Positions 1 to 64,000 of a stretch of DNA of 64,000 nt are shown here, one piece after another. Under the pieces are notes generated by a model. It saw only the letters and a list, made by a program, of their open reading frames with translations, made no database searches and was not told where the DNA came from. Numbering within the stretch: the stretch's first letter is position 1; each line of letters begins with the position of its first letter. The position numbers and the translations under genes are program-made. The DNA is from Ignavibacteriales bacterium (GTDB lineage: Bacteria > Bacteroidota > Ignavibacteria > UBA10030). Location: NCBI GenBank assembly GCA_026390575.1, contig JAPLFR010000001.1, positions 248,001-312,000 on the forward strand, written 5' to 3'.

Positions 1-1
1 A

Positions 2-1207
2 CTCGTCGTTGAGCACGATGATGAGATGATGCGCGAAGCCGATATGATTGTAGATATAGGACCACGAGCCGGTGAGCATGGCGGCGAACTTGTCTTTCAA
101 GGAACAATGGAACAGCTTCTTCAGCACCCGTCATCTCTTACCGCGCAGTATTTGAACGGCACGCTGAAAATTCCAACACCAAAATCAAGAAGAGCGGACA
201 ATGAGCAATCGCTCTTTGTTCACCGTGCATCGGCAAATAATCTGAAAAATATTGATATCCGTATTCCGCTGAATATGTTCGTCTGTGTAACCGGAGTGAG
301 TGGTTCCGGCAAGAGTACGCTCGTGCACGAAGTTTTATATGCCGGAATCATGAAACGGAAAGGCGGCTTTGATGGAACTGCCGGTATATGTAAAGCGATC
401 GAAGGAATCGATTATATCAATCGTGTCGAATTGATTGATCAGTCGCCTATCGGCAGAAGTCCGCGCTCGAATCCGATCACGTACATTAAAATTTTTGATC
501 TCATCCGCGACTTGCTTGCCCACACACCGGCGGCGAAGACCCATGGTTATGCGCCCGGACATTTTTCATTCAACGTGCCCGGCGGCAGGTGTGAGGTGTG
601 CGAAGGCGACGGTTTGCAGCGCATCGAAATGCAGTTTCTCGCAGATATTTTTCTGCCATGCGAATCGTGCAAAGGCAAGCGTTTTAAGCAGGAGGTACTC
701 GATGTCCGATACCGCGGTAAGAATGTGGATGATATTTTGAATATGACCGTGACAGAGGCAATGGGTTTTTTCTCTCTGGGACCGGATAGCCGGCGCATTG
801 CAAAACGATTGAAGGTCTTGGATGATGTAGGACTGGGCTATTTACGGCTTGGCCAACCTGCAACAACGCTTTCAGGCGGCGAAGCACAGCGCATTAAACT
901 TGCGCATCATCTTTCGACGAGTGAACAGGAAGGCAATGCGCTCTTCATTTTTGATGAGCCGACAACCGGACTTCATTTTGATGATATTGCAAAACTTCTT
1001 AAGTGCTTTGACGCACTCGTTGAGGCGGGACATTCCATTATTGTTATCGAACATAATATGGATGTCGTGAAGTGTGCCGACTTTGTCATTGATTTAGGAC
1101 CTGATGCAGGCGAGCGAGGCGGAGAAATTGTTGCAACCGGTACACCGGAAGAGATTGCTCAAAATCCTCGTTCCTACACAGGTGCTTTTCTGAAAAGACA
1201 CCTCTGA
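2..1207 (+). CDS. uvrA: UvrA-type excinuclease ATPase, C-terminal part (5' end outside window)
   Basis: The reading frame is open from base 2, upstream of the first ATG, and begins inside the signature/Walker B end of the first ABC module, so the gene is cut by the window edge. The visible part carries the second ABC module: Walker A GVSGSGKST near 293-319, a CxxC...CxxC zinc module near 591-676 (CEVCEGDG and CESCKGKRF), ABC signature LSGGEAQRIKL near 870-902, Walker B FIFDEPTTGLH near 945-978 and the switch histidine in VIEHN. UvrA binds DNA lesions as a dimer and loads UvrB in nucleotide excision repair. A stretch after the signature (STSEQEGNAL) is less usual, so a UvrA2-like paralogue cannot be excluded without the N-terminal half. 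Confidence 0.93.
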   Translation, partial: LVVEHDDEMMREADMIVDIGPRAGEHGGELVFQGTMEQLLQHPSSLTAQYLNGTLKIPTPKSRRADNEQSLFVHRASANNLKNIDIRIPLNMFVCVTGVSGSGKSTLVHEVLYAGIMKRKGGFDGTAGICKAIEGIDYINRVELIDQSPIGRSPRSNPITYIKIFDLIRDLLAHTPAAKTHGYAPGHFSFNVPGGRCEVCEGDGLQRIEMQFLADIFLPCESCKGKRFKQEVLDVRYRGKNVDDILNMTVTEAMGFFSLGPDSRRIAKRLKVLDDVGLGYLRLGQPATTLSGGEAQRIKLAHHLSTSEQEGNALFIFDEPTTGLHFDDIAKLLKCFDALVEAGHSIIVIEHNMDVVKCADFVIDLGPDAGERGGEIVATGTPEEIAQNPRSYTGAFLKRHL

Positions 1208-1218
1208 GAAATATTTTA

Positions 1219-1249
1219 CCTTGTTCCCAAACTCTGTTTGGGAACAAGG
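1219..1249. repeat. Perfect 14-bp hairpin downstream of uvrA, upstream of the transposase
   Basis: Bases 1219-1232 are the exact reverse complement of 1236-1249, with a 3-nt loop. The stem carries the TTCCCAAAC/GTTTGGGAA motif. There is no T-run after it, so it is a poor intrinsic terminator. A similar CTCCCAAG/CTTGGGAG hairpin lies on the other side of the transposase gene (1850-1874), which suggests REP-like sequences recognised by the Y1 transposase. Confidence 0.75.
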
Positions 1250-1254
1250 AGTGA

Positions 1255-1269
1255 TGAAGCTCCGCTTCA
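1255..1269. repeat. Second short hairpin upstream of the transposase
   Basis: TGAAGC (1255-1260) pairs with GCTTCA (1264-1269) across a TCC loop. The 11-nt core AAGCTCCGCTT is the exact reverse complement of the AAGCGGAGCTT at the tip of the hairpin at 1850-1874, linking the two flanks of the transposase. Confidence 0.6.
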
Positions 1270-1287
1270 AAACAAAAAACGATAAAT

Positions 1288-1821
1288 ATGGGGCGCAGTC
1301 GGTACAAAATATATGATTCACAGTATCCTCATTTTCTTACAATGACGGTTGTAGATTGGTTGCCGATATTTTCCAATCGGGAGGTAACAGACATTATTCT
1401 TGATTCATTGAGATATCTACAAGAAGAGAAAAAGGCAAAACTCTACGCATATGTTATAATGGAAAATCATCTTCATTGTGTTGTTCAAAGCGATGAGTTA
1501 ACGAAGGTGATACAATCATTCAAATCGTACACAGCGCGTGCCATTATTGATTACTTCACGGAACGGAAGAATGCAGGTATACTCAGGAAGTTGAGACAAA
1601 ACAAATTGAGCCATAAAACAGAGAGCGAATATCAGGTTTGGCAGGAAGGGAGTCATCCTGTAGAAATAACGACAGATGAGATGATGCATCAGAAGATAGA
1701 ATATATACATAACAATCCTGTTCAACGTGGGTATGTTGAAGAAGCGAGTTATTGGCGTTATTCTAATGCGCAAAATTATGAGAGTAAGCAAGGATTAGTG
1801 AACGTAGAAATGGAATGGTGA
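1288..1821 (+). CDS. REP-associated tyrosine transposase (RAYT, Y1/IS200-like family)
   Basis: The 177-aa protein has the RAYT layout: an N-terminal YDSQYPHFLTMTV strand, the HUH-type metal site MENHLH (H61 and H63) and a C-terminal EYIHNNPVQRGYV segment whose Y139 is the likely nucleophile. RAYTs are single-strand DNA endonucleases of the Y1 superfamily that act on REP hairpins and are usually single-copy, non-mobile genes. Here hairpins flank the gene on both sides (1219-1269 and 1850-1874), as expected of a REP/RAYT pair. The gene looks intact. It could instead be a decaying member of an IS200-like family, but no IS ends or target duplications are visible. Confidence 0.88.
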   Translation: MGRSRYKIYDSQYPHFLTMTVVDWLPIFSNREVTDIILDSLRYLQEEKKAKLYAYVIMENHLHCVVQSDELTKVIQSFKSYTARAIIDYFTERKNAGILRKLRQNKLSHKTESEYQVWQEGSHPVEITTDEMMHQKIEYIHNNPVQRGYVEEASYWRYSNAQNYESKQGLVNVEMEW

Positions 1822-1849
1822 ATATCGGGAAAGCAGAGCCTTCAAGTTA

Positions 1850-1874
1850 CGCTCCCAAGCGGAGCTTGGGAGCG
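1850..1874. repeat. REP-like 11-bp hairpin downstream of the transposase
   Basis: Bases 1850-1860 pair perfectly with 1864-1874 around a GGA loop. The hairpin lies between the convergent transposase (+) and outer-membrane protein (-) genes. It may serve as REP substrate, and possibly also as a bidirectional mRNA end, though no T-tract follows on either strand. Confidence 0.7.
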
Positions 1875-1888
1875 AGTTCTATATGCAC

Positions 1889-2653
1889 TTAAAACATCGA
1901 ACCAAATGAAAGCGTTATAAATAATCCGCCGAAGGTTCTAACAAAACCGCCATACATCACTTCAATCCCATCCGGGAATTGAGCGTAGAAGTACTTTACA
2001 CTGAGACCGGTAATCGTTCCCTTTTCCATCCCAAAATATGCGCCGGCTCCAATGTAACCGCCAAGAGTATATCGCATCTTGCCGTACTTTAAGCTGGTGA
2101 AAAAATCGATTTTTCCAGGATCTGTATAATTATATGTACCATCCGGGTAGTAATATACTGTAGGATGTGCATACGGTGCAACGAACACCATCGTTGGTCC
2201 AAGTCCGGCATCAATGAATGGCCGAAAATTATCTACGATGTCATCCTTGAATAACCGGTACTCTACGCTTGCCGTAAGTGGCATCATGAGAAGCCGGTTC
2301 TTTTTTCCGGGAACGAAGCTGTTTCCGTAGTAATCATATTGTTCAAATTCAGTTTCGTCCTTTACGTCCGAGATGGCGAAGTTGAACATCAAAGAAAGCT
2401 CATCAGTCATTTCGTACCGATAAAACGTTCCGAGACCGAATCCATTGTTGGACATGAGAAGATCGAGTCCCCATGCTCTTACCATTGGTCTATAACTTTG
2501 CGGATGTATGAGATTTGGATTGGAAGGTGTAAAGACCATCGTTGTGTCTGTTATTATCGGTGATTGTGCGAAGGAGTTGGTGCAAAGAAAAAATACGAGA
2601 AAAAGGAGTAGAATCGTTCGGTATGTGTTTATGTCGTATTTCATTGGTTTCAA
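1889..2653 (-). CDS. Predicted outer-membrane beta-barrel protein
   Basis: The 254-aa product starts with a signal peptide: a basic N-terminus, a hydrophobic stretch LLLFLVFFLC, then NSFAQ with likely cleavage after the Ala at about residue 29. The rest is rich in alternating aromatic/Gly segments typical of outer-membrane strands (FGLGTFYRYEM, TLGGYIGAGAYFGM, YGGFVRTFGGLFITLSFGSMF) and ends in Phe, as porin-like barrels often do. A second Met three codons in (MKPMKYD) is an alternative start. I do not recognise a specific family; function is unknown. It lies upstream of, but is not clearly in an operon with, the methyltransferase gene on the same strand. Confidence 0.6.
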   Translation of the reverse strand: MKPMKYDINTYRTILLLFLVFFLCTNSFAQSPIITDTTMVFTPSNPNLIHPQSYRPMVRAWGLDLLMSNNGFGLGTFYRYEMTDELSLMFNFAISDVKDETEFEQYDYYGNSFVPGKKNRLLMMPLTASVEYRLFKDDIVDNFRPFIDAGLGPTMVFVAPYAHPTVYYYPDGTYNYTDPGKIDFFTSLKYGKMRYTLGGYIGAGAYFGMEKGTITGLSVKYFYAQFPDGIEVMYGGFVRTFGGLFITLSFGSMF

Positions 2654-2732
2654 TTTAATAACAGTTTAATTCTGTAAATAATTCCAAAGTATGTCCTGTC
2701 ATCCGATCTGTGATCGGATTCTACCATAATAT

Positions 2733-3896
2733 CTACCGAACGGCAAAGATCGCGAATTTCAAATACTTCGTTTCCGGCATTGCTGGTATGACCGGATGAT
2801 CCGGTGCCGCACCTGCAAATTCCAGAAGCTGTACACGCCGTTTCGCTTTCACCGCAGCTTGTTCGATGGTGGAAAGAAATCCATCCTCTGTGATATGGTG
2901 CGAGCATGATGCCGTCACGAGAAATCCGCCTGCGTTGATCAACCGCATTGCCGTCGCGTTCATGTCTTTGTATCCGCGCAGCGCAGCTGGAATGTTCTTT
3001 TTGCTTTTTGTAAATGACGGCGGGTCGAGAATAACCATATCAAATTTCTTGTTTTTCTCGCCAAGCAATTTTATCGTTTCGGACACATCGCCAATCTCAA
3101 ACTCCACAGCGGCAGAGTTCAACCGGGCATTCACTTTGGCTTTTGTGATTGCCGATTCAGAAATATCTACTCCACGAACAGATACTGCATTCGCAGATGC
3201 GGCGTGTAGGGCAAATCCGCCTTCGTTACAGAAACAATCTAGTACGGTTCCGCCAATAACATAACGATGAATTGCTTTCCGATTTTCGCGCTGATCGAGG
3301 AAGAAACCGGTCTTTTGTCCATTGAGTACATCTACTTCAAACTTCACACCATCATCGATAATTGTAATACCGGTGTTTCCCCGTAGAATTTTTTTCTCTA
3401 ATGGTAATTCTTCCAGCGAGCGAATGGCCACGTCATTCCGGGCTACAATGGCTTTGGGATGGAATATCGTTTCCAGTACATCGCAAATGATATCCGTTTG
3501 CTTGTCCATTCCTGCAGAAAGGATTTGCATGGAAATGAACTCGTTATATTTGTCGATGATCAGCCCGGGCAGAAAATCACTTTCGCCATGTGCAAGCCGA
3601 AATGTCTCTGCGCCGGGGTAGAGCCTTTGACGCAGTGCAAGTGCCTGCTGAATTCTTTTCTCAAAAAAACTAAATCCAATTTCTTCCGGCTCTGATGTAA
3701 GAAAACGAAAGGCGATGAGCGAATGAGGATGATAGAAGCCGAGTCCAAGCAACTTTTGGTCATGCCGGAGCAGTTCAACAACTTCACCGATTTCCGGAGT
3801 ACCGCGAAGAGATGCAATCTCATTGCTGAACACCCATTGGTGTCCGGCAGTAATTCTGTGTTCTTCGTTTTTCTTCAGTATGATTTGACTTTTCAT
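2733..3896 (-). CDS. rlmI: Class I SAM-dependent rRNA methyltransferase, RlmI-like (23S rRNA m5C)
   Basis: The 387-aa protein has an N-terminal PUA-like RNA-binding region (residues 1-75, with GHQWVFSNEI), an RlmI-family linker NGQKTGFFLDQREN (192-205) and a Rossmann methyltransferase domain: motif I LDCFCNEGGFALHA (219-232), acidic VDIS (243-246), motif IV DPPSF (291-295) and motif VI TASCSHH (328-334), whose Cys is the expected catalytic residue. RlmI methylates C1962 of E. coli 23S rRNA. Length agrees with the family (about 390-400 aa). Assignment to RlmI rather than a close relative such as RlmK-type enzymes is from motif order only. Confidence 0.87.
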   Translation of the reverse strand: MKSQIILKKNEEHRITAGHQWVFSNEIASLRGTPEIGEVVELLRHDQKLLGLGFYHPHSLIAFRFLTSEPEEIGFSFFEKRIQQALALRQRLYPGAETFRLAHGESDFLPGLIIDKYNEFISMQILSAGMDKQTDIICDVLETIFHPKAIVARNDVAIRSLEELPLEKKILRGNTGITIIDDGVKFEVDVLNGQKTGFFLDQRENRKAIHRYVIGGTVLDCFCNEGGFALHAASANAVSVRGVDISESAITKAKVNARLNSAAVEFEIGDVSETIKLLGEKNKKFDMVILDPPSFTKSKKNIPAALRGYKDMNATAMRLINAGGFLVTASCSHHITEDGFLSTIEQAAVKAKRRVQLLEFAGAAPDHPVIPAMPETKYLKFAIFAVR

Positions 3897-4017
3897 ACAT
3901 TCAAATTAGAGAGTTTTTGAAGGATAAGCAAGCTTGAGTATTTGGAAGAACGTTATCCACTTTACATTCATTCAAAAGGTTATAAATTAGTACATCAACG
4001 GAGTAGAGAAAAGTAAA

Positions 4018-4824
4018 ATGACAACACCGGTTCAGCACAAATACTTGTTTGCCGTCTTGACATGTATTCTTCTGAGTTTCATCCTTGTGAGTTGTTCAAG
4101 CAATGGCGCAAATTTTCAGGGAGAACTTTTTATCAAAGTGCTCGATGCTCCGGCAAGTTTTCAGCAAATGAATATTGTCGTGGACCGTGTTTCGATTCAT
4201 CGAACCGGCACAACGGCGGATATTGGGTGGACGGTCGCAACTACCAACTCATCGGGATCATTCGATTTGCTCAATCTGCGAAACGGCAGGAATCTTCAAT
4301 TGGCGCTGAACAAAGTCCCCGTTGGCACCTATGATCAAATCAAAATTAATTTTGGCCCATGTACGATAATACAAAACGGACCGGAACAGTTGCTCAATGT
4401 GGATCCAACAATCCAGTCCGGCAATTCCATTGCCTATGGCTTTCAAATTATTGAAGGACAGCAACTACAATTGACATTTGATTTTGATGCAAGTCGTTCA
4501 GTGTATAAAAACGGCGAGCTCTATTTTTTTAAGCCAATTATCCGTGTGCAGAACACAGTGCTTTCCGGTTCGATTCTGGGCTCTGTTGTGAGACCTGATA
4601 CACTTCCCAATGTATCGTCTGTACGCACTTACACCGGTGTGGATTCGGTGTCAACTTTAACCGATCCCAACGGTTCATTTCAAATCTCGGATATACCGGA
4701 AAACACGTATACTGTCACCATTCAATCAGGCGATCCGAAGTTGAACGATACTACTATCGCCAACGTCATCGTCATTCGGAAACAAGCTACAAATATCGGA
4801 GCGATTACCCTGCGCACAAAATAA
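4018..4824 (+). CDS. DUF4382 lipoprotein with C-terminal carboxypeptidase-regulatory-like domain
   Basis: The N-terminus is a lipoprotein signal: hydrophobic segment LTCILLSFILVSC with the lipobox cysteine at residue 26. Residues about 34-178 match the DUF4382 pattern (LFIKVLDAPA, ...VVDRVSIHRTG, ...LNLRNG, ...VPVGTYDQIKI, ...FDFDASRSV). Residues about 183-268 form a carboxypeptidase-regulatory-like/SdrD-B-like beta domain (GSILGSVVRPD, DPNGSFQISDIPENTYTVTI). Such proteins are envelope-anchored; their function is unknown. The gene stands alone between a divergent gene and a 228-bp spacer. Confidence 0.8.
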   Translation: MTTPVQHKYLFAVLTCILLSFILVSCSSNGANFQGELFIKVLDAPASFQQMNIVVDRVSIHRTGTTADIGWTVATTNSSGSFDLLNLRNGRNLQLALNKVPVGTYDQIKINFGPCTIIQNGPEQLLNVDPTIQSGNSIAYGFQIIEGQQLQLTFDFDASRSVYKNGELYFFKPIIRVQNTVLSGSILGSVVRPDTLPNVSSVRTYTGVDSVSTLTDPNGSFQISDIPENTYTVTIQSGDPKLNDTTIANVIVIRKQATNIGAITLRTK

Positions 4825-5052
4825 TGTGTTTGTGCAAATACTGAAGATTTCTCACCCACCCGTTAGTTCTGCGCGAAGTTCAAGCGTAATTTCTTGCGCT
4901 CATCAAATGATACGAACGAAGCGTTCAGTGTTCCGCTTGATGCCTTTTGTGTTTATATTGATACGAGGTATCGCGATCATCGCTTTTTATTCGGTATCGT
5001 TGTGATGTGATGATGACGAACAATCATGAATGGCTGCAATAAGGAATAATCT

Positions 5053-5706
5053 GTGAAACATTTGAAATGCATTGTATTCGATATGGATGGTACATTAACA
5101 CAAACGAATCAGCTCATTTATGACTCGTTTAATTACATTGCGCAAAAATATGCGGGGAGAACATACAGCATTCCTGAAATAACAGCAATGTTCGGTCCGC
5201 CGGAAGAAGGAGCGCTGCTTTCCATCGTTCGTGCAGACCAAATTGATATCGTGATGAAAGATTACCTCTCGTTCTATCGTACAAACCACAATCGGTTAGC
5301 ACGGATTTATCCCGGAATAGAAAATATTCTCTGTTCCATAAAAGAACACGGTAAAATACTGGCTCTCTTCACGGGCAAGGGAACGTATACCGCAACGATT
5401 ACATTGCAGGAATTCCGTATTGATAAATATTTCGATTATATGGTAACAGGAAATGATGTTGTCAAGCACAAGCCATCATCAGAAGGGTTATTGAAAATTA
5501 TGGAACACTTTACGCTTCAGCCGGAAGAACTGCTGATGGTAGGGGATGCTGTTTCCGATGTGAAGGCGGCACGCGAAGCCGGCGTCAAGATAGCCGCTGT
5601 CGTATGGGATTCGTATGCGAAAGAAAAAGTGCTGCAAATGAAAACAGATTTTGTGTTTAATAATACAAAAGAATTTCAACACTGGCTGGATGGACAGTTC
5701 AAGTAA
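5053..5706 (+). CDS. HAD-superfamily phosphatase, phosphoglycolate-phosphatase-like
   Basis: All four HAD motifs are present in 217 aa: motif I DMDGT (nucleophile D10, acid D12), motif II Thr107 in LFTGKG, motif III Lys140 in KHKPSS, and motif IV GDAVSD (D165, D169). The helical cap between motifs I and II makes it a C1-cap HAD like Gph, PpaX or beta-phosphoglucomutase; substrate is unknown. The start is GTG at 5053, with AAGGAA about 7 nt upstream. The plug-protein gene begins 4 nt after its stop, so the two are probably co-transcribed. Confidence 0.87.
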   Translation: MKHLKCIVFDMDGTLTQTNQLIYDSFNYIAQKYAGRTYSIPEITAMFGPPEEGALLSIVRADQIDIVMKDYLSFYRTNHNRLARIYPGIENILCSIKEHGKILALFTGKGTYTATITLQEFRIDKYFDYMVTGNDVVKHKPSSEGLLKIMEHFTLQPEELLMVGDAVSDVKAAREAGVKIAAVVWDSYAKEKVLQMKTDFVFNNTKEFQHWLDGQFK

Positions 5707-5710
5707 AACT

Positions 5711-6964
5711 ATGAGACACTCTATGCGGACATTTGTTCTCCTCATCTTTACGGTCGTTGCGTCGTGCTCCGCGCAGACGATTTATTCTGATCATATTAAA
5801 AGCATGCGCATCAACGGTACAGCAAAGGCAAATTTTCCGATTGTTTTGTTGGATTCACATCCGGTGACGATTTCGTTTGACGTTGATGAGACGACACTTG
5901 AAAACTATCGGGTGAAGATATTCCATTGCGATAAGGATTGGAATATCACGCAGTCGTCGTTCATCAATGATGAGTTTAGGAATTATTCCACAAGCCAGAT
6001 TCCATTTGAGATAGTTCCCAGCGGAGTAAGAAATTACGAAAGAACATATTCATTTCTTATACCGGGAATAAAAGGATTAGAACATTTGCCGCAATCAGGC
6101 AATTACAAAGTCGAAATATGGGATGAAAATAAGAATGAATTACAAGCTGATGGAAAAATTTTTGCCGTAGAAAATATTGAAGATTCAGTCTTGATGATTT
6201 TTAATCGTTACCTGCAGTCGGAGATTTCACCGCAGAATCAGGTGAATAAAGCAGTTCTATTCTTTACGCTTCCACCGCCGCGTATGGATGATGCAAGCCC
6301 GTTGTATGCGAATTTTGTTAAGACGGTCGATATTTATCGCAACCGGGAAATAGAAACACCGCACCGGATTGATGCTGACAACAGAAATTCGAACACGTTC
6401 ATTGATGGTTTGGGAACGAACACTCTGAAGTTTGTGATCGACAATCTTCAGCCTGGCAATGAATATCGCCGCATAGACCTTCGTGATGCCGATCTTTTTC
6501 CGCCTTATGAAATTTTACGCCTGCGCGATGGCGCAGACATGGGTCGATGGCAATGGCAAGGTGCAGAGGATCAGAATGGAACGTCCACACTGAGCACTGG
6601 AAATCGCTACGCAGATTACGTACAGTTTCAATTTGAATTGGGACGGCCCGAAGAAAATTCGAATGACAAGATTTATGTCGTTGGAGATTTTAATGGTTGG
6701 AAGGTGGATGAAAAGTGGCGGCTGCAGTACGATGATGCAATAAAACATTACAAGCTTCTTACATGGATTCGCCGCGGAGCGTACGATTACCAGTATGTGA
6801 TCAACGAGAATGATTGGATGACACTTGAAGGCAACGATTGGCGAACGGTGAACGTGTACACAGCGCTGCTTTATTACCACGATGTACGGTTTGGCGGCTT
6901 CGATAGAATTCTTCTTGCCGCTCAAGCAAAAAGTTCGGGCGGACAGAATGCGAACTCACGATAA
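5711..6964 (+). CDS. Type IX secretion system plug protein (former DUF5103)
   Basis: The ATG at 5711 gives a 417-aa protein with an export signal (MRHSMRTFVLLIFTVVASC, then SAQ); an upstream in-frame start inside the HAD gene is less likely. Recognisable DUF5103 features are the N-terminal beta domain (SMRINGTAKANFPIVLL, VKIFHCDKDWN, ENYRVKI), the central LPPPRMDD...YIVG-like region, and a C-terminal carbohydrate-binding-module-48-like sheet (KIYVVGDFNGW...YDYQYVIN). In Flavobacterium the protein of this family plugs the periplasmic mouth of the SprA translocon of the T9SS when no substrate passes; I infer the same role here. It fits the T9SS sorting-signal relic at 29867-29965. No other T9SS component is in the window. 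Confidence 0.85.
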   Translation: MRHSMRTFVLLIFTVVASCSAQTIYSDHIKSMRINGTAKANFPIVLLDSHPVTISFDVDETTLENYRVKIFHCDKDWNITQSSFINDEFRNYSTSQIPFEIVPSGVRNYERTYSFLIPGIKGLEHLPQSGNYKVEIWDENKNELQADGKIFAVENIEDSVLMIFNRYLQSEISPQNQVNKAVLFFTLPPPRMDDASPLYANFVKTVDIYRNREIETPHRIDADNRNSNTFIDGLGTNTLKFVIDNLQPGNEYRRIDLRDADLFPPYEILRLRDGADMGRWQWQGAEDQNGTSTLSTGNRYADYVQFQFELGRPEENSNDKIYVVGDFNGWKVDEKWRLQYDDAIKHYKLLTWIRRGAYDYQYVINENDWMTLEGNDWRTVNVYTALLYYHDVRFGGFDRILLAAQAKSSGGQNANSR

Positions 6965-7108
6965 AAGCTACAAGGTGATTTTCGCATTATTCATTCTCAC
7001 AATGCTTCAATATTAGCGACAAAAATATTCTTTCATAAAAATAAAGCGAAGGATTTTTACATTTATTTCGACTAATAAGTGATGTTGCACAAAGAAGAAA
7101 AGAACAGC

Positions 7109-7177
7109 TGTCATTCCCTCACGTTTTTAGAGGAATCCAGAAAAATGGATGCCCGATTAAAACATTCGGGCATGACA
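7109..7177. repeat. 69-bp palindromic dispersed element
   Basis: The ends are inverted (TGTCAT at 7109-7114, ATGACA at 7172-7177), with nested complementarity inside: ATTCC/GGAAT (7113-7135) and the hairpin GCCCGA (7151-7156) / TCGGGC (7166-7171). Elements of this shape, with TGTCATTCC ends and a central ATCCAGAAAAATGGAT, recur as small dispersed repeats in many bacterial genomes; whether this genome carries more copies cannot be seen here. The surrounding 6965-7251 gap holds no other recognisable feature. Confidence 0.6.
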
Positions 7178-7251
7178 ACTTTATTAGGCGCTATTTCTAC
7201 CTTGCGTAACATTAACTAATAAATAGAAAATATTAATGAAAAGCTGTTAGA

Positions 7252-7809
7252 ATGAATGTAAAAGAAAGGATTCTTATTTATGACGCATTAAATGGCGAAA
7301 AAAGTGCTTATGAAAATTTATATAAAGAATTTGCGGATTTATTATATGTGTACATATTGCATTTTATTAAAGGACATCGGGAAGATGCCAAAGATATTTG
7401 GCAGGAAACTTTCATTATTGCTTTTGAAAACCTTCATAAATTCAAAGGGAATAGCAGCTTCTTTACATGGTTATGTGGAATAGCCAAACATAAAGCCTCC
7501 GATTACTTGCGAAGCAAAATTAAAGGTGAAAAGTATAACAAGGACATACTATCTCAAAATTCCGAATATGAAGTTATACCTGAAAATCAATCAGATGAAA
7601 ATTCTACAGAACTTATAGTTGTCAAAACACTTGCCCAAATTAATAAAGAATATAGAATGCTGTTAATTTCAAAGTATATTGAAGAAAAAAGTATTACAGA
7701 AATTTCAGTCACAATAAACAAAACATATAAAGCTACCGAATCACTTCTCAGTCGAGCAAGACTTGCTTTTATAAAAACTTATACAAGTAATAAGAATAAA
7801 AATGGATAA
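7252..7809 (+). CDS. ECF-family RNA polymerase sigma factor
   Basis: The 185-aa protein has the two ECF domains: sigma region 2 at about residues 20-92 (YENLYKEFADLLYVYI, EDAKDIWQETFIIAFENL, FFTWLCGIAKHKASDYLR) and sigma region 4 at about 128-175 (YRMLLISKYIEEKSITEISVTIN, SLLSRARLAFIK). A Thr replaces the Ala or Asp often seen in the QDTF-type core motif. The gene overlaps the next by 8 bp, the usual arrangement for an ECF sigma factor and its membrane regulator. Base composition (roughly one-third G+C) is well below neighbouring genes, suggesting transfer. Confidence 0.9.
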   Translation: MNVKERILIYDALNGEKSAYENLYKEFADLLYVYILHFIKGHREDAKDIWQETFIIAFENLHKFKGNSSFFTWLCGIAKHKASDYLRSKIKGEKYNKDILSQNSEYEVIPENQSDENSTELIVVKTLAQINKEYRMLLISKYIEEKSITEISVTINKTYKATESLLSRARLAFIKTYTSNKNKNG

Positions 7810-8134
7810 TTCTCTTGAACACAATGTCGAAACTCTTATTAAAGGTAGTTTTGGCAAGAATTTATGGCTTGATGAAAATGATAAAGAAAAAACATCGTCT
7901 TTATTGCTAAAGCGTATTTCTGATAAAAAACAAACACATGACAATCAACAAATTGTATTGGTACTATTAACAGTACTGTGTTTTTTTCCAACGGTTATGA
8001 TTCTCATAGGAAATTATCATTCAACTCTACCTGAATTATTTGTAAAAATATTCCAATGCGGTATTTTGATGAGCATTCTTTTTATACCTATTTCAAGTGT
8101 TATATTAATTTTTAATTTAAAGGAAGCGATATGA
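7802..8134 (+). CDS. Two-helix membrane protein, candidate anti-sigma partner
   Basis: This 110-aa protein overlaps the end of the sigma gene and in turn overlaps the next gene by 4 bp, indicating translational coupling. About 47 polar residues (cytoplasmic by prediction) precede two hydrophobic segments (IVLVLLTVLCFFPTVMILIG and CGILMSILFIPISSVILIFNL). An N-terminal cytoplasmic part plus membrane anchor directly after an ECF sigma gene is the anti-sigma pattern, but no ZAS zinc motif (HxxxCxxC) is present and I do not recognise a family. The anti-sigma role is inference from position. Confidence 0.6.
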   Translation: MDNSLEHNVETLIKGSFGKNLWLDENDKEKTSSLLLKRISDKKQTHDNQQIVLVLLTVLCFFPTVMILIGNYHSTLPELFVKIFQCGILMSILFIPISSVILIFNLKEAI

Positions 8135-8856
8135 AAAACAATATCATAAAATCACTGCCTTGGATAGCTCTGATTTCCGGATTATCAGCTATACTGATTT
8201 TTGTATTAAGTATTTTTTTCTACAACCATAAAAATACTGAAAACACTGAAAATCGGCTTAAAAGTCAAAACCTTCTTAACGGTTTTCAGAATTTGAATGC
8301 ATCAGATATATCGGGCGATTTATTTAAATCCCGTTTAAACGATCTGCTTAAGAATCCCGAGATTTCTACAGTTTGGTTTATATCCAATAACGGAACGTTT
8401 ATTTATGCTAATGGATTCCTTGCTGCATCTACTCCGCTTAATAGAAATGTGTCGGAACTTGCAACCAGTGAAACTAAAGAAATTGTTCATTCAATAAGTG
8501 ACAACCTCTCAGAAGAACAAAAGTTATTATTATTATCGGCTTCAGCTATTCAAAGGGAAGGAGAGCATAATGATATTGTTAACCATCTTTTAGTCCCAAT
8601 AAAAAATAACAATAGCGGTTTGGCAGGTTTTATAGGTCTATCATATAATATTGAAAACAAGGATAATGTATGGGGAAAAAGTATCCTAATAATTGGCATT
8701 TTATTCTTTTTCAGTTTTATTATTTACTGGATATCATTACCTGTTTGGGTCTACTTTGATTCCCGACAAAAAGAAGAAAAATATGTTTTATGGACATTGT
8801 TTGTATTGATTGGCAACTTACCAGCCTATATAGCATATCTTCTTATTAGGAAGTAA
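8131..8856 (+). CDS. Membrane protein with extracytoplasmic sensor-like domain; third gene of the sigma module
   Basis: The 241-aa protein has one N-terminal transmembrane helix (WIALISGLSAILIFVLSIFF), an extracytoplasmic stretch of about 150 residues including VWFISNNGTFIYANGF, which resembles a PAS/PDC-like sensor strand pair, and two C-terminal helices. The last segment, WVYFDSRQKEEKYVLWTLFVLIGNLPAYIAYLLIRK in outline, resembles the short phospholipase-D-nuclease N-terminal (PLDc_N) membrane hairpin. It has no kinase or cyclase output domain. Translational coupling (4-bp overlap) and shared low G+C suggest it works with the sigma factor, perhaps as signal receiver. Function is inferred, not known. 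Confidence 0.6.
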   Translation: MKNNIIKSLPWIALISGLSAILIFVLSIFFYNHKNTENTENRLKSQNLLNGFQNLNASDISGDLFKSRLNDLLKNPEISTVWFISNNGTFIYANGFLAASTPLNRNVSELATSETKEIVHSISDNLSEEQKLLLLSASAIQREGEHNDIVNHLLVPIKNNNSGLAGFIGLSYNIENKDNVWGKSILIIGILFFFSFIIYWISLPVWVYFDSRQKEEKYVLWTLFVLIGNLPAYIAYLLIRK

Positions 8857-8929
8857 TATTTAAAACAAAAAAAGAAAAAAGTATGGCGGTGTATTATCAA
8901 CCGGTGTAAAAGAATTGAAGGATACAAAA

Positions 8930-9925
8930 ATGAATCCATTACGTGTTGGTGTTATTGGCGTTGGACACCTTGGCAGTCTTCATGCAAAAATGTATGCGGA
9001 GATTTCTTCGGTAAAGTTGGTCGGCGTATATGATCTTGACTCGCAGCGAGCTGAAAAGTTAGCGGCGGAGTTTGGAATCAAAGCATTTTCGACTCTCGAT
9101 AATCTGTTGTCTCAAGTCGAAGCGGTCAGCATTGCCACGGTGACGCAATCGCATTATGATGTGGCGATGCAAGTGATCAAGCGCGGTGTGCATCTCCTCA
9201 TCGAGAAACCAATTACTGCCACTATTGAACAGGCAAAAGCGCTGACCGAACGGGCGGAGATAAACGGGTTGAAATTGCAAGTCGGACATATTGAACGGTT
9301 CAATCCGGCTATTCTTGCCCTGGAACCATATAATATTACGCCTTTGTTTATTGAATCACACCGGCTGGCGCAATTTAACCCGCGAGGATCGGATGTGGCG
9401 GTTGTGCTCGACTTGATGATTCATGATATTGATTTGATTTTGAGCCTGGTGAAATCGAAAGTGTCGCGCATTGATGCCAACGGTATTGCTGTCATCTCGG
9501 ATACACCCGATATTGCCAACGCGCGTCTGCAATTCGAAAATGGCTGTGTTGCGAATGTAACAGCAAGCCGCATCTCGCAAAATAAAATGCGCAAGATGCG
9601 CCTGTTTCAACGAGACGCATACATATCCATCGATTTTGCGCAAGGATTGGCAGAAGTATTTCGTTTGGTTGATGAGCAGACACCTAACGTAAAATCGACG
9701 ATGATGCTTGGCAAGATTGATCAAGGCCAGCACAAACGGATCATTATATATGAGCAGCCAGAAGTACAGGAAGTGAATGCCTTGAAGTATGAACTTGAGC
9801 GCTTTATCGAGTCTGTGCAAAAGAATAGTGAAACGCCGGTTACCGGCCGCGATGGTTTGCATGCACTGGAAGTGGCGCAGGAAATTTTACAGAAGATCGA
9901 ATCGCAGAAAATTACAACCGCATAG
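8930..9925 (+). CDS. Gfo/Idh/MocA-family NAD(P)-dependent dehydrogenase
   Basis: The ATG at 8930, preceded by GAAGGA at 8917-8922, is preferred over an in-frame TTG at 8915 that precedes the ribosome-binding site. The 331-aa product has the Rossmann motif VGVIGVGHLGSLHA near the N-terminus, the family EKPIT motif with the catalytic-region Lys (LLIEKPITA, about 90-98) and a second-domain HDIDL (about 165-170) with the usual histidine. The GHIERFNPA motif is typical of members near lipid A or nucleotide-sugar genes such as GnnA-like UDP-GlcNAc 3-dehydrogenases, but no such neighbour is present, so the substrate is unassigned. The next gene starts 2 nt after its stop. Confidence 0.87.
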   Translation: MNPLRVGVIGVGHLGSLHAKMYAEISSVKLVGVYDLDSQRAEKLAAEFGIKAFSTLDNLLSQVEAVSIATVTQSHYDVAMQVIKRGVHLLIEKPITATIEQAKALTERAEINGLKLQVGHIERFNPAILALEPYNITPLFIESHRLAQFNPRGSDVAVVLDLMIHDIDLILSLVKSKVSRIDANGIAVISDTPDIANARLQFENGCVANVTASRISQNKMRKMRLFQRDAYISIDFAQGLAEVFRLVDEQTPNVKSTMMLGKIDQGQHKRIIIYEQPEVQEVNALKYELERFIESVQKNSETPVTGRDGLHALEVAQEILQKIESQKITTA

Positions 9926-9927
9926 AT

Positions 9928-11364
9928 ATGATAACAAAGTGTATTGATATTCAGGATGAGATTCTGAAACGCGTCGGTGTTATTGCCGACCGTGAGGGTA
10001 TTGCAGCGTACGTTGTTGGCGGCTATGTGCGTGATATCCTGCTTGGCAGGGAAGGTAAAGATACGGACATCGTTGTTATCGGCAGCGGTGTGGAGTTTGC
10101 AAAAATTGTTGCGAAAGATTTTGGCAGAACAAATCTTATTCTCTTTGAAAACTTTGGGACAGCAATGTTGCCGCTGGATGACAGGAAATTGGAATTTGTC
10201 GGTGCACGAAAAGAAAGTTATCGGAAAGATTCCCGGAACCCGCATGTCGAAGCCGGCACGCTGAACGAAGATTTGTCACGGCGTGATTTTACCGTGAATG
10301 CAATGGCCGCAAGTCTCAATGAAAAAACCTTCGGCGAAATTATCGACCCGTTTAATTGTGAAGGTGATCTGCAGGAAAAGATTCTGCGCACACCGCTCGA
10401 CCCGGAAGTTACATTCGACGATGATCCGCTCCGCATTATGCGCGCGATGCGTTTTGCCTCACAGCTTGGATTTACCATTGAGCCGAATGTGCTGAACGCT
10501 GCACAGAAAATGGCTGGGCGGCTGGCGATTGTTTCTCAGGAGCGCATCTCGGATGAATTCTTGAAAATCATGTCAAGTTCCGCTCCGTCCATCGGACTTC
10601 AATTGATGTACGACTCAGGTGTTCTGCAGGTTGTTTTTCCAGAAGTTGCACAGATGGCAGGCGTGGATCAATTAAAAGAGTATCATCACAAAGATGTTTT
10701 CAAACATACGCTGCAGGTTGTGGATAAAGTTGCAGCAGCATCGGATAATCTTTGGCTGCGCATGGCGGCGCTTCTGCACGATATAGGCAAACCGAAAACG
10801 AAAGCATTCAAACCGGAAATTGGCTGGACATTTCATGGACACGAAGATCTCGGCGCACGAATGGCAAAGCGCATCTTCCGCCGGATGCGATTTCCGCTGG
10901 AGAACCTTCCATACATAGAAAAACTAATTCGCCTTCACCTCCGTCCACAGGCATTAGTTGATGATGGCGTGACAGATTCCGCTGTTCGCCGATTGATGTT
11001 TGAAACCGGCAACGATATTGATGACCTTATGGTATTATGTCGGGCTGATATTACTTCAAAGAATCAAAAACTTGTAGAGCACGTAAAACGAAACTACGAG
11101 CTTGTTATCACCAAGATGGTAGAAGTAGAAGAAAAAGATCGTATCAGAAATTGGCAGCCGCCGTTGCGTGGCGAAGAAATAATGTCGGTGTGCGGACTTA
11201 CCGAAGGCCCGATGGTGGGTGTGTTAAAGGACAAAATCACCGATGCCATTCTCGATGGTGCTATTCCGAACGAACACGATGCCGCTTTACAATACCTTCT
11301 TTCAATCAAAAATGAAGTGATGAATCGGCCGCCTATGAAGAAGAGACGTTATCCTGAAAAATGA
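9928..11364 (+). CDS. cca: CCA tRNA nucleotidyltransferase / poly(A) polymerase family with HD domain
   Basis: The 478-aa protein starts with the class II nucleotidyltransferase core GGYVRDILLG (31-40) and the metal-binding DxD pair D45/D47 (KDTDIVV). It continues with RRDFTVNAMA, the neck motif DDPLRIMRAMRFASQLGF and an HD phosphohydrolase-like domain (LLHDIGKPKT, about 282-291). The enzyme adds or repairs CCA at tRNA 3' ends. The first Asp pair is KDTD instead of the usual DxDL/DLDI. tRNAs in this window have no encoded CCA, so a CCA-adding activity is required in this genome. Spacing of 2 nt suggests co-transcription with the dehydrogenase gene. Confidence 0.92.
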   Translation: MITKCIDIQDEILKRVGVIADREGIAAYVVGGYVRDILLGREGKDTDIVVIGSGVEFAKIVAKDFGRTNLILFENFGTAMLPLDDRKLEFVGARKESYRKDSRNPHVEAGTLNEDLSRRDFTVNAMAASLNEKTFGEIIDPFNCEGDLQEKILRTPLDPEVTFDDDPLRIMRAMRFASQLGFTIEPNVLNAAQKMAGRLAIVSQERISDEFLKIMSSSAPSIGLQLMYDSGVLQVVFPEVAQMAGVDQLKEYHHKDVFKHTLQVVDKVAAASDNLWLRMAALLHDIGKPKTKAFKPEIGWTFHGHEDLGARMAKRIFRRMRFPLENLPYIEKLIRLHLRPQALVDDGVTDSAVRRLMFETGNDIDDLMVLCRADITSKNQKLVEHVKRNYELVITKMVEVEEKDRIRNWQPPLRGEEIMSVCGLTEGPMVGVLKDKITDAILDGAIPNEHDAALQYLLSIKNEVMNRPPMKKRRYPEK

Positions 11365-11506
11365 AACATATATTTAATTTTAAGCGTCCAAACTGCCATG
11401 TAGTATTGAAGTTTTATATATTTGATGCAACTTTACTGTAAATTAACCGTTTATAAGATGTAGTTTTTGATTTCCTGCCAATTTTAGAAACATTGGAGAA
11501 GTATCA

Positions 11507-12859
11507 ATGAAAAAAATAATGGCTTTAATCGTATTAACAGCTTCACTTTGTGGCGCACAAACGCAATCCGGAATTACGAAGACGCTTACATTAAACGATG
11601 CTATTACCGTTTCGCTCCAGCGCAATTTGAATATACAACAGGCGGCAAACGGTATCGATGCTGCACGAAGTGGAGTCCTGGCTGCATATGGTTCTTACAT
11701 GCCGACTCTGTCCGCATCGTCAAGCTGGTCGCGTAATCAACGCGAGTCACCTTCCGGATTGATATACAATTCGGCGACAGGAACATATCTTGCGGCAGGA
11801 GGATCAGATCTGACGACATCGTACTCTGCCGGACTCAGTTTGAATTATACACTCTTTGACGGGCTTTCGCGGGAATCGAATTTTAGTAAGGCAACATCTG
11901 CAAAAGCGATTGCAGAACAGCAGTTCACAAGAACGAAGCAATCAATCATTTTTCAGGTTCAAGCCAGTTATCTAACAGTCCTGCGTAATGAGCAGCTTGT
12001 AAAAGTTAGCGAAGAAAATCTGAAACGAGACCAAAAGCAGTTGGAACGGATTATGGAATCCAGTCGTGTTGGTGCTCTCTCGATCAGTGATGTGTATCGT
12101 CAACAATCGGCTGTAGCATTTGACGAAGTAAATCTCATCAATGCGCAGAACACGTACGATAAATCGAAGGCGGATTTAGTATCACTTATTGGCCTTGACG
12201 TCATGGAAGAATATGCGATTGCCGATCCGGCGATTTCTCCTGACATCGACTCCACTGAACTTGCAACAACAACCCAATCCCTTGGCGGTTTTGGCGATAT
12301 GCGAAAGCGTGCGCTTGTTTCACGTCCGGACTACCAAAACGCAATTGAAAATATGAAGACTGCCGGTTATAGCGTAACAAAAGCATGGGGCAATTACCTT
12401 CCAAGTGCTCGAGCATTTGCAGGATATGGTCTTTCTTCTTCAGAATTGTCGAGTTTATCGGAAAACAAAAATATTAATTGGGGTATCAGCTTAGGTTGGA
12501 CGTTATTCGACGGTTTCTCCACCAATCAAGGTATTCAGATTGCAAAGGTACAGGAACGCAATGCAGAGTTGTCGCTTTATCAAACGGAACGTGACGTCAG
12601 TGTCGATGTAAAGAAGGCATTACTCGATCTCGAAGCTGCACGGAGACAATACGACGCGAGTGCGAAGAGTGTAACTTCTGCCACGCAGGATCGTAAAGTA
12701 GCAGAAGAGAAGTACAATCTCGGTTCTGGTACAATTCTCGATCTTCAAATAGCAAATGCAAATCTTGTGAACGCGCAAGTGACAAAAATAAATTCAACGT
12801 ACGGTTATATCACTGCAAAACGCAATTTGGAATATGTCATCGGTGAACGTAATTACTAA
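11507..12859 (+). CDS. TolC-family outer-membrane efflux protein
   Basis: The 450-aa product has a signal peptide ([18 protein letters not shown]) and two repeated TolC/OEP halves of coiled-coil helices with the family hallmarks [19 protein letters not shown] near the N-terminus, [10 protein letters not shown] and the matching [16 protein letters not shown] in the second half. It forms the trimeric outer-membrane duct of a tripartite exporter. It is the first gene of the efflux locus, 52 nt before the membrane-fusion protein. A 142-bp AT-rich gap before it presumably carries the promoter; ATTGGAGAAG provides the ribosome-binding site. Confidence 0.92.
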
Positions 12860-12910
12860 AGAAGATCGTCGACAATATTTTTAAAAGTTCATACTACTCA
12901 GGAGTAAGCA

Positions 12911-14176
12911 ATGGCAAATGGTAATGGGAAAAAGAAAAAGAAAAAGATAATCATCTTTTCGATTATCGGAGTGGTGATCATTGTTCTTGGCGTGCTCGTG
13001 TTCCTTGGCAGCAGGCGCGAGACTATCATAACCGTTCAGACGGAAAAAGTTCAGCGGAGAACGATCACGCAGATCGTCTCAGCGACAGGAAAGATACAAC
13101 CGGAAACACAAGTGAAGATTAATGCAGAGGTGAGCGGCGAAATTATCGCATTGCCCGTTCGCGAGGGTCAACGCGTCGCAAAAGGACAATTGCTTGTCCG
13201 CATAAAACCGGATGCATACCAAGCTCAATTAGAAAATGCAGAAGCGTCTTTAGCAATGGCAGATGCCGGCCTTCGCAGAGCCGAGGCAGATTACAACCGT
13301 GCAAAAGAACTTATTGTGAAAAAGCTTATTTCTGATTCTGATATGGACATTGCAAAAGCGAGTTACCTGAGCGCAAAAGCGGGATATGATCAAGCGAATG
13401 CGATCCTAAAACAAAATCGTGAACAGTTTTCAAAGACCACAATTTATTCGCCGATGGCCGGTGTTGTGAGCCAATTGATATCTGAACTTGGGGAGCGCGT
13501 CAGCGGAAGCACGTTTACGCAGGGCACAGAAATTATGACGATAGCCGATCTTACTTCTATGGAAGCACGTGTCGATGTCGGTGAGAATGATGTTGTGATG
13601 GTGCAAAAAGGTGATACGGCGCGGATCGAAGTCGATTCGTATCAAGATCGTAAATTTACCGGCATCGTGACGCAGATTGCTAATACCGCAAAATCGACAG
13701 GCATTGGAACGCAAGACGCGGTGACGAATTTTGAAGTACGTATTCGTATCAATACTCCTGAAGGTATCCAATTCCGGCCGGGGATGTCGATGGCGGCAGA
13801 TATTGAAACGGAAACTCATGCTAACGTTCTCACCGTGCCCATCCAGTCTGTGACAGTACGTGCACCGAAAACGGAAAAGAAAGAAGAACCGAAAGAAGGA
13901 GAAGCGCAATTAGTCGCTGGTAAAAAGAAGGAAGAAGATAAACTTGAAGAAGTGGTGTTTGTTGTGAACAATGGTGCTGTGAAGACGTTACCTGTGAAAC
14001 GCGGCATCAGTAATGATACGTATGTGGAAGTGAAGGCAGATGGCCTTGAGGGGAAAGAAGTGGTGATAGGATCGTTCAAGGCGATCAATCGTGATCTGGA
14101 AGTTGATTCGAAAGTGAAAGTGGACAATAAGTCCTCGAAAAAAACCGGAGCAAGTGCTGACACAGAGAAGAAGTAA
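12911..14176 (+). CDS. Periplasmic adaptor (membrane-fusion) protein of a MacA/HlyD-type exporter
   Basis: The 421-aa protein has a Lys-rich N-terminus and a signal anchor (IIIFSIIGVVIIVLGVLVFLG). It then shows a split biotinyl-lipoyl domain (VSATGKIQPETQVKINAEVSGEI and VVSQLISELGERV) flanking a helical hairpin rich in Ala/Asp/Arg (about residues 95-165), a beta-barrel domain (ARVDVGENDVVMVQKGDTARIEVD) and a membrane-proximal domain. A Lys/Glu-rich insertion (TEKKEEPKEGEAQLVAGKKKEEDKLEE) interrupts the last domain. The N-terminal K-run (KKKKKK) and the C-terminal K-rich tail are also unusual. It links TolC to the inner-membrane permeases encoded downstream. Confidence 0.92.
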   Translation: MANGNGKKKKKKIIIFSIIGVVIIVLGVLVFLGSRRETIITVQTEKVQRRTITQIVSATGKIQPETQVKINAEVSGEIIALPVREGQRVAKGQLLVRIKPDAYQAQLENAEASLAMADAGLRRAEADYNRAKELIVKKLISDSDMDIAKASYLSAKAGYDQANAILKQNREQFSKTTIYSPMAGVVSQLISELGERVSGSTFTQGTEIMTIADLTSMEARVDVGENDVVMVQKGDTARIEVDSYQDRKFTGIVTQIANTAKSTGIGTQDAVTNFEVRIRINTPEGIQFRPGMSMAADIETETHANVLTVPIQSVTVRAPKTEKKEEPKEGEAQLVAGKKKEEDKLEEVVFVVNNGAVKTLPVKRGISNDTYVEVKADGLEGKEVVIGSFKAINRDLEVDSKVKVDNKSSKKTGASADTEKK

Positions 14177-14201
14177 GAAGACAGAGAAAGAAACGATAAG
14201 A

Positions 14202-15179
14202 ATGCAAAAGCTCCTGCGAATATTTGGATTTATTGCTGCGACAGTACTGTTGATACAAACACACTTGCCGGCACAGTCAATTGAAGAAGGTGTTGCGCTT
14301 GTCCAACAAAAGAAATATGCAGAAGCGAAAGCAGTGTTTGAACAAATTCTTGATAAAAACAAGAACGACGCTGAAGCGCATTATCGTCTTGGCTCAGTAT
14401 TACTGAATCGCGGATTTAAAGATCGGGATGTTGATGAAGCAGTTGATCAGCTTGAAGAAGCAGTCGATCTCAATCCCAATAATGCCGACTATCAATTCAG
14501 GTATGGAGCTGCTCTTGGTGAAAAGACTCAAAATGCAGGAATGATTAAACAAGCATTTCTTGCACCCAAAGTAAAAAACGCGTTTAAGCGAGCGGTGGAG
14601 CTCAATCCCAAACTTGTACCGGCGCGTATTGGTTTAGCGCAATATTATCTCATGGCTCCTTCGATTATGGGCGGTGACGAAGATCAGGGTTGGCGCGAGC
14701 TGGATGAAATTGTAAAACAAGATGAACTACAGGGTCGATTGATGAAAGCTCGTTTTTACGAGCGCAATAAGAAACCTGCAGAAGCAGAAAAAGAATGGAA
14801 AACGCTTACGTCATCACAATCAAAGGAATGGAGAGTTTGGAAGGAATATGGATACTTCCATATGCGTACCAAACATCCAGCGGAAGCGGTGAATTGTTTT
14901 CAAAAATACGTTGAGCTTCGACCTGATACAGCAGATTCTTATGAGAGTCTCGCCGAAGCGTTACTTGAGAATGGCAAACCAGATCAGGCGATTGTCCATC
15001 TCCGTAAATCGCTCGAACTAGATAAGAATTTTACCGCTTCTCACTACTATCTTGGCGAAGCGTATCAAGCGAAAGGGCAGAAGAAGGAAGCAAAAGAAAT
15101 GTACCATTTTGTACTTGATGACAAATCCAACGATTCATTTCGCAAAATGGCTGAGAAGAAACTAAAAGAAGTAGAGTAA
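14202..15179 (+). CDS. Exported TPR-repeat protein within the efflux operon
   Basis: Translation from ATG 14202 gives 325 aa with a signal peptide ([22 protein letters not shown]). A longer in-frame start at 14154 would overlap the adaptor gene and lacks the signal at its N-terminus. Several tetratricopeptide repeats follow ([112 protein letters not shown]), predicting an all-helical protein-binding scaffold in the periplasm. It lies between adaptor and ATPase genes, so it probably helps assemble or feed the exporter; this is inference. Confidence 0.85.
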
Positions 15180-15195
15180 TAAAAAGGAAGCCGGA

Positions 15196-15921
15196 ATGTC
15201 AACTATTATTCAACTCACAAACATCACAAAATTCTATCAAGTAGGCGAAGAAAAAGTTCATGCCTTAGATGGTGTTTCCATCCAGATTCAGAAAAATGAA
15301 TATGTGGCAATTATGGGCCCGTCTGGTTCCGGCAAATCAACATTGATGAATATTATTGGCTGTCTTGATACGCCTACGTCTGGTTTGTATGAATTGAACA
15401 ACATAAACGTCAGCGATATGAACGACAATCAGCTTGCCAAGATTCGGAATAAAGAAATCGGATTTGTATTCCAGACGTTTAACTTGCTTGCCAGATCGGA
15501 TGTCCTCCACAATGTTGAACTTCCGCTCATTTATGGCGGCATTGGATCGATGGAGCGGAAGAAATTAGCACGCGCGGCAATAGAACGTGTGGGTTTAACG
15601 GATCGAATCCATCACAAACCCAATGAACTTTCCGGCGGACAACGCCAGCGTGTATCCATAGCGCGTGCTCTTGTGACGCAACCGTCTATCTTGCTTGCAG
15701 ATGAACCGACCGGAAACCTTGATACAAAAACCGGCGACGAAATTATGATGCTCTTCGATATACTGCATAAGGAAGGCAATACAATCATTCTCGTGACTCA
15801 TGAAGAGGATATTGCGTTGCATGCACATCGCCGGATTCGTCTCCGTGATGGTAAAATGGAAGTGGATGAACCAATCAAGAATCGCAAAGTCATAACTCGA
15901 CCGGCAACGGTCATGGCATAA
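15196..15921 (+). CDS. ABC transporter ATPase, MacB/LolD class
   Basis: The 241-aa protein has a complete nucleotide-binding domain: Walker [10 protein letters not shown] (41-49), Q-loop FQTFNLL (about 90-96), signature [15 protein letters not shown] (about 144-158), Walker [13 protein letters not shown] (about 165-176) and switch THE (about 200-202). MacB/LolD ATPases power mechanotransmission rather than substrate passage through the membrane. It is the only ATPase gene in the locus and would have to serve all five permeases. The first permease starts 1 nt after the stop codon, implying coupled translation. A 69-bp relic of its 3' end lies at 18582-18650. Confidence 0.95.
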
Positions 15922-15922
15922 A

Positions 15923-17155
15923 ATGAAATTTATATTTGATGAATTCAAAGAAGGAATGGCGATTGCCTTTGCCGCCATCCGTGCCAACAAGATGCGCTCG
16001 GTGTTGACGACACTTGGCATCGTGATCGGCATTGTTTCTGTCACCCTCATGGGAACTGCGATTGAGGGACTGGACCGCGCCTTTAATAAGAGCATTGCGA
16101 CTCTCGGTTCTGATGTGTTGTATATACAGAAATGGTCATGGGCCGATCATGGAGATGATTGGTGGATCATTAAAAATCGGCGAAATGTTCGCATACAGCA
16201 GGCAAAGGATGTTGAAAAGTATTCAGAATATGCAGCAGCGGTGAATCCTGCAACGGGAGCAATGCGGAATGTCAAATATGGACAAAAACTTATAGAGAAC
16301 GTCGTTGTTGTTGGTACTGGCGCTTACTTGCTTGAGACAAGTGGATCCACTATAGCCTTTGGTAGATTTTTTACCCCCATAGAAGCAGATGGAGGACGAC
16401 CGGTGTGCGCTATTGGTTCTGAAGTAGCCGCAAATCTATTTCCTAATGAAAATCCTATTGGGAAAATCATTAAAATCGGTGGGTATGCATACCATGTATT
16501 AGGTGTGTTCGATAAACAAGGGAGTTTTCTTGGATTGCAAAGTCTTGATAATAGGGTCTATGTCCCGATCAATCGGTTCTTTCAAGAATTTATGTCACAT
16601 CGAAGTGATCTTCAGATTATGGTGAAAGCAAAATCGGTGGAAGATTTGGAGAACACGAAAGAAGAAGTCCGTGGTATTTTACGTAGATCGCGCGGTCTTC
16701 AACCGAAGGAGCCGGATGATTTTGCAATCAACCAGCAGGAGACGTTAATCCAGACGTTTAATACAATCGGCGGTGTTATCGCGGCTGTAGGTTTATTTAT
16801 AACAGGAATGTCGCTCTTCGTCGGTGGTATTGGAATCATGAATATCATGTTTGTATCGGTTACAGAGCGCACGAGAGAAATTGGAATCCGCAAAGCAATC
16901 GGAGCGCCCCGGCGAACCATCCTTTTACAGTTCTTGATGGAATCTGCTGCATTATGTCTCATCGGCGGTATCATCGGAATTGTTATCGCCTTTCCGATCA
17001 GTTTGATCATTGATACTTTTCTTCCAACAGCTATGCCCTTAAGTGTAGTATTCATTGCCCTGCTCGTTTCGATTATTGTTGGAGTTGTATCCGGATTTTT
17101 ACCGGCGTACCGTGCTTCGCGTCTCGATCCAGTTGACGCACTGAGATATGAATAG
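15923..17155 (+). CDS. FtsX/MacB-type ABC permease, type A copy 1
   Basis: The 410-aa product has the MacB topology: a first transmembrane helix (about 23-43, VLTTLGIVIGIVSVTLMGTAI), a large periplasmic MacB-PCD domain (about 50-270), then three helices (about 280-305, 330-360, 370-395) in an FtsX domain with the motif TERTREIGIRKAIGAPRRTILLQFL, and a C-terminal PAYRASRLDPVDALRYE. No ATPase domain is fused, unlike E. coli MacB. It pairs with the upstream ATPase and, by inference, with a type B subunit as a heterodimer. Its periplasmic region differs from copy A2 mainly in the first third. Confidence 0.93.
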   Translation: MKFIFDEFKEGMAIAFAAIRANKMRSVLTTLGIVIGIVSVTLMGTAIEGLDRAFNKSIATLGSDVLYIQKWSWADHGDDWWIIKNRRNVRIQQAKDVEKYSEYAAAVNPATGAMRNVKYGQKLIENVVVVGTGAYLLETSGSTIAFGRFFTPIEADGGRPVCAIGSEVAANLFPNENPIGKIIKIGGYAYHVLGVFDKQGSFLGLQSLDNRVYVPINRFFQEFMSHRSDLQIMVKAKSVEDLENTKEEVRGILRRSRGLQPKEPDDFAINQQETLIQTFNTIGGVIAAVGLFITGMSLFVGGIGIMNIMFVSVTERTREIGIRKAIGAPRRTILLQFLMESAALCLIGGIIGIVIAFPISLIIDTFLPTAMPLSVVFIALLVSIIVGVVSGFLPAYRASRLDPVDALRYE

Positions 17156-17190
17156 AGGAAACTTTTTCCTTTAAACTTTTAACTTGATTC

Positions 17191-18414
17191 ATGGAATTCT
17201 CTGAAATATTTAAAATGTCTTTGACTGCTATCCGCTCCAACAAACTTCGCTCTGCGTTGACGTTGCTGGGTATTATTGTTGGAGTATTCTCTATTATCGG
17301 CGTCATGACAGCCGTTCAGGTACTGCAGAACAGTATTGAAGATGGTTTAAGCGGTCTTGGAGCCAATACTTTTCAGGTACAGAAGGAGCCGGTTATGGCA
17401 GGTCATACCAAGTGGCTCAAATCATTGAAGTGGAAAGATATACGCTATCCACAAGGATTGATTGTCAAGGAGAAGATGACGCTTGCTCAATCTGTTGCGC
17501 TTGAATCATGGAAAGGCGGACAGACTATTCAATTTGGATCTTTGAAGACAAATCCAAGTGTTGCCGTGGCTGGAGAAGAGCCCGACGGTATGCCCACAAA
17601 TAACTGGACGATCAAAGAAGGACGGAGCCTCAATGATGATGATGTTCGCTACAGCTCCTTTGTTGTAATTCTTGCTCAGGATATTATTAATAAAATCTTT
17701 CCCCATGGCGGTGCTGTAGGAAGTGAGGTTCGTATCGGTGATGATCGCTATCGTGTTATTGGAACATTTGAGCCGAAGGGATCGAGTTTGGGGGGAAATA
17801 GTGATAATTATGTCGTTATACCATTGAGCACTTTCCTCAATACATATGGAAAACTTCGTAGCATACATATTATGATCAAAGCGAAAAATGCAGAAGTGTA
17901 TGAGGATTGTGTTGAGGAAGCACGCATGATTCTTCGGAGTATACGTAACGTAGCACCGGGCGATGAAGATGATTTTACCATCTTTTCTAATGACTCGCTC
18001 ATCTCGACCTTTAATGAATTTACACAGTATGTCAAACTTGGTGTTGGATTCATGAGCTTCATCTCATTGCTTGCCGCCGGTATCGGCATTATGAATATCA
18101 TGCTGGTCTCTGTCACCGAACGCACCAGAGAGATTGGTATTCGGAAGGCGCTTGGTGCTCGAAGAGCAAATATACTTTCGCAGTTTATCACCGAGGCTAT
18201 TGTACTGTGTGAAATCGGCGGCGTTATCGGTGTTGGGCTTGGCATCCTTGGCGGCAATTTGGCTGCCCTTGCTCTTAATTTTCCACCTGTATTTCCTCTT
18301 GATTGGGCGCTAATTGGATTTGCAATCACGACGTTTGTGGGAGTAGTGTTTGGTGTCTATCCAGCCTGGAAAGCTGCAAATCTCGATCCTATCGACTCTT
18401 TAAGATACGAATAA
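17191..18414 (+). CDS. FtsX/MacB-type ABC permease, type B copy 1
   Basis: The 407-aa protein shares the A-type topology but belongs to a distinct subfamily: N-terminus MEFSEIFKMSLTAIRSNKLRSALTLLGIIVG, a periplasmic domain with GLSGLGANTFQVQK, and the C-terminal FtsX domain with TERTREIGIRKALGARRANILSQFI, ending in AANLDPIDSLRYE. The last 312 bp before the final codons (18088-18399) are nearly identical in DNA to 20821-21132 of copy B2, whereas the preceding sequence is clearly diverged. Type A and B are present in each duplicated unit, which supports A-B heterodimers. Confidence 0.93.
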   Translation: MEFSEIFKMSLTAIRSNKLRSALTLLGIIVGVFSIIGVMTAVQVLQNSIEDGLSGLGANTFQVQKEPVMAGHTKWLKSLKWKDIRYPQGLIVKEKMTLAQSVALESWKGGQTIQFGSLKTNPSVAVAGEEPDGMPTNNWTIKEGRSLNDDDVRYSSFVVILAQDIINKIFPHGGAVGSEVRIGDDRYRVIGTFEPKGSSLGGNSDNYVVIPLSTFLNTYGKLRSIHIMIKAKNAEVYEDCVEEARMILRSIRNVAPGDEDDFTIFSNDSLISTFNEFTQYVKLGVGFMSFISLLAAGIGIMNIMLVSVTERTREIGIRKALGARRANILSQFITEAIVLCEIGGVIGVGLGILGGNLAALALNFPPVFPLDWALIGFAITTFVGVVFGVYPAWKAANLDPIDSLRYE

Positions 18415-18581
18415 AGTCGATATGGGAATATTTCCCGTTATTTTAATTGAGATCGATTTTGGGTGATAGGGAAATGCTGATTTACTGCAAACCAGGACAA
18501 CCCAATCTCAGTGAGGTCTTCGTTTTATAACGATCTAACGAATAAGCCACACTGAAATGGAAGTCCATAGATGTTCATAGC

Positions 18582-18650
18582 AAGATGGAAGAGGACGCAC
18601 CGATGAAGAATCGAATTGCCATAACTCGATCAACAAAGGTCATGGTATAA
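18582..18650 (+). pseudogene. Relic of the ABC ATPase 3' end
   Basis: These 69 bases align without gaps to the last 69 bases of the ATPase gene (15853-15921), with about 54 identities counted by eye, and the stop codon TAA is in the same place, one base before the next permease ATG. Nothing further upstream (18415-18581) resembles the ATPase. The relic shows that the duplicated segment started inside the ATPase gene. It has no start codon and no function is expected beyond carrying leader sequence for permease A2. Confidence 0.85.
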
Positions 18651-18651
18651 C

Positions 18652-19884
18652 ATGAAATTTGTATTTGATGAATTCAAAGAAGGGATGGCGATTGCATTTG
18701 CAGCCATCCGCGCTAATAAAATGCGTTCGGTGTTGACAACACTTGGCATTGTCATCGGTATTGTTTCTGTGACGCTTATGGGAACAGCGATTGAAGGGTT
18801 GGATCGCGCCTTCAATAAGAGTATAGCCGCTCTTGGAACGGATGTCTTGTATGTACAAAAGTTCCCGTGGATCATTAACGATGACGATTTTTGGAAACTG
18901 CGAAATAGGAAGGATATTCTGATACAGCACGCAAAAGCTATTGAAAAAAATTCTGAATATGCTAGTGCAGTTAACCCAGTCATAGGAACATTAAAAAATG
19001 TTAAATATGGACAAAAGCTTGTTGAAAACGTCGTTGTTGTCGGCACAGGTTCTGATATGCTTGAGACCAGCGGCGCGACTGTTGCATTTGGCCGTTTCTT
19101 TACACGAGTAGAAGCCGACGGAGGGCGGCCTGTGTGTGCCCTTGGATCTGAAGTTGCTGCCAATCTTTTCCCAAATGAAAATCCGATTGGGAAAATTGTT
19201 AAAATTGGCGGGTATCTATATCACGTATCAGGTGTTTTCGATAAACAAGGAAATTTTCTTGGATCGCAAAGTCTTGATAATAGAGTCTATGTCCCGATCA
19301 ACCGTTTCTTTAAAGAGTTTATGTCGTTTCGTGGCGGTATCCAGATTTGGGTGAAAGCAAAATCTGTGGGTGATTTGGATGAAACAAAAGAAGAAGTTCG
19401 TGGCATTATGCGTAAAACGCGCGGACTCAAACCGAAAGATCGTGATGACTTTGCGATTAACCAGCAAGAAATATTAGTTCAAACGTTTAATCAGATTGGC
19501 GGTGTTATTGCCGCGGTAGGTTTATTTGTTACAGGAATGTCGCTCTTTGTCGGTGGTATAGGAATTATGAATATTATGTTTGTATCGGTTACGGAACGCA
19601 CGAGAGAAATCGGAATCCGTAAAGCAATTGGTGCACCCCGGCGGACTATTCTTCTGCAGTTCTTGATGGAATCTGCAGCGTTATGTCTCATTGGCGGTAT
19701 CATCGGAATTATTATTGCCTTTCCAATAAGTCTGATAATTGATACGTTTCTTCCAACAGCTATGCCCTTGAGTGTGGTAGCCTTTGCTCTGGTTGTTTCT
19801 ATTATTGTTGGAATTGTTTCTGGATTTTTGCCGGCGTATCGGGCATCGCGTCTCGATCCTGTTGATGCATTAAGATATGAATAG
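18652..19884 (+). CDS. FtsX/MacB-type ABC permease, type A copy 2
   Basis: The 410-aa product is the same length as copy A1. It matches A1 almost exactly over the first 45 residues and through the C-terminal membrane domain (GGVIAAVGLF...TREIGIRKAIGAPRR). Differences concentrate at about residues 45-75 (SIAALGTDVLYVQKFPWIINDDDFWKLRN) and in scattered periplasmic positions, the pattern expected if the periplasmic domains are adapting to different partners or cargo. No frameshift or missing motif is visible. Its start sits at the same place relative to the ATPase-tail relic as A1's does to the real ATPase. Confidence 0.93.
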   Translation: MKFVFDEFKEGMAIAFAAIRANKMRSVLTTLGIVIGIVSVTLMGTAIEGLDRAFNKSIAALGTDVLYVQKFPWIINDDDFWKLRNRKDILIQHAKAIEKNSEYASAVNPVIGTLKNVKYGQKLVENVVVVGTGSDMLETSGATVAFGRFFTRVEADGGRPVCALGSEVAANLFPNENPIGKIVKIGGYLYHVSGVFDKQGNFLGSQSLDNRVYVPINRFFKEFMSFRGGIQIWVKAKSVGDLDETKEEVRGIMRKTRGLKPKDRDDFAINQQEILVQTFNQIGGVIAAVGLFVTGMSLFVGGIGIMNIMFVSVTERTREIGIRKAIGAPRRTILLQFLMESAALCLIGGIIGIIIAFPISLIIDTFLPTAMPLSVVAFALVVSIIVGIVSGFLPAYRASRLDPVDALRYE

Positions 19885-19926
19885 GAAAAGCTTTTTCTTT
19901 TAACTGTTTTGCTTTTGGCGTGACTC

Positions 19927-21147
19927 ATGGAATTCTCTGAAATATTTAAAATGTCTTTGACGGCCATCCGCTCCAACAAGCTTCGCTCGTCGTTGACGCT
20001 GCTTGGTATTATTGTCGGAGTATTTTCTATTATTGGTGTTATGACCGCCGTTCAGGTTCTGCAGAACAGTATTGAAGCTGGTTTGAGCGGTCTTGGAGCT
20101 AACACTTTCCAGATTCAAAAGCAGCCGGCAATTGCGAATCGTACTCAATATTTGAAATCGCTGAAATGGAAAGACTTTACATACGAACAGGCAAAAATAG
20201 CCAAGGAGCGGATTACACTTGCTCGATATGTCGGAATCGGAACATATCAGAGTTCAGAAACCATCCAATTTGGATCACTTAAAACTAATCCGAATGTTGA
20301 CGTTGGCGGAGAGGAACCGGAAGGGATTTATACCAACAACTGGACTATACGTGATGGAAGAAATTTCACGGATGATGACGTGAAATATTCCTCCATGGTT
20401 GTTATACTCATGGATGATGTTGTGAAAAAACTATTCCCTCATGGTGGTGCAGTTGGCAATATTGTCAGAGTAGGTGCTCAGCGTTATATGGTTATCGGAA
20501 CGTTTGAACCGAAAGGTTCATCAATAGGTGGAAATGATAACAAAGTGATTTTACCGCTCAGCACATTTCTTCAACAATATGGCAAGATTCGCAGTATCTA
20601 TCTCAAGGTCCAAGCGAAAAATGCAGAAATGTATGATGCTTGCATTGAGGAGACGCGGATGATTATCCGTACGATACGAAAAGTTGATCCCGGGGAAGAA
20701 GATAATTTTTATATTGCTTCGAACGACTCGCTTATTTCTACTTTTAATGAATTTACTCTCTACGTCAAACTCGGAGTTGGTTTTATGAGTTTCATCTCGC
20801 TGATAGCTGCCGGGATCGGTATTATGAATATCATGCTGGTCTCTGTCACCGAACGCACCAGAGAGATTGGTATTCGGAAGGCGCTTGGTGCTCGAAGAGC
20901 AAATATACTTTCGCAGTTTATCACCGAGGCTATTGTACTGTGTGAAATTGGCGGCGTTATCGGTGTTGGGCTTGGCATCCTTGGCGGCAATTTAGCTGCC
21001 CTTGCTCTTAATTTTTCACCTGTATTTCCACTTGATTGGGCGCTAATTGGATTTGCAATCACGACGTTTGTGGGAGTAGTGTTTGGTGTCTATCCAGCCT
21101 GGAAAGCTGCAAATCTCGATCCTATCGACTCTCTTCGATATGAGTAA
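19927..21147 (+). CDS. FtsX/MacB-type ABC permease, type B copy 2
   Basis: The 406-aa type B permease has an intact first helix, MacB-PCD periplasmic domain and FtsX domain. The periplasmic part resembles copy B3 more than B1 (both have QKQPAIA and KWKDxTYEQAKI), while the 3' 312 bp are almost identical to B1 in DNA. The gene is therefore a mosaic, most simply explained by gene conversion from or to B1. The gap to A2 is 42 bp, AT-rich and similar to the A1-B1 gap. Confidence 0.93.
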   Translation: MEFSEIFKMSLTAIRSNKLRSSLTLLGIIVGVFSIIGVMTAVQVLQNSIEAGLSGLGANTFQIQKQPAIANRTQYLKSLKWKDFTYEQAKIAKERITLARYVGIGTYQSSETIQFGSLKTNPNVDVGGEEPEGIYTNNWTIRDGRNFTDDDVKYSSMVVILMDDVVKKLFPHGGAVGNIVRVGAQRYMVIGTFEPKGSSIGGNDNKVILPLSTFLQQYGKIRSIYLKVQAKNAEMYDACIEETRMIIRTIRKVDPGEEDNFYIASNDSLISTFNEFTLYVKLGVGFMSFISLIAAGIGIMNIMLVSVTERTREIGIRKALGARRANILSQFITEAIVLCEIGGVIGVGLGILGGNLAALALNFSPVFPLDWALIGFAITTFVGVVFGVYPAWKAANLDPIDSLRYE

Positions 21148-21205
21148 TTAGAGAAGGCCGAGGGTTAGAGGGATCGGCATTTTTGATTCCCCCAGAAGAG
21201 CTTCT

Positions 21206-22426
21206 ATGCAATTTTCTGAAATAATAAAAATGGCTTTAACGGCCATCCGCTCCAACAAACTTCGCTCAGCGTTAACGTTGCTGGGTATTATTGTCGGAGT
21301 TTTTTCTATAATCGGTGTCATGACCGCAGTTCAGGTACTTCAGAACAGTATTGAAGTTGGTTTGAGCGGTCTTGGCACCAATACCTTTCAGATTCAGAAG
21401 CAGCCAGCTATCGCGACTCGCACACAATGGTTGAAATCACTGAAATGGAAAGATATTACATACGAACAGGCAAAAATTGTTAAAGAACGGGTAACACTTG
21501 CTCAGTATGTTGGTATCGGAGTATTTCAGGATGAACAGACCGTCCAGTTTGGGTCACTGAAAACCAATCCGGATGTTGGAGTCGGTGGTGAGGAGCCGGA
21601 AGGAATGCGGACGAACAACTGGACGATTAAAGATGGGAGAAATATCACGGATGATGATGTGAAATATGCCTCATACGTTATCATTCTTATGTCGGATGTT
21701 GAGAACAAACTGTTTCCGCATGGCGGAGCAGTCGGAAGTATTGTTAAAATGGGTGCGCACCGTTATACTGTTATTGGAACGTTTGAATCGAAAGGATCTA
21801 CAATAGCGGAGTCTGAAAACAAGGTAGTGATACCGCTCAGTACATTCCTTAATCAATACGGCAAGATACGTAGCGTCTATATTAAGGTGAAAGCAAAAAG
21901 TCCGGAAATGTATAATGATTGTGTCGAGGAAACACAAATGATTCTTCGCACGATACGAAAAGTTGCTCCCGGTGATGAAGATAATTTTTCTCTTTCCTCG
22001 AATGATTCGCTCATCGCGACCTTTAATGAATTTACTCTTTACGTCAAACTTGGCGTTGGATTCATGAGCTTCATTGCACTGATTGCAGCGGGGGTCGGCG
22101 TAATGAATATTATGCTTGTTTCCGTTACAGAACGTACTAAAGAAATTGGAATTCGAAAAGCGCTAGGTGCTCGTAGGTCAAATATCTTATCACAGTTTGT
22201 CACCGAAGCTATTGTCCTGTGTCAAATCGGTGGCATTGTCGGCGTCGGGCTTGGCATCCTTGGCGGCAACTTAACTGCGCTTGCATTGAATTTCCCGCCG
22301 GTCTTTCCGCTTGATTGGGCGCTGATTGGATTTGCGATTACGACCTTTGTTGGAGTAGTGTTTGGTGTCTACCCTGCCTGGAAAGCTGCAAATCTTGATC
22401 CGATCGATTCTCTTCGATATGAATAA
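21206..22426 (+). CDS. FtsX/MacB-type ABC permease, type B copy 3
   Basis: The 406-aa permease completes the array. It starts MQFSEIIKMALTAIRSNKLRSALT and ends in the shared AANLDPIDSLRYE. Synonymous differences from B1 and B2 run along its whole length, including the 3' end, so it has not taken part in the recent conversion. It carries small changes in the FtsX motif (TERTKEIGIRKALGARRSNIL). No type A gene accompanies it. It is the last gene of the locus; the next gene has its own ribosome-binding site and a signal peptide. Confidence 0.93.
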   Translation: MQFSEIIKMALTAIRSNKLRSALTLLGIIVGVFSIIGVMTAVQVLQNSIEVGLSGLGTNTFQIQKQPAIATRTQWLKSLKWKDITYEQAKIVKERVTLAQYVGIGVFQDEQTVQFGSLKTNPDVGVGGEEPEGMRTNNWTIKDGRNITDDDVKYASYVIILMSDVENKLFPHGGAVGSIVKMGAHRYTVIGTFESKGSTIAESENKVVIPLSTFLNQYGKIRSVYIKVKAKSPEMYNDCVEETQMILRTIRKVAPGDEDNFSLSSNDSLIATFNEFTLYVKLGVGFMSFIALIAAGVGVMNIMLVSVTERTKEIGIRKALGARRSNILSQFVTEAIVLCQIGGIVGVGLGILGGNLTALALNFPPVFPLDWALIGFAITTFVGVVFGVYPAWKAANLDPIDSLRYE

Positions 22427-22579
22427 ATAGATTTGTTGGTTTATCTTGTTATTTTTTTCCACGATTTCCCATCTTGCGCAATTCTTGATTATTTCTCCAA
22501 GAATAATACGACTGACGAATTTGATAAATCTGAAATAGAATGTTACTATTTAAAAATATTAATCTATAATGAGGATACT

Positions 22580-23080
22580 ATGAAAAAGCACATCATGTTG
22601 CTATCTACGGTAATACTATTAAGCTTGTTCTTCTTAAGTGTCTCTGCCCTGACCAAAACAGAGAATGCTGGTAACTGCGATACGACAAAATACACAATTG
22701 AAAACTGCATCAATAAGTTTTTATTAGAGAACATTGAAAAAACAAAAGTCGGATATCAATATTGGTTCGCTGATCCGAACCTTGCAGATGGAAAAACCTT
22801 GAAGATGAGTGTTGTCGCTCCGCACTCAGCAACACACCCGCCGCATGTCCATGCGGAAGACGAATTTTTCTTTATTCTTGAAGGAAAGGCAGAATTGTAT
22901 CTCAGAGGGAAGTGGACACCAGCTGAACCCTACACAAGTTTTTACTGTCCATCTAATGTCGAGCATGGCATTCGTAATGCCGGTGATACCGAATTAAAAT
23001 ATTTAGTGATCAAGCAGTATCAGAAAGATAATCCGGTGCGAAAGGAGTTCATGAAAAAGCAAGGAACTCCAGAACAATGA
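22580..23080 (+). CDS. Exported small cupin-domain protein
   Basis: The ATG at 22580, preceded by GAGGATACT, yields 166 aa with a signal peptide (MLLSTVILLSLFFLSVSA). An in-frame TTG at 22433 would bury this signal and is rejected. The cupin fold is indicated by the metal-binding motif HVHAEDE (H89, H91, E95), G-rich strands (ILEGKAELYLRGKW) and the second motif histidine H129 (NVEHGIRN). Cupins of this kind bind a divalent metal; the substrate is unknown. A strong hairpin just after the stop ends the transcript. Confidence 0.83.
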   Translation: MKKHIMLLSTVILLSLFFLSVSALTKTENAGNCDTTKYTIENCINKFLLENIEKTKVGYQYWFADPNLADGKTLKMSVVAPHSATHPPHVHAEDEFFFILEGKAELYLRGKWTPAEPYTSFYCPSNVEHGIRNAGDTELKYLVIKQYQKDNPVRKEFMKKQGTPEQ

Positions 23081-23084
23081 AGTT

Positions 23085-23119
23085 CAACTCCGACGCACCT
23101 TAAAGGTGCGTCGGAGTTG
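23085..23119. terminator. Bidirectional hairpin terminator between convergent genes
   Basis: Bases 23085-23101 are the reverse complement of 23103-23119, giving a GC-rich stem of about 15 usable base pairs (CTCCGACGCACC/GGTGCGTCGGAG core). It lies 5 nt after the cupin stop codon and before the convergent YbjQ-like gene. T-rich sequence follows on the + strand (TTCTATTTTATATTTTTT at 23130-23150). Confidence 0.8.
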
Positions 23120-23137
23120 TGTTACAGAAATTCTATT

Positions 23138-23467
23138 TTATATTTTTTCCACAACAACTGCTGTCCCATACGCCAATACTTCTGTAACACCGGCAGCGAT
23201 TTCTGTAGCATCATAGCGAAAGGCGAGAATACCATTACCACCGAGTTCTTCTGCATGCCGAATCATAAGTTCGTACGCATCGCGGCGAGTTTGTTCACAG
23301 AGTTCAGAGTAAAGACTTATGTTTCCACCAAAGAGAATCTGAAATCCAGCACCAATATTACCAAAGAGCGAGCGTGATCGAACGATGATACCGCGTACGA
23401 CACCGAGATTATTTATAACGCGGTATCCGTCAAGTTGAATATTCGTTGTGATGAGGGTGTGGTCCAT
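23138..23467 (-). CDS. YbjQ/UPF0145-family protein
   Basis: The 109-aa protein matches the YbjQ family across its length: LGVVRGIIVRSRSLFGNIGAGFQILFGGNI near the N-terminus, RRDAYELMIRHAEELGGNGILAFRYD in the middle and AYGTAVVVEKI at the end. Members form pentameric rings and are often described as putative heavy-metal-binding, but no function is established. It is monocistronic, facing the cupin gene. Confidence 0.9.
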   Translation of the reverse strand: MDHTLITTNIQLDGYRVINNLGVVRGIIVRSRSLFGNIGAGFQILFGGNISLYSELCEQTRRDAYELMIRHAEELGGNGILAFRYDATEIAAGVTEVLAYGTAVVVEKI

Positions 23468-23653
23468 CGGACTATTCTTTCATTAAAATTAAAAACTTCT
23501 GTGACTTGATTGGGAGGCGGTTCCCAATCCTGACCTTTGTCTATGTTGCATTCCCGTTCGGGAGAACATCTCCCTCATCACTTGGAAACATCAATACTTA
23601 AATCCCAAATCACTATTGTAAATCTGCAGCATGTGATCTGCCATCTGCCAAAT

Positions 23654-24874
23654 TCATTTCACTAATTGTTTCACCGTTTCATAATATTGTTGAATCTGCC
23701 GTTGGTATTCGTCGCCCGTGCCAGGACCATTAAAGCCAACATGGATTTTTTTCACAATCCCTTTCTTATCCACAAAGATGGTTGTCGGATAGCCGTTGAA
23801 GTTGTTTAATTGAGAGTGCAGTTTCTGTTGAACGTTTGCATTGTTTGTACTTCCGCAGAAAAGTACTGGATAGGTGAGACCAAAACGTGTTTGAAAGAGC
23901 GCAAGATTCTTCTTTGCCACTGCAGGATTATCACTGATCTCGAATGCAAGTCCGATGACTTCCAATCCATCCTTCCCAAATTCAGAGTAGATCTGTTGAA
24001 GAAGAGGTGCAGCATCCATGCAGTTATGGCACCAGGTTCCCATAATATCTATTACAAGTGCCTTATTCCTCAATGAGTAATCCTCACTGCTTATCACTGT
24101 ACCGGTCGATGTCGTTCCATAAAATGTGAACGGCACTTTTGGATTCTTCATGGTTGTGATGTATTCCGGTTTTAATTCTAACGTCAGTATCGATTGTGGA
24201 ACGAGCGTAAATTCCATCGGTTTGCCGCTTCTCGCGTACAAACTGCCATTCCACTGTGTGCCTTGCCGCTCAAGTTCCATGATAAATGCCTGCCATCCAG
24301 TGAAACGGGTTAGTGTCGCCTTGGGTCCGACCTGTGTGCCGGCAAGCAAACCATAATCGCCGTCCGGTGCTATGAGCGTTCCGAATATACTATCGTTCTT
24401 CATCCAAAAGTTTGCTATGGAAGTACTATCGATTCCATTTGAGCCGGAAATATAAGCTTGATATTTGCCTGCAAGCGGATGTCCAGTTGAAATCGCTGAC
24501 TTATTATTTTCTTTGGTACTGCCCTTTGGCGTTGAAACAAATTCGTTCCAGCTTGTATCAGCGCGATAGCGGAAAAATTTGCCGCGCCATTTCTTGCCGT
24601 TCCAAATTCCGCGCATTGCCGCACCGTATTCAGAAAAGATAAACGAAAGTGAATCATCATGAAGGAGAATTTCAGGAATCGAAGTTTGTTCTGTGCCATT
24701 GATAAAATAACCGGCCGGTGCAGTGGAATTCAAATCAAGGTAAAACTGGAACGGAATCTGTTTGTTCTCACCGATCGTGAGAGCGCCAACCCATCTCTCT
24801 TGTTTTGGAATATGGTGCTGGCATCCAAGTGATATGAAAACGCATGCAATGAACAGGAATCGTTTGATATTCAT
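23654..24874 (-). CDS. TlpA-like thiol:disulfide oxidoreductase lipoprotein
   Basis: The 406-aa product has a lipoprotein signal (lipobox ISLGC, Cys18), a beta-rich domain of about 220 residues resembling the N-terminal part of Bacteroidota TlpA/DUF4369-type proteins, and a C-terminal thioredoxin fold with the active site WCHNC (C282, C285) and a cis-Pro region (NFNGYPTTIFVDKKG). It should act in the periplasm as a reductase for protein thiols or cytochrome c maturation. The next gene (24878-25381) is immediately upstream with a 3-nt gap, implying an operon. A CHNC rather than CxPC centre is unusual but occurs in this family. Confidence 0.88.
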   Translation of the reverse strand: MNIKRFLFIACVFISLGCQHHIPKQERWVGALTIGENKQIPFQFYLDLNSTAPAGYFINGTEQTSIPEILLHDDSLSFIFSEYGAAMRGIWNGKKWRGKFFRYRADTSWNEFVSTPKGSTKENNKSAISTGHPLAGKYQAYISGSNGIDSTSIANFWMKNDSIFGTLIAPDGDYGLLAGTQVGPKATLTRFTGWQAFIMELERQGTQWNGSLYARSGKPMEFTLVPQSILTLELKPEYITTMKNPKVPFTFYGTTSTGTVISSEDYSLRNKALVIDIMGTWCHNCMDAAPLLQQIYSEFGKDGLEVIGLAFEISDNPAVAKKNLALFQTRFGLTYPVLFCGSTNNANVQQKLHSQLNNFNGYPTTIFVDKKGIVKKIHVGFNGPGTGDEYQRQIQQYYETVKQLVK

Positions 24875-24877
24875 AAA

Positions 24878-25381
24878 TTAAATCATTCCCGGATGTTTTC
24901 CTCCGCCAGCCACCGATAGAATTAAAATGATGATGAGGAGTAAAAATTGAACAAGATAAAACGTGGTGATGCTTTTACTTAAGATTTTGATGGTATGTTC
25001 TGCGTCTTCGTGTGCGGATTTCTCTGTGATGCCTTGTATTAATTTTGTACGGCGCCGGATAAGTATTGGACCGAAGACGGCTCCGTTGATGAGCAGGAAG
25101 GCGAAGAGAATAATTTTTGCAATCAACCAACCTTCGGTATACCAGAGATTAATATTGCCGTTGTAAAGATTAAAGATGTTCACGATGCCGGTGAGCAGCA
25201 TGACGACGGAGGCGATGGGTGAAAGCAAGCCGAAGCGGCGGCTAATCTTTCCAATGTAAAGTTTTTGATTCCAATCTTTCTCAGCACGAATTCTTCGTTC
25301 AATGATCCATCCGCCAAGAAGTGCTGTGAAGACCAATCCAAAACCAATGATGTGAAAAAGAAAATTAATTGAACCTCTCAT
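24878..25381 (-). CDS. Four-helix membrane protein, upstream of the TlpA-like gene
   Basis: The 167-aa protein has four hydrophobic helices (about 5-26, 54-75, 85-106, 138-160), with basic loops (ERRIRAEKDWNQKLYIGKISRR; IRRRTKL). The pattern recalls DUF2269/CopD-like small membrane proteins, including an N-terminal HIIG segment, but I cannot assign a family with confidence. A final GGGKHPGMI tail contains a possible metal-binding His. Its gene ends 3 nt before the TlpA-like lipoprotein gene, suggesting joint function in the envelope. Confidence 0.65.
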   Translation of the reverse strand: MRGSINFLFHIIGFGLVFTALLGGWIIERRIRAEKDWNQKLYIGKISRRFGLLSPIASVVMLLTGIVNIFNLYNGNINLWYTEGWLIAKIILFAFLLINGAVFGPILIRRRTKLIQGITEKSAHEDAEHTIKILSKSITTFYLVQFLLLIIILILSVAGGGKHPGMI

Positions 25382-25598
25382 ACTGACCTCGACGAAAAAG
25401 TGAATAAAATCATTTATCCGTATTCATCGCAAGATAAGAAAATGATTTGATAAAAAGGAAACGCATCCTCGAAGTCCTTCGTGAGAAAAATATGGTTCTT
25501 TAATAAACCGATTTGTGTGACGAACGGCGGCATCGAATCGATAATACAGTTGTCTCATTGTACTCTTCTAGAAATTTCAGCGGATGAATAACAAGAAA

Positions 25599-26180
25599 TC
25601 ATTCAGCCCACCTAATATTGTTTGGTTGCTGCCCATAGCGTGATTTCCATTCATCTGCTGTCATACCATAAACAAATAAATCGACGTAGTGGTCGTATAA
25701 GAACTCCGCTTGCCGTGTGTTTCCTTCTTTGAAGAAACCGAGACGCTCGATGATTGCATTGCTCTTCTTATTGCCGGTGGCGCAGCGAATTTGAACCCGG
25801 TTGAGTTGGTATTCGTAGAAAGCGTAATCCACAAGAGTGCGGCATGCGTTCGTTACAATACCGCGGCCTTGAAATTTTTCACCAAGCCAGTATCCGATTT
25901 CAACGTTCCTGTTCATCCAATCGATGCTGTGAAATCCAATGATGCCTGCAAGAGCGCCACGAAACCAGATACCGCATTGGAAGCCAAAATTCAATTTATG
26001 TTGATCTTGTGCTGACAGGATGAAGAGCCTGCTCTTTTCTAGTGTTGTATTTGTATCTACCCATGGCAGCCACTGGCGCAAATAGAGACGATTACAATCA
26101 ACTAAAGCAAAAAGAGCTTCGGCATCTTCAGGCTCTAGAATTTTTAAAACAACATCATCATCAATACGAAGAGAAGGCAT
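25599..26180 (-). CDS. GNAT N-acetyltransferase, RimJ/RimL-like
   Basis: The 193-aa protein follows the RimL/YdaF layout: LRQWLPWVD near residues 35-43, GIIGFHSIDWMNRNVEIGYWL (about 79-99), acetyl-CoA-binding loop QGRGIVTNACRTLVDYAF (about 104-121) and CATGNKKSNAIIERLGFFKEG (about 133-153). Enzymes of this group acetylate the N-terminal residue of ribosomal proteins or small amines; the substrate is not predictable here. It lies between membrane genes of the thiol cluster with no obvious link to them. Confidence 0.88.
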   Translation of the reverse strand: MPSLRIDDDVVLKILEPEDAEALFALVDCNRLYLRQWLPWVDTNTTLEKSRLFILSAQDQHKLNFGFQCGIWFRGALAGIIGFHSIDWMNRNVEIGYWLGEKFQGRGIVTNACRTLVDYAFYEYQLNRVQIRCATGNKKSNAIIERLGFFKEGNTRQAEFLYDHYVDLFVYGMTADEWKSRYGQQPNNIRWAE

Positions 26181-26203
26181 GCGTAAATATGATTACGATG
26201 AAA

Positions 26204-26680
26204 TTATTGAGCCGGTTTATCGGGCTGTTTTCTGAAGAATTGATAGAGATCGACGTCTTGGTTTGGAGCGAAGAGCAGCCAGAGGCTCAGTACAATTAAC
26301 CCGCAATTCTCTAAAATTTTTTGGTAGCCGATCTTACTGACGTTGGGATCTTGAGAGAAACATCCGCACGAAATATCGAGCCCGCGCAAAAGAGCGGAGG
26401 CGACGAGAATGGTGAAACCAATAAGCATGAGGCTCATGAGCATTTCACAACCGCGTGGATAAAGACCTATCAGTAAACTCAGTCCGCAAAGAAGTTCCAA
26501 CGATGGAAGAATGGTGGCTGTACACATCGCCAGCGTCGGTCCGACAACTTTGTAGAGGAGAATAGACTTCGCAAACGCCTGCGGATCCATAATCTTATCT
26601 AAACCGGCGACGACAAATAATCCACCAAGAAAAATTCGGATAAGAAGAATAAGGATTGTATTGGAGAGGAGTGATTTCAT
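26204..26680 (-). CDS. MauE/DoxX-family redox-associated membrane protein
   Basis: The 158-aa protein has four predicted transmembrane helices and the MauE/DoxX signature: RIFLGGLFVVAGLDKIMDP (about 15-33), PSLELLCGLSLLIG (about 59-72) and GLDISCGCFSQ (100-110) with the CGC pair C105/C107. In methylotrophs MauE helps form disulfides in methylamine dehydrogenase; in Bacteroidota such proteins occur with DUF1573 and TlpA-type proteins. It lies directly downstream of the rhodanese gene (55-nt gap), in a probable DUF1573-rhodanese-MauE operon. Confidence 0.85.
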   Translation of the reverse strand: MKSLLSNTILILLIRIFLGGLFVVAGLDKIMDPQAFAKSILLYKVVGPTLAMCTATILPSLELLCGLSLLIGLYPRGCEMLMSLMLIGFTILVASALLRGLDISCGCFSQDPNVSKIGYQKILENCGLIVLSLWLLFAPNQDVDLYQFFRKQPDKPAQ

Positions 26681-26735
26681 GTTGAATTCTTTTCCCGAAG
26701 AGATGGATTCTCAGAATGCGATGGAAAAGCGTCGT

Positions 26736-27191
26736 TTATTTCTCAATAGGGAGTTTGGCGGAACTCCATTCTTGCCAGCCGCCGAAAAAAACTTTTACAT
26801 TCGTGAATCCTGTTTCCATAAGTTTCACTGTCAATTCGATGCTGGAATTGCATTCCGCGCCATCGCAATAGACAATGAGCAATTTTTCTTTTGAAATTTT
26901 ATTTAATCGTACAAAATGTGTGTCGAACTTTTTTAGTGCGACATTCATGGCACCGCGAATATGTCCTGCCTGGTATTCGAATTCATGTCGTGAGTCGATG
27001 AAGAGGGCGTTGTTATTTTCAAACAATTCCTTTGCTGTTGCGAGCGAGATTATTGCTATGTTGGAAGGCGCCGTAGACTGAACCGATTGAGTTTCAGCAA
27101 AAAAACCCTGCTTCGTGACAAATGTAAATGCAACACCTAATATCATTGCCGCAACGATGAGCAGGAATGCTTCAAGGAGTGATTGACGCAT
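26736..27191 (-). CDS. Membrane-anchored rhodanese-domain protein
   Basis: I choose the ATG at 27191 (151 aa). An in-frame GTG at 27212 would overlap the upstream gene by 19 bp and adds only MRERELN. An N-terminal anchor (LLIVAAMILGVAFTFV) is followed by a rhodanese domain: FIDSRHEFEYQAGHIRGAMNV, then the active-site loop YCDGAECNSS with catalytic Cys109 and a C-terminal FGGWQEW. Rhodaneses carry sulfane sulfur as a cysteine persulfide. Orientation of the single helix predicts a periplasmic domain, matching the neighbouring exported DUF1573 and MauE proteins. Confidence 0.88.
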   Translation of the reverse strand: MRQSLLEAFLLIVAAMILGVAFTFVTKQGFFAETQSVQSTAPSNIAIISLATAKELFENNNALFIDSRHEFEYQAGHIRGAMNVALKKFDTHFVRLNKISKEKLLIVYCDGAECNSSIELTVKLMETGFTNVKVFFGGWQEWSSAKLPIEK

Positions 27192-27193
27192 GT

Positions 27194-27883
27194 TCAATTC
27201 TCTTTCACGCACACATACGACGCCCTGATTTCTACATGGGGCTGGTTCTTGCTGTCGGTTTCAATCGTAAAATGGTCGCTGCCATAACCGAGCTTCTCTG
27301 GTTTGATTGCCACCTGCACAAGAAGTGTATCGTTCGGATTGAGCACTTTCTTCTGTATCTTTATGTTCATGGATGAGGAAGAAGTTGTGACGTTCCTTAT
27401 TTTGATTATATGATCGGATATATTTTTTAAGGACGTTTCTTGCACTACGGTTTTACCAAGACCGATATTCCCAAGCCACAGTAATGCGGAATGAGTGGTA
27501 GATTCAAGCTCTTCCTTCACTTCGGCAATTAATTTTATCGAAACATTCGCCGATAACCGATCGTTCGAGGTGATGTTGATATACTTTTCTACTTTTCCAC
27601 GGTATCCGCTGGAATTGAATTCCACTTCTACTGCATCCGATTCGGATGGAAGGAGTATGTCTTTGGGTCGTTTTATGGTTGTACAGCCGCACGAGGGTTG
27701 TACGGAGTAAATCCGCAATGTATCGTTACCGATATTCGTGAGCACAATCTTGCCTTGCTTCTTCATTCCACCATAAATAATGCCGAGATCAACTTCGGGC
27801 CTATCGAGCGAAAGCTTGGGTTGGCTAAACGAAAGACCAACGACAAGTATGGTCAGTATGAATATCTGTTCGATCCGTTTCAC
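27194..27883 (-). CDS. DUF1573 exported protein
   Basis: The 229-aa product has a signal peptide (FILTILVVGLSFSQ) and two Ig-like beta domains. The first matches DUF1573: DLGIIYGGMKKQGKIVLTNIGNDTLRIYSVQPSCGCT, with the family's C65-G-C67 pair, followed by EVEFNSSGYRGKVEKYINITSND. The second repeats the fold without the cysteines (about 130-225). The CGC pair suggests redox or metal binding, but no function is known. It is the first gene of the DUF1573-rhodanese-MauE group; its stop lies 2 nt before the rhodanese ATG. Confidence 0.88.
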   Translation of the reverse strand: MKRIEQIFILTILVVGLSFSQPKLSLDRPEVDLGIIYGGMKKQGKIVLTNIGNDTLRIYSVQPSCGCTTIKRPKDILLPSESDAVEVEFNSSGYRGKVEKYINITSNDRLSANVSIKLIAEVKEELESTTHSALLWLGNIGLGKTVVQETSLKNISDHIIKIRNVTTSSSSMNIKIQKKVLNPNDTLLVQVAIKPEKLGYGSDHFTIETDSKNQPHVEIRASYVCVKEN

Positions 27884-27944
27884 AGTATCATCTCTCCGAG
27901 ATACATAAAAATGTATTGATCACCGTTCTGTTTTCATGATTCAT

Positions 27945-28826
27945 TCACGAGTTTCGGGTAATCGCCATTTGTCTAAGAAGTGGAGCAACTCGGTAACGCT
28001 CCTCCTGCAAATCTGTATGAAGGGCTGTGAGCACCGCATATACTTGCTTCAATCCGATTTGTTCCGCCCATGCAAATGGGCCGAATGGGAAATTGACGCC
28101 GAGTTTCAACGCTGTGTCAATGTCTTGCGGTGTTGCAATGTCTTCGGTGATAGCGAAGGCAGCTTCATTGATAATACAACAAAGCATGCGCGGCAGTACC
28201 ATGCCAATGCGGTCCTGCACAATCTCAATTTCTTTCCCGATCGATTGATAAAAGTGTTTTGTGACTTCCAACGTTTCTTTTGGTGAATAAATTGTCGGTG
28301 AGATTTCTATTAATGATTTTTGTATAAGCGTTGGAAGCGCGGCAATACCGACCAGACGATGCTTGCCTGAAATCCAAGAAGATTGTTCCGTCGCCGTGAC
28401 GGTGATGGAAGAAGAAAGTATCGGTGCGGTCTTCGCCAGGGCTGCATCGAACCGTTCAATATTCTTTCTCTTTGCAGCCGGATCGATGTTTGTCAGTTCT
28501 ATTGCAAGCGATGTATTTGCCGGAATAGTATTGGTGATTTTGATACTACCAGAGTGGAATTCCGGTTTCTGTTTTAGCCGTTCGTTCCACGAAATAGAGA
28601 CATCGTATCCGTGTGCAGAACATACCTCAGCATATTGTTCCACCATGGGAGATTCGCCGGTGATAAAAATAAGAGCAGGAGTTTGTTTTCCTCTTTCCTG
28701 TGGCTGAGCAACATTATCCACTTTGATAGATTCCATAATAAGAGGAGAAGATGTTGCACTCTCTTGCTTTACCTTCCTTGGAGATTTCTTATGTAACTTC
28801 GCCTTCTTTTTCTGAGTTGTCTTCAA
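27945..28826 (-). CDS. 3-hydroxyacyl-CoA dehydrogenase C-domain protein with degraded Rossmann domain
   Basis: The start is TTG at 28826, supported by GGAG 8-11 nt upstream; this gives 293 aa. The N-terminus is strongly basic (KKKAKLHKKSPRKVK). Residues about 48-150 occupy the place of the NAD-binding domain but lack GxGxxG (IFITGESPMVEQYAEVC instead). Residues about 195-290 are a recognisable 3HCDH C-terminal domain (GMVLPRMLCCIINEAAFAITEDIATPQDIDTALKLGVNFPFGPFAWAEQIG). Without a nucleotide loop or the catalytic His/Glu of the N-domain it is probably not an active dehydrogenase; it may bind acyl-CoA or dimerise with the neighbour. The canonical enzyme lies 45 nt upstream in the same direction. 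Confidence 0.75.
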   Translation of the reverse strand: MKTTQKKKAKLHKKSPRKVKQESATSSPLIMESIKVDNVAQPQERGKQTPALIFITGESPMVEQYAEVCSAHGYDVSISWNERLKQKPEFHSGSIKITNTIPANTSLAIELTNIDPAAKRKNIERFDAALAKTAPILSSSITVTATEQSSWISGKHRLVGIAALPTLIQKSLIEISPTIYSPKETLEVTKHFYQSIGKEIEIVQDRIGMVLPRMLCCIINEAAFAITEDIATPQDIDTALKLGVNFPFGPFAWAEQIGLKQVYAVLTALHTDLQEERYRVAPLLRQMAITRNS

Positions 28827-28871
28827 TCTTCATTCTCCGTTACTCAAAGACTTATGTGCTTCAAGACTCAA

Positions 28872-29738
28872 CTACTTACCATTCGTTTCTTCGTAACTAA
28901 AGAATCCTTTACTCGTTTTCTTCCCCAGCCATCCTGATTCCACCATCTGTTTCAGAATCGGATGCGGGCGAAGACGCGGTTCACCGTACGATTGCTCATA
29001 CAAGGATTGCGCTTCAGCTAGCGTTAAATCAATACCCATGTGATCCATTAATTCGAATGGTCCGGTAGGAAAGCCGCCGATTATTTTCACGATGCGGTCG
29101 ATCTGTTCGGCAGTTGCAACGTTCTCTCCAAGCAGGCGAAGCGCTTCACCGAATAACGGTTGGGACACACGGTTGGCGATGAATCCTGGAGTGTCTTTCA
29201 CAACAATGGGAGTCTTGTCGAGCAGATTAACAAATGCAATGATTTTTTCGATGGTCTCGTTATTCGTTTTATATCCTTTGACAACTTCCACCAGTGTGGA
29301 CGTTTCGACTGGATTGAAGAAGTGCACTCCTGCGATGCGCTCGGGATTTCGAGTATTGGCACCGATGGAGGTGATAGAAAGGGAAGATGAAGTGCTTGCA
29401 AGAATCGCAGTGCTCTTCGTGCTCGCATCGAGATGTTTGAAAATATCCTTCTTCACGCGAATATCTTCGATCACTGACTCTATAATGAAATCGCAATTTC
29501 CGAGATCAGGCAGACTCGTTCGTGTGCGGATTCGTTCCATTGATGCCTGCGCTTCTTCTGGTGTTAACTTACCGAGATTCACCAATTTACGCAGGTTCGC
29601 ATTGATGCGGACTGTTGATCGCCGTAAAAGTGTGTCGTTCACATCGAACAGTTGAACATCAATTTTGGAAAGCACAGCGAGCTGCGCAATTCCTGTGCCC
29701 ATCGTTCCTGTGCCGACAATACCGAGTTGTTTGAACAT
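28872..29738 (-). CDS. hbd: 3-hydroxybutyryl-CoA dehydrogenase (3HCDH family)
   Basis: The 288-aa protein is a complete short-chain 3-hydroxyacyl-CoA dehydrogenase: NAD loop GIVGTGTMGTGIAQ (residues 6-19, G9/G11/G14), acidic residue of the second strand in LFDVND, catalytic His139 in GVHFFNPVETS, and FIANRVSQPLFGEALRLL opening the C-terminal domain with GFPTGPFELMDHMGIDL. It interconverts acetoacetyl- and 3-hydroxybutyryl-CoA in fatty-acid oxidation or butyrate/PHB metabolism. Length is the family norm (about 285). No thiolase or crotonase gene is adjacent in the window. Confidence 0.92.
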   Translation of the reverse strand: MFKQLGIVGTGTMGTGIAQLAVLSKIDVQLFDVNDTLLRRSTVRINANLRKLVNLGKLTPEEAQASMERIRTRTSLPDLGNCDFIIESVIEDIRVKKDIFKHLDASTKSTAILASTSSSLSITSIGANTRNPERIAGVHFFNPVETSTLVEVVKGYKTNNETIEKIIAFVNLLDKTPIVVKDTPGFIANRVSQPLFGEALRLLGENVATAEQIDRIVKIIGGFPTGPFELMDHMGIDLTLAEAQSLYEQSYGEPRLRPHPILKQMVESGWLGKKTSKGFFSYEETNGK

Positions 29739-29866
29739 ATCTTTGAGATCCTTGTAATGATTGAAACTTACTCAATGTCTTTCGAAAAAACAATAACCAT
29801 ATATTACTTTCAAAGTTACTCCTTAAGGTAGGGAAGGAAAGGTTGTGATGTGAAGGAAACCTGATA

Positions 29867-29965
29867 CTATCGAATGAGAAGCATCTTTTTGGTTATCGAT
29901 GTCGAATTGTGTTTAAGCTGATAGAAATAAATTCGTCTTGGTACATAGTTCCCTTCCTTTGCAGC
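29867..29965 (-). pseudogene. Relic of a T9SS type A C-terminal sorting signal
   Basis: On the minus strand the frame ending at TAG (29867-29869) reads ...IYFYQLKHNSTSITKKMLLIR, which has the form of the last strands of a T9SS sorting domain (G-x-YFYRL...TKKMxLIR). The frame has no usable start codon and meets a stop about 50 codons further upstream; the expected upstream part of the domain and any cargo protein are missing. It is therefore the decayed tail of a secreted-protein gene. The surrounding gap (29739-30044) holds nothing else except the inverted repeats noted separately. Confidence 0.55.
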
Positions 29966-30032
29966 CTTTTCAAGGTCTCTCTGCCTGAGCCCAGATACCT
30001 TGAAAAGGTTACATGGCTATCCTTGAAAAGGC
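29964..30032. repeat. Three-part inverted repeat (CCTTTTCAAGG / CCTTGAAAAGG)
   Basis: CCTTTTCAAGGT at 29965-29976 is the reverse complement of ACCTTGAAAAGG at 29997-30008 and, with one more base (29964-29975), of CCTTGAAAAGGC at 30021-30032. Two alternative stems with the same left arm are thus possible. The repeats begin just downstream of the NCS2 permease gene (minus strand), so they may form its 3' end, or may be another REP-like family. Confidence 0.65.
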
Positions 30033-30044
30033 CGCCACGTCACA

Positions 30045-31352
30045 TCAATACGGATAGAAAATGTAAAACATCGTCGATAATCCTGACAATATCCACAGCC
30101 CAGCTTTTACTTCTCGTGCTTTACCAGTGAGTATTTTGAAGAGCGGATATAAGACAAATCCTGCTGTCATTCCGATCCCGATGTTGTATGTGAAACTCAT
30201 GAGTGTGATAACGCAGAAAGCAGGAATAAATTCTGAAAGATCATCAAACTTCATTTTGGTTATTGGAGCGATCATTAACACACCGACAATAATGAGTGCC
30301 GGTCCGTACGCATGTGCTGGAATAACGGTGAGGAATGGAGAAAAAAATAATGCGAAGAGAAAAAGGATCGCCGTCACAACAGCAGTCAGTCCGGATTTTC
30401 CACCTGCTGCAATGCCTGTCGCTGATTCGATATATGCACCGGTCGTTGTTGTGCCGATGAGCGAAGCAACTGTCGTCGCGATGGCATCGCACATCATCGG
30501 TTTTTCTATCTCTGGAAAGTTCCCTTTCTCATCCAATAATTCTGCTTTGTAACCAAGTGCAATGAGAGTGCCAATAGTATCAAGAAATGCCATGACAAAA
30601 ACGGTTAATACAACGGAGAACATTCCCCAACGTAACGCTCCGATAATATCAAGTTGTAAAAAAATCGGACTGATATCAGGAGGCATACTTAACAAACGTT
30701 CTGGGAAAGGTGATAATCCAAAAATAAACGATAATAGGGTTACCGTCAAAATTCCGATCAGCATTGCACCATTCACTCTTCGAATCATCAGCCAGCCAAT
30801 GAAAATGAAACCAAGAATTGCGAGTAAGACGGTTGGTTGGTGCATGTTACCAACGTGCACAGGTGCACCCGGAACGCCAAGAGCAACGATGCCCGTTTCA
30901 TTCATTCCGATAAACGCAAGGAACATTCCAATGCCGACTGCAAAACCGATCTTGAGTGATGCTGGAATTGAATCCGCTAGCCAGCTTCGCACTTTGAAAA
31001 TAGTGAGCATTGTGAACAACACTCCGCTGATAAAGATCGCCCCGAGAGCAGTTTGCCAAGTGTAGCCCATCACCCGTACTACAGTAAAGGCGATGAACGC
31101 ATTCTCACCCATATATGGCGCAATCGCAATAGGACGTTTGGCATAGAGGCCCATCATTAGTGTTCCAAAGGATGCGCTCAGGATTGTAGCGACCATCGAT
31201 GGACCGAACGGTATTCCTGCTGCTTCAAGAATTTTCGGATTGACAATGATGATATAAGCCATCGTTACAAATGTTGTCAATCCAGCAGTAATTTCCAGCT
31301 GGATGGAAGTGCCGAATTTATCGAGCTCGAAAAAAGAGCGCAGGGCATTCAT
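30045..31352 (-). CDS. NCS2-family purine/uracil permease (AzgA-like)
   Basis: The 435-aa protein has 12 or more hydrophobic segments and the AzgA/PbuG hallmarks: TTFVTMAYIIIVNPKIL near the N-terminus, YMGENAFIAFTVV, the substrate-helix region AFLDTIGTLIALG, and TTTGAYIESATGIAAGGKSGLTAVV. Family members import hypoxanthine, guanine or adenine by proton symport. Translation starts at ATG 31352; the divergent DUF2723 gene begins about 200 bp away. No purine riboswitch is apparent in the short divergent region. Confidence 0.9.
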   Translation of the reverse strand: MNALRSFFELDKFGTSIQLEITAGLTTFVTMAYIIIVNPKILEAAGIPFGPSMVATILSASFGTLMMGLYAKRPIAIAPYMGENAFIAFTVVRVMGYTWQTALGAIFISGVLFTMLTIFKVRSWLADSIPASLKIGFAVGIGMFLAFIGMNETGIVALGVPGAPVHVGNMHQPTVLLAILGFIFIGWLMIRRVNGAMLIGILTVTLLSFIFGLSPFPERLLSMPPDISPIFLQLDIIGALRWGMFSVVLTVFVMAFLDTIGTLIALGYKAELLDEKGNFPEIEKPMMCDAIATTVASLIGTTTTGAYIESATGIAAGGKSGLTAVVTAILFLFALFFSPFLTVIPAHAYGPALIIVGVLMIAPITKMKFDDLSEFIPAFCVITLMSFTYNIGIGMTAGFVLYPLFKILTGKAREVKAGLWILSGLSTMFYIFYPY

Positions 31353-31551
31353 TGGTCGTGCCTGTCTGTGATAAAGATATAATTTGGCTCAATATATAAG
31401 AGCGAAAGCAGAGTTGCAAATTAATCATCTGCTTCAGAATGGAAGCCAGAGTAATGCAATTCTCTTTGTTTTTCAGTATTTTTTATTTCAAGAGATCAAT
31501 GCTCACATCAAACTAACTCCAAAAGAAATCGAAAATATCCACGGCTGTCAA

Positions 31552-33432
31552 ATGATAAAGAAACTTGTTCCGTTGTTTTGGAATGAAAATATTATCAGTT
31601 TTTTGTTGAGTGTCATTTCGTTTTGTGTCTATCTTACCACCATGTGTCGATCGGTGGGATTCACAGATTCAGGTGAACTCGCGACTGTTATCTGTACATT
31701 AGGTATTGCACATCCTACTGGATATCCACTCTTCACGTTACTTGGAAAGTGCTGGGTGATGCTCCCCATCTCACTTGAAGAAATTCTTCGATTGAATATT
31801 TTTTCGGCTTTGCTCACAGCGGTCGCTGTTGGAGTATTTTTTAAAACAATACTTGCGATTCGCCGAGCGATGATGGTATTTCCATCGAAAAACAGAAAAA
31901 GAAAAGAAGCAAATGAACGTCGTTTTTTTCTAGCGTCAATAATTGCAAGCTTCGTACTCGGATTCTCAGCGACGTTCTGGTCTCAATCAACTGCTGTCGA
32001 AGTCTATGCACTCCACCTTGTCTTGGTCCTTCTTACACTATGGATCTTTGTCGTCGGTTTGGAAGAACAACTTGCTGATCTGCATTCTATTTCGCGTAAG
32101 ATGATTCTCTTTGCGTTTATTTTGGGATTGAGTTTCTCGAACCATATGACGACGATCTTGTTAGCGCCAGGATTTTTGTGGTTATACTTTCGCACTTTTG
32201 AATTCGGAAGAAAATCATTTCTCCGAATTCTCAAGATTGCACCATTTTTCGTTCTTGGTCTTTCCGTCTATCTGTATTTACCTATTCGTTCATCAGGTTA
32301 TCCATTCCTTGATTGGGGACATCCGGCGACACTCGAACGTTTTTTCTGGCATGTCAGCGGCAAGCAATTTCGTGTATGGATGTTTTCCGGCTGGGATGTG
32401 GCGCAGAAACAATTGAACTACTATGTCAGCAACTTCACATCAGAATTTCATTTTAGTATTCTTGTATGTATCATCGCTGGCTTACTGACGCTGTCCAAAC
32501 AATCGCACCGACTCTTGATCTTTCTTGCATTATTATTTGGTACGACAATTATATACGCTGTCAACTATGACATCTTTGATATTGATTCGTATTTCTTGCT
32601 TTCCTATTTCGTCATTGGCTTCATTGTTGCATACGGAATTAATTTTATTCTAGAATGGATAGAAAACAGCAAGTCTTTGGTAAAAATAATTATTGCGATA
32701 CTGTTCTATGCTCTTCCTGTGATACAAATTGTTCATAACTGGGGAAGAGTTAATGAAACAGAAAATAAAATTCCACAGCAATTTGTAGAGAAAGCATTTT
32801 CTGATTTTGAACCCAATGCAATTGTTTTAGCAACACAGTGGGATTACTTTATTTCACCATCGCTGTATTATCAACTCGTCCGGCATGTACGGCCTGATGT
32901 TACAGTGGTAGATAAAAGTCTGCTTCAGAATCGTTCCTGGTATTTCCTCCAGCTTGAACACAATGCTCCATGGCTGATGGAGCGTATTCATCCAAGCGTA
33001 AATCTTTTTTTAATAGAATTGAATAAGTTTGAACATGAGGTACCGTTTAATTTTACTGTCATTCAATCACAATGGCAGAGACTCTTGTCCGAGATTGTTG
33101 AGCAATCGCTTCCTGACCACCCGGTATATGTTGATGCACGAATAGACCAGGAGTTTTCACCTGAGTTCCGACGCACACCTGCAGGTCTATTTTTACGGCT
33201 TACCAAAAAGGAAGACACAAATTGTTATCGGTCTGCCTTCGCTCCATTTATCACTAGAAAAACCTACCAACCAGTTGTGAAAGATTTTACTCGATATTAT
33301 AGCACGATACTGATGCGAGACGTTTATTGGCTGGCGAAACAAGGCAAAATGGATAGCGTAAAAATCGTTTTGGCTGAAGTCCTCCGCCTCGAACCCGGCA
33401 ACTATGAAGCGATTGGTTTGTTAAACAAGTAG
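31552..33432 (+). CDS. DUF2723 polytopic membrane protein (GT-C / TMEM260-like)
   Basis: The ATG at 31552 gives 626 aa and starts 15 residues before the first helix. An in-frame TTG at 31384 would add 56 residues of no clear character. The DUF2723 signature GFTDSGELATVICTLGIAHPTGYPLF lies at about residues 34-59, with the acidic D/E pair typical of GT-C enzymes. About ten further membrane helices follow to residue 395, then a soluble domain with NAIVLATQWDYFISPSLYYQLVRHVRPDVTVVDKSLL and a TPR-like end. The family is homologous to eukaryotic TMEM260, an O-mannosyltransferase, so a lipid-linked-sugar glycosyltransferase is plausible; no substrate is known. Confidence 0.83.
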   Translation: MIKKLVPLFWNENIISFLLSVISFCVYLTTMCRSVGFTDSGELATVICTLGIAHPTGYPLFTLLGKCWVMLPISLEEILRLNIFSALLTAVAVGVFFKTILAIRRAMMVFPSKNRKRKEANERRFFLASIIASFVLGFSATFWSQSTAVEVYALHLVLVLLTLWIFVVGLEEQLADLHSISRKMILFAFILGLSFSNHMTTILLAPGFLWLYFRTFEFGRKSFLRILKIAPFFVLGLSVYLYLPIRSSGYPFLDWGHPATLERFFWHVSGKQFRVWMFSGWDVAQKQLNYYVSNFTSEFHFSILVCIIAGLLTLSKQSHRLLIFLALLFGTTIIYAVNYDIFDIDSYFLLSYFVIGFIVAYGINFILEWIENSKSLVKIIIAILFYALPVIQIVHNWGRVNETENKIPQQFVEKAFSDFEPNAIVLATQWDYFISPSLYYQLVRHVRPDVTVVDKSLLQNRSWYFLQLEHNAPWLMERIHPSVNLFLIELNKFEHEVPFNFTVIQSQWQRLLSEIVEQSLPDHPVYVDARIDQEFSPEFRRTPAGLFLRLTKKEDTNCYRSAFAPFITRKTYQPVVKDFTRYYSTILMRDVYWLAKQGKMDSVKIVLAEVLRLEPGNYEAIGLLNK

Positions 33433-33462
33433 GGAAAAAATAATAAATTTTGATAAGTACCG

Positions 33463-33490
33463 TTGACTATATGCGAAATTTTTATATATT
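33463..33490 (+). promoter_or_regulatory. Likely promoter of the tRNA-rpmG cluster
   Basis: TTGACT at 33463-33468 and TATATT at 33485-33490 are separated by 16 bp in an AT-rich stretch about 120 bp before the first tRNA. The TTGACT box is shared with the site before rpsL (45903). Read from sequence only. Confidence 0.6.
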
Positions 33491-33608
33491 TATAGTTCGG
33501 CAATTAAGCGCATCGGGCGAATCACCGGTATTTTCGATGTTCAGGATATACTGCGGTTGATGTTTAGAAAAATCGCTGGAGGATAGATTATGCTTCCAGC
33601 AATAATAT

Positions 33609-33681
33609 GCTGGCGTAGCTCAGCTGGTAGAGCAGCTGATTTGTAATCAGCAGGTCATCGGTTCGAGTCCGATAGCCAGCT
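33609..33681 (+). tRNA. tRNA-Thr (anticodon TGT)
   Basis: The cloverleaf folds from 33609 to 33681: D-arm GCTC...GAGC, anticodon stem CTGAT/ATCAG with loop TTGTAA (anticodon TGT), T-arm ATCGG TTCGAGT CCGAT, discriminator T. No CCA is encoded. The seventh acceptor pair is G-A, a mismatch. Confidence 0.96.
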
Positions 33682-33747
33682 CGTTAAAACTCGTGAAGAT
33701 AATAATTCGCGTCGAGAAGCGGAGTCGTTGTATTGAGCAGAGTTGTT

Positions 33748-33830
33748 GGGCAGGTAGCGAAGCGGTCAAACGCATCAGACTGTAAATCTGACGGCTCATG
33801 CCTTCGAAGGTTCGAATCCTCCCCTGCCCA
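33748..33830 (+). tRNA. tRNA-Tyr (anticodon GTA)
   Basis: Acceptor GGGCAGG pairs with CCTGCCC, the anticodon loop CTGTAAA carries GTA, and the extended variable arm makes this an 83-nt class II tRNA. Discriminator A, no encoded CCA. A C then a T-run (CTTTTTTG) follows at once. Confidence 0.96.
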
Positions 33831-33904
33831 CTTTTTTGCGGGATGGAAAAATTAAGTTCACTTCATGTGGACGAGTTCTTTATATATGACGGAATGGAAT
33901 GCAT

Positions 33905-33977
33905 GCGGGAGTAACTCAGTTGGTAGAGTCACAGCCTTCCAAGCTGTTGGTCGCGGGTTCGAGTCCCGTCTCCCGCT
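33905..33977 (+). tRNA. tRNA-Gly (anticodon TCC)
   Basis: Acceptor GCGGGAG/CTCCCGC, anticodon stem CAGCC/AGCTG region with loop TTCCAA (TCC), T-arm CGCGG GTTCGAG TCCCG type, discriminator T. No encoded CCA. The last three bases join a hairpin with the spacer (33975-33999). Confidence 0.96.
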
Positions 33978-33999
33978 CAAAACGTAAAACGTTTTGAGC
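33975..33999 (+). other. Hairpin spanning the tRNA-Gly 3' end and spacer
   Basis: GCTCAAAACGT (33975-33985) pairs perfectly with ACGTTTTGAGC (33989-33999) over an AAA loop. It uses the last bases of tRNA-Gly, so it would compete with the acceptor stem or mark a processing site. A second smaller stem, CGCTCA (34021-34026) with TGAGCG (34035-34040), touches the first base of tRNA-Thr. Confidence 0.5.
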
Positions 34000-34039
34000 G
34001 ATGGCCTAAGATAAGCGACCCGCTCAAAAAAATCTGAGC

Positions 34040-34112
<73 letters not shown>

Positions 34113-34144
34113 CGAACGAGTTAGACGAAGATGAAGGAACCACT

Positions 34145-34294
34145 ATGCGAGACATTATTACGTTAGAGTGTACAGATTGTAAGCGGCGCAATTATTCTAC
34201 AACAAAGAATAAGAAGAAGCAGACCGGAAGGGTTGAGTACAAGAAGTACTGCCCTTGGTGCAAGAAGCGAACACCGCATAAAGAAACCAAGTAA
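34145..34294 (+). CDS. rpmG: 50S ribosomal protein L33, zinc-binding (C+) form
   Basis: The ATG at 34145, with GAAGGAA just upstream, gives 49 aa; an in-frame start further upstream lies inside tRNA-Thr and is rejected. Two CxxC pairs (LECTDCK, near residues 9-12, and YCPWCK, 36-39) make the zinc-binding form. It sits between tRNA-Thr and tRNA-Trp, where many relatives carry tuf-rpmG; tuf is not here but downstream of fusA. Confidence 0.95.
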
Positions 34295-34397
34295 CATTTT
34301 TTTAGTTCTGATTCATACTCAAGTTGTGTTACGCACGAGAGTAATTTATTCAGTTGGGCAGCGGTATCACCGCCTGCAATTAGAGCAAAAAGATGAT

Positions 34398-34470
<73 letters not shown>

Positions 34471-34507
34471 CATGATCACTCAACAACAAGAAAGAAGATA
34501 TTGAGCG

Positions 34508-34690
34508 ATGAAAGATAAAATTATAAATTTTTTTACTGATGTCTCGAAAGAGATGGCAAAGGTGACATGGCCTTCGCGTGAAGAACTCATGGAGTCAACA
34601 AAAATTGTCATCCTTGTCACGTTAATTATTTCGGCTTTTACGTGGATTGTGGATTTTGTGGTAGCCGGAATTCTCAAAGCAATTCTTTAA
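34508..34690 (+). CDS. secE: Preprotein translocase subunit SecE
   Basis: The 60-aa single-pass form has the amphipathic cytoplasmic helix with the SecE signature EMAKVTWPSREELMESTKIV and one transmembrane helix (VTLIISAFTWIVDFVVAGIL). It clamps SecY (encoded at 59916) in the Sec channel. Starts at ATG, 37 nt after tRNA-Trp. Confidence 0.96.
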   Translation: MKDKIINFFTDVSKEMAKVTWPSREELMESTKIVILVTLIISAFTWIVDFVVAGILKAIL

Positions 34691-34707
34691 TCTCGGGGGG
34701 ATGAACT

Positions 34708-35241
34708 TTGGATAAACGATGGTATGTATTACGAACGTATTCTGGACACGAAGCGAAGGTGAAGACATACCTAGAAACCGAGATTGCGCGCATTGGATTA
34801 CAGGAAAAGATTTCAAACGTACTCATTCCATCAGAAAAAGTTTTCGAGATTAAAGATGGAAAGAAGAAATCACGATTGAAGAATTTTTTCCCCGGATACA
34901 TTTTAGTTGAAGCTGTTCTTGATAAGGAATCAACGCACCTTATTCTTGAAGCACCATCGGTGATGGGATTTGTACCGGACAAAAATAATCCGGCGCCATT
35001 ACAACCGGAGGAAGTGCGGCGCCTTATCGGAAAGATGGAACAAAAGGAAGAGACGCAGCTTCTCGATGTTCCATTCCATGTTGGTGAACCGGTGAAGGTG
35101 ACGGAAGGACCATTTAATAATTTTAATGGATTTGTTCAAGAAGTGAATTCCGAAAAACTCAAAGTAAAAGTGATGGTGAGTATCTTCGGGCGCAAGACAC
35201 CTATTGAGCTTGATTTTTCGCAGGTAGAAATAGAAAAATAA
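34708..35241 (+). CDS. nusG: Transcription elongation/antitermination factor NusG
   Basis: Translation starts at TTG 34708: the preceding GGGGGGAT is a good ribosome-binding site at correct distance, the ATG at 34701 is out of frame, and the N-terminus MDKRWYVLRTYSGHE matches NusG. The 177-aa protein has the NGN domain (1-115, with FPGYILVEAVLD) and a C-terminal KOW domain (VGEPVKVTEGPFNNFNGFVQEV). It couples RNA polymerase to Rho and ribosomal S10. Confidence 0.96.
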   Translation: MDKRWYVLRTYSGHEAKVKTYLETEIARIGLQEKISNVLIPSEKVFEIKDGKKKSRLKNFFPGYILVEAVLDKESTHLILEAPSVMGFVPDKNNPAPLQPEEVRRLIGKMEQKEETQLLDVPFHVGEPVKVTEGPFNNFNGFVQEVNSEKLKVKVMVSIFGRKTPIELDFSQVEIEK

Positions 35242-35279
35242 TTAGATTGTTTGAGAATTAATAATGTAAGGTATTAAGT

Positions 35280-35705
35280 ATGGCAAAAAAGATAACAGGA
35301 TTCATTAAGCTCCAAATCCCCGCCGGTCAGGCAAATCCTGCACCGCCAGTTGGTCCCGCTCTCGGTCAAAAGGGTGTGAATATTATGGAGTTCTGCAAGC
35401 AATTCAATGCCAGGACGAAGGATCAACAAGGACTTATCATACCGGTGGTCATCACGGTCTTCAGTGATAAATCGTTTACATTCATAACGAAGACACCGCC
35501 TGCGGCGACATTATTGCTGCGAGCGACAAAACTGGAAAAAGGTTCCGGCGAGCCGAACCGCACAAAAATCGGCAAAGTGACAAAAAAACAAGTTCGCGAA
35601 ATTGCAGAATTGAAAATGCCCGACTTGAATGCGGCAAACATCGATTCAGCAATGAGCATGATAGCCGGTACAGCCCGCAGCATGGGCATTACGGTCGAAG
35701 ACTAA
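35280..35705 (+). CDS. rplK: 50S ribosomal protein L11
   Basis: The 141-aa protein has the L11 N-terminal domain ([35 protein letters not shown]) and C-terminal RNA-binding domain ([32 protein letters not shown]). It binds the GTPase-associated centre of 23S rRNA. Standard length; nusG ends 38 nt earlier. Confidence 0.97.
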
Positions 35706-35730
35706 GACTGTTGGAGATGGAGTTCAGACA

Positions 35731-36429
35731 ATGAGACAATATAGCAAACGATACAAAGCTGTTGCAAAAAAAGTTCAACCCAAAAACTATACTATTGCTG
35801 AAGCGGTTAGTATAGTCAAAGAGACTGCTTCTGCAAAATTTTCTGAGGCGGTTGATATTGCCATTCGCCTCGGACTCGATCCAAAGAAGGCAGACCAAGC
35901 GCTTCGCGGCACAGTTGCATTGCCGCATGGAATTGGTAAAGAAGTTCGTGTGCTCGTGATTGCGAAATCGCCGAAGGATGATGAGGCCAGGGCGGCGGGT
36001 GCCGACCATGTTGGATACAAGGACTATTTAGAAAAAATTCAGCAAGGGTGGGCGGATGTCGATGTCATTATTGCCTCTCCAGATGTCATGGGTGATCTTG
36101 GAAAGCTTGGAAAAATTCTTGGTCCACGCGGTTTAATGCCGAATCCCAAAAGCGGTACCGTGACAGTTGACGTAGCAAAAGCAGTGAAGGAAGTAAAAGC
36201 TGGCAAAATTGAATTCCGAGTCGAAAAGGCTGGCATTGTTCATGCCACCATTGGTAAAGCAAATTTTGAAAAAGAAAAATTAGTTGAGAACATTAATTCG
36301 TTTCTCAGCACCATTATGCGCTTGAAACCTGCAACAGCAAAAGGAACGTATGTTAAAAGTATTGCCATTTCCACAACGATGGGACCTGGCGTGCATATCG
36401 ACCGAGCTGAAGCGGGAGCGCATGCATAA
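35731..36429 (+). CDS. rplA: 50S ribosomal protein L1
   Basis: The 232-aa protein shows the two-domain L1 fold with [39 protein letters not shown] and C-terminal [18 protein letters not shown]1 forms the stalk at the E site and represses its own rplKA mRNA in many bacteria. 25 nt after rplK. Confidence 0.97.
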
Positions 36430-36460
36430 TAGAAATTACGCACTCACGTTCGCTTGAAAC

Positions 36461-36501
36461 GTTGAATGCCTCTGCGAAACAGAGGGCTTCTCATTCGACA
36501 A
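36461..36501 (+). promoter_or_regulatory. rplJ leader hairpin, possible L10 binding site
   Basis: In the 96-nt gap before rplJ, CCTCTG (36469-36474) pairs with CAGAGG (36480-36485) over a CGAAA loop. A broken outer stem (GTTGAATG / CATTCGACAAC) extends it. L10(L12)4 complexes control rplJL translation through such leaders in many bacteria. The match to the known L10-leader consensus is weak, so this is tentative. Confidence 0.35.
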
Positions 36502-36525
36502 CAGGAACTAACGTAAAGGAAAACC

Positions 36526-37047
36526 ATGAAACGCAGTGAAAAAGAGGCGATCATCGCCGAAGTTGCTGAGAAAGCTGCGCGTGCTATAGCAATGTACTTT
36601 GCTGATTTCTCCAAACTGACGGTTGCAGAAGAAACAGAACTGCGCCGCGAGTTCCGGAAATCCAGTGTCGAGTACAATGTTGTGAAAAATACACTCGCAC
36701 GCAAAGCACTTGAGCAGTTAAGCGGTTATGATCGTGTGTTTGATAAGCTTGTTGGACCTACCGGTATCGCGTATTCGTACGACGATCCGTCGGCGCCGGC
36801 GAAAATTATCAAGAAATTTTCCGAAAAAACAGGAAAGTTGAAACTCAAAATAGCCGTTGTCGAAAAGCAAGTCTACGAAGCCACAAAGCTCGAACAGCTT
36901 GCAAGTATGCCGACGCGCAAAGAATTAATTGCTGCCATTCTCGGAAGCGTGAATGCACCTGCTTCGGGCATCATCGGTGCGGTGAACGCAGTCGCACGTG
37001 ATCTCGTCTATGTCGTAGATGCTATTGAGAAGAAGAAAGCAGCTTAA
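36526..37047 (+). CDS. rplJ: 50S ribosomal protein L10
   Basis: The 173-aa protein has the L10 globular domain (EKAARAIAMYFADFSKLTVAE; REFRKSSVEYNVVKNTLARKAL; PTGIAYSYDDPSAPAKIIKKF) and a C-terminal helix (GAVNAVARDLVYVVDAIEKKK) that carries L7/L12 dimers. AAGGAAAACC precedes the ATG. Confidence 0.97.
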   Translation: MKRSEKEAIIAEVAEKAARAIAMYFADFSKLTVAEETELRREFRKSSVEYNVVKNTLARKALEQLSGYDRVFDKLVGPTGIAYSYDDPSAPAKIIKKFSEKTGKLKLKIAVVEKQVYEATKLEQLASMPTRKELIAAILGSVNAPASGIIGAVNAVARDLVYVVDAIEKKKAA

Positions 37048-37083
37048 TCAGAATTTGAAAACTATTATTTAAGGAGAATTACA

Positions 37084-37461
37084 ATGTCAGTCGTTGCTGA
37101 AATCGTAGAGAAAATTGAAAAACTTACGCTCCTCGAAGCCGTTGAATTAAAGAAGGCGCTCGAAGAGAAATTTGGTGTTACAGCCGCTGCCCCGATGATG
37201 ATGGGCGCCGTTTCCGCCGCCGCTGCACCTGCAGCAGTCGTGGAAGAAAAAACAGAGTTTAATGTCGAATTGAAGAGCGCGGGTGCGCAAAAAATCAACG
37301 TCATTAAGGTCGTACGTGCAGCAACAGGTCTCGGGTTAAAAGAAGCCAAAGATCTCGTCGATGGCGCACCGAAGACAGTGAAAGAAAGCCTTTCGAAAGA
37401 TGATGCTGAAAAGCTGAAAAAAGAACTCGAAGATGCCGGCGCTACGGTCGAGCTGAAATAA
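37084..37461 (+). CDS. rplL: 50S ribosomal protein L7/L12
   Basis: The 125-aa stalk protein has an N-terminal dimerisation helix pair ([25 protein letters not shown]), a flexible Ala-rich hinge (about 38-56) and the factor-binding C-domain ([29 protein letters not shown]). AAGGAG lies upstream. A 270-bp gap with a stem-loop follows before rpoB. Confidence 0.97.
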
Positions 37462-37573
37462 ATGAAGTAGCACATCCTTTCCACCTGCCTTGAGAAAGCG
37501 CTAAAGAATAGCAGGGGAGTACGAACTATACAAATGAAAATTTTGTTCAGAATGTGGAGGATGCATAGGTCGC

Positions 37574-37621
37574 TAAGCCGATGGTTCTGCCGAGGAATCG
37601 GGTTCATGAACTCTCGGCTTA
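37574..37621 (+). promoter_or_regulatory. Stem-loop in the rplL-rpoB gap
   Basis: TAAGCCGA (37574-37581) pairs perfectly with TCGGCTTA (37614-37621), enclosing 32 nt that hold another short palindrome (GTTCATGAAC). The whole 37462-37731 gap has no ORF of interest. An attenuator, RNase III site or internal terminator between ribosomal-protein and polymerase genes is known at this position in other bacteria; which applies here is not determined. Confidence 0.4.
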
Positions 37622-37740
37622 TGCTGTATATAGAATAGCAATCGGCGACAGGGCTGTAGATAGTCATTAGTTAATGAAATTTATTGTTCAACCGGAATGG
37701 TTGAATTCGAAAATCTTATTATCATCAAGGAGTGGTTACG

Positions 37741-40700
37741 TTGAAAAACCAATCCAACGGTTCCAAAGAGCGTATTTCGTTTGCGCGCATTCCGTCAGTC
37801 ATAGAAACGCCTGACTTACTGAACGTCCAAATCGATTCGTTTAACAATTTTCTCCAGGCCGATATACCTCCGCATCGCAGGAAGAAGCTTGGCTTGCAGC
37901 AAGTGTTTGAAATGAATTTTCCAATCACCGATGCACGCGAGAATTTTCTCCTCGAGTTCTCGGAATACTATGTCGAGAAACCTAAGTATTCCGTTGTCGA
38001 ATGTCAGGAGCGCGGTTTGACTTTCGCTGTTCCATTGAAAGCGAAACTGCGATTGTCCGCCAAGAAAGAAGGCGGCAAAGAATTTGTCGATACGATTGAA
38101 CAGGAAGTCTATTTGGGCAATCTTCCGGCGATGACACATCGCGGCACCTTCATCATTAACGGGGCCGAGCGCGTGGTCGTGAGTCAGTTGCACCGTTCAC
38201 CGGGCGTATTCTTTGGCGAATCGGTTCACCCAAATGGTACGATGATGTATTCAGCACGCATCATTCCATTTCGCGGGTCATGGGTGGAGTTTGCTACGGA
38301 CATCAATAATGTGATGTATGCGTACATCGATAGGAAAAAGAAATTTCCGGTCACGACATTACTTCGTGCATTGGGATATTCTTCAGACGACGATATTCTC
38401 GATTTGTTCGGACTTGTGGAAGAGATCGAAATAGCAAAGGTCGACTTGAAAGATTTCATCGACCGAAAAGTATGCAGCGATGTCTTTGATAAAAAAACCG
38501 GCGAAGTCTTCATCAACAAAGATACAAAACTCACCGATGAGCATATCAAGCAGATTAAAAAAACAAGCTTGAAAAAGCTTCGTTTGCTCAAAACCGATGA
38601 TGCAGCATCAAGCTCTGTCATCGCAAACACGATTCTCAAAGATGCTGCACGTTCCTCGGAAGATGCGTTAGAAGCTATTTATACACAATTGCGTTCAGGT
38701 GAAGCCCCCGATCTTGATACCGCAAAAAATTTAATCGACAGGTTGTTCTTCAATCCAAAACGCTACGATCTTGGTGATGTCGGCAGGCACCGGATGAATA
38801 TTAAACTCAACTTGAATATTCCTGAAGATGTTACCACGCTGACAAAAGATGATATCATTGCCATCGTAAAATATCTCATTGATCTTCAGCAAGGCAAGCG
38901 TTCAGTGGACGACATCGATCACTTGGGAAATCGTCGCGTCCGGACGGTTGGCGAACAACTCGCTCAGCAGTTTAACATCGGCTTGTCCCGAATGACACGT
39001 ACGATTCGTGAACGGATGAACTTGCGTGATGCAGAAACAATCACGCCGCAGGATTTGGTAAATGCGCGAACGATTACAAGCGTTATCAATGCGTTCTTTG
39101 GAACAAACCAGCTTTCGCAATTCCTCGATCAGACAAATCCGCTGGCAGAAATGACGCATAAGCGCCGTGTCTCTGCGCTCGGACCAGGCGGTCTTACACG
39201 TGAACGCGCCGGTTTCGAAGTCCGAGACGTGCACTATACGCACTATGGCCGGCTGTGTCCAATTGAAACACCGGAAGGTCCGAATATCGGTCTCATTTCC
39301 TCACTCTGCATACATGCGCGCATTAATGATTTCGGTTTTATCGAAACACCGTACCGCAAGGTGAAGAATGGCAAGGTAATAGAAGAGATTGAATTCCTGA
39401 CCGCCGAACGAGAAGATGCAGTCACGATAGCACAAGCGAACGCAATTCTCGATGAACGCGGACGTTTCACTGAAGAAAAAGTAAAGGCGAGATACCAAAG
39501 CGATTATCCCGTAACTGAACCGGAGAAAATTCAGTATATGGATGTCGCACCGAATCAAATCGTCAGCGCAGCAGCAGCACTGATACCATTCCTTGAGCAT
39601 GACGACGCAAATCGTGCATTGATGGGATCGAATATGCAGCGCCAGGCAGTTCCATTATTACAGCCGGAAGCGCCTGTCGTAGGAACGGGACTGGAAGAAA
39701 CAATTGCCCGCGATTCGAGAACTATTATCGTTGCGGAACGCAATGGCACCGTGGAATCTGTGGATGGCGACAGCATTGTCGTCTTATACGATATTGACGA
39801 GAACAGCAACGAAGCAATCATCAGCTTCGATGACAAGAGGCGCGTTGAATATAAGTTGACAAAATTCCTCCGAACTAATCAAGATACATGCATCAACCAG
39901 AAACCCGTGGTGAAGGAAGGCCAACGCTTCAAGCGAAATGATGTTTTGGTAGATGGCTGTGCAACAGACGGCGGAGAATTAGCGCTTGGCAGAAATATTC
40001 TGGTCGCGTTTATGCCATGGCGCGGGTACAACTTCGAAGATGCAATTATCGTCAGTGAACGCATTGTGTCCGAAGACGTTTTCACTTCTGTACACATTGA
40101 AGAATTTGAGCTTCAAGTTCGGGATACAAAACGCGGCGAAGAAGAACTGACTCGCGAAATTCCGAACGTCAGTGAGGAAGCAACGAAAGATCTCGACGAA
40201 AATGGAGTGATCCGCATCGGTGCAGAAGTGAACGAAGGCGATATTCTCATCGGCAAGATTACACCTAAGGGTGAAACCGATCCAACGCCGGAAGAGAAAC
40301 TCCTGAAGGCGATCTTCGGAGAGAAAGCCGGTGATGTGAAAGACGCATCGCTGAAAGCTCCTCCAGGTATGAAAGGAATTGTTATTTCGACAAAGCTCTT
40401 CAGCCGGAAGAAGAAAGATACGGAAAGTAAAAAAGAAGACAAGAAAAAGTTGGAGTCTCTTGAACGATCACGCCGTAAGGAAGTGAAAGAGTTGGAAGAG
40501 AAGCTTGGGTATAAATTAGACCAGGTTCTCGAAGACGAAAAATCGATCGGCATTCGAAATACGGATGGAGAAATTGCTATTCGTGCGGGAGTTGTTTTCA
40601 AAGACGATACGTTCCAAAAAATGGAAAATCTCGAAAAGCTTGATTTTAATCAAGAGTGGATTGACGATAAGCGGAAACACAATATCGTCGTCCGCATTTT

Positions 40701-41517
40701 TGAAAATTTCCATCAGAAGATGAGCGAGATCGGAGAACTCTATCGCCATGAGAAAAATAAAATTCAACTTGGCGATGAACTTGCACCGGGAATTGTTCAA
40801 TTAGCAAAAGTATACGTCGCTAAAAAACGCAAGCTCCAAGTAGGCGATAAGATGGCAGGCCGTCACGGAAACAAAGGTGTTGTTTCCATAATAGTACCTA
40901 TGGAAGATATGCCGTTCCTTCCAGATGGTCATCCGGTTGACATTGTGCTCAATCCGTTGGGCGTGCCTTCCCGTATGAATTTGGGACAATTGTTTGAAGT
41001 GGCACTTGGCTGGGCTGGGATAAAGCTCGGAATGAAATTTGCGTCACCGATCTTTGATGGTGCAAAGTGGGAAGAAGTGCAAGTATGGTTAGAGAAAGCC
41101 GGAATCAGTAAAACCTCCAAGTCAGTGCTCATTAATGGGCGTTCTGGTGAGCCGTTCGATCAGGAAATTTCGGTTGGGTATATGTATATGATGAAGTTGT
41201 CGCACATGGTGGATGATAAAATTCACGCGCGTTCTATTGGACCATACTCTCTTATTACACAGCAGCCATTGGGCGGTAAAGCGCAATTTGGCGGTCAGCG
41301 TTTTGGAGAAATGGAAGTGTGGGCGCTCGAAGGTTATGGTGCGGCGAGCATTTTGCAAGAAATTCTCACCGTGAAGTCAGACGATGTGCTTGGGCGCGCA
41401 AAAGTGTACGAAGCCATCGTGAAAGGTGAAAACCTTCCAGAATCAAATATCCCTGAATCGTTCAATGTGCTCGTTCGAGAGCTGCAGGGATTGGGTCTGG
41501 AAATGAAGATTGAGTGA
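37741..41517 (+). CDS. rpoB: RNA polymerase beta subunit
   Basis: I place the start at TTG 37741: AAGGAG at 37727-37732 is the ribosome-binding site, and the in-frame GTG at 37732 overlaps it. The 1258-aa subunit contains the usual landmarks: rifampicin region [65 protein letters not shown], the Lys motif [13 protein letters not shown], and the C-terminal [24 protein letters not shown] clamp region. A Lys/Glu-rich stretch (about 880-905, [17 protein letters not shown]) lies in a lineage-variable region. The rifampicin-region residues look wild type ([12 protein letters not shown]). Confidence 0.98.
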
Positions 41518-41589
41518 TCGTGATGTGTGCTGCTCAAATGCAGTAATCACTCATTCAACAATGAACATAGTTTGATTGACGGAGGCGAT

Positions 41590-44500
41590 ATGCCTTATAC
41601 AGATTTAGCAACAAAGAAAACTTTTTCAAAAATTACAATTAGCCTTGCATCGCCGGATATGATCCTGAGCCGCTCGCATGGCGAAGTGACGAAACCGGAA
41701 ACGATCAATTACCGTTCGTTCCGTCCGGAGAAGGATGGATTGTTTTGCGAAAAGATTTTTGGCCCTGTGCGCGATTGGGAATGCCATTGCGGAAAATATA
41801 AACGCATACGCTACAAAGGCATAACATGCGATCGCTGCGGGGTCGAAGTGACGCAGAAGAGTGTTCGCCGCGAACGACAGGGACATATTTCGTTGGCGGT
41901 GCCGGTAGTACATATTTGGTACTTCCGTTCCGTGCCAAGTAAGATCGGTACCATCCTTGGGATTGCTGGCAAAGAATTAGAAAAAATTATTTACTATGAA
42001 TCCTATGTTGTTGTCAGCCCGGGTACCACCGGTTTGCAGCAACTCGACTTGATTTCAGAGGATCAATACATAGAAATTCTTTCCTCCCTGCCTGAAGAAA
42101 ATCAGGACTTGGACGATGACGATCCCAAAAAATTTATCGCAAAAATGGGCGGTGACGCTATTAAGGATCTTCTCAGGCGCGTGAATGTAGATAATCTTGC
42201 AGCAGAATTACGTGCTCAACTTGCAACGGAAACTTCCCAGCAAAAGAAGCAGGATGCGTTGAAACGTTTGCGTGTTGTCGAGGCGTTTCGTAATCCCGAA
42301 AGTGGTGCATCGAATAAACCGGAGTGGATGATCCTGGATGTTATCCCTGTTATTCCACCTGAGCTGCGGCCTTTAGTTCCATTAGAAGGCGGACGATTCG
42401 CGACATCGGATTTGAACGATCTCTATCGCCGTGTTATTATCCGTAACAACCGGTTAAAACGGCTCATTGAAATTAAAGCTCCGGAAGTTATTTTGCGTAA
42501 TGAAAAACGCATGCTTCAGGAATCGGTTGATTCACTTTTCGATAATTCTCGCCGCGTCAATGCAGTACGTTCTGATAATAATCGCGCGCTCAAATCACTT
42601 TCCGATATGCTCAAAGGAAAGCAAGGGCGCTTCCGTCAGAATTTGCTCGGCAAGCGTGTAGATTATTCCGGTCGTTCTGTTATTGTCGTAGGGCCTGAAT
42701 TACAATTGCATCAATGCGGCCTGCCGAAAGATATGGCAGTTGAGTTATTTAAACCGCATATCATCCGAAAACTTATTGAGCGCGGGCTTGTCAAAACTGT
42801 AAAAAGTGCGAAGAAGATGGTGGACAAGAAGGGTCCTGAAGTATGGGACATCCTGGAGAATATCATCGACGGACATCCAGTTATGTTAAACCGTGCACCG
42901 ACGCTGCATAGACTCGGAATTCAAGCGTTTCAACCAGTGCTGGTAGAAGGCAAGGCAATTCGTATTCATCCAATGGTTTGCACGGCATTCAACGCGGACT
43001 TCGACGGCGATCAAATGGCAGTACACGTACCGCTTTCCTATGAAGCCCAGCTCGAAGCGCGTATGCTCATGCTTTCGAGTCACAATATTCTTTCACCTGC
43101 AAGCGGCGCGCCAATAGTCACGCCAACGCAAGATCAAGTATTGGGTTGCTACTATCTAACAAAATCCAGAACGGGTGATCTCGGAGAAGGAAAAATATTT
43201 TCCTCACCGCAAGAAGTTATTATTGCGTATGATCAGGAAAGAGTTGGATTACATGCAAGGATTAAGGTACGCATTGAGGCAGAGATAGTCGAGACGACAA
43301 CAGGGCGCATTATATTCAATCAAATTGTTCCAAAGGAAATTCCATTTGTGAATGAATTGTTGAATAAAAAACGTCTTGTGCAGATTATCTCGACGGTATT
43401 TCGCCGGTGCGGCAATCTCGTGACAGCAAACTTCCTTGATCAATTGAAAACATTGGGATTTGCGTATGCAACGAAAGGCGGACTCTCTGTCTCTATCGGC
43501 GACGTTGTTATTCCACAAGAAAAAATTGATCTCGTTAAAAAAGCGCAAAAGGATGTAGAAAATGTGGAATCGCAATACTTCCGCGGTTTCATAACCAATG
43601 GCGAGCGTTATAATAAGGTAATTGATATTTGGACTCGCGTTACGAGCAGAATTGCAGATCGGTTATTTGATGCATTGCAGCACGACCGAAATGGATTTAA
43701 CTCTCTTTATATGATGGTGGATTCAGGGGCTCGCGGTTCGAAGGAACAAGTTCGTCAGCTTGCCGGTATGCGCGGCTTGATGGCGAAGCCGCAAAAAAGT
43801 ATGTCGGGTGCGACAGGAGAACTCATCGAGAACCCGATCATAGCAAACTTCCGCGAAGGTCTTTCTATTTTGGAGTACTTCATCTCTACGCACGGTGCTC
43901 GTAAAGGTCTTGCGGACACCGCCTTAAAAACAGCCGATGCAGGGTATTTAACGCGCCGGTTGATTGACGTTGCACAAGATGCGATCATCGGTGAAATCGA
44001 TTGTGGTACGATCAAAGGCGTTACAACAAGCGCGTTAAAAGAAGCGGAAGATATTAAAGAACCGTTAGCGGAACGCATTCTTGGTCGTGTCTCGCTGCAA
44101 GATATTGTAGATCCGATTTCAAAAGAAGTGATTGTGCACGGCGGTGAACTTATCGATGAAGAAAAATCACAGCAAATTACTGAAACGTCTATAGAAACAG
44201 TCATCATTCGCTCCGTGCTCACCTGCGACTCGCGTCGCGGTGTGTGTGCAAAATGTTATGGCCGTGATCTCACGACAGGAAATCTTGTGGAACCGGGAAT
44301 GGCGGTTGGTGTTATTGCGGCACAATCCATTGGCGAACCTGGTACGCAGTTGACATTACGTACATTCCATACAGGAGGCACAGCAAGTCTTATAGCAGCG
44401 CAATCGCAGATCATTTCTAAGTTTGATGGACATGTGAAATATGACGGAATTAAATTCCTCGAGTTCACAAAAGAAGATATGACTCGCTTGATGGTCTCTG

Positions 44501-45876
44501 GCAGAAGCGGAGTGATTAATGTGTTAGACAATGACAACCGCATGCTCACGAAATACGATGTACCCTATGGTGCTACATTATTGCTGCGGGATGGTGCAAA
44601 GGTTACAAAAGGCGAACTCGTCTACGAATGGGATCCGTACAATGCGGTTATTGTTTCGGAACATGGCGGAACGGTTGAGTATATCGATATGAAAGAGAAC
44701 CTGACGTATCGTGAAGAGCCGGATGAGCAGACGGGACACATTCAAAAAGTTGTTATCGATAGCCGTGAAAAGAGTCTTATCCCTGGGATTGCAATTATCA
44801 ATAAAAAGGGAAACAAGGTTTCATCATACCCAATTCCGACACGGGCACATTTGAATGTTGATGATGGTGAAGTAATTCAACCTGGGGCAATTCTCGTAAA
44901 AATTCCGCGCGACATCGGTAAGACACGTGACATCACCGGCGGCTTGCCGCGTGTCACTGAACTTTTTGAAGCTCGGCATCCGAACGATCCGGCTGTCGTC
45001 GGTGAAATTGATGGAACGATATCTATTGGTCAACCGAAACGCGGTTCGCGGGAAGTATTCATCGAAAGTCCTGATGGCAAAGATAAACGTACCTATCTCG
45101 TTCCATTGGGTAAGCATCTGTTAGTTCAAGATGGAGATCTCATTCGTGCAGGCGAACGCTTGTCAGCCGGCTCGATTGATCCGCACGACATTTTGCGGAT
45201 TAAGGGAACAACTGCAGTGCAGGAATACCTTGTAAACGAAATTCAAGAAGTGTATCGTATGCAAGGTGTGAAAATTAACGATAAACATATCGAAGTGATC
45301 GTGCGGCAAATGATGCAGAAGGTTCGAATCGCAGATCAGGGTGATACGAAATATCTTGAAGGCGATCATATCGATAAGAACCTCCTAAACGACGAAAATG
45401 AAAACCTTACAGACAAGGTCATTGTGATCGGCAAAGGCGATGCGAAGTTAAAGGTCGGCCAATCAGTTGTGAAGAGAACTGTGCGTGAGATGAATACAGA
45501 TCTCAAGAAGAAGTCGAAGAAGGTTGCTGAGTTCCGTGATGCATTACAAGCTACGTCGGATCCAATTCTTCTCGGTATTACACAAGCATCGTTGACAACG
45601 GAAAGCTTTATTTCAGCCGCATCGTTCCAGGAAACAACGAAAGTGTTAACGGATGCAGCGATAGAAGGAAAAATTGATCATCTTCTTGGTCTGAAAGAAA
45701 ATGTTATTATGGGCCACCTCATTCCTGCAGGAACAGGACAGAAGAAGTTCAAAGATATCGTTGTTTCAGCACCTGAGCCGGTTGTTGCAGAAGCATCTGA
45801 GGAGATGTCGGAAGAGACAATTGTATCCGAAGTTGAAACAAAGAAAATCAAGCGGAAAGTAAAATTAGCAGAATAA
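41590..45876 (+). CDS. rpoC: RNA polymerase beta' subunit
   Basis: The ATG at 41590, preceded by GGAGGCG, gives 1428 aa; an in-frame ATG at 41527 has no ribosome-binding site. Landmarks are the zinc site CHCGKY...CDRCGVEVT near the N-terminus, the catalytic [16 protein letters not shown], bridge-helix/trigger-loop sequences ([46 protein letters not shown]) and the second zinc cluster [13 protein letters not shown]. The protein ends in a 30-residue acidic-to-basic tail (about 1398-1428) beyond the conserved core. 72 nt after rpoB. Confidence 0.98.
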
Positions 45877-45902
45877 TTTTTCACCATAAGAAATGATTTG
45901 CG

Positions 45903-45931
45903 TTGACTTCTAAAATAAAAAACATTATATT
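45903..45931 (+). promoter_or_regulatory. Likely promoter of the rpsL (str) operon
   Basis: TTGACT (45903-45908) and TATATT (45926-45931) are exactly 17 bp apart, 49 bp before the rpsL start, in the 103-bp gap after rpoC. The match to the sigma-70-type consensus is strong, and the same boxes appear before the tRNA cluster. Confidence 0.65.
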
Positions 45932-45979
45932 AAATAACTTTTAATCGACGTAGAATCAGGAAATTTTGGAGAGTGAGAA

Positions 45980-46354
45980 TTGCCAACAGTTAATCAACTT
46001 ATTAAAGATAGTCGAGAGAGGGTGCTGTGGAAAAGCAAATCGCCTGCTCTCGGTGGCAACCCTCAAAAAAGAGGCGTGTGTACACGTGTGTATACAACAA
46101 CGCCAAAGAAACCTAATTCAGCTTTACGTAAGGTTGCTCGTGTTCGTTTGACAAATGGAATTGAAGTAACGGCATATATTCCTGGTGAGGGACACAACCT
46201 TCAGGAACATTCAATCGTTCTTATTCGCGGTGGAAGAGTGAAGGATTTGCCCGGAGTGCGTTACCACATTATCCGTGGCACTCTGGATACGCAAGGTGTG
46301 CAGGATCGAAAGCAAGGACGTTCAAAATACGGAGCTAAGAAACCTAAGCAGTAA
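45980..46354 (+). CDS. rpsL: 30S ribosomal protein S12
   Basis: TTG start at 45980 ([21 protein letters not shown]) with GGAGAGTGAG upstream; no better start exists. The 124-aa protein has the decoding-site loops [17 protein letters not shown] and [17 protein letters not shown], the latter with the Asp that is methylthiolated in E. coli. The classical streptomycin positions (Lys in KKPNSA, Lys in RVKDLP) look wild type. Confidence 0.97.
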
Positions 46355-46365
46355 TGTACTAACCG

Positions 46366-46833
46366 ATGAGAAAAAAAAGAGCCATACGACGGCGTGTAAC
46401 GCCAGATCCAAAGTTCGGTGATGAACTTATTTCCCGTTTCGTGAACAGTGTTTTGAAGGATGGGAAAAAGAATATCGCGCGTAATATTGTCTATAGCGCG
46501 CTTGATCAAATTGGACAAAAGACTGAAAAGAATCCTTTAGAAGTATTTAAAAAAGCGGTAGACAACGCGTCTCCGCTGATTGAAGTTAGAGCACGAAGAG
46601 TTGGTGGTGCGACCTATCAGGTTCCTACAGAAGTTCGTCTCGAGCGACGAACCGCTCTTGCAATTCGTTGGCTTATTACTTATGCCCAAGAACGCTCGGA
46701 TAAATCAATGTCACAAAAGCTTGCAGCAGAGTTGCTTGCTGCATCTTCAGGTGAAGGTGGTGCGGTGAAGAAAAAAGATGATGTACACCGTATGGCCGAA
46801 GCCAATAAAGCTTTTGCGCATTTTAGGTGGTAA
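46366..46833 (+). CDS. rpsG: 30S ribosomal protein S7
   Basis: 155 aa with S7 hallmarks: [19 protein letters not shown] at the N-terminus, [24 protein letters not shown]-type core and [17 protein letters not shown]. It organises the 3' domain of 16S rRNA. It follows rpsL by 11 nt. A weak hairpin with little pairing lies in the 74-nt gap before fusA. Confidence 0.97.
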   Translation: [155 protein letters not shown]

Positions 46834-46907
46834 TTTTTTTCCATAGCTGTATTTCATCCACCCAGTCTTGAATAATGAAGTCTGTGGGTTGGAGTGTGTA
46901 GTTATTT

Positions 46908-49010
46908 ATGCCTCGTGAGTATTCTTTAGAAAAAACTAGAAATATTGGCATCATGGCACATATTGATGCTGGTAAGACGACTACGACAGAACGTATTTTG
47001 TTCTATACTGGTCGATTGCATCGTATTGGTGAAGTCCATGACGGTGCTGCAACGATGGATTGGATGGAGCAGGAGAAGGAACGGGGTATTACGATTACTA
47101 GTGCAGCGACAACATGTTTCTGGCGCGACAATCAAATTAATATCATTGATACACCGGGCCATGTTGATTTTACGATTGAAGTCGAGCGTTCGCTTCGCGT
47201 GCTCGATGGCGCTGTTGCTTTGTTCTGTTCGGTTGGCGGTGTAGAGCCACAATCTGAAACAGTCTGGCGTCAAGCCGATAAGTATGGTGTGCCTCGAATA
47301 GCATTTGTCAATAAAATGGACAGAGCTGGTGCAGATTTTCTTGCTGTCATAGAAATGATGAAATCGCGTCTCAAAGCAAATGCGGTACCAATTCAATTGC
47401 CTGTTGGTGAAGGTGATATGTTTGCGGGTATCATCGATTTGATTACAATGAAAGCCAGGATGTATCATGAAGAGACGCAAGGGGCTACATGGGATGAAAT
47501 TGACATTCCGGTAAAACTCAGACCCAAGGCAAATGAATATCGAATAAAGATGCTTGAAGCGGTTGCTGATGAAGATGATACATTGCTCGAAAAATATCTG
47601 AACGGGAAAGAAATTTCTCCAGCAGAGGTTATAGAGGTTTTAAGGCGTTCTACACTCAAAGGCGGAATTATTCCAGTTCTCTGTGGCTCTTCCTTTAAAA
47701 ACAAAGGCGTACAAGATCTGATGGACGCAGTTGTTGATTTCTTACCGTCACCCAAAGATATTAACAACGGTGAGATTCATGGACACCATCCTCACAAACA
47801 TGATGATGTTATCCGGAAGATAAGCGATGATGGACCGTTCACAGCGTTAGCGTTTAAAATTATGAGTGATCCTTTTGTCGGCAGATTGACATATTTCCGG
47901 GTTTATTCTGGAACGCTTTCTGCTGGTTCCTATGTGCATAATATTATTACAGATCGAAAAGAACGCATTGCCCGTATTCTTCGAATGCATGCGAATCATC
48001 GTGAAGAAGTGCAAGAAGCTTACGCAGGTGATATTGTAGCAGCAATTGGTTTAAAAAATACTCGCACAGGTGATACGCTTTCGACTGAAGAGGATCCTAT
48101 TATTCTTGAGCGGATGGAATTTCCTGATCCTGTCATCGATGTTGCTATTGAGCCGAAAACAAAAGTTGATTTGGAAAAGATGGGTGAGGCAATGCAGCGT
48201 CTCGCAGAGGAAGATCCTACATTTCGAATCTCTACCAATGAAGAAACAGGACAAACAATTATCAGCGGTATGGGTGAATTACATCTGGAAATTATTATAG
48301 ATCGGATGCGGCGTGAGTTCAAGGTAGAAGCAAATGTTGGAAAGCCGCAGGTTGCGTATAAAGAAACGATTACGAAGAAAGTAACAGCAGAAGGCAAATT
48401 CGTTCGCCAATCGGGCGGTCGTGGTCAGTTTGGACATGTGTGGATTGACGTTGAGCCGAATGAAAAAGGCAAGGGCTTTGAGTTTGAAAATGATATTGTC
48501 GGTGGTGCGGTTCCAAAAGAATATATTAAACCAACCGAACAGGGTATTATTGAGGCAATGCGAAACGGAGTGCTTGCCGGATATCCCATGGAAGATATTA
48601 AGGTACGATTGTTCGACGGATCGTTCCATGCAGTTGACTCATCAGAAATGGCATTTAAAATTGCTGGTTCCATGGCGTTTCAATCTGGAGCAAAAAAAGC
48701 CGGACCGGTATTGCTTGAACCAGTAATGGCAGTTGAGGTTGTGACTCCCGAAGAATACCTTGGCGATGTCATGGGCGATCTTAATTCTCGCCGCGGTAAG
48801 ATAGAAGGAATGACTCCGCGAAAAGATGCGCAGGTGATAAAAGCGCATGTACCGTTATCAGAAATGTTTGGCTATGCGACGCAACTGCGTTCGATGACAC
48901 AAGGCAGGTCGCTTTATACAATGCAGTTTTCACACTATGAACCTGTACCAAAGAATATTGCGGAAGAAATTGTGGAAAAAGTTCGCGGAAAAAGTAATGC
49001 AGCCGCGTAA
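46908..49010 (+). CDS. fusA: Elongation factor G
   Basis: The 700-aa translocation GTPase has G1 [16 protein letters not shown] (about 17-32), switch [14 protein letters not shown]3 DTPGHVDF, G4 NKMDRAG, and domains II-V through to [18 protein letters not shown] and [13 protein letters not shown]. Length is the family norm. Second GTPase gene tuf follows by 48 nt. It lies in the classical rpsL-rpsG-fusA-tuf order. Confidence 0.98.
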
Positions 49011-49058
49011 GGTTTTTATTCAATCAGCACATTTATTTAATTAAAAGGAGATCAACAC

Positions 49059-50270
49059 ATGGCAAAGGAAAAATTTGACCGTAGCAAGCCGCACGTGAAC
49101 GTCGGCACGATCGGCCACGTTGACCACGGAAAGACCACTCTGACGGCTGCCATCACTATGGTGCTTGCCAAGAAGGGTCTCTCCCAGATTCGAACATTTG
49201 ATTCAATTGACAATGCTCCAGAAGAAAAAGCGCGCGGTATAACGATTAATACGGCGCACGTTGAATATTCCACAGAGAAACGCCATTATGCTCACGTCGA
49301 CTGTCCGGGTCACGCCGATTATATTAAAAATATGATCACCGGTGCCGCACAGATGGATGGTGCTATATTAGTCGTTGCTGCAACAGATGGTCCTATGCCG
49401 CAAACCCGTGAACATATTTTGCTTGCTCACCAGGTGAATGTACCGAAGATGCTGGTGTTCATGAATAAGGTGGATGCAGTTGACGATCCGGAACTCTTGG
49501 ATCTTGTCGAACTCGAAGTCCGTGATTTATTAAAGAAGAACGATTTTCCTGGTGATGAAATTCCTATCATCCGTGGTTCTGCTTTGAAAGCGATGGAAGC
49601 AGCTCTTCGGCCGGATGTGAAGGCTGATGATCCTGCGTTCAAGTGTATTATGGAATTGATGGATGCAGTTGATAGCTACATTACATTGCCGAAACGTGAT
49701 TCAGAACGTCCGTTCTTAATGCCGATCGAAGATGTGTTTTCCATTACTGGTCGCGGCACGGTCGGAACAGGTCGTGTAGAACGTGGTAAAGCAAAGGTCG
49801 GCGATGAAGTAGAAGTCGTTGGTCTCGGCATGCATAAAAAGACAGTTATTACCGGTGCCGAAATGTTCCGCAAGGAATTGGACGAAGTGGTTGCGGGTGA
49901 TAACGCAGGTCTGTTGATGCGCGGTATTGAAAAAGATGAACTTGAGCGTGGCATGGTCGTTGCAAAGCCGGGAACGATTACTCCGCACACAAAATTCACT
50001 GCACAGATTTACGTTTTAAAGAAAGAAGAAGGCGGACGTCACACACCGTTCTTGACCGGGTATCGTCCTCAATTCTATTTCCGAACAACAGACGTTACCG
50101 GTGTTGCAGAGTTGCCAGCCGGAGTTGAGATGGTTATGCCGGGTGATAACCTTGACGCTATTAACATTGAACTGATTTCTCCCATCGCGATGGAAGAAGG
50201 ACAGAGGTTCGCAGTTCGCGAAGGTGGACGCACGGTTGGTGCTGGCGTTATTACAAAGATCATAAAGTAA
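49059..50270 (+). CDS. tuf: Elongation factor Tu
   Basis: The 403-aa protein shows G1 [14 protein letters not shown] (19-32), [43 protein letters not shown] and the domain 2/3 sequences [15 protein letters not shown] and [24 protein letters not shown]. It is slightly longer than E. coli EF-Tu (394), with a few extra residues near the effector helix and in the 185-205 region ([14 protein letters not shown]). It is the only tuf gene in this window, at the fusA locus. AAAAGGAG precedes the ATG. Confidence 0.98.
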
Positions 50271-50283
50271 CTTATCGATTATT

Positions 50284-50310
50284 CCGCTCTCGGGGGTAAC
50301 TCGAGAGCGG
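50284..50310 (+). other. Hairpin between tuf and rpsJ
   Basis: CCGCTCTCG (50284-50292) pairs with CGAGAGCGG (50302-50310). No T-run follows, so it looks like an RNA processing or attenuation hairpin rather than a full terminator, placed 14 nt after the tuf stop and before the rpsJ ribosome-binding site (AAGGAG at 50321). Confidence 0.5.
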
Positions 50311-50332
50311 AGAGTAGTCTAAGGAGTTTTCC

Positions 50333-50641
50333 TTGGCTGGACAAAAAATTAGAATAAAGCTGAAGTCATTCGATCACAATTTGATCGACAAGTCTGCAGA
50401 GAAAATTATTAAAACGGTGAAGTCGACAGGTGCTATCGTCTCTGGCCCGATTCCGTTGCCGACGAAACGAAGTGTCTATACGGTTAATCGTTCTCCGCAC
50501 GTCGATAAGAAATCTCGAGAACAGTTCGAGACACGGTCGCACAAGAGATTGATTGATATTCTCAATTCGACAAGCCGTACTGTCGATTCGCTGATGAAGT
50601 TAGAACTTCCAGCAGGCGTCGATGTCGAGATTAAAGTATAG
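50333..50641 (+). CDS. rpsJ: 30S ribosomal protein S10
   Basis: 102 aa, TTG start at 50333 downstream of AAGGAG. S10 sequence throughout: [62 protein letters not shown]. It is also the NusE partner of NusG in antitermination. First gene of the S10 block. Confidence 0.97.
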
Positions 50642-50764
50642 TTTTTTTCAAAATGTGCTTGAATGAATTGAATGTGTGGTGAGAGCAACGATAATTTGTA
50701 AAAGCTCTTACTTGAGATTATAGAGACAAAGGCTCATGCGCTGAAGCGCAAAGGAGTAGAAACA

Positions 50765-51394
50765 GTGAGTGGCATTTTAGGAAAAAAAATTGGAATGACA
50801 AGTCTCTTCGATGAGAATGGTGAAGCAGTTCCTTGCACCGTTATCGAAGCGGGTCCGTGCTACGTCACCCAGGTCAGAACACAAGCGAAGGATGGCTATG
50901 ATGCAATTCAGCTTGGTTTTGATGAAAAGAAAGACCGCCTTGTCAACAAGCCATTAAAGGGACATTTTGCAAAGGCAGCAACAAAAGCGCTGCGTTTGAT
51001 GCGTGAATTCAGAGGAGCGAATGGAGCTTCAATGAAAACAGGCGACGAAGTGAAGGTTGATATGTTCTCCCCTGGTGATATTGTTGACGTGAGTGGAAAA
51101 TCAAAGGGTCGCGGATTTCAAGGTGTTGTGAAACGTCATCATTTCGGTGGTGTCGGCATGACAACACACGGCGCATCAGATCGTGTACGTGCTCCCGGAT
51201 CTATCGGCGGAAGTTCCTATCCATCGCGTGTTTTTAAAGGTATGCGTATGGGTGGGCGTATGGGATTTGAACGAGTCACAATAAAGAATCTAAAAGTTGT
51301 CAAGGTGATACCGGAGTCCAATATTCTCATTATTCGCGGCTCGGTTCCAGGTGCGATCAATGGATATTTGGAAATTGAAAAGAAGCATAATTAA
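50765..51394 (+). CDS. rplC: 50S ribosomal protein L3
   Basis: 209 aa with GTG start at 50765 (AAAGGAGTAGAAACA upstream). L3 signatures include GILGKKIGMTSLFDENGE, VKRHHFGGVGMTTHGAS, PGSIGGSSYPSRVFKGMRMGGRMG. It helps nucleate 50S assembly. A 123-bp leader separates it from rpsJ. Confidence 0.97.
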   Translation: MSGILGKKIGMTSLFDENGEAVPCTVIEAGPCYVTQVRTQAKDGYDAIQLGFDEKKDRLVNKPLKGHFAKAATKALRLMREFRGANGASMKTGDEVKVDMFSPGDIVDVSGKSKGRGFQGVVKRHHFGGVGMTTHGASDRVRAPGSIGGSSYPSRVFKGMRMGGRMGFERVTIKNLKVVKVIPESNILIIRGSVPGAINGYLEIEKKHN

Positions 51395-51420
51395 GGGTTT
51401 CCTCGTAAGGAAAAAGTACC

Positions 51421-52050
51421 ATGCAGGTTGATGTCTATAATATAGATGGCACGCTCAGCGGCGAGAAGATTGAGCTGGATGCGAATATTTTCGAGATCGA
51501 GCCAAATGACCACGTCATCTATCAGGCTGTGCGCAGTATTCAGGCAAATCAGCGTCAAGGCACACACAAAGTAAAAACACGCAGTGAAGTAAGCGGCGGT
51601 GGTCGGAAACCGTTTAAGCAGAAAAAAACAGGCCGCGCGCGCGCAGGAACGACTCGTTCACCGTTGTGGATAGGTGGCGGTTCGATTTTTGGACCAACTC
51701 CGCATGATTATGTGGTCAAACTTCCCGCAAAGGTTCGCAAGCTTGCGCGTAAGTCCGCTCTGAGCTATAAAGCAAAAGATGGAGCCGTCAAGGTAGTGGA
51801 AGATTTTCAATTTGATGAAGTAAAGACAAAAAAAATGTCAGCGATACTCAAAGCTCTTTCCATAGATAAACAAAAAACATTGTTATTGACGAAGACAACA
51901 GATGGAACGCTGTTGAAGTCAGGACGCAATATTCCGAAGCTGCAAGTGCGCGAAGCAGATAAAGCATCAACATTTGAAATTCTAAAAAATCAGGTGCTGC
52001 TTATTCAAAAGAGCGCCGTTGATGTTTTGCAAAAATCTTTGAAGAATTAG
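51421..52050 (+). CDS. rplD: 50S ribosomal protein L4
   Basis: 209 aa with the basic exit-tunnel loop GGGRKPFKQKKTGRARAGTTRSPLWIGGG and PRDYVVKLPKKVRKLA-type segment. In E. coli L4 represses the S10 operon; no such leader is recognised here. 26 nt after rplC. Confidence 0.96.
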   Translation: MQVDVYNIDGTLSGEKIELDANIFEIEPNDHVIYQAVRSIQANQRQGTHKVKTRSEVSGGGRKPFKQKKTGRARAGTTRSPLWIGGGSIFGPTPHDYVVKLPAKVRKLARKSALSYKAKDGAVKVVEDFQFDEVKTKKMSAILKALSIDKQKTLLLTKTTDGTLLKSGRNIPKLQVREADKASTFEILKNQVLLIQKSAVDVLQKSLKN

Positions 52051-52061
52051 GACAACAGGCA

Positions 52062-52352
52062 ATGGTAGGTATTCTCGTTCGACCAATTATCACAGAGAAA
52101 ATGACAGAACTCGGCGACAAACGCCAATATGCGTTTGAGGTCCCGACCTCTGTGAACAAGATTGAAGTGTGCAAAGCAGTCGAAAAGAAATTCAATGTCA
52201 AGGTGACGAGTGTGCGCACCGTCATCGTCAAAGGAAAGCGTAAAAATCAGATGACAAAACGCGGTCGCTTTGAAGGACATACAAAGACATGGAAGAAGGC
52301 GATCGTAACGCTGAAAGAAGGCGATAAGATCGATTACTTCGGTAACGTCTGA
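52062..52352 (+). CDS. rplW: 50S ribosomal protein L23
   Basis: 96 aa: ILVRPIITEKMTELGDKRQYAFEV, NKIEVCKAVEKKFNVKVTSVRT, KKAIVTLKEGDKIDYF. It lies at the tunnel exit and binds SRP and trigger factor. 11 nt after rplD. Confidence 0.96.
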   Translation: MVGILVRPIITEKMTELGDKRQYAFEVPTSVNKIEVCKAVEKKFNVKVTSVRTVIVKGKRKNQMTKRGRFEGHTKTWKKAIVTLKEGDKIDYFGNV

Positions 52353-52372
52353 TCGTAAAGGTATAAGAGACT

Positions 52373-53206
52373 ATGGCAATTCGAAAATTACGACCAATGA
52401 CTCCTGCGACGAGATTCTATTCTATCTCGGCGTTTGATGAGATAACGAAGAAAGAACCGGAAAAGGCTCTTCTCGAATCAAATAAAAAATCGGGTGGAAG
52501 AAATAATCTTGGACGTATCACGTCGCGTCACCGCGGTGGTGGACATAAACGTCAGTATCGAATTATAGATTTCAAGCGCAACAAGCTCGGAATTGCTGGA
52601 ACAATTGCTGCAATAGAATACGATCCAAATCGCGCAGCACGCATTGCATTGATCCATTATCCTGATGGTGAAAAACGGTACATCATCGCAGCACATGGAA
52701 TGAAAGTCGGTGCAAAAATAATGTCCGGCCCGCAGGCTGAAATTGAAAACGGCAATGCAATGCCGTTGAAAAATATTCCAGCAGGTACGTTTGTGTATAA
52801 TGTTGAATTTACTCCCGGCAAAGGTGGTCAAATTGGCCGCAGTGCCGGTAATTCCCTGCAGGTGATGGCAAAAGAAGGCGAGTGGGTTTCGTTAAAATTG
52901 CCTTCGGGAGAAATAAGAAAATTTCGTTCGGATTGCTATGCAACGATCGGATTAGTCGGTAACGCAGACCATGAAAATATCAGTCTTGGCAAAGCCGGGA
53001 GGTCGCGTTGGCTTGGAATTCGTCCTCAATCACGCGGAATGGCGATGAATCCCGTAGATCACCCGATGGGTGGTGGTGAAGGTCGTTCAAAAAGCGGCGG
53101 AGGAGGACAGCATCCAGAATCTCCTTGGGGCAAGTATGCCAAAGGATTGAAAACACGCAAGCGGAAAAATCAGTCAAACAAATACATCGTTAAACGTCGT
53201 AAGTAA
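52373..53206 (+). CDS. rplB: 50S ribosomal protein L2
   Basis: 277 aa with [26 protein letters not shown], the C-terminal [21 protein letters not shown] peptidyl-transferase-proximal loop (conserved His in DHP) and [16 protein letters not shown]. Full length for the family. Confidence 0.98.
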
Positions 53207-53219
53207 TAGGTAAGTACCT

Positions 53220-53507
53220 ATGAGTCGTTCGATAAAAAAGGGGCCGTTCGTTGACCTCAAGCTGCAAGAAAAAATAGAAGTGCTCAACAAATCGAACCAG
53301 AAACGTGTTGTCAAAACCTGGTCGCGAGCGAGCACAATTATTCCCGAATTTGTCGGGCATACCTTCGCGGTGCACAACGGAAATAAATTTATACCGGTGT
53401 ACATTCACGAAGCGATGGTAGGACACAAGCTCGGTGAGTTTGCACCGACTCGCGTTTTCCGCGGACATCCCGGCGTGAAGAGCGAAAAGACAACATCACC
53501 AGCGTAA
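53220..53507 (+). CDS. rpsS: 30S ribosomal protein S19
   Basis: 95 aa: [55 protein letters not shown]. Contacts S13 and the 16S head. 13 nt after rplB. Confidence 0.97.
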
Positions 53508-53530
53508 GAACTGTATGTGAAGAGTGAGCC

Positions 53531-53980
53531 ATGGAAGCGAAAGCAATAAATAGATATATCGGAACATCACCGCGTAAAATGCGGCTGGTGATTGATCTGA
53601 TCCGCGGTAAAGGAGTAGAGGAAGCATTGAGCATTCTTCACTTCACAACAAAAGCCGCTGCAAAGACAGCAGAACAAGTTCTTCGTTCAGCGATCTCCAA
53701 TGTGCAGAATAAGGAAGAAAGCGGACGAGTGGACACTGCAACCTTGTATGTGAAGGAAGCGTTTGTCAATGGAGGTGCGATGGCGAAGCGAGTATTGCCA
53801 GCGCCGATGGGACGCGCCTTTCGTGTACGGAAACGTTCAAACCATATTACTATTATAGTAGCGCAGCGCGAACAAGCGAAGGCGATAGTTCCAAAAGCCA
53901 AAGCTTCGACCGATGCAAAGAAAACCGATACAAAGAAATCGGAACCAGCAACAGCAACAAAAGAAGTAACCGAAAGTTAA
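53531..53980 (+). CDS. rplV: 50S ribosomal protein L22 with C-terminal tail
   Basis: 149 aa. The core (residues 1-115) has ISPRKMRLVIDLIRGK-like start (TSPRKMRLVIDLIRGKGVEEAL) and GGAMAKRVLPAPMGRAFRVRKRSNHITIIVAQ. About 30 residues of Lys/Thr/Ala/Glu-rich low-complexity tail (KAKASTDAKKTDTKKSEPA) extend beyond the usual length of about 110-120. 23 nt after rpsS. Confidence 0.96.
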   Translation: MEAKAINRYIGTSPRKMRLVIDLIRGKGVEEALSILHFTTKAAAKTAEQVLRSAISNVQNKEESGRVDTATLYVKEAFVNGGAMAKRVLPAPMGRAFRVRKRSNHITIIVAQREQAKAIVPKAKASTDAKKTDTKKSEPATATKEVTES

Positions 53981-53992
53981 TCGGAGGATCAC

Positions 53993-54628
53993 TTGGGTCA
54001 AAAAACACATCCAGTTGGATTTCGTCTCGGAATCGTTCGTGCTTGGGATGCAAATTGGTACGACGATAAAAGTTTTGCAAACAAATTACAGGAAGATGCA
54101 CTTGTGCGGAATTATGTCCGCAACCGATTAAAGAAAGCTGGAATTGCACGAGTTCAAATTGACAGAACTCCAAAGCGCGCAGTCGTTACCATTCACACGT
54201 CACGACCCGGTATTGTGATTGGGAAAAGCGGAAAAGAAATCGCGCAGCTCGAAGAAGAATTAAAGAAGGTCACATCAAAAGAAATTAAAATTCTTATTCA
54301 TGAAATAAAACGTCCGGAATTGGATGCCTTTCTTGTAGCAGAGGCGATTGCCGGTCAGCTCGAAGGACGCATTTCGTTCCGGCGCGCTATGAAACAATCG
54401 ATTACTGCTGCAATGCGTATGGGTGCTGAAGGAATTAAGGTCATGTGTGCAGGACGCCTTGGCGGCGCAGAAATTGCACGCACAGAACATTATAAAGACG
54501 GCCGCATTCCTTTACAGACACTTCGTGCAGACATTGATTATGCGGGCGCAACCGCGCACACTATTTACGGAGCCATTGGTGTTAAAGTTTGGATCTGTAA
54601 GGGTGAAATTATCGGACCGCGGCAATAA
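53993..54628 (+). CDS. rpsC: 30S ribosomal protein S3
   Basis: 211 aa, TTG start at 53993 after CGGAGGATCAC. Contains [25 protein letters not shown], the KH domain core [20 protein letters not shown], and [32 protein letters not shown]. Mediates mRNA entry. Confidence 0.97.
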
Positions 54629-54641
54629 GGAGTGTTGATCT

Positions 54642-55064
54642 ATGTTGATGCCAAAAAGAGTGAAGTATAGAAAAGCCCAGCGTGGACGCATGAAGGGTAA
54701 GGCGACGCGCGGTGCAACGATTGCTTTTGGAGATTTCGGATTGAAAGCGATGGAACCAGGGTGGGTGACGCAGAGACAGATTGAAGCGTCACGTGTTGCA
54801 CTGACTCGCATGATGAAACGCGAAGGCAAAGTATGGATTCGAATTTTTCCGGATAAACCGGTTACGAAGAAACCAGCGGAAACTCGTATGGGAAGCGGCA
54901 AGGGTTCACCAGAATTTTGGGTTGCAGTGATAAAGCCCGGCCGTGTTCTGTTTGAATTGGGCGGTATTAACCGTGCAACGGCGGCAGAAGCTATGAAGCT
55001 TGCAGCACATAAGCTTGCGATTAAAACAAAGTTTGTCACCCGGATCGATTATCAGGGTGTATAA
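54642..55064 (+). CDS. rplP: 50S ribosomal protein L16
   Basis: 140 aa: [77 protein letters not shown] second ATG two codons on is also possible. AAGGAG at 54626-54631 sits about 10 nt upstream. Contacts the A-site tRNA elbow. Confidence 0.97.
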
Positions 55065-55075
55065 GAGGCGAAGCG

Positions 55076-55327
55076 ATGAAGGCACATGACTTGCGACAAC
55101 TCTCTGACGCAGAATTGCTGAAGAGAATTCAAGAAGAAGAAGAGAACCTGTCCCATCTGAAATTTCAGAAGGTCATTGGTCAACTCGAAAATCCGATGAA
55201 ATTAGGACATGTTCGAAAAGGAATCGCGCGGATTAAAACAATTCTTCGTGACCGACAATTGAACCCATCAACCGAGAAACCTGCACAAGCGACGCCTCAA
55301 GCCGGGCAAGTTGAGCAGCCTAAGTAA
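55076..55327 (+). CDS. rpmC: 50S ribosomal protein L29
   Basis: 83 aa. Core: MKAHDLRQLSDAELLKRIQEEEENLSHLKFQKVIGQLENPMKLGHVRKGIARIKTIL in outline (about residues 1-62), followed by a 20-residue Pro/Gln/Ala-rich tail (STEKPAQATPQAGQVEQPK) longer than usual. 11 nt after rplP. Confidence 0.94.
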   Translation: MKAHDLRQLSDAELLKRIQEEEENLSHLKFQKVIGQLENPMKLGHVRKGIARIKTILRDRQLNPSTEKPAQATPQAGQVEQPK

Positions 55328-55333
55328 TGTGAG

Positions 55334-55618
55334 ATGATGATGACAGAAATCCAAAAAGAAATTCCAAAACGCGCACGGCGCAAAGTTCGAATCGGTAAAG
55401 TGGTGAGCAACAAAATGTTGAAGAGTATTGTGGTTGCGGTAGAGCGTCAGGTTGCACATGCACTCTATAAAAAATATTTCCGCCGTACAACAAAGTTGAT
55501 GGCGCACGACGAAAAGCAGGAAGCTGGTATTGGCGATACTGTGAAGATTATGGAAACCCGGCCGATGAGCGCACGCAAGCGCTGGCGGTTAGTGGAAATT
55601 ATTGAAAAAGCTAAATAG
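55334..55618 (+). CDS. rpsQ: 30S ribosomal protein S17
   Basis: 94 aa; recognisable core [45 protein letters not shown] and [24 protein letters not shown]. Three Met codons start the frame; the first (55334) or third (55340) is likely. Binds 16S rRNA h7/h11. Confidence 0.95.
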
Positions 55619-55644
55619 GTTATTTTTCAGAGCAGGCGAAGACA

Positions 55645-56013
55645 ATGATCCAGGAAGAAACGAATTTAGTAGCTGCCGATAATTCGGGAGCGAAACGCGT
55701 CCAGTGCATTCGTGTACTTGGCGGCCACGATAGACGCTACGCAGGTGTTGGCGATCTTATCGTTGTATCCGTGAAGAGCGCTATTCCGGGCGCTCCGGTA
55801 AAAAAAGGTGAAGTCTCGCGTGCTGTGGTTGTGCGGACAAAGAAAGAAATTCGCCGGAAGGATGGTTCGTACATTCGGTTCGATGAGAATGCTGCCGTGT
55901 TGCTGAATGCACAGGGTGAGCCGCGCGGAACACGTATTTTTGGTCCGGTGGCGAGAGAGTTGCGTGAACGTCAATTTATGAAAATCATTTCCTTAGCACC
56001 TGAGGTGCTCTAA
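55645..56013 (+). CDS. rplN: 50S ribosomal protein L14
   Basis: 122 aa: [91 protein letters not shown]. Standard length. 26 nt after rpsQ. Confidence 0.97.
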
Positions 56014-56018
56014 AAATT

Positions 56019-56354
56019 ATGGCGCAGAATTTACATGTACACAAAAATGATACTGCTTTGGTCGTCTCGGGCGAGTTCCGAAAAAAACAAGGCAAAGTGT
56101 TGAAAGTGTTTCCCGATACTCAGCGGGTGATTATCGAGAACGTCAACATTATTAAAAGAGCCACACGGCCCTCACAGAAAAGTCCGCAAGGCGGAGTTGT
56201 TCAGAAAGAAGGAAGCATCCGAGCTTCTAATGTGATGGTGATTTGTCCGAAGTGCAGTAAACCGACTCGCATTGGACATACGCATGTGAAAGATGCAACG
56301 AGTGATAAAAAGAAGACAATGAGAACCTGCAAACTGTGTAAAGAGATGTTCTAA
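56019..56354 (+). CDS. rplX: 50S ribosomal protein L24 with two CxxC pairs
   Basis: 111 aa with the KOW core (HKNDTALVVSGEFRKKQGKVLKVFPDTQRVIIENVNIIKRATRPSQ). Two CxxC pairs (CPKCSKPTRIG near residues 79-89 and CKLC near the C-terminus) form a probable zinc ribbon, as in many bacterial L24 proteins. 5 nt after rplN. Confidence 0.96.
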   Translation: MAQNLHVHKNDTALVVSGEFRKKQGKVLKVFPDTQRVIIENVNIIKRATRPSQKSPQGGVVQKEGSIRASNVMVICPKCSKPTRIGHTHVKDATSDKKKTMRTCKLCKEMF

Positions 56355-56365
56355 GAGAGTAATCC

Positions 56366-57103
56366 ATGGCGAACGAGAAAGTTCCTAATAAGGAAAAAGT
56401 TGAAAAGGCGGTACCTGCGGCAAAAAGCAAGGGCGAAAAAGCAGCATCAGGAGCCAAGGGCAAGGCTGAGAAGTCTGCACCGGAAGCAAAAGGTAAAAAA
56501 GCTGCTGGTGGACAGGAAAAAGGCGTGCCTGCGCGTTTGTTCGAACGCTATCAAAAAGAATCAGTACCGGCACTGATGAAGAAATTTCAGTTTAAAAGCA
56601 GAATGCAAGTGCCGCAATTAGAAAAGATAGCAATTAATATCGGAGTTGGACAAGCGACACAGGATCCAAAACTGCTTGATGCAGCTGTGCATGAGTTGGA
56701 ATCTATTACTGGACAAAAAGTCGCCATCACAAAATCTAAGAAAGCGATTTCTAATTTCAAACTGCGAGAGAATCTTCCCATCGGATGCCGTGTCACCTTG
56801 CGCCGTGCGAAGATGTACGAATTTTTAGATCGGTTTATTAGTGTCGCATTACCCCGTGTTCGTGATTTTCGCGGTTTATCAGATACCTCATTTGACGGAC
56901 ATGGTAATTATACTCTTGGAATAAAAGAGCAGATTATTTTTCCGGAAATTGATGTAGACAAAGTAACACGTGTGAGCGGCATGGATATTACCTTCGTCAC
57001 CACAGCCAAGAATGACGTTGAAGCGTATGAATTATTAAAAGAGCTTGGCATGCCGTTTGTAAAACGGCAAGAAATTGTTCAACCAGCAGCCCAAAATAAG
57101 TAA
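56366..57103 (+). CDS. rplE: 50S ribosomal protein L5 with Lys/Ala-rich N-terminal extension
   Basis: From ATG 56366 the product is 245 aa. Residues 54-245 are ordinary L5 ([81 protein letters not shown]). Residues 1-53 are a Lys/Ala/Glu/Gly-rich extension (for example [20 protein letters not shown]) found in no standard L5, which is about 180 aa. A GTG at 56525, with AGGA 7-10 nt upstream, would start a normal-length 192-aa L5, so two products are possible. Without that start rplX and rplE would be 170 bp apart. Confidence 0.95.
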
Positions 57104-57118
57104 AGCAAAGGAGTTCGC

Positions 57119-57304
57119 TTGGCACGCTTAGCAATGCGAGTAAAGGCGAAGAGAACGCCAAAACACAAAGTTTCACAACACAACCGTTGCAACATCTGTG
57201 GTCGTCCGCGCAGCTATTATCGCAAGTTCGGCCTCTGCCGTATCTGCCTCCGTAAGCTCGCGCTTGAAGGCAAGATTCCCGGTGTTCGCAAGGCAAGTTG
57301 GTAA
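57119..57304 (+). CDS. rpsN: 30S ribosomal protein S14, zinc-binding short form
   Basis: 61 aa, TTG start at 57119 after AAAGGAGTTCGC. The S14 zinc ribbon is complete: [23 protein letters not shown] (C24, C27, C40, C43). This is the S14Z (type Z) form. 15 nt after rplE. Confidence 0.96.
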
Positions 57305-57328
57305 AACTATAATAAGAGAGTTGAATCG

Positions 57329-57724
57329 ATGTCGAAGACTGATCCAATCGCTGATTATCTAACGAGAATCCGCAACGCAGCAAAAGCGAAGCATCGCAGG
57401 GTGGATATTCCATCCTCCAATTTGAAGAAAGCGATTTCTAAAATCCTTTTAGAAAAAAGTTTTGTTTCTGGGTTCACGGTGCTGGAAGACAAGAAGCAGA
57501 ATATTCTGCGGATTAATCTGAAGTACTATAATGGAAAGCCGGTCATCACCGGATTACGCCGTATCAGTAAGCCAGGTATTCGATTGTACCGCGGATCAAA
57601 TGAATTACCGCGTGTGCTTGGCGGTTTGGGTGTTGCTATCATTTCGACTTCCAAAGGTGTGATGACGGATGCGCAAGCGAAAAAAGATAATGTTGGCGGC
57701 GAAATTCTTGCCTATATCTGGTAA
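57329..57724 (+). CDS. rpsH: 30S ribosomal protein S8
   Basis: 131 aa: [84 protein letters not shown]. In E. coli it represses the spc operon. Standard length. Confidence 0.97.
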
Positions 57725-57747
57725 GTGTTTGAAGAGGAGAGAGCATA

Positions 57748-58296
57748 GTGTCACGTATCGGTAGAAAACCAATTGAAATCCCAAAGGGCGTCACAGTGAC
57801 TGTGAAGAACGGTACTATTTCCGTTAAAGGACCAAAGGGTGAATTAATTGAAAAAGTACATCCAGATATTGGCGCGGAAGTGAAAAACCAGCAGATACTC
57901 ATTACGCGCAAATCGGATGAAGGAAAATATCGTGCACTCCATGGATTGTGGCGTGCGCTTGTTCAAAATATGATTACCGGCGTGACTCTTGGGTACTCTA
58001 AAAAGTTAGAGATCATCGGCGTTGGGTACCGTGCAGAGATGAAGGGAACACGCTTAAATCTTTTGCTTGGTTTTAGTCATCCAATATTATTTGCAGCACC
58101 GGATGGTATTAAGATTGAAGCGCCGACACAGACGAGCATCTTGATAAGCGGCATTCATAAACAGCTTGTTGGATTAGTCGCTGCGAAGATACGATCGTTC
58201 CGTCCACCTGAGCCATACAAAGGCAAGGGTGTCAAGTACGAGGGCGAGTACATTCGTCGCAAAGCTGGTAAAGCTGCTGCTACGGCTGCAAAGTAA
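57748..58296 (+). CDS. rplF: 50S ribosomal protein L6
   Basis: 182 aa, GTG start at 57748 after AGAGGAGAGAG. Sequence: SRIGRKPIEIPKGVTVTV, HGLWRALVQNMITGVTLGYSKKLEIIGVGYRAEMKG, AAKIRSFRPPEPYKGKGVKYEGEYIRRKAGKAA. Standard length. Confidence 0.97.
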   Translation: MSRIGRKPIEIPKGVTVTVKNGTISVKGPKGELIEKVHPDIGAEVKNQQILITRKSDEGKYRALHGLWRALVQNMITGVTLGYSKKLEIIGVGYRAEMKGTRLNLLLGFSHPILFAAPDGIKIEAPTQTSILISGIHKQLVGLVAAKIRSFRPPEPYKGKGVKYEGEYIRRKAGKAAATAAK

Positions 58297-58328
58297 TAAA
58301 GAGATTTTGACGTAAGGAAAAATAGCGT

Positions 58329-58697
58329 ATGATTCAAAAAAATACTGTGGAACGCCTCGCCAAGAAACAGGCGCGTATCCGCAAGAAAATAAAAGGCACA
58401 TCGGGACGTCCTCGATTAGTGGTTTTTCGAAGTGCCAAACATGCCTATGCGCAGATCATCGATGACTCAACGGGCAAAACGTTGTTGTCGGTATCGACGT
58501 TGTCAAAGGATTTGCGCGAAGATGTTAAACAAGCGAAGACTCCGATTGAGCGCTATAAACTTATTGGAGTGGCAGCTGCAAAAAAAGCGCTTGAGAAGAA
58601 TATTAAAGAAGTGGTCTTTGATCGCAGCGGCTATCTGTATCATGGCCGCGTCAAAGCACTCGCGGATGGTGCTCGCGAAGGTGGACTGAAATTCTAA
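58329..58697 (+). CDS. rplR: 50S ribosomal protein L18
   Basis: 122 aa: [83 protein letters not shown]. Binds 5S rRNA with L5. Standard length. Confidence 0.97.
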
Positions 58698-58720
58698 CTC
58701 CTAATACTCGTACGAAAAAC

Positions 58721-59221
58721 ATGGCAAAAGTCAAAGCAGGCGAACTAGAACTTAAAGAGCGATTGGTAAACGTCAACCGTGTGGCCAAAGTGGTCAAGGG
58801 CGGACGTCGCTTTAGCTTTAACGCAATCGTTGTCGTTGGTGATGGCAATGGACATATCGGCGTCGGACTCGGTAAGGCGAATGAAGTGCAAGATGCAATT
58901 GCAAAGGGAACAGATGATGCGAAGAAAAATCTCGTATTCGTTCCCATCTTCAAGGGAACCATACCGCATTCTGTCATTGGAAAATTTGGAGCGGGAAAAG
59001 TAATGCTGAAACCAGCGTCTCCCGGAACAGGTCTTATCGCAGGCGGCGGTGTACGTGCTGTGCTGGAAATGGCCGGTGTAAAAGACGTGCTCACAAAGCA
59101 AATGGGCTCACCCAATTCCCACAACGTTGTGAAAGCAACGATGCAGGCGCTTTTGAATCTTTCAGATGCCAAAACGATTGCTGCGCGCCGCGGGATCACA
59201 ATTCAGGAACTGTTTCAATAA
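58721..59221 (+). CDS. rpsE: 30S ribosomal protein S5
   Basis: 166 aa: [46 protein letters not shown], the spectinomycin-loop region KVVKGGRRF and C-domain [27 protein letters not shown]. Standard length; 23 nt after rplR. Confidence 0.97.
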
Positions 59222-59242
59222 ACTCAGGTAAGACTTATTACT

Positions 59243-59434
59243 ATGTCGGAACAGAAGAAAATAAAAATCACACAGGTCAAGAGCATCGTTGATCACCTCA
59301 AAGATGCCAAGCGTACGATTAAAGCGCTTGGACTTGGCAGGCCGAATTATTTTGTCGTCAAGAACGACACACCGCAAATCCGCGGAATGATTAACAGGGT
59401 TCGGCATCTCGTTAAAGTGGAAGAGGTGCAGTAA
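59243..59434 (+). CDS. rpmD: 50S ribosomal protein L30
   Basis: 63 aa: KKIKITQVKSIVDHLKDAKRTIKALGLGRPNYFVVKNDTPQIRGMINRVRHLVKVEEV in outline. The stop codon overlaps the rplO start codon by one base (59434). Presence of L30 is typical of this gene order, though it is absent from some lineages. Confidence 0.95.
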   Translation: MSEQKKIKITQVKSIVDHLKDAKRTIKALGLGRPNYFVVKNDTPQIRGMINRVRHLVKVEEVQ

Positions 59435-59919
59435 TGGCGAAAGATATTCTTAGCAATTTAACGCCGGCAAAGGGTTCGCGAAGAAAAACAAAGCGCATTG
59501 GCCGTGGACAGGGTTCGGGGCATGGTGGAACGGCAACCAAGGGGCATAAAGGCGCCAAATCGCGTTCGGGTCACAAGTTTAAAATGTGGTTTGAAGGCGG
59601 ACAAATGCCGCTGACGCGCCGCGTACCGAAATTCGGTTTTACACCTCGCAATCGTACTGAAATACAAGTGGTGAATATTGAAACGCTTGGAATACTCGAT
59701 GAAAAGAAGAAGTTGAAGAGCGGTATTGTAACACCCGAGGTTCTCTATAAAACCGGAACAATAGCAAAGAAAAATGTACCTGTGAAAATTCTTGGCGACG
59801 GCGATCTGAAAGTTAAGTTAGAAGTGACAGCGCATGCTTTTAGCAAATCGGCGCTGACAAAGATCGAAGCGGCCGGAGGGAAAGCCACGATTCTTACAAA
59901 GACGACTGTGAAATCATGA
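59434..59919 (+). CDS. rplO: 50S ribosomal protein L15
   Basis: 161 aa: LSNLTPAKGSRRKTKRIGRGQGSGHGGTATKGHKGAKSRSG at the Gly/Lys-rich N-terminus, GGQMPLTRRVPKFGFTP, and C-terminal AHAFSKSALTKIEAAGGKATIL. Overlaps rpmD by 1 bp and secY by 4 bp. Confidence 0.97.
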   Translation: MAKDILSNLTPAKGSRRKTKRIGRGQGSGHGGTATKGHKGAKSRSGHKFKMWFEGGQMPLTRRVPKFGFTPRNRTEIQVVNIETLGILDEKKKLKSGIVTPEVLYKTGTIAKKNVPVKILGDGDLKVKLEVTAHAFSKSALTKIEAAGGKATILTKTTVKS

Positions 59920-61253
59920 GTAAGCTGACTGAAACCTTTTCTAATATTTTTAAAATCCAGGAACTTCGTGAGCGGTTGCTCTTTACAACGCTCCTTCTGG
60001 TTATCGTACGTATCGGCTCGCACATTACCGTCCCCGGTGTCGATGCTGTTTTGTTAGCAGATACCATTAAGAAATCATCCGAGAATACACTCTTCGGATT
60101 GTATGATCTCTTTGTGGGCGGCGCATTCAGCAATGCCGCAATTTTTGCGCTCGGTATTATGCCGTACATCAGCGCATCGATTGTTATTCAGCTGCTCGGT
60201 GCGGTGGTCCCTTACTTCGCTAAACTTCAAAAAGAAGGTGAAGAAGGACGTAAAAAAATTACACAGTACACACGTTATGGTACAGTTGCCATTTCATTGA
60301 TGCAGGCAACGGGTGTCGTTGCAAAGCTGATGAGCACTTCTACTGGTGGAATGCCTATTGTACCGGAAGCTGTCCGCGGATTAGGTTTTTATCTCAGCAC
60401 AACAATTATTCTTACGACTGGTACAATGTTTATGATGTGGCTGGGTGAACAGATCACTGAACGCGGTATTGGTAATGGAATTTCTCTTATCATCTTTATC
60501 GGTATCGTGGCGCGGTTTCCGAATGCCCTTCTCTCTGAATACCAGCTTGTGCAGGGTGGTACTCGCAATTTGATTGTCGAGTTGGTTATCTTGGTCCTCA
60601 TGGGTTTCATTGTTGCTGGTGTTGTGTTAATTACCCAAGGTACACGGCGTATTCCTGTGCAGTATGCGAAACGAGTTGTCGGAAGAAAAGTCTATGGCGG
60701 TGTCACGCAGTACATTCCTTTGCGCGTCAATACCGCTGGTGTCATGCCGATCATTTTTGCTCAGTCAATTATGTTCGTTCCACAAATTATTTTTTCGTTC
60801 TTCCCGAACAGCGAGTTCATGAATGAATTGTCAACGAATTGGTTTGGGTATAGTTCTTGGTCATATTCATTTGTGTATGCCCTGATGATTATTTTCTTCA
60901 CATATTTCTATACTGCTATCGCTTTCAATCCGAAAGATGTGGCAGATAATATGAAGAAACAGGGTGGATTTATTCCTGGTATTCGTCCCGGTACTCATAC
61001 GTCAGAATTTGTAGATAATATTCTGACAAAGATTACACTACCGGGTTCGATTGCATTGGCAATTATTGCTATCCTTCCAACGTTGATGATCAAATTGGGA
61101 GTGACGCCAGGTTTTGCATCGTTCTTCGGTGGAACAAGTTTGCTTATTGTTGTAGGCGTTGCGCTTGACACGCTCCAACAAGTTGAATCGCATCTGTTGA
61201 TGCGCCACTATGATGGATTTATGAAGAGTGGTAAACTTCGGGGGAGACGATAA
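59916..61253 (+). CDS. secY: Preprotein translocase subunit SecY
   Basis: 445 aa, ten transmembrane helices. Landmarks: the plug and helix 2 region FGLYDLFVGGAFSNAAIFALGIMPYISASIVIQLL, GIGNGISLIIFIGI, YIPLRVNTAGVMPIIFAQSI and the C-terminal GTSLLIVVGVALDTLQQVESHLLMRHYDGFMKSG. ATG overlaps the rplO stop by 4 bp (ATGA), so translation is coupled. Works with SecE (34508). adk, often next in this operon, is absent; map follows directly. Confidence 0.98.
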   Translation: MSKLTETFSNIFKIQELRERLLFTTLLLVIVRIGSHITVPGVDAVLLADTIKKSSENTLFGLYDLFVGGAFSNAAIFALGIMPYISASIVIQLLGAVVPYFAKLQKEGEEGRKKITQYTRYGTVAISLMQATGVVAKLMSTSTGGMPIVPEAVRGLGFYLSTTIILTTGTMFMMWLGEQITERGIGNGISLIIFIGIVARFPNALLSEYQLVQGGTRNLIVELVILVLMGFIVAGVVLITQGTRRIPVQYAKRVVGRKVYGGVTQYIPLRVNTAGVMPIIFAQSIMFVPQIIFSFFPNSEFMNELSTNWFGYSSWSYSFVYALMIIFFTYFYTAIAFNPKDVADNMKKQGGFIPGIRPGTHTSEFVDNILTKITLPGSIALAIIAILPTLMIKLGVTPGFASFFGGTSLLIVVGVALDTLQQVESHLLMRHYDGFMKSGKLRGRR

Positions 61254-61265
61254 GCCTCGAACAGT

Positions 61266-62030
61266 GTGATGATTTCTTTGAAATCGCTTGAAGAGATTGA
61301 GTTAATTCGTGAGAGCAGCAGAATCGTTGCGGACGTGCTCAAGTTAGTGGGTGCTCAGATTCGGCCTGGTATTACGACATTAGAACTTGATCAAGTTGCG
61401 GAAGAGTATATACGCTCAATGGGCGGAGAGCCGGCGTTTAAAGGATACGGGTGGGATAAAAATAATTTATTTCCCGCAACACTCTGTATGTCGATTGACG
61501 AAGAAGTTGTGCACGGTATTCCGAGCAAGCGTGTGTTAAAAGATGGGGATTTGTTATCCATCGATGTTGGCGCAAAGAAGAATGGATTTTATGGAGACGG
61601 TGCCTGGTCTTTTGCAGTTGGGAAAGTCTCTGAAGAAAAAATGCGGTTGATGCACGTGACAGAAGAATCGCTGCTCAAAGGAATTGAGCAGGCAGTTGCC
61701 GGTAACAAGGTGCATGATATTTCGAATGCGATTCAGCAGTTCGTAGAAGAAAATGGGTTTTCGGTCGTTCGAGATTTAGTTGGACATGGCGTTGGAAAGA
61801 AGCTTCACGAAGAACCATCCGTTCCAAATTATGGTGAAGCAGGAACGGGACCGGTGTTAAAAGATGGAATGACGCTTGCTATCGAACCAATGGTGAACGC
61901 AGGAACTTGGCGGGTAAAAGTAGCATCGGATGGTTGGACAGTCTTAACAGCAGACGGAAAACCGTCGGCACATTTTGAACATACGGTAGCGATTAAAAAC
62001 GGCAAGGCAGAAATTCTCACCTTGTCCTAA
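61266..62030 (+). CDS. map: Type I methionine aminopeptidase
   Basis: The 254-aa (or 253-aa, from ATG 61269) M24 enzyme has the five metal ligands in order: D in LLSIDVGAKKNGFYGDGAWSF (two Asp), H in GHGVGKKLHEEPSVPNYG, E in AIEPMVNAG and E in HFEHTVAI. It removes the initiator Met from nascent proteins. GTG or ATG in the first two codons could start it. It lies 12 nt after secY. Confidence 0.96.
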   Translation: MMISLKSLEEIELIRESSRIVADVLKLVGAQIRPGITTLELDQVAEEYIRSMGGEPAFKGYGWDKNNLFPATLCMSIDEEVVHGIPSKRVLKDGDLLSIDVGAKKNGFYGDGAWSFAVGKVSEEKMRLMHVTEESLLKGIEQAVAGNKVHDISNAIQQFVEENGFSVVRDLVGHGVGKKLHEEPSVPNYGEAGTGPVLKDGMTLAIEPMVNAGTWRVKVASDGWTVLTADGKPSAHFEHTVAIKNGKAEILTLS

Positions 62031-62036
62031 GGTAGA

Positions 62037-62255
62037 ATGGCGAAGCAAGGACCTATTAAAGTTGATGGAGTGATAACGGATACGCTGCCGAACGCAACGT
62101 TCCGTGTGAAACTTGACAACGGTGTAGAAATCTTCGCTCATATCTCCGGTAAGATGCGGATGCATTACATCAAGATTCTTGTTGGAGATCGTGTGACGGT
62201 GGAAATGTCGCCGTATGATTTATCGAAAGGTCGGATTACGTATCGGTATAAATAA
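62037..62255 (+). CDS. infA: Translation initiation factor IF-1
   Basis: 72 aa: [72 protein letters not shown] in outline; the OB-fold core [13 protein letters not shown] is exact. Binds the A site of the 30S. 6 nt after map. Confidence 0.97.
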
Positions 62256-62313
62256 ATTTCGAAAGTGAACATTTGAATTTCGAAATCGTACAAGTGCAAC
62301 AGAGGAACATTCT

Positions 62314-62427
62314 ATGAAAGTTCGATCATCAGTAAAAAAGTTGTGTGAGAATTGCAAGATCATCCGGCGAAAAGGTGTTGTGCGGATTATCTGCAAGAAT
62401 CCGAAACACAAACAGCGGCAAGGATAA
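62314..62427 (+). CDS. rpmJ: 50S ribosomal protein L36
   Basis: This short 37-aa gene begins at ATG 62314 behind AGAGGAAC and ends at TAA 62425-62427: [19 protein letters not shown], then [18 protein letters not shown]. The zinc ligands C11, C14, C27 and H32 of the C+ form are all present. It lies between infA and rpsM, its conserved position. Confidence 0.95.
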
Positions 62428-62442
62428 ACAAGGAGTAACAAC

Positions 62443-62826
62443 GTGGCTCGTATTGCTGGAGTAGATTTACCGAAGAATAAATGTACCGAAATTGGCCTCA
62501 CGTATATATACGGTATAGGCCATTCTGCAGCGCTGGAGATCCTTGAAAAGACAAAGATCGATGGCGCCAAGAAGGTTGGCGATTTGAACGATGAGGAAGT
62601 AGCTGCAATTCGCGCTATCATTCAATCGGACTTTAAAGTGGAAGGCGCGTTGCGCAGTGAGAATCAGCTCAACACGAAGCGGCTGATGGATATTGGCTGT
62701 TATCGCGGTTTGCGCCATCGTAAAGGTTTGCCAGTTCGCGGCCAGAGGACGCGCACTAATTCTCGTACAAGAAAAGGTAAGCGAAAGACAGTTGCCGGCA
62801 AGAAAAAAGCACTCGAGAAGAAGTAA
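62443..62826 (+). CDS. rpsM: 30S ribosomal protein S13
   Basis: 127 aa, GTG start at 62443 after [47 protein letters not shown], then [25 protein letters not shown] and a basic C-tail. Contacts P-site tRNA and L5 in bridge B1b. Confidence 0.97.
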
Positions 62827-62862
62827 TAATTTTGTAGAGATTCTTTCAAAAGGATAATTTCA

Positions 62863-63258
62863 TTGGCTAAACAAACAGCACCAGTTACAAAGAAAAAAAA
62901 GAAAGTGCATGTTGATGCAAACGGAAAAGCATTCATCAAGGCAACTTTCAACAACACAATCGTGACGCTGACAGATACGTATGGCAACGTTATCGCGTGG
63001 TCAACATCTGGGAAAAACGGATTTAAGGGATCACGGAAAAGCACTCCATTTGCTGCTCAGGTTGCCGCGGAAGCAGCTGCCAAAGAAGCGCGTGATCTTG
63101 GACTTCGCCGTGTTGAAGTGTTTATCAAAGGACCGGGCGGCGGACGAGAAGCAGCCGTACGTTCATTGCAAACCGCAGGATTGGAAGTAACATTGATTCG
63201 TGATATTACGCCAATTCCGCACAATGGATGCCGTCCACCAAAACGTAGAAGAGTGTAA
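62863..63258 (+). CDS. rpsK: 30S ribosomal protein S11
   Basis: 131 aa, TTG start at 62863 after [64 protein letters not shown], then [42 protein letters not shown]. Standard length. 36 nt after rpsM. Confidence 0.97.
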
Positions 63259-63328
63259 AATATTTCCAATTGCCGATTTTCAATTTAGAAATTGGATATC
63301 GCAAATTGACAATTCATTTAGGAGAATT

Positions 63329-63958
63329 ATGGCAAGATACATTGATGCCAACTGCAAACTGTGCCGTCGGGAAAAACAAAAATTGTTCTTAAAAGGAACA
63401 AAGTGCTTAACGGAAAAATGTCCGCTTGAAAAACGGAATTATGCACCGGGTCAGCATGGTCAATCTCGTCGATCGCGGATTTCCGAATATGGCGTACAAT
63501 TGCGAGAGAAGCAAAAAGTTCGCCGGATGTACGGGATTTTGGAAGCGCAATTCCGAAATTATTTCCATCGGGCATCTCAGCAGTCGGGTCGTACTGGCGA
63601 TGCTTTGGTGAAAATGTTGGAACGCCGTATTGATAATGTTATCTATCGGCTGGGGTTTGCACCGTCGCGCAAAGCGGCACGACAACTGGTTGTCCATCGG
63701 CATTTTACGGTGAACAATCATATTGTCGATGTTCCATCATATCTTATTAACCCCGGCGATGTCATTCAAGTACGGGATCATGCCAAGAAGTTGGCCCTTA
63801 TCCATGATGCTATGAAACGCGTGAAAGATACTTCGATGCTGCCGTGGTTGAGTATTGATAAGGCGACGATGACCGGTACATTTTTGAATATTCCGGAGCG
63901 CGCGGATATTCCATTGAATGCAAACGAACAGTTGATTGTTGAGTTGTATTCGAAATAA
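63329..63958 (+). CDS. rpsD: 30S ribosomal protein S4, zinc-binding form
   Basis: The ATG at 63329 with AGGAGAATT upstream gives the 209-aa S4; an in-frame ATG at 63200 would overlap rpsK and is rejected. The N-terminal zinc knuckle (CKLCRREK...CLTEKCPLEKR, four cysteines) and the S4 RNA-binding domain (ERRIDNVIYRLGFAPSRKAARQLVVHRHFTVNNHIVDVPSYLINPGDVIQVRD in outline) are complete. A 41-nt non-coding stretch to the end of the window follows; rpoA is expected beyond it. Confidence 0.98.
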   Translation: MARYIDANCKLCRREKQKLFLKGTKCLTEKCPLEKRNYAPGQHGQSRRSRISEYGVQLREKQKVRRMYGILEAQFRNYFHRASQQSGRTGDALVKMLERRIDNVIYRLGFAPSRKAARQLVVHRHFTVNNHIVDVPSYLINPGDVIQVRDHAKKLALIHDAMKRVKDTSMLPWLSIDKATMTGTFLNIPERADIPLNANEQLIVELYSK

Positions 63959-64000
63959 TTAAAAACTTAACTATGAGACAGAAACTTTTATCCGCCTCGA

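Follow-up and report, generated by a model that had tools for sequence, protein, structure and literature searches.

Evidence for recent gene conversion of the C-terminal FtsX domain between two old MacB-like permease paralogs in an Ignavibacteriales genome

How have two permease genes of one tandem cluster come to be almost identical over their 3' parts and strongly diverged just upstream? The window analyzed here, a stretch of 64,000 nucleotides from an Ignavibacteriales genome, carries on its plus strand a MacAB-TolC-like cluster with five permease genes (A1, B1, A2, B2 and B3) and one intact ATPase gene, and the two genes in question are B1 and B2. The features of the cluster are as follows, in positions of the window.

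11507-12859, plus strand: TolC-like outer membrane channel (PF02321, 203.7 bits)
12911-14176, plus strand: periplasmic adaptor, MacA/RND_mfp-like (TIGR01730, 171 bits, above cut-off)
14154-15179, plus strand: TPR protein
15196-15921, plus strand: ATPase, the sole intact one in the cluster (Pfam ABC_tran; the best NCBIfam matches are the MacB and LolD families, below their cut-offs)
15923-17155, plus strand: permease A1, which may form a heterodimer with B (Pfam MacB_PCD and FtsX)
17191-18414, plus strand: permease B1, the more likely donor (MacB_PCD, PF12704, and FtsX, PF02687; B1-type orthologues in the congeneric genomes G001-G005 by the middle-segment tree)
18088-18399, plus strand: tract within B1 (codons 300-403; 4 of 312 bases differ from B2)
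18400-18572, plus strand: end of the B1 coding sequence with the 3' flank proper to B1, beyond the tract (5 of the 12 last coding bases differ from B2)
18582-18650, plus strand: fragment left from an ATPase gene's 3' end, directly ahead of A2 (69 bases, 78% identical to 15853-15921)
18652-19884, plus strand: permease A2, diverged duplicate of A1
19927-21147, plus strand: permease B2, with the architecture of B1 by homology, the more likely recipient (middle segment grouped with the B2-type gene of G004, support 100)
20821-21132, plus strand: tract within B2 (C segment grouped with B1, middle segment with the B2-type gene of G004)
21133-21205, plus strand: end of the B2 coding sequence and the spacer to B3, beyond the tract (spacer unlike that of B1)
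21206-22426, plus strand: permease B3, outside the recent conversion and used as internal control (54-55 differences from B1 and B2 in the tract, pS 0.54)

The permeases belong to the MacB-like (type VII) ABC group, as A1 and B1 both have the MacB_PCD and FtsX domains of Pfam, and residues 3-406 of B1 match the MacB structures in the PDB. The E. coli MacB equivalog profile reaches 203 bits against a cut-off of 966, and the ATPase is encoded here by a separate, unfused gene; the permeases are MacB-like and not MacB itself. The ATPase remnant ahead of A2 suggests that the A2-B2 block probably descends from a duplicated ATPase-A-B unit that subsequently lost its ATPase. Between A1 and A2, pS is 0.44 in the C-terminal domain versus up to 0.71 in the periplasmic part.

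The edges of the B1/B2 tract were set by a codon alignment of the two genes, in which the last upstream difference falls at base 897, four differences lie within the tract (1026, 1071, 1093 and 1107), and differences resume at base 1210. An earlier sequence-only reading had proposed a match between 18088-18399 and 20821-21132 with about four differences in 312 bp, and the count proved exact, with three silent changes and one missense change (Pro/Ser at residue 365). Between B1 and B2, pS is 0.036 in the tract versus 0.77 over bases 181-540 and 0.69 over bases 541-897, and in sliding windows along B1, B2 and B3 synonymous divergence is not even, the drop to 0.036 being seen only in the B1-B2 tract. 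The many synonymous differences that the same reading placed just upstream are therefore present, but divergence is not uniform up to the start of the genes, as the first 180 bp, coding for the N-terminus, show lower divergence too (B1-B2 pS 0.37; 0.37-0.42 in all three pairs). B3, described as different throughout, has 54 differences from B1 and 55 from B2 over the same 312 bases, mostly silent (pS 0.54 for either pair). By alignment to MacB structures, together with a review of this family (PMC5985334), the tract starts at the cytoplasmic end of TM2 and continues through the major coupling helix, TM3 and TM4 into the C-terminal minor coupling helix, most of which it includes, in agreement with its earlier description as the ATPase-contact and membrane part.

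A GENECONV-type permutation test gave p<1e-4 on all variable sites and again on synonymous sites alone, with best segments at 898-1206 and 907-1204, respectively, and the binomial probability of four or fewer differences at the B1-B3 rate (54) is about 1e-20. A search of the whole assembly with the tract returned five places: B1 and B2 themselves, nearly identical, then B3 at 83%, and finally A1 and A2, which match over short lengths. The B pairs of G001-G004, with pS of 0.43-0.77 over the corresponding region, showed no comparable recent tract, and neither did A1-A2 or ten other tandem permease pairs.

The age of the paralogs was assessed with segment phylogenies that include five congeneric genomes (G001-G005, with one or two B genes apiece; the present genome is G000), several of which come from fragmented assemblies whose scaffold gaps fall within these permease genes. 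In the tree of the middle segment (alignment bases 181-897, the periplasmic domain), the B1 group has members in all six genomes, the B2 group consists of B2 of the window and a gene of G004, and the B3 group includes genes of the window, G001, G002 and G003. Since these orthologous groups extend across genomes, the duplications are older than most of the genus, and B1 and B2 are old paralogs that separated before its radiation. The C segment alone unites B1 and B2 of the window. The approximately unbiased (AU) test rejected trees of the middle segment in which B1 and B2 are forced to pair (7e-9) as well as trees of the C segment in which the B1-type genes are forced to be monophyletic (9e-5), and these discordant segment trees show that the duplication is older than the identity within the tract. 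Orthologues differ at pS of about 0.5 in the tract region.

With respect to timing, rpoB alone served as the species yardstick, and its pS between this genome and the nearest relative, G001, is 0.41. Compared with this value, the pS of 0.036 in the tract indicates that the exchange occurred well after the split of G000 from G001, the nearest sequenced species, at roughly a tenth of the depth of that split, although the error is wide as only about three silent changes are involved. The claim of recent conversion made in the sequence-only reading is thus borne out by the sliding windows, the permutation test, the discordant segment trees with AU tests in both directions, and the separate flanks considered below. 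We regard it as very probable that B1 and B2 represent a clear case of a known process, a recent non-crossover gene conversion of the C-terminal FtsX domain between old paralogs.

Older exchanges may also have shaped these genes. When B2 is excluded, the ratio of paralogue to orthologue pS in G000, G001 and G003 is 0.99 in the C domain (bootstrap 0.92-1.08) versus 2.2 in the periplasmic middle (bootstrap 1.9-2.6). At third-position sites diagnostic for B1 versus B3, the Ba gene of G001 supports orthology by 87:15 in the middle segment versus 16:16 in the C domain (Fisher p 1.6e-4), with similar patterns in Ba of G003 and in Bb of G001 and G003; at B1-versus-B2 diagnostic sites, the orthologue signal is gone in the first 120 bases as well. 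From the loss of this signal in both regions, both membrane ends, beyond the 312-base tract, seem to have been exchanged earlier among paralogs. When whole topologies were compared without B2 to test for such earlier exchange, the result was borderline (AU 0.073 for the B1-type and 0.14 for the B3-type). It is likely, but not proven, that the FtsX domain has been exchanged recurrently in the genus, erasing B1/B3 orthology in three genomes, and the periplasmic domain alone is indicated to retain paralog identity.

Recombination between species at the locus can add to the discordance between segments. G003 and G000 differ at 0.66 in rpoB, but at only 0.19-0.36 in the ATPase gene, in A1 and, within B1 and B3, in the first half of the periplasmic segment. 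The locus is a mosaic between species in other respects too, as G002 (L109, L108) and G003 (L110) are close at the counterpart of 9928-11364 (pS 0.17) and in TolC (0.32), and G003 is close to G000 and G001 from the TPR/ATPase genes through the permeases. The TPR gene at 14154-15179 is 59% identical to its G001 counterpart (pS 0.65, pN 0.28) though rpoB pS is 0.41, and the TPR genes of G001 and G003 are close to each other (0.21); the pattern suggests gene replacement or transfer. In G002, the B3-type permease (L108:741-796) has an A-type tail, and the spacer after it is of the A-B type, which suggests a deletion through recombination at conserved 3' ends.

It was further proposed in the sequence-only reading that conversion keeps the ATPase-contact and membrane part uniform while the periplasmic domains diverge. 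This part of the proposal was not upheld by a comparison with ten further pairs of similar permeases in tandem, each at least 60% identical in DNA, which are equally uniform at their ends without recent conversion. In these pairs pS is high in every segment (0.45-0.86), whereas pN is 0.04-0.18 at the ends versus 0.17-0.29 in the middle; uniform ends combined with high silent divergence imply that purifying selection alone suffices. An expanded array without recent conversion was also observed in a Bacteroidetes MAG (L027), with six such permeases in one locus. A stronger version, added to conversion rather than opposed to it, is that homogenization is adaptive and was selected so that several periplasmic heads fit one shared ATPase and A partner. 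The presence of five permeases per one intact ATPase, the coincidence of the tract with the coupling domain, and the erased FtsX-domain orthology in three genomes speak for this possibility, but the equally uniform ends of the comparable pairs speak against it, and conversion would be expected most often where similarity remains, so that the placement of the tract is possibly passive. We consider adaptive homogenization rather unlikely; conversion may simply occur where enough similarity persists. Similarly doubtful is the broader picture in which the permeases of this genus would consist of two modules, the heads being stable in paralog identity and even moving from one species to another, and the FtsX part being repeatedly homogenized or reshuffled under selection for compatibility with one ATPase.

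The near-identity itself could have other sources. An assembly or polishing artefact, in which the 3' part of one copy collapsed onto the other, is conceivable in a 16-contig assembly, and congeneric assemblies break or have gaps in the same genes, so these repeats do trouble assemblers. However, the tract itself holds four differences between the copies, each copy has its own sequence again in the last 12 coding bases and in the flank, the contig that carries the block is 467 kb long with the block well away from its ends, and the lost copy would have been about 17% different, which is too much for ordinary polishing; we regard an artefact as improbable.

Another account is that B2 is a hybrid produced by unequal crossing over or recent re-duplication, its 3' end having arrived together with the flank. 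The locus does rearrange: in G002 and G003 the spacer types occur in other combinations, and the ATPase remnant precedes A2. Such events would be expected to bring the 3' flank of the donor, but the 3' flanks of B1 and B2 are unrelated and the last coding bases of B2 are its own, with five differences from B1 among the last 12. By eye, B1 and the B1-type gene of G004 have similar flanks, and the spacer between B2 and B3 looks like the one between Ba and Bb in G003. A single crossover would move the 3' flank, and the separate flanks thus argue for a two-ended exchange, that is, conversion; an origin of B2 by a single crossover or re-duplication is ruled out by these flanks. The hybrid account would need two exchange points, which amounts to conversion, and it is very improbable. 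Purifying selection that includes synonymous sites and holds the C-terminal domain identical without any exchange would accord with the strong protein conservation of this domain in all pairs, but silent-site constraint as the cause of the identity is refuted by B3, which differs in the same array at 54-55 of 312 sites, mostly silent, and by the orthologues at pS of about 0.5, leaving this explanation with almost no probability.

Going beyond the tract, its recency, the old paralogy and the separate flanks, which are established, we infer a route and a direction for the conversion between B1 and B2. Approximately 312 bp over the C-terminal FtsX domain would have been copied without crossover, more likely from B1 to B2. 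RecA-dependent repair recombination is a general route for such exchange, and here it presumably acted between direct repeats 2.7 kb apart. Copying would have ended upstream inside the TM2 codons and downstream just before the 3' end of homology. Regarding non-reciprocity, both loci retain their own flanks, and the earlier sequence of the recipient was presumably lost. In trees without B1, the best place for the C segment of B2 is beside the B1-type genes of G001 and G003, which costs 0.4 lnL relative to the free tree, as against 3.7 for a placement with the B2-type and 4.4 for one with B3, differences that are not significant; these placements point weakly to B1 as the donor.

The locus provides a clean natural example of conversion confined to one domain between functionally diverged transporter paralogs, with B3 as an internal control and orthologues that date the event. 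Whole-gene permease trees from such arrays mix two histories, and the case allows a test of whether MacB-like coupling domains can stand in for one another in permeases served by a common ATPase. A literature search found no paper on gene conversion in MacB-like permeases. The cluster resembles MacAB-TolC and other type VII systems (PMC5985334; PDB 5lil, 5nik) in the MacB periplasmic and FtsX domains and in the adjacent adaptor and TolC genes, but differs from them in its separate ATPase gene and in having five permease genes per one intact ATPase. Conversion confined to a domain has been described for the release-factor genes RF1 and RF2 in Bacteroidia and Chloroflexi, where, as here, functionally diverged bacterial paralogs exchange the domain of a shared task while their specificity domains stay apart (PMC4530459); those genes are ancient and universal and the events old, whereas the present event is recent and concerns the FtsX part of ABC permeases in a tandem array. 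Gene conversion between tufA and tufB of Salmonella likewise proceeds by one-way transfer of contiguous tracts between two copies of a gene on the same chromosome (PMC5485169), but the tuf genes are near-identical over their full length, while here only the C-terminal domain is affected and divergence in the middle exceeds 30%. Long-lasting concerted evolution has been catalogued for prokaryotic gene pairs in which paralogs are as similar as orthologues, or more so, at silent sites (PMC6053082); those pairs are homogenized over their full length, and ABC transporters and permeases are unmentioned in that text, whereas B1 and B2 share this likeness only within the FtsX domain.
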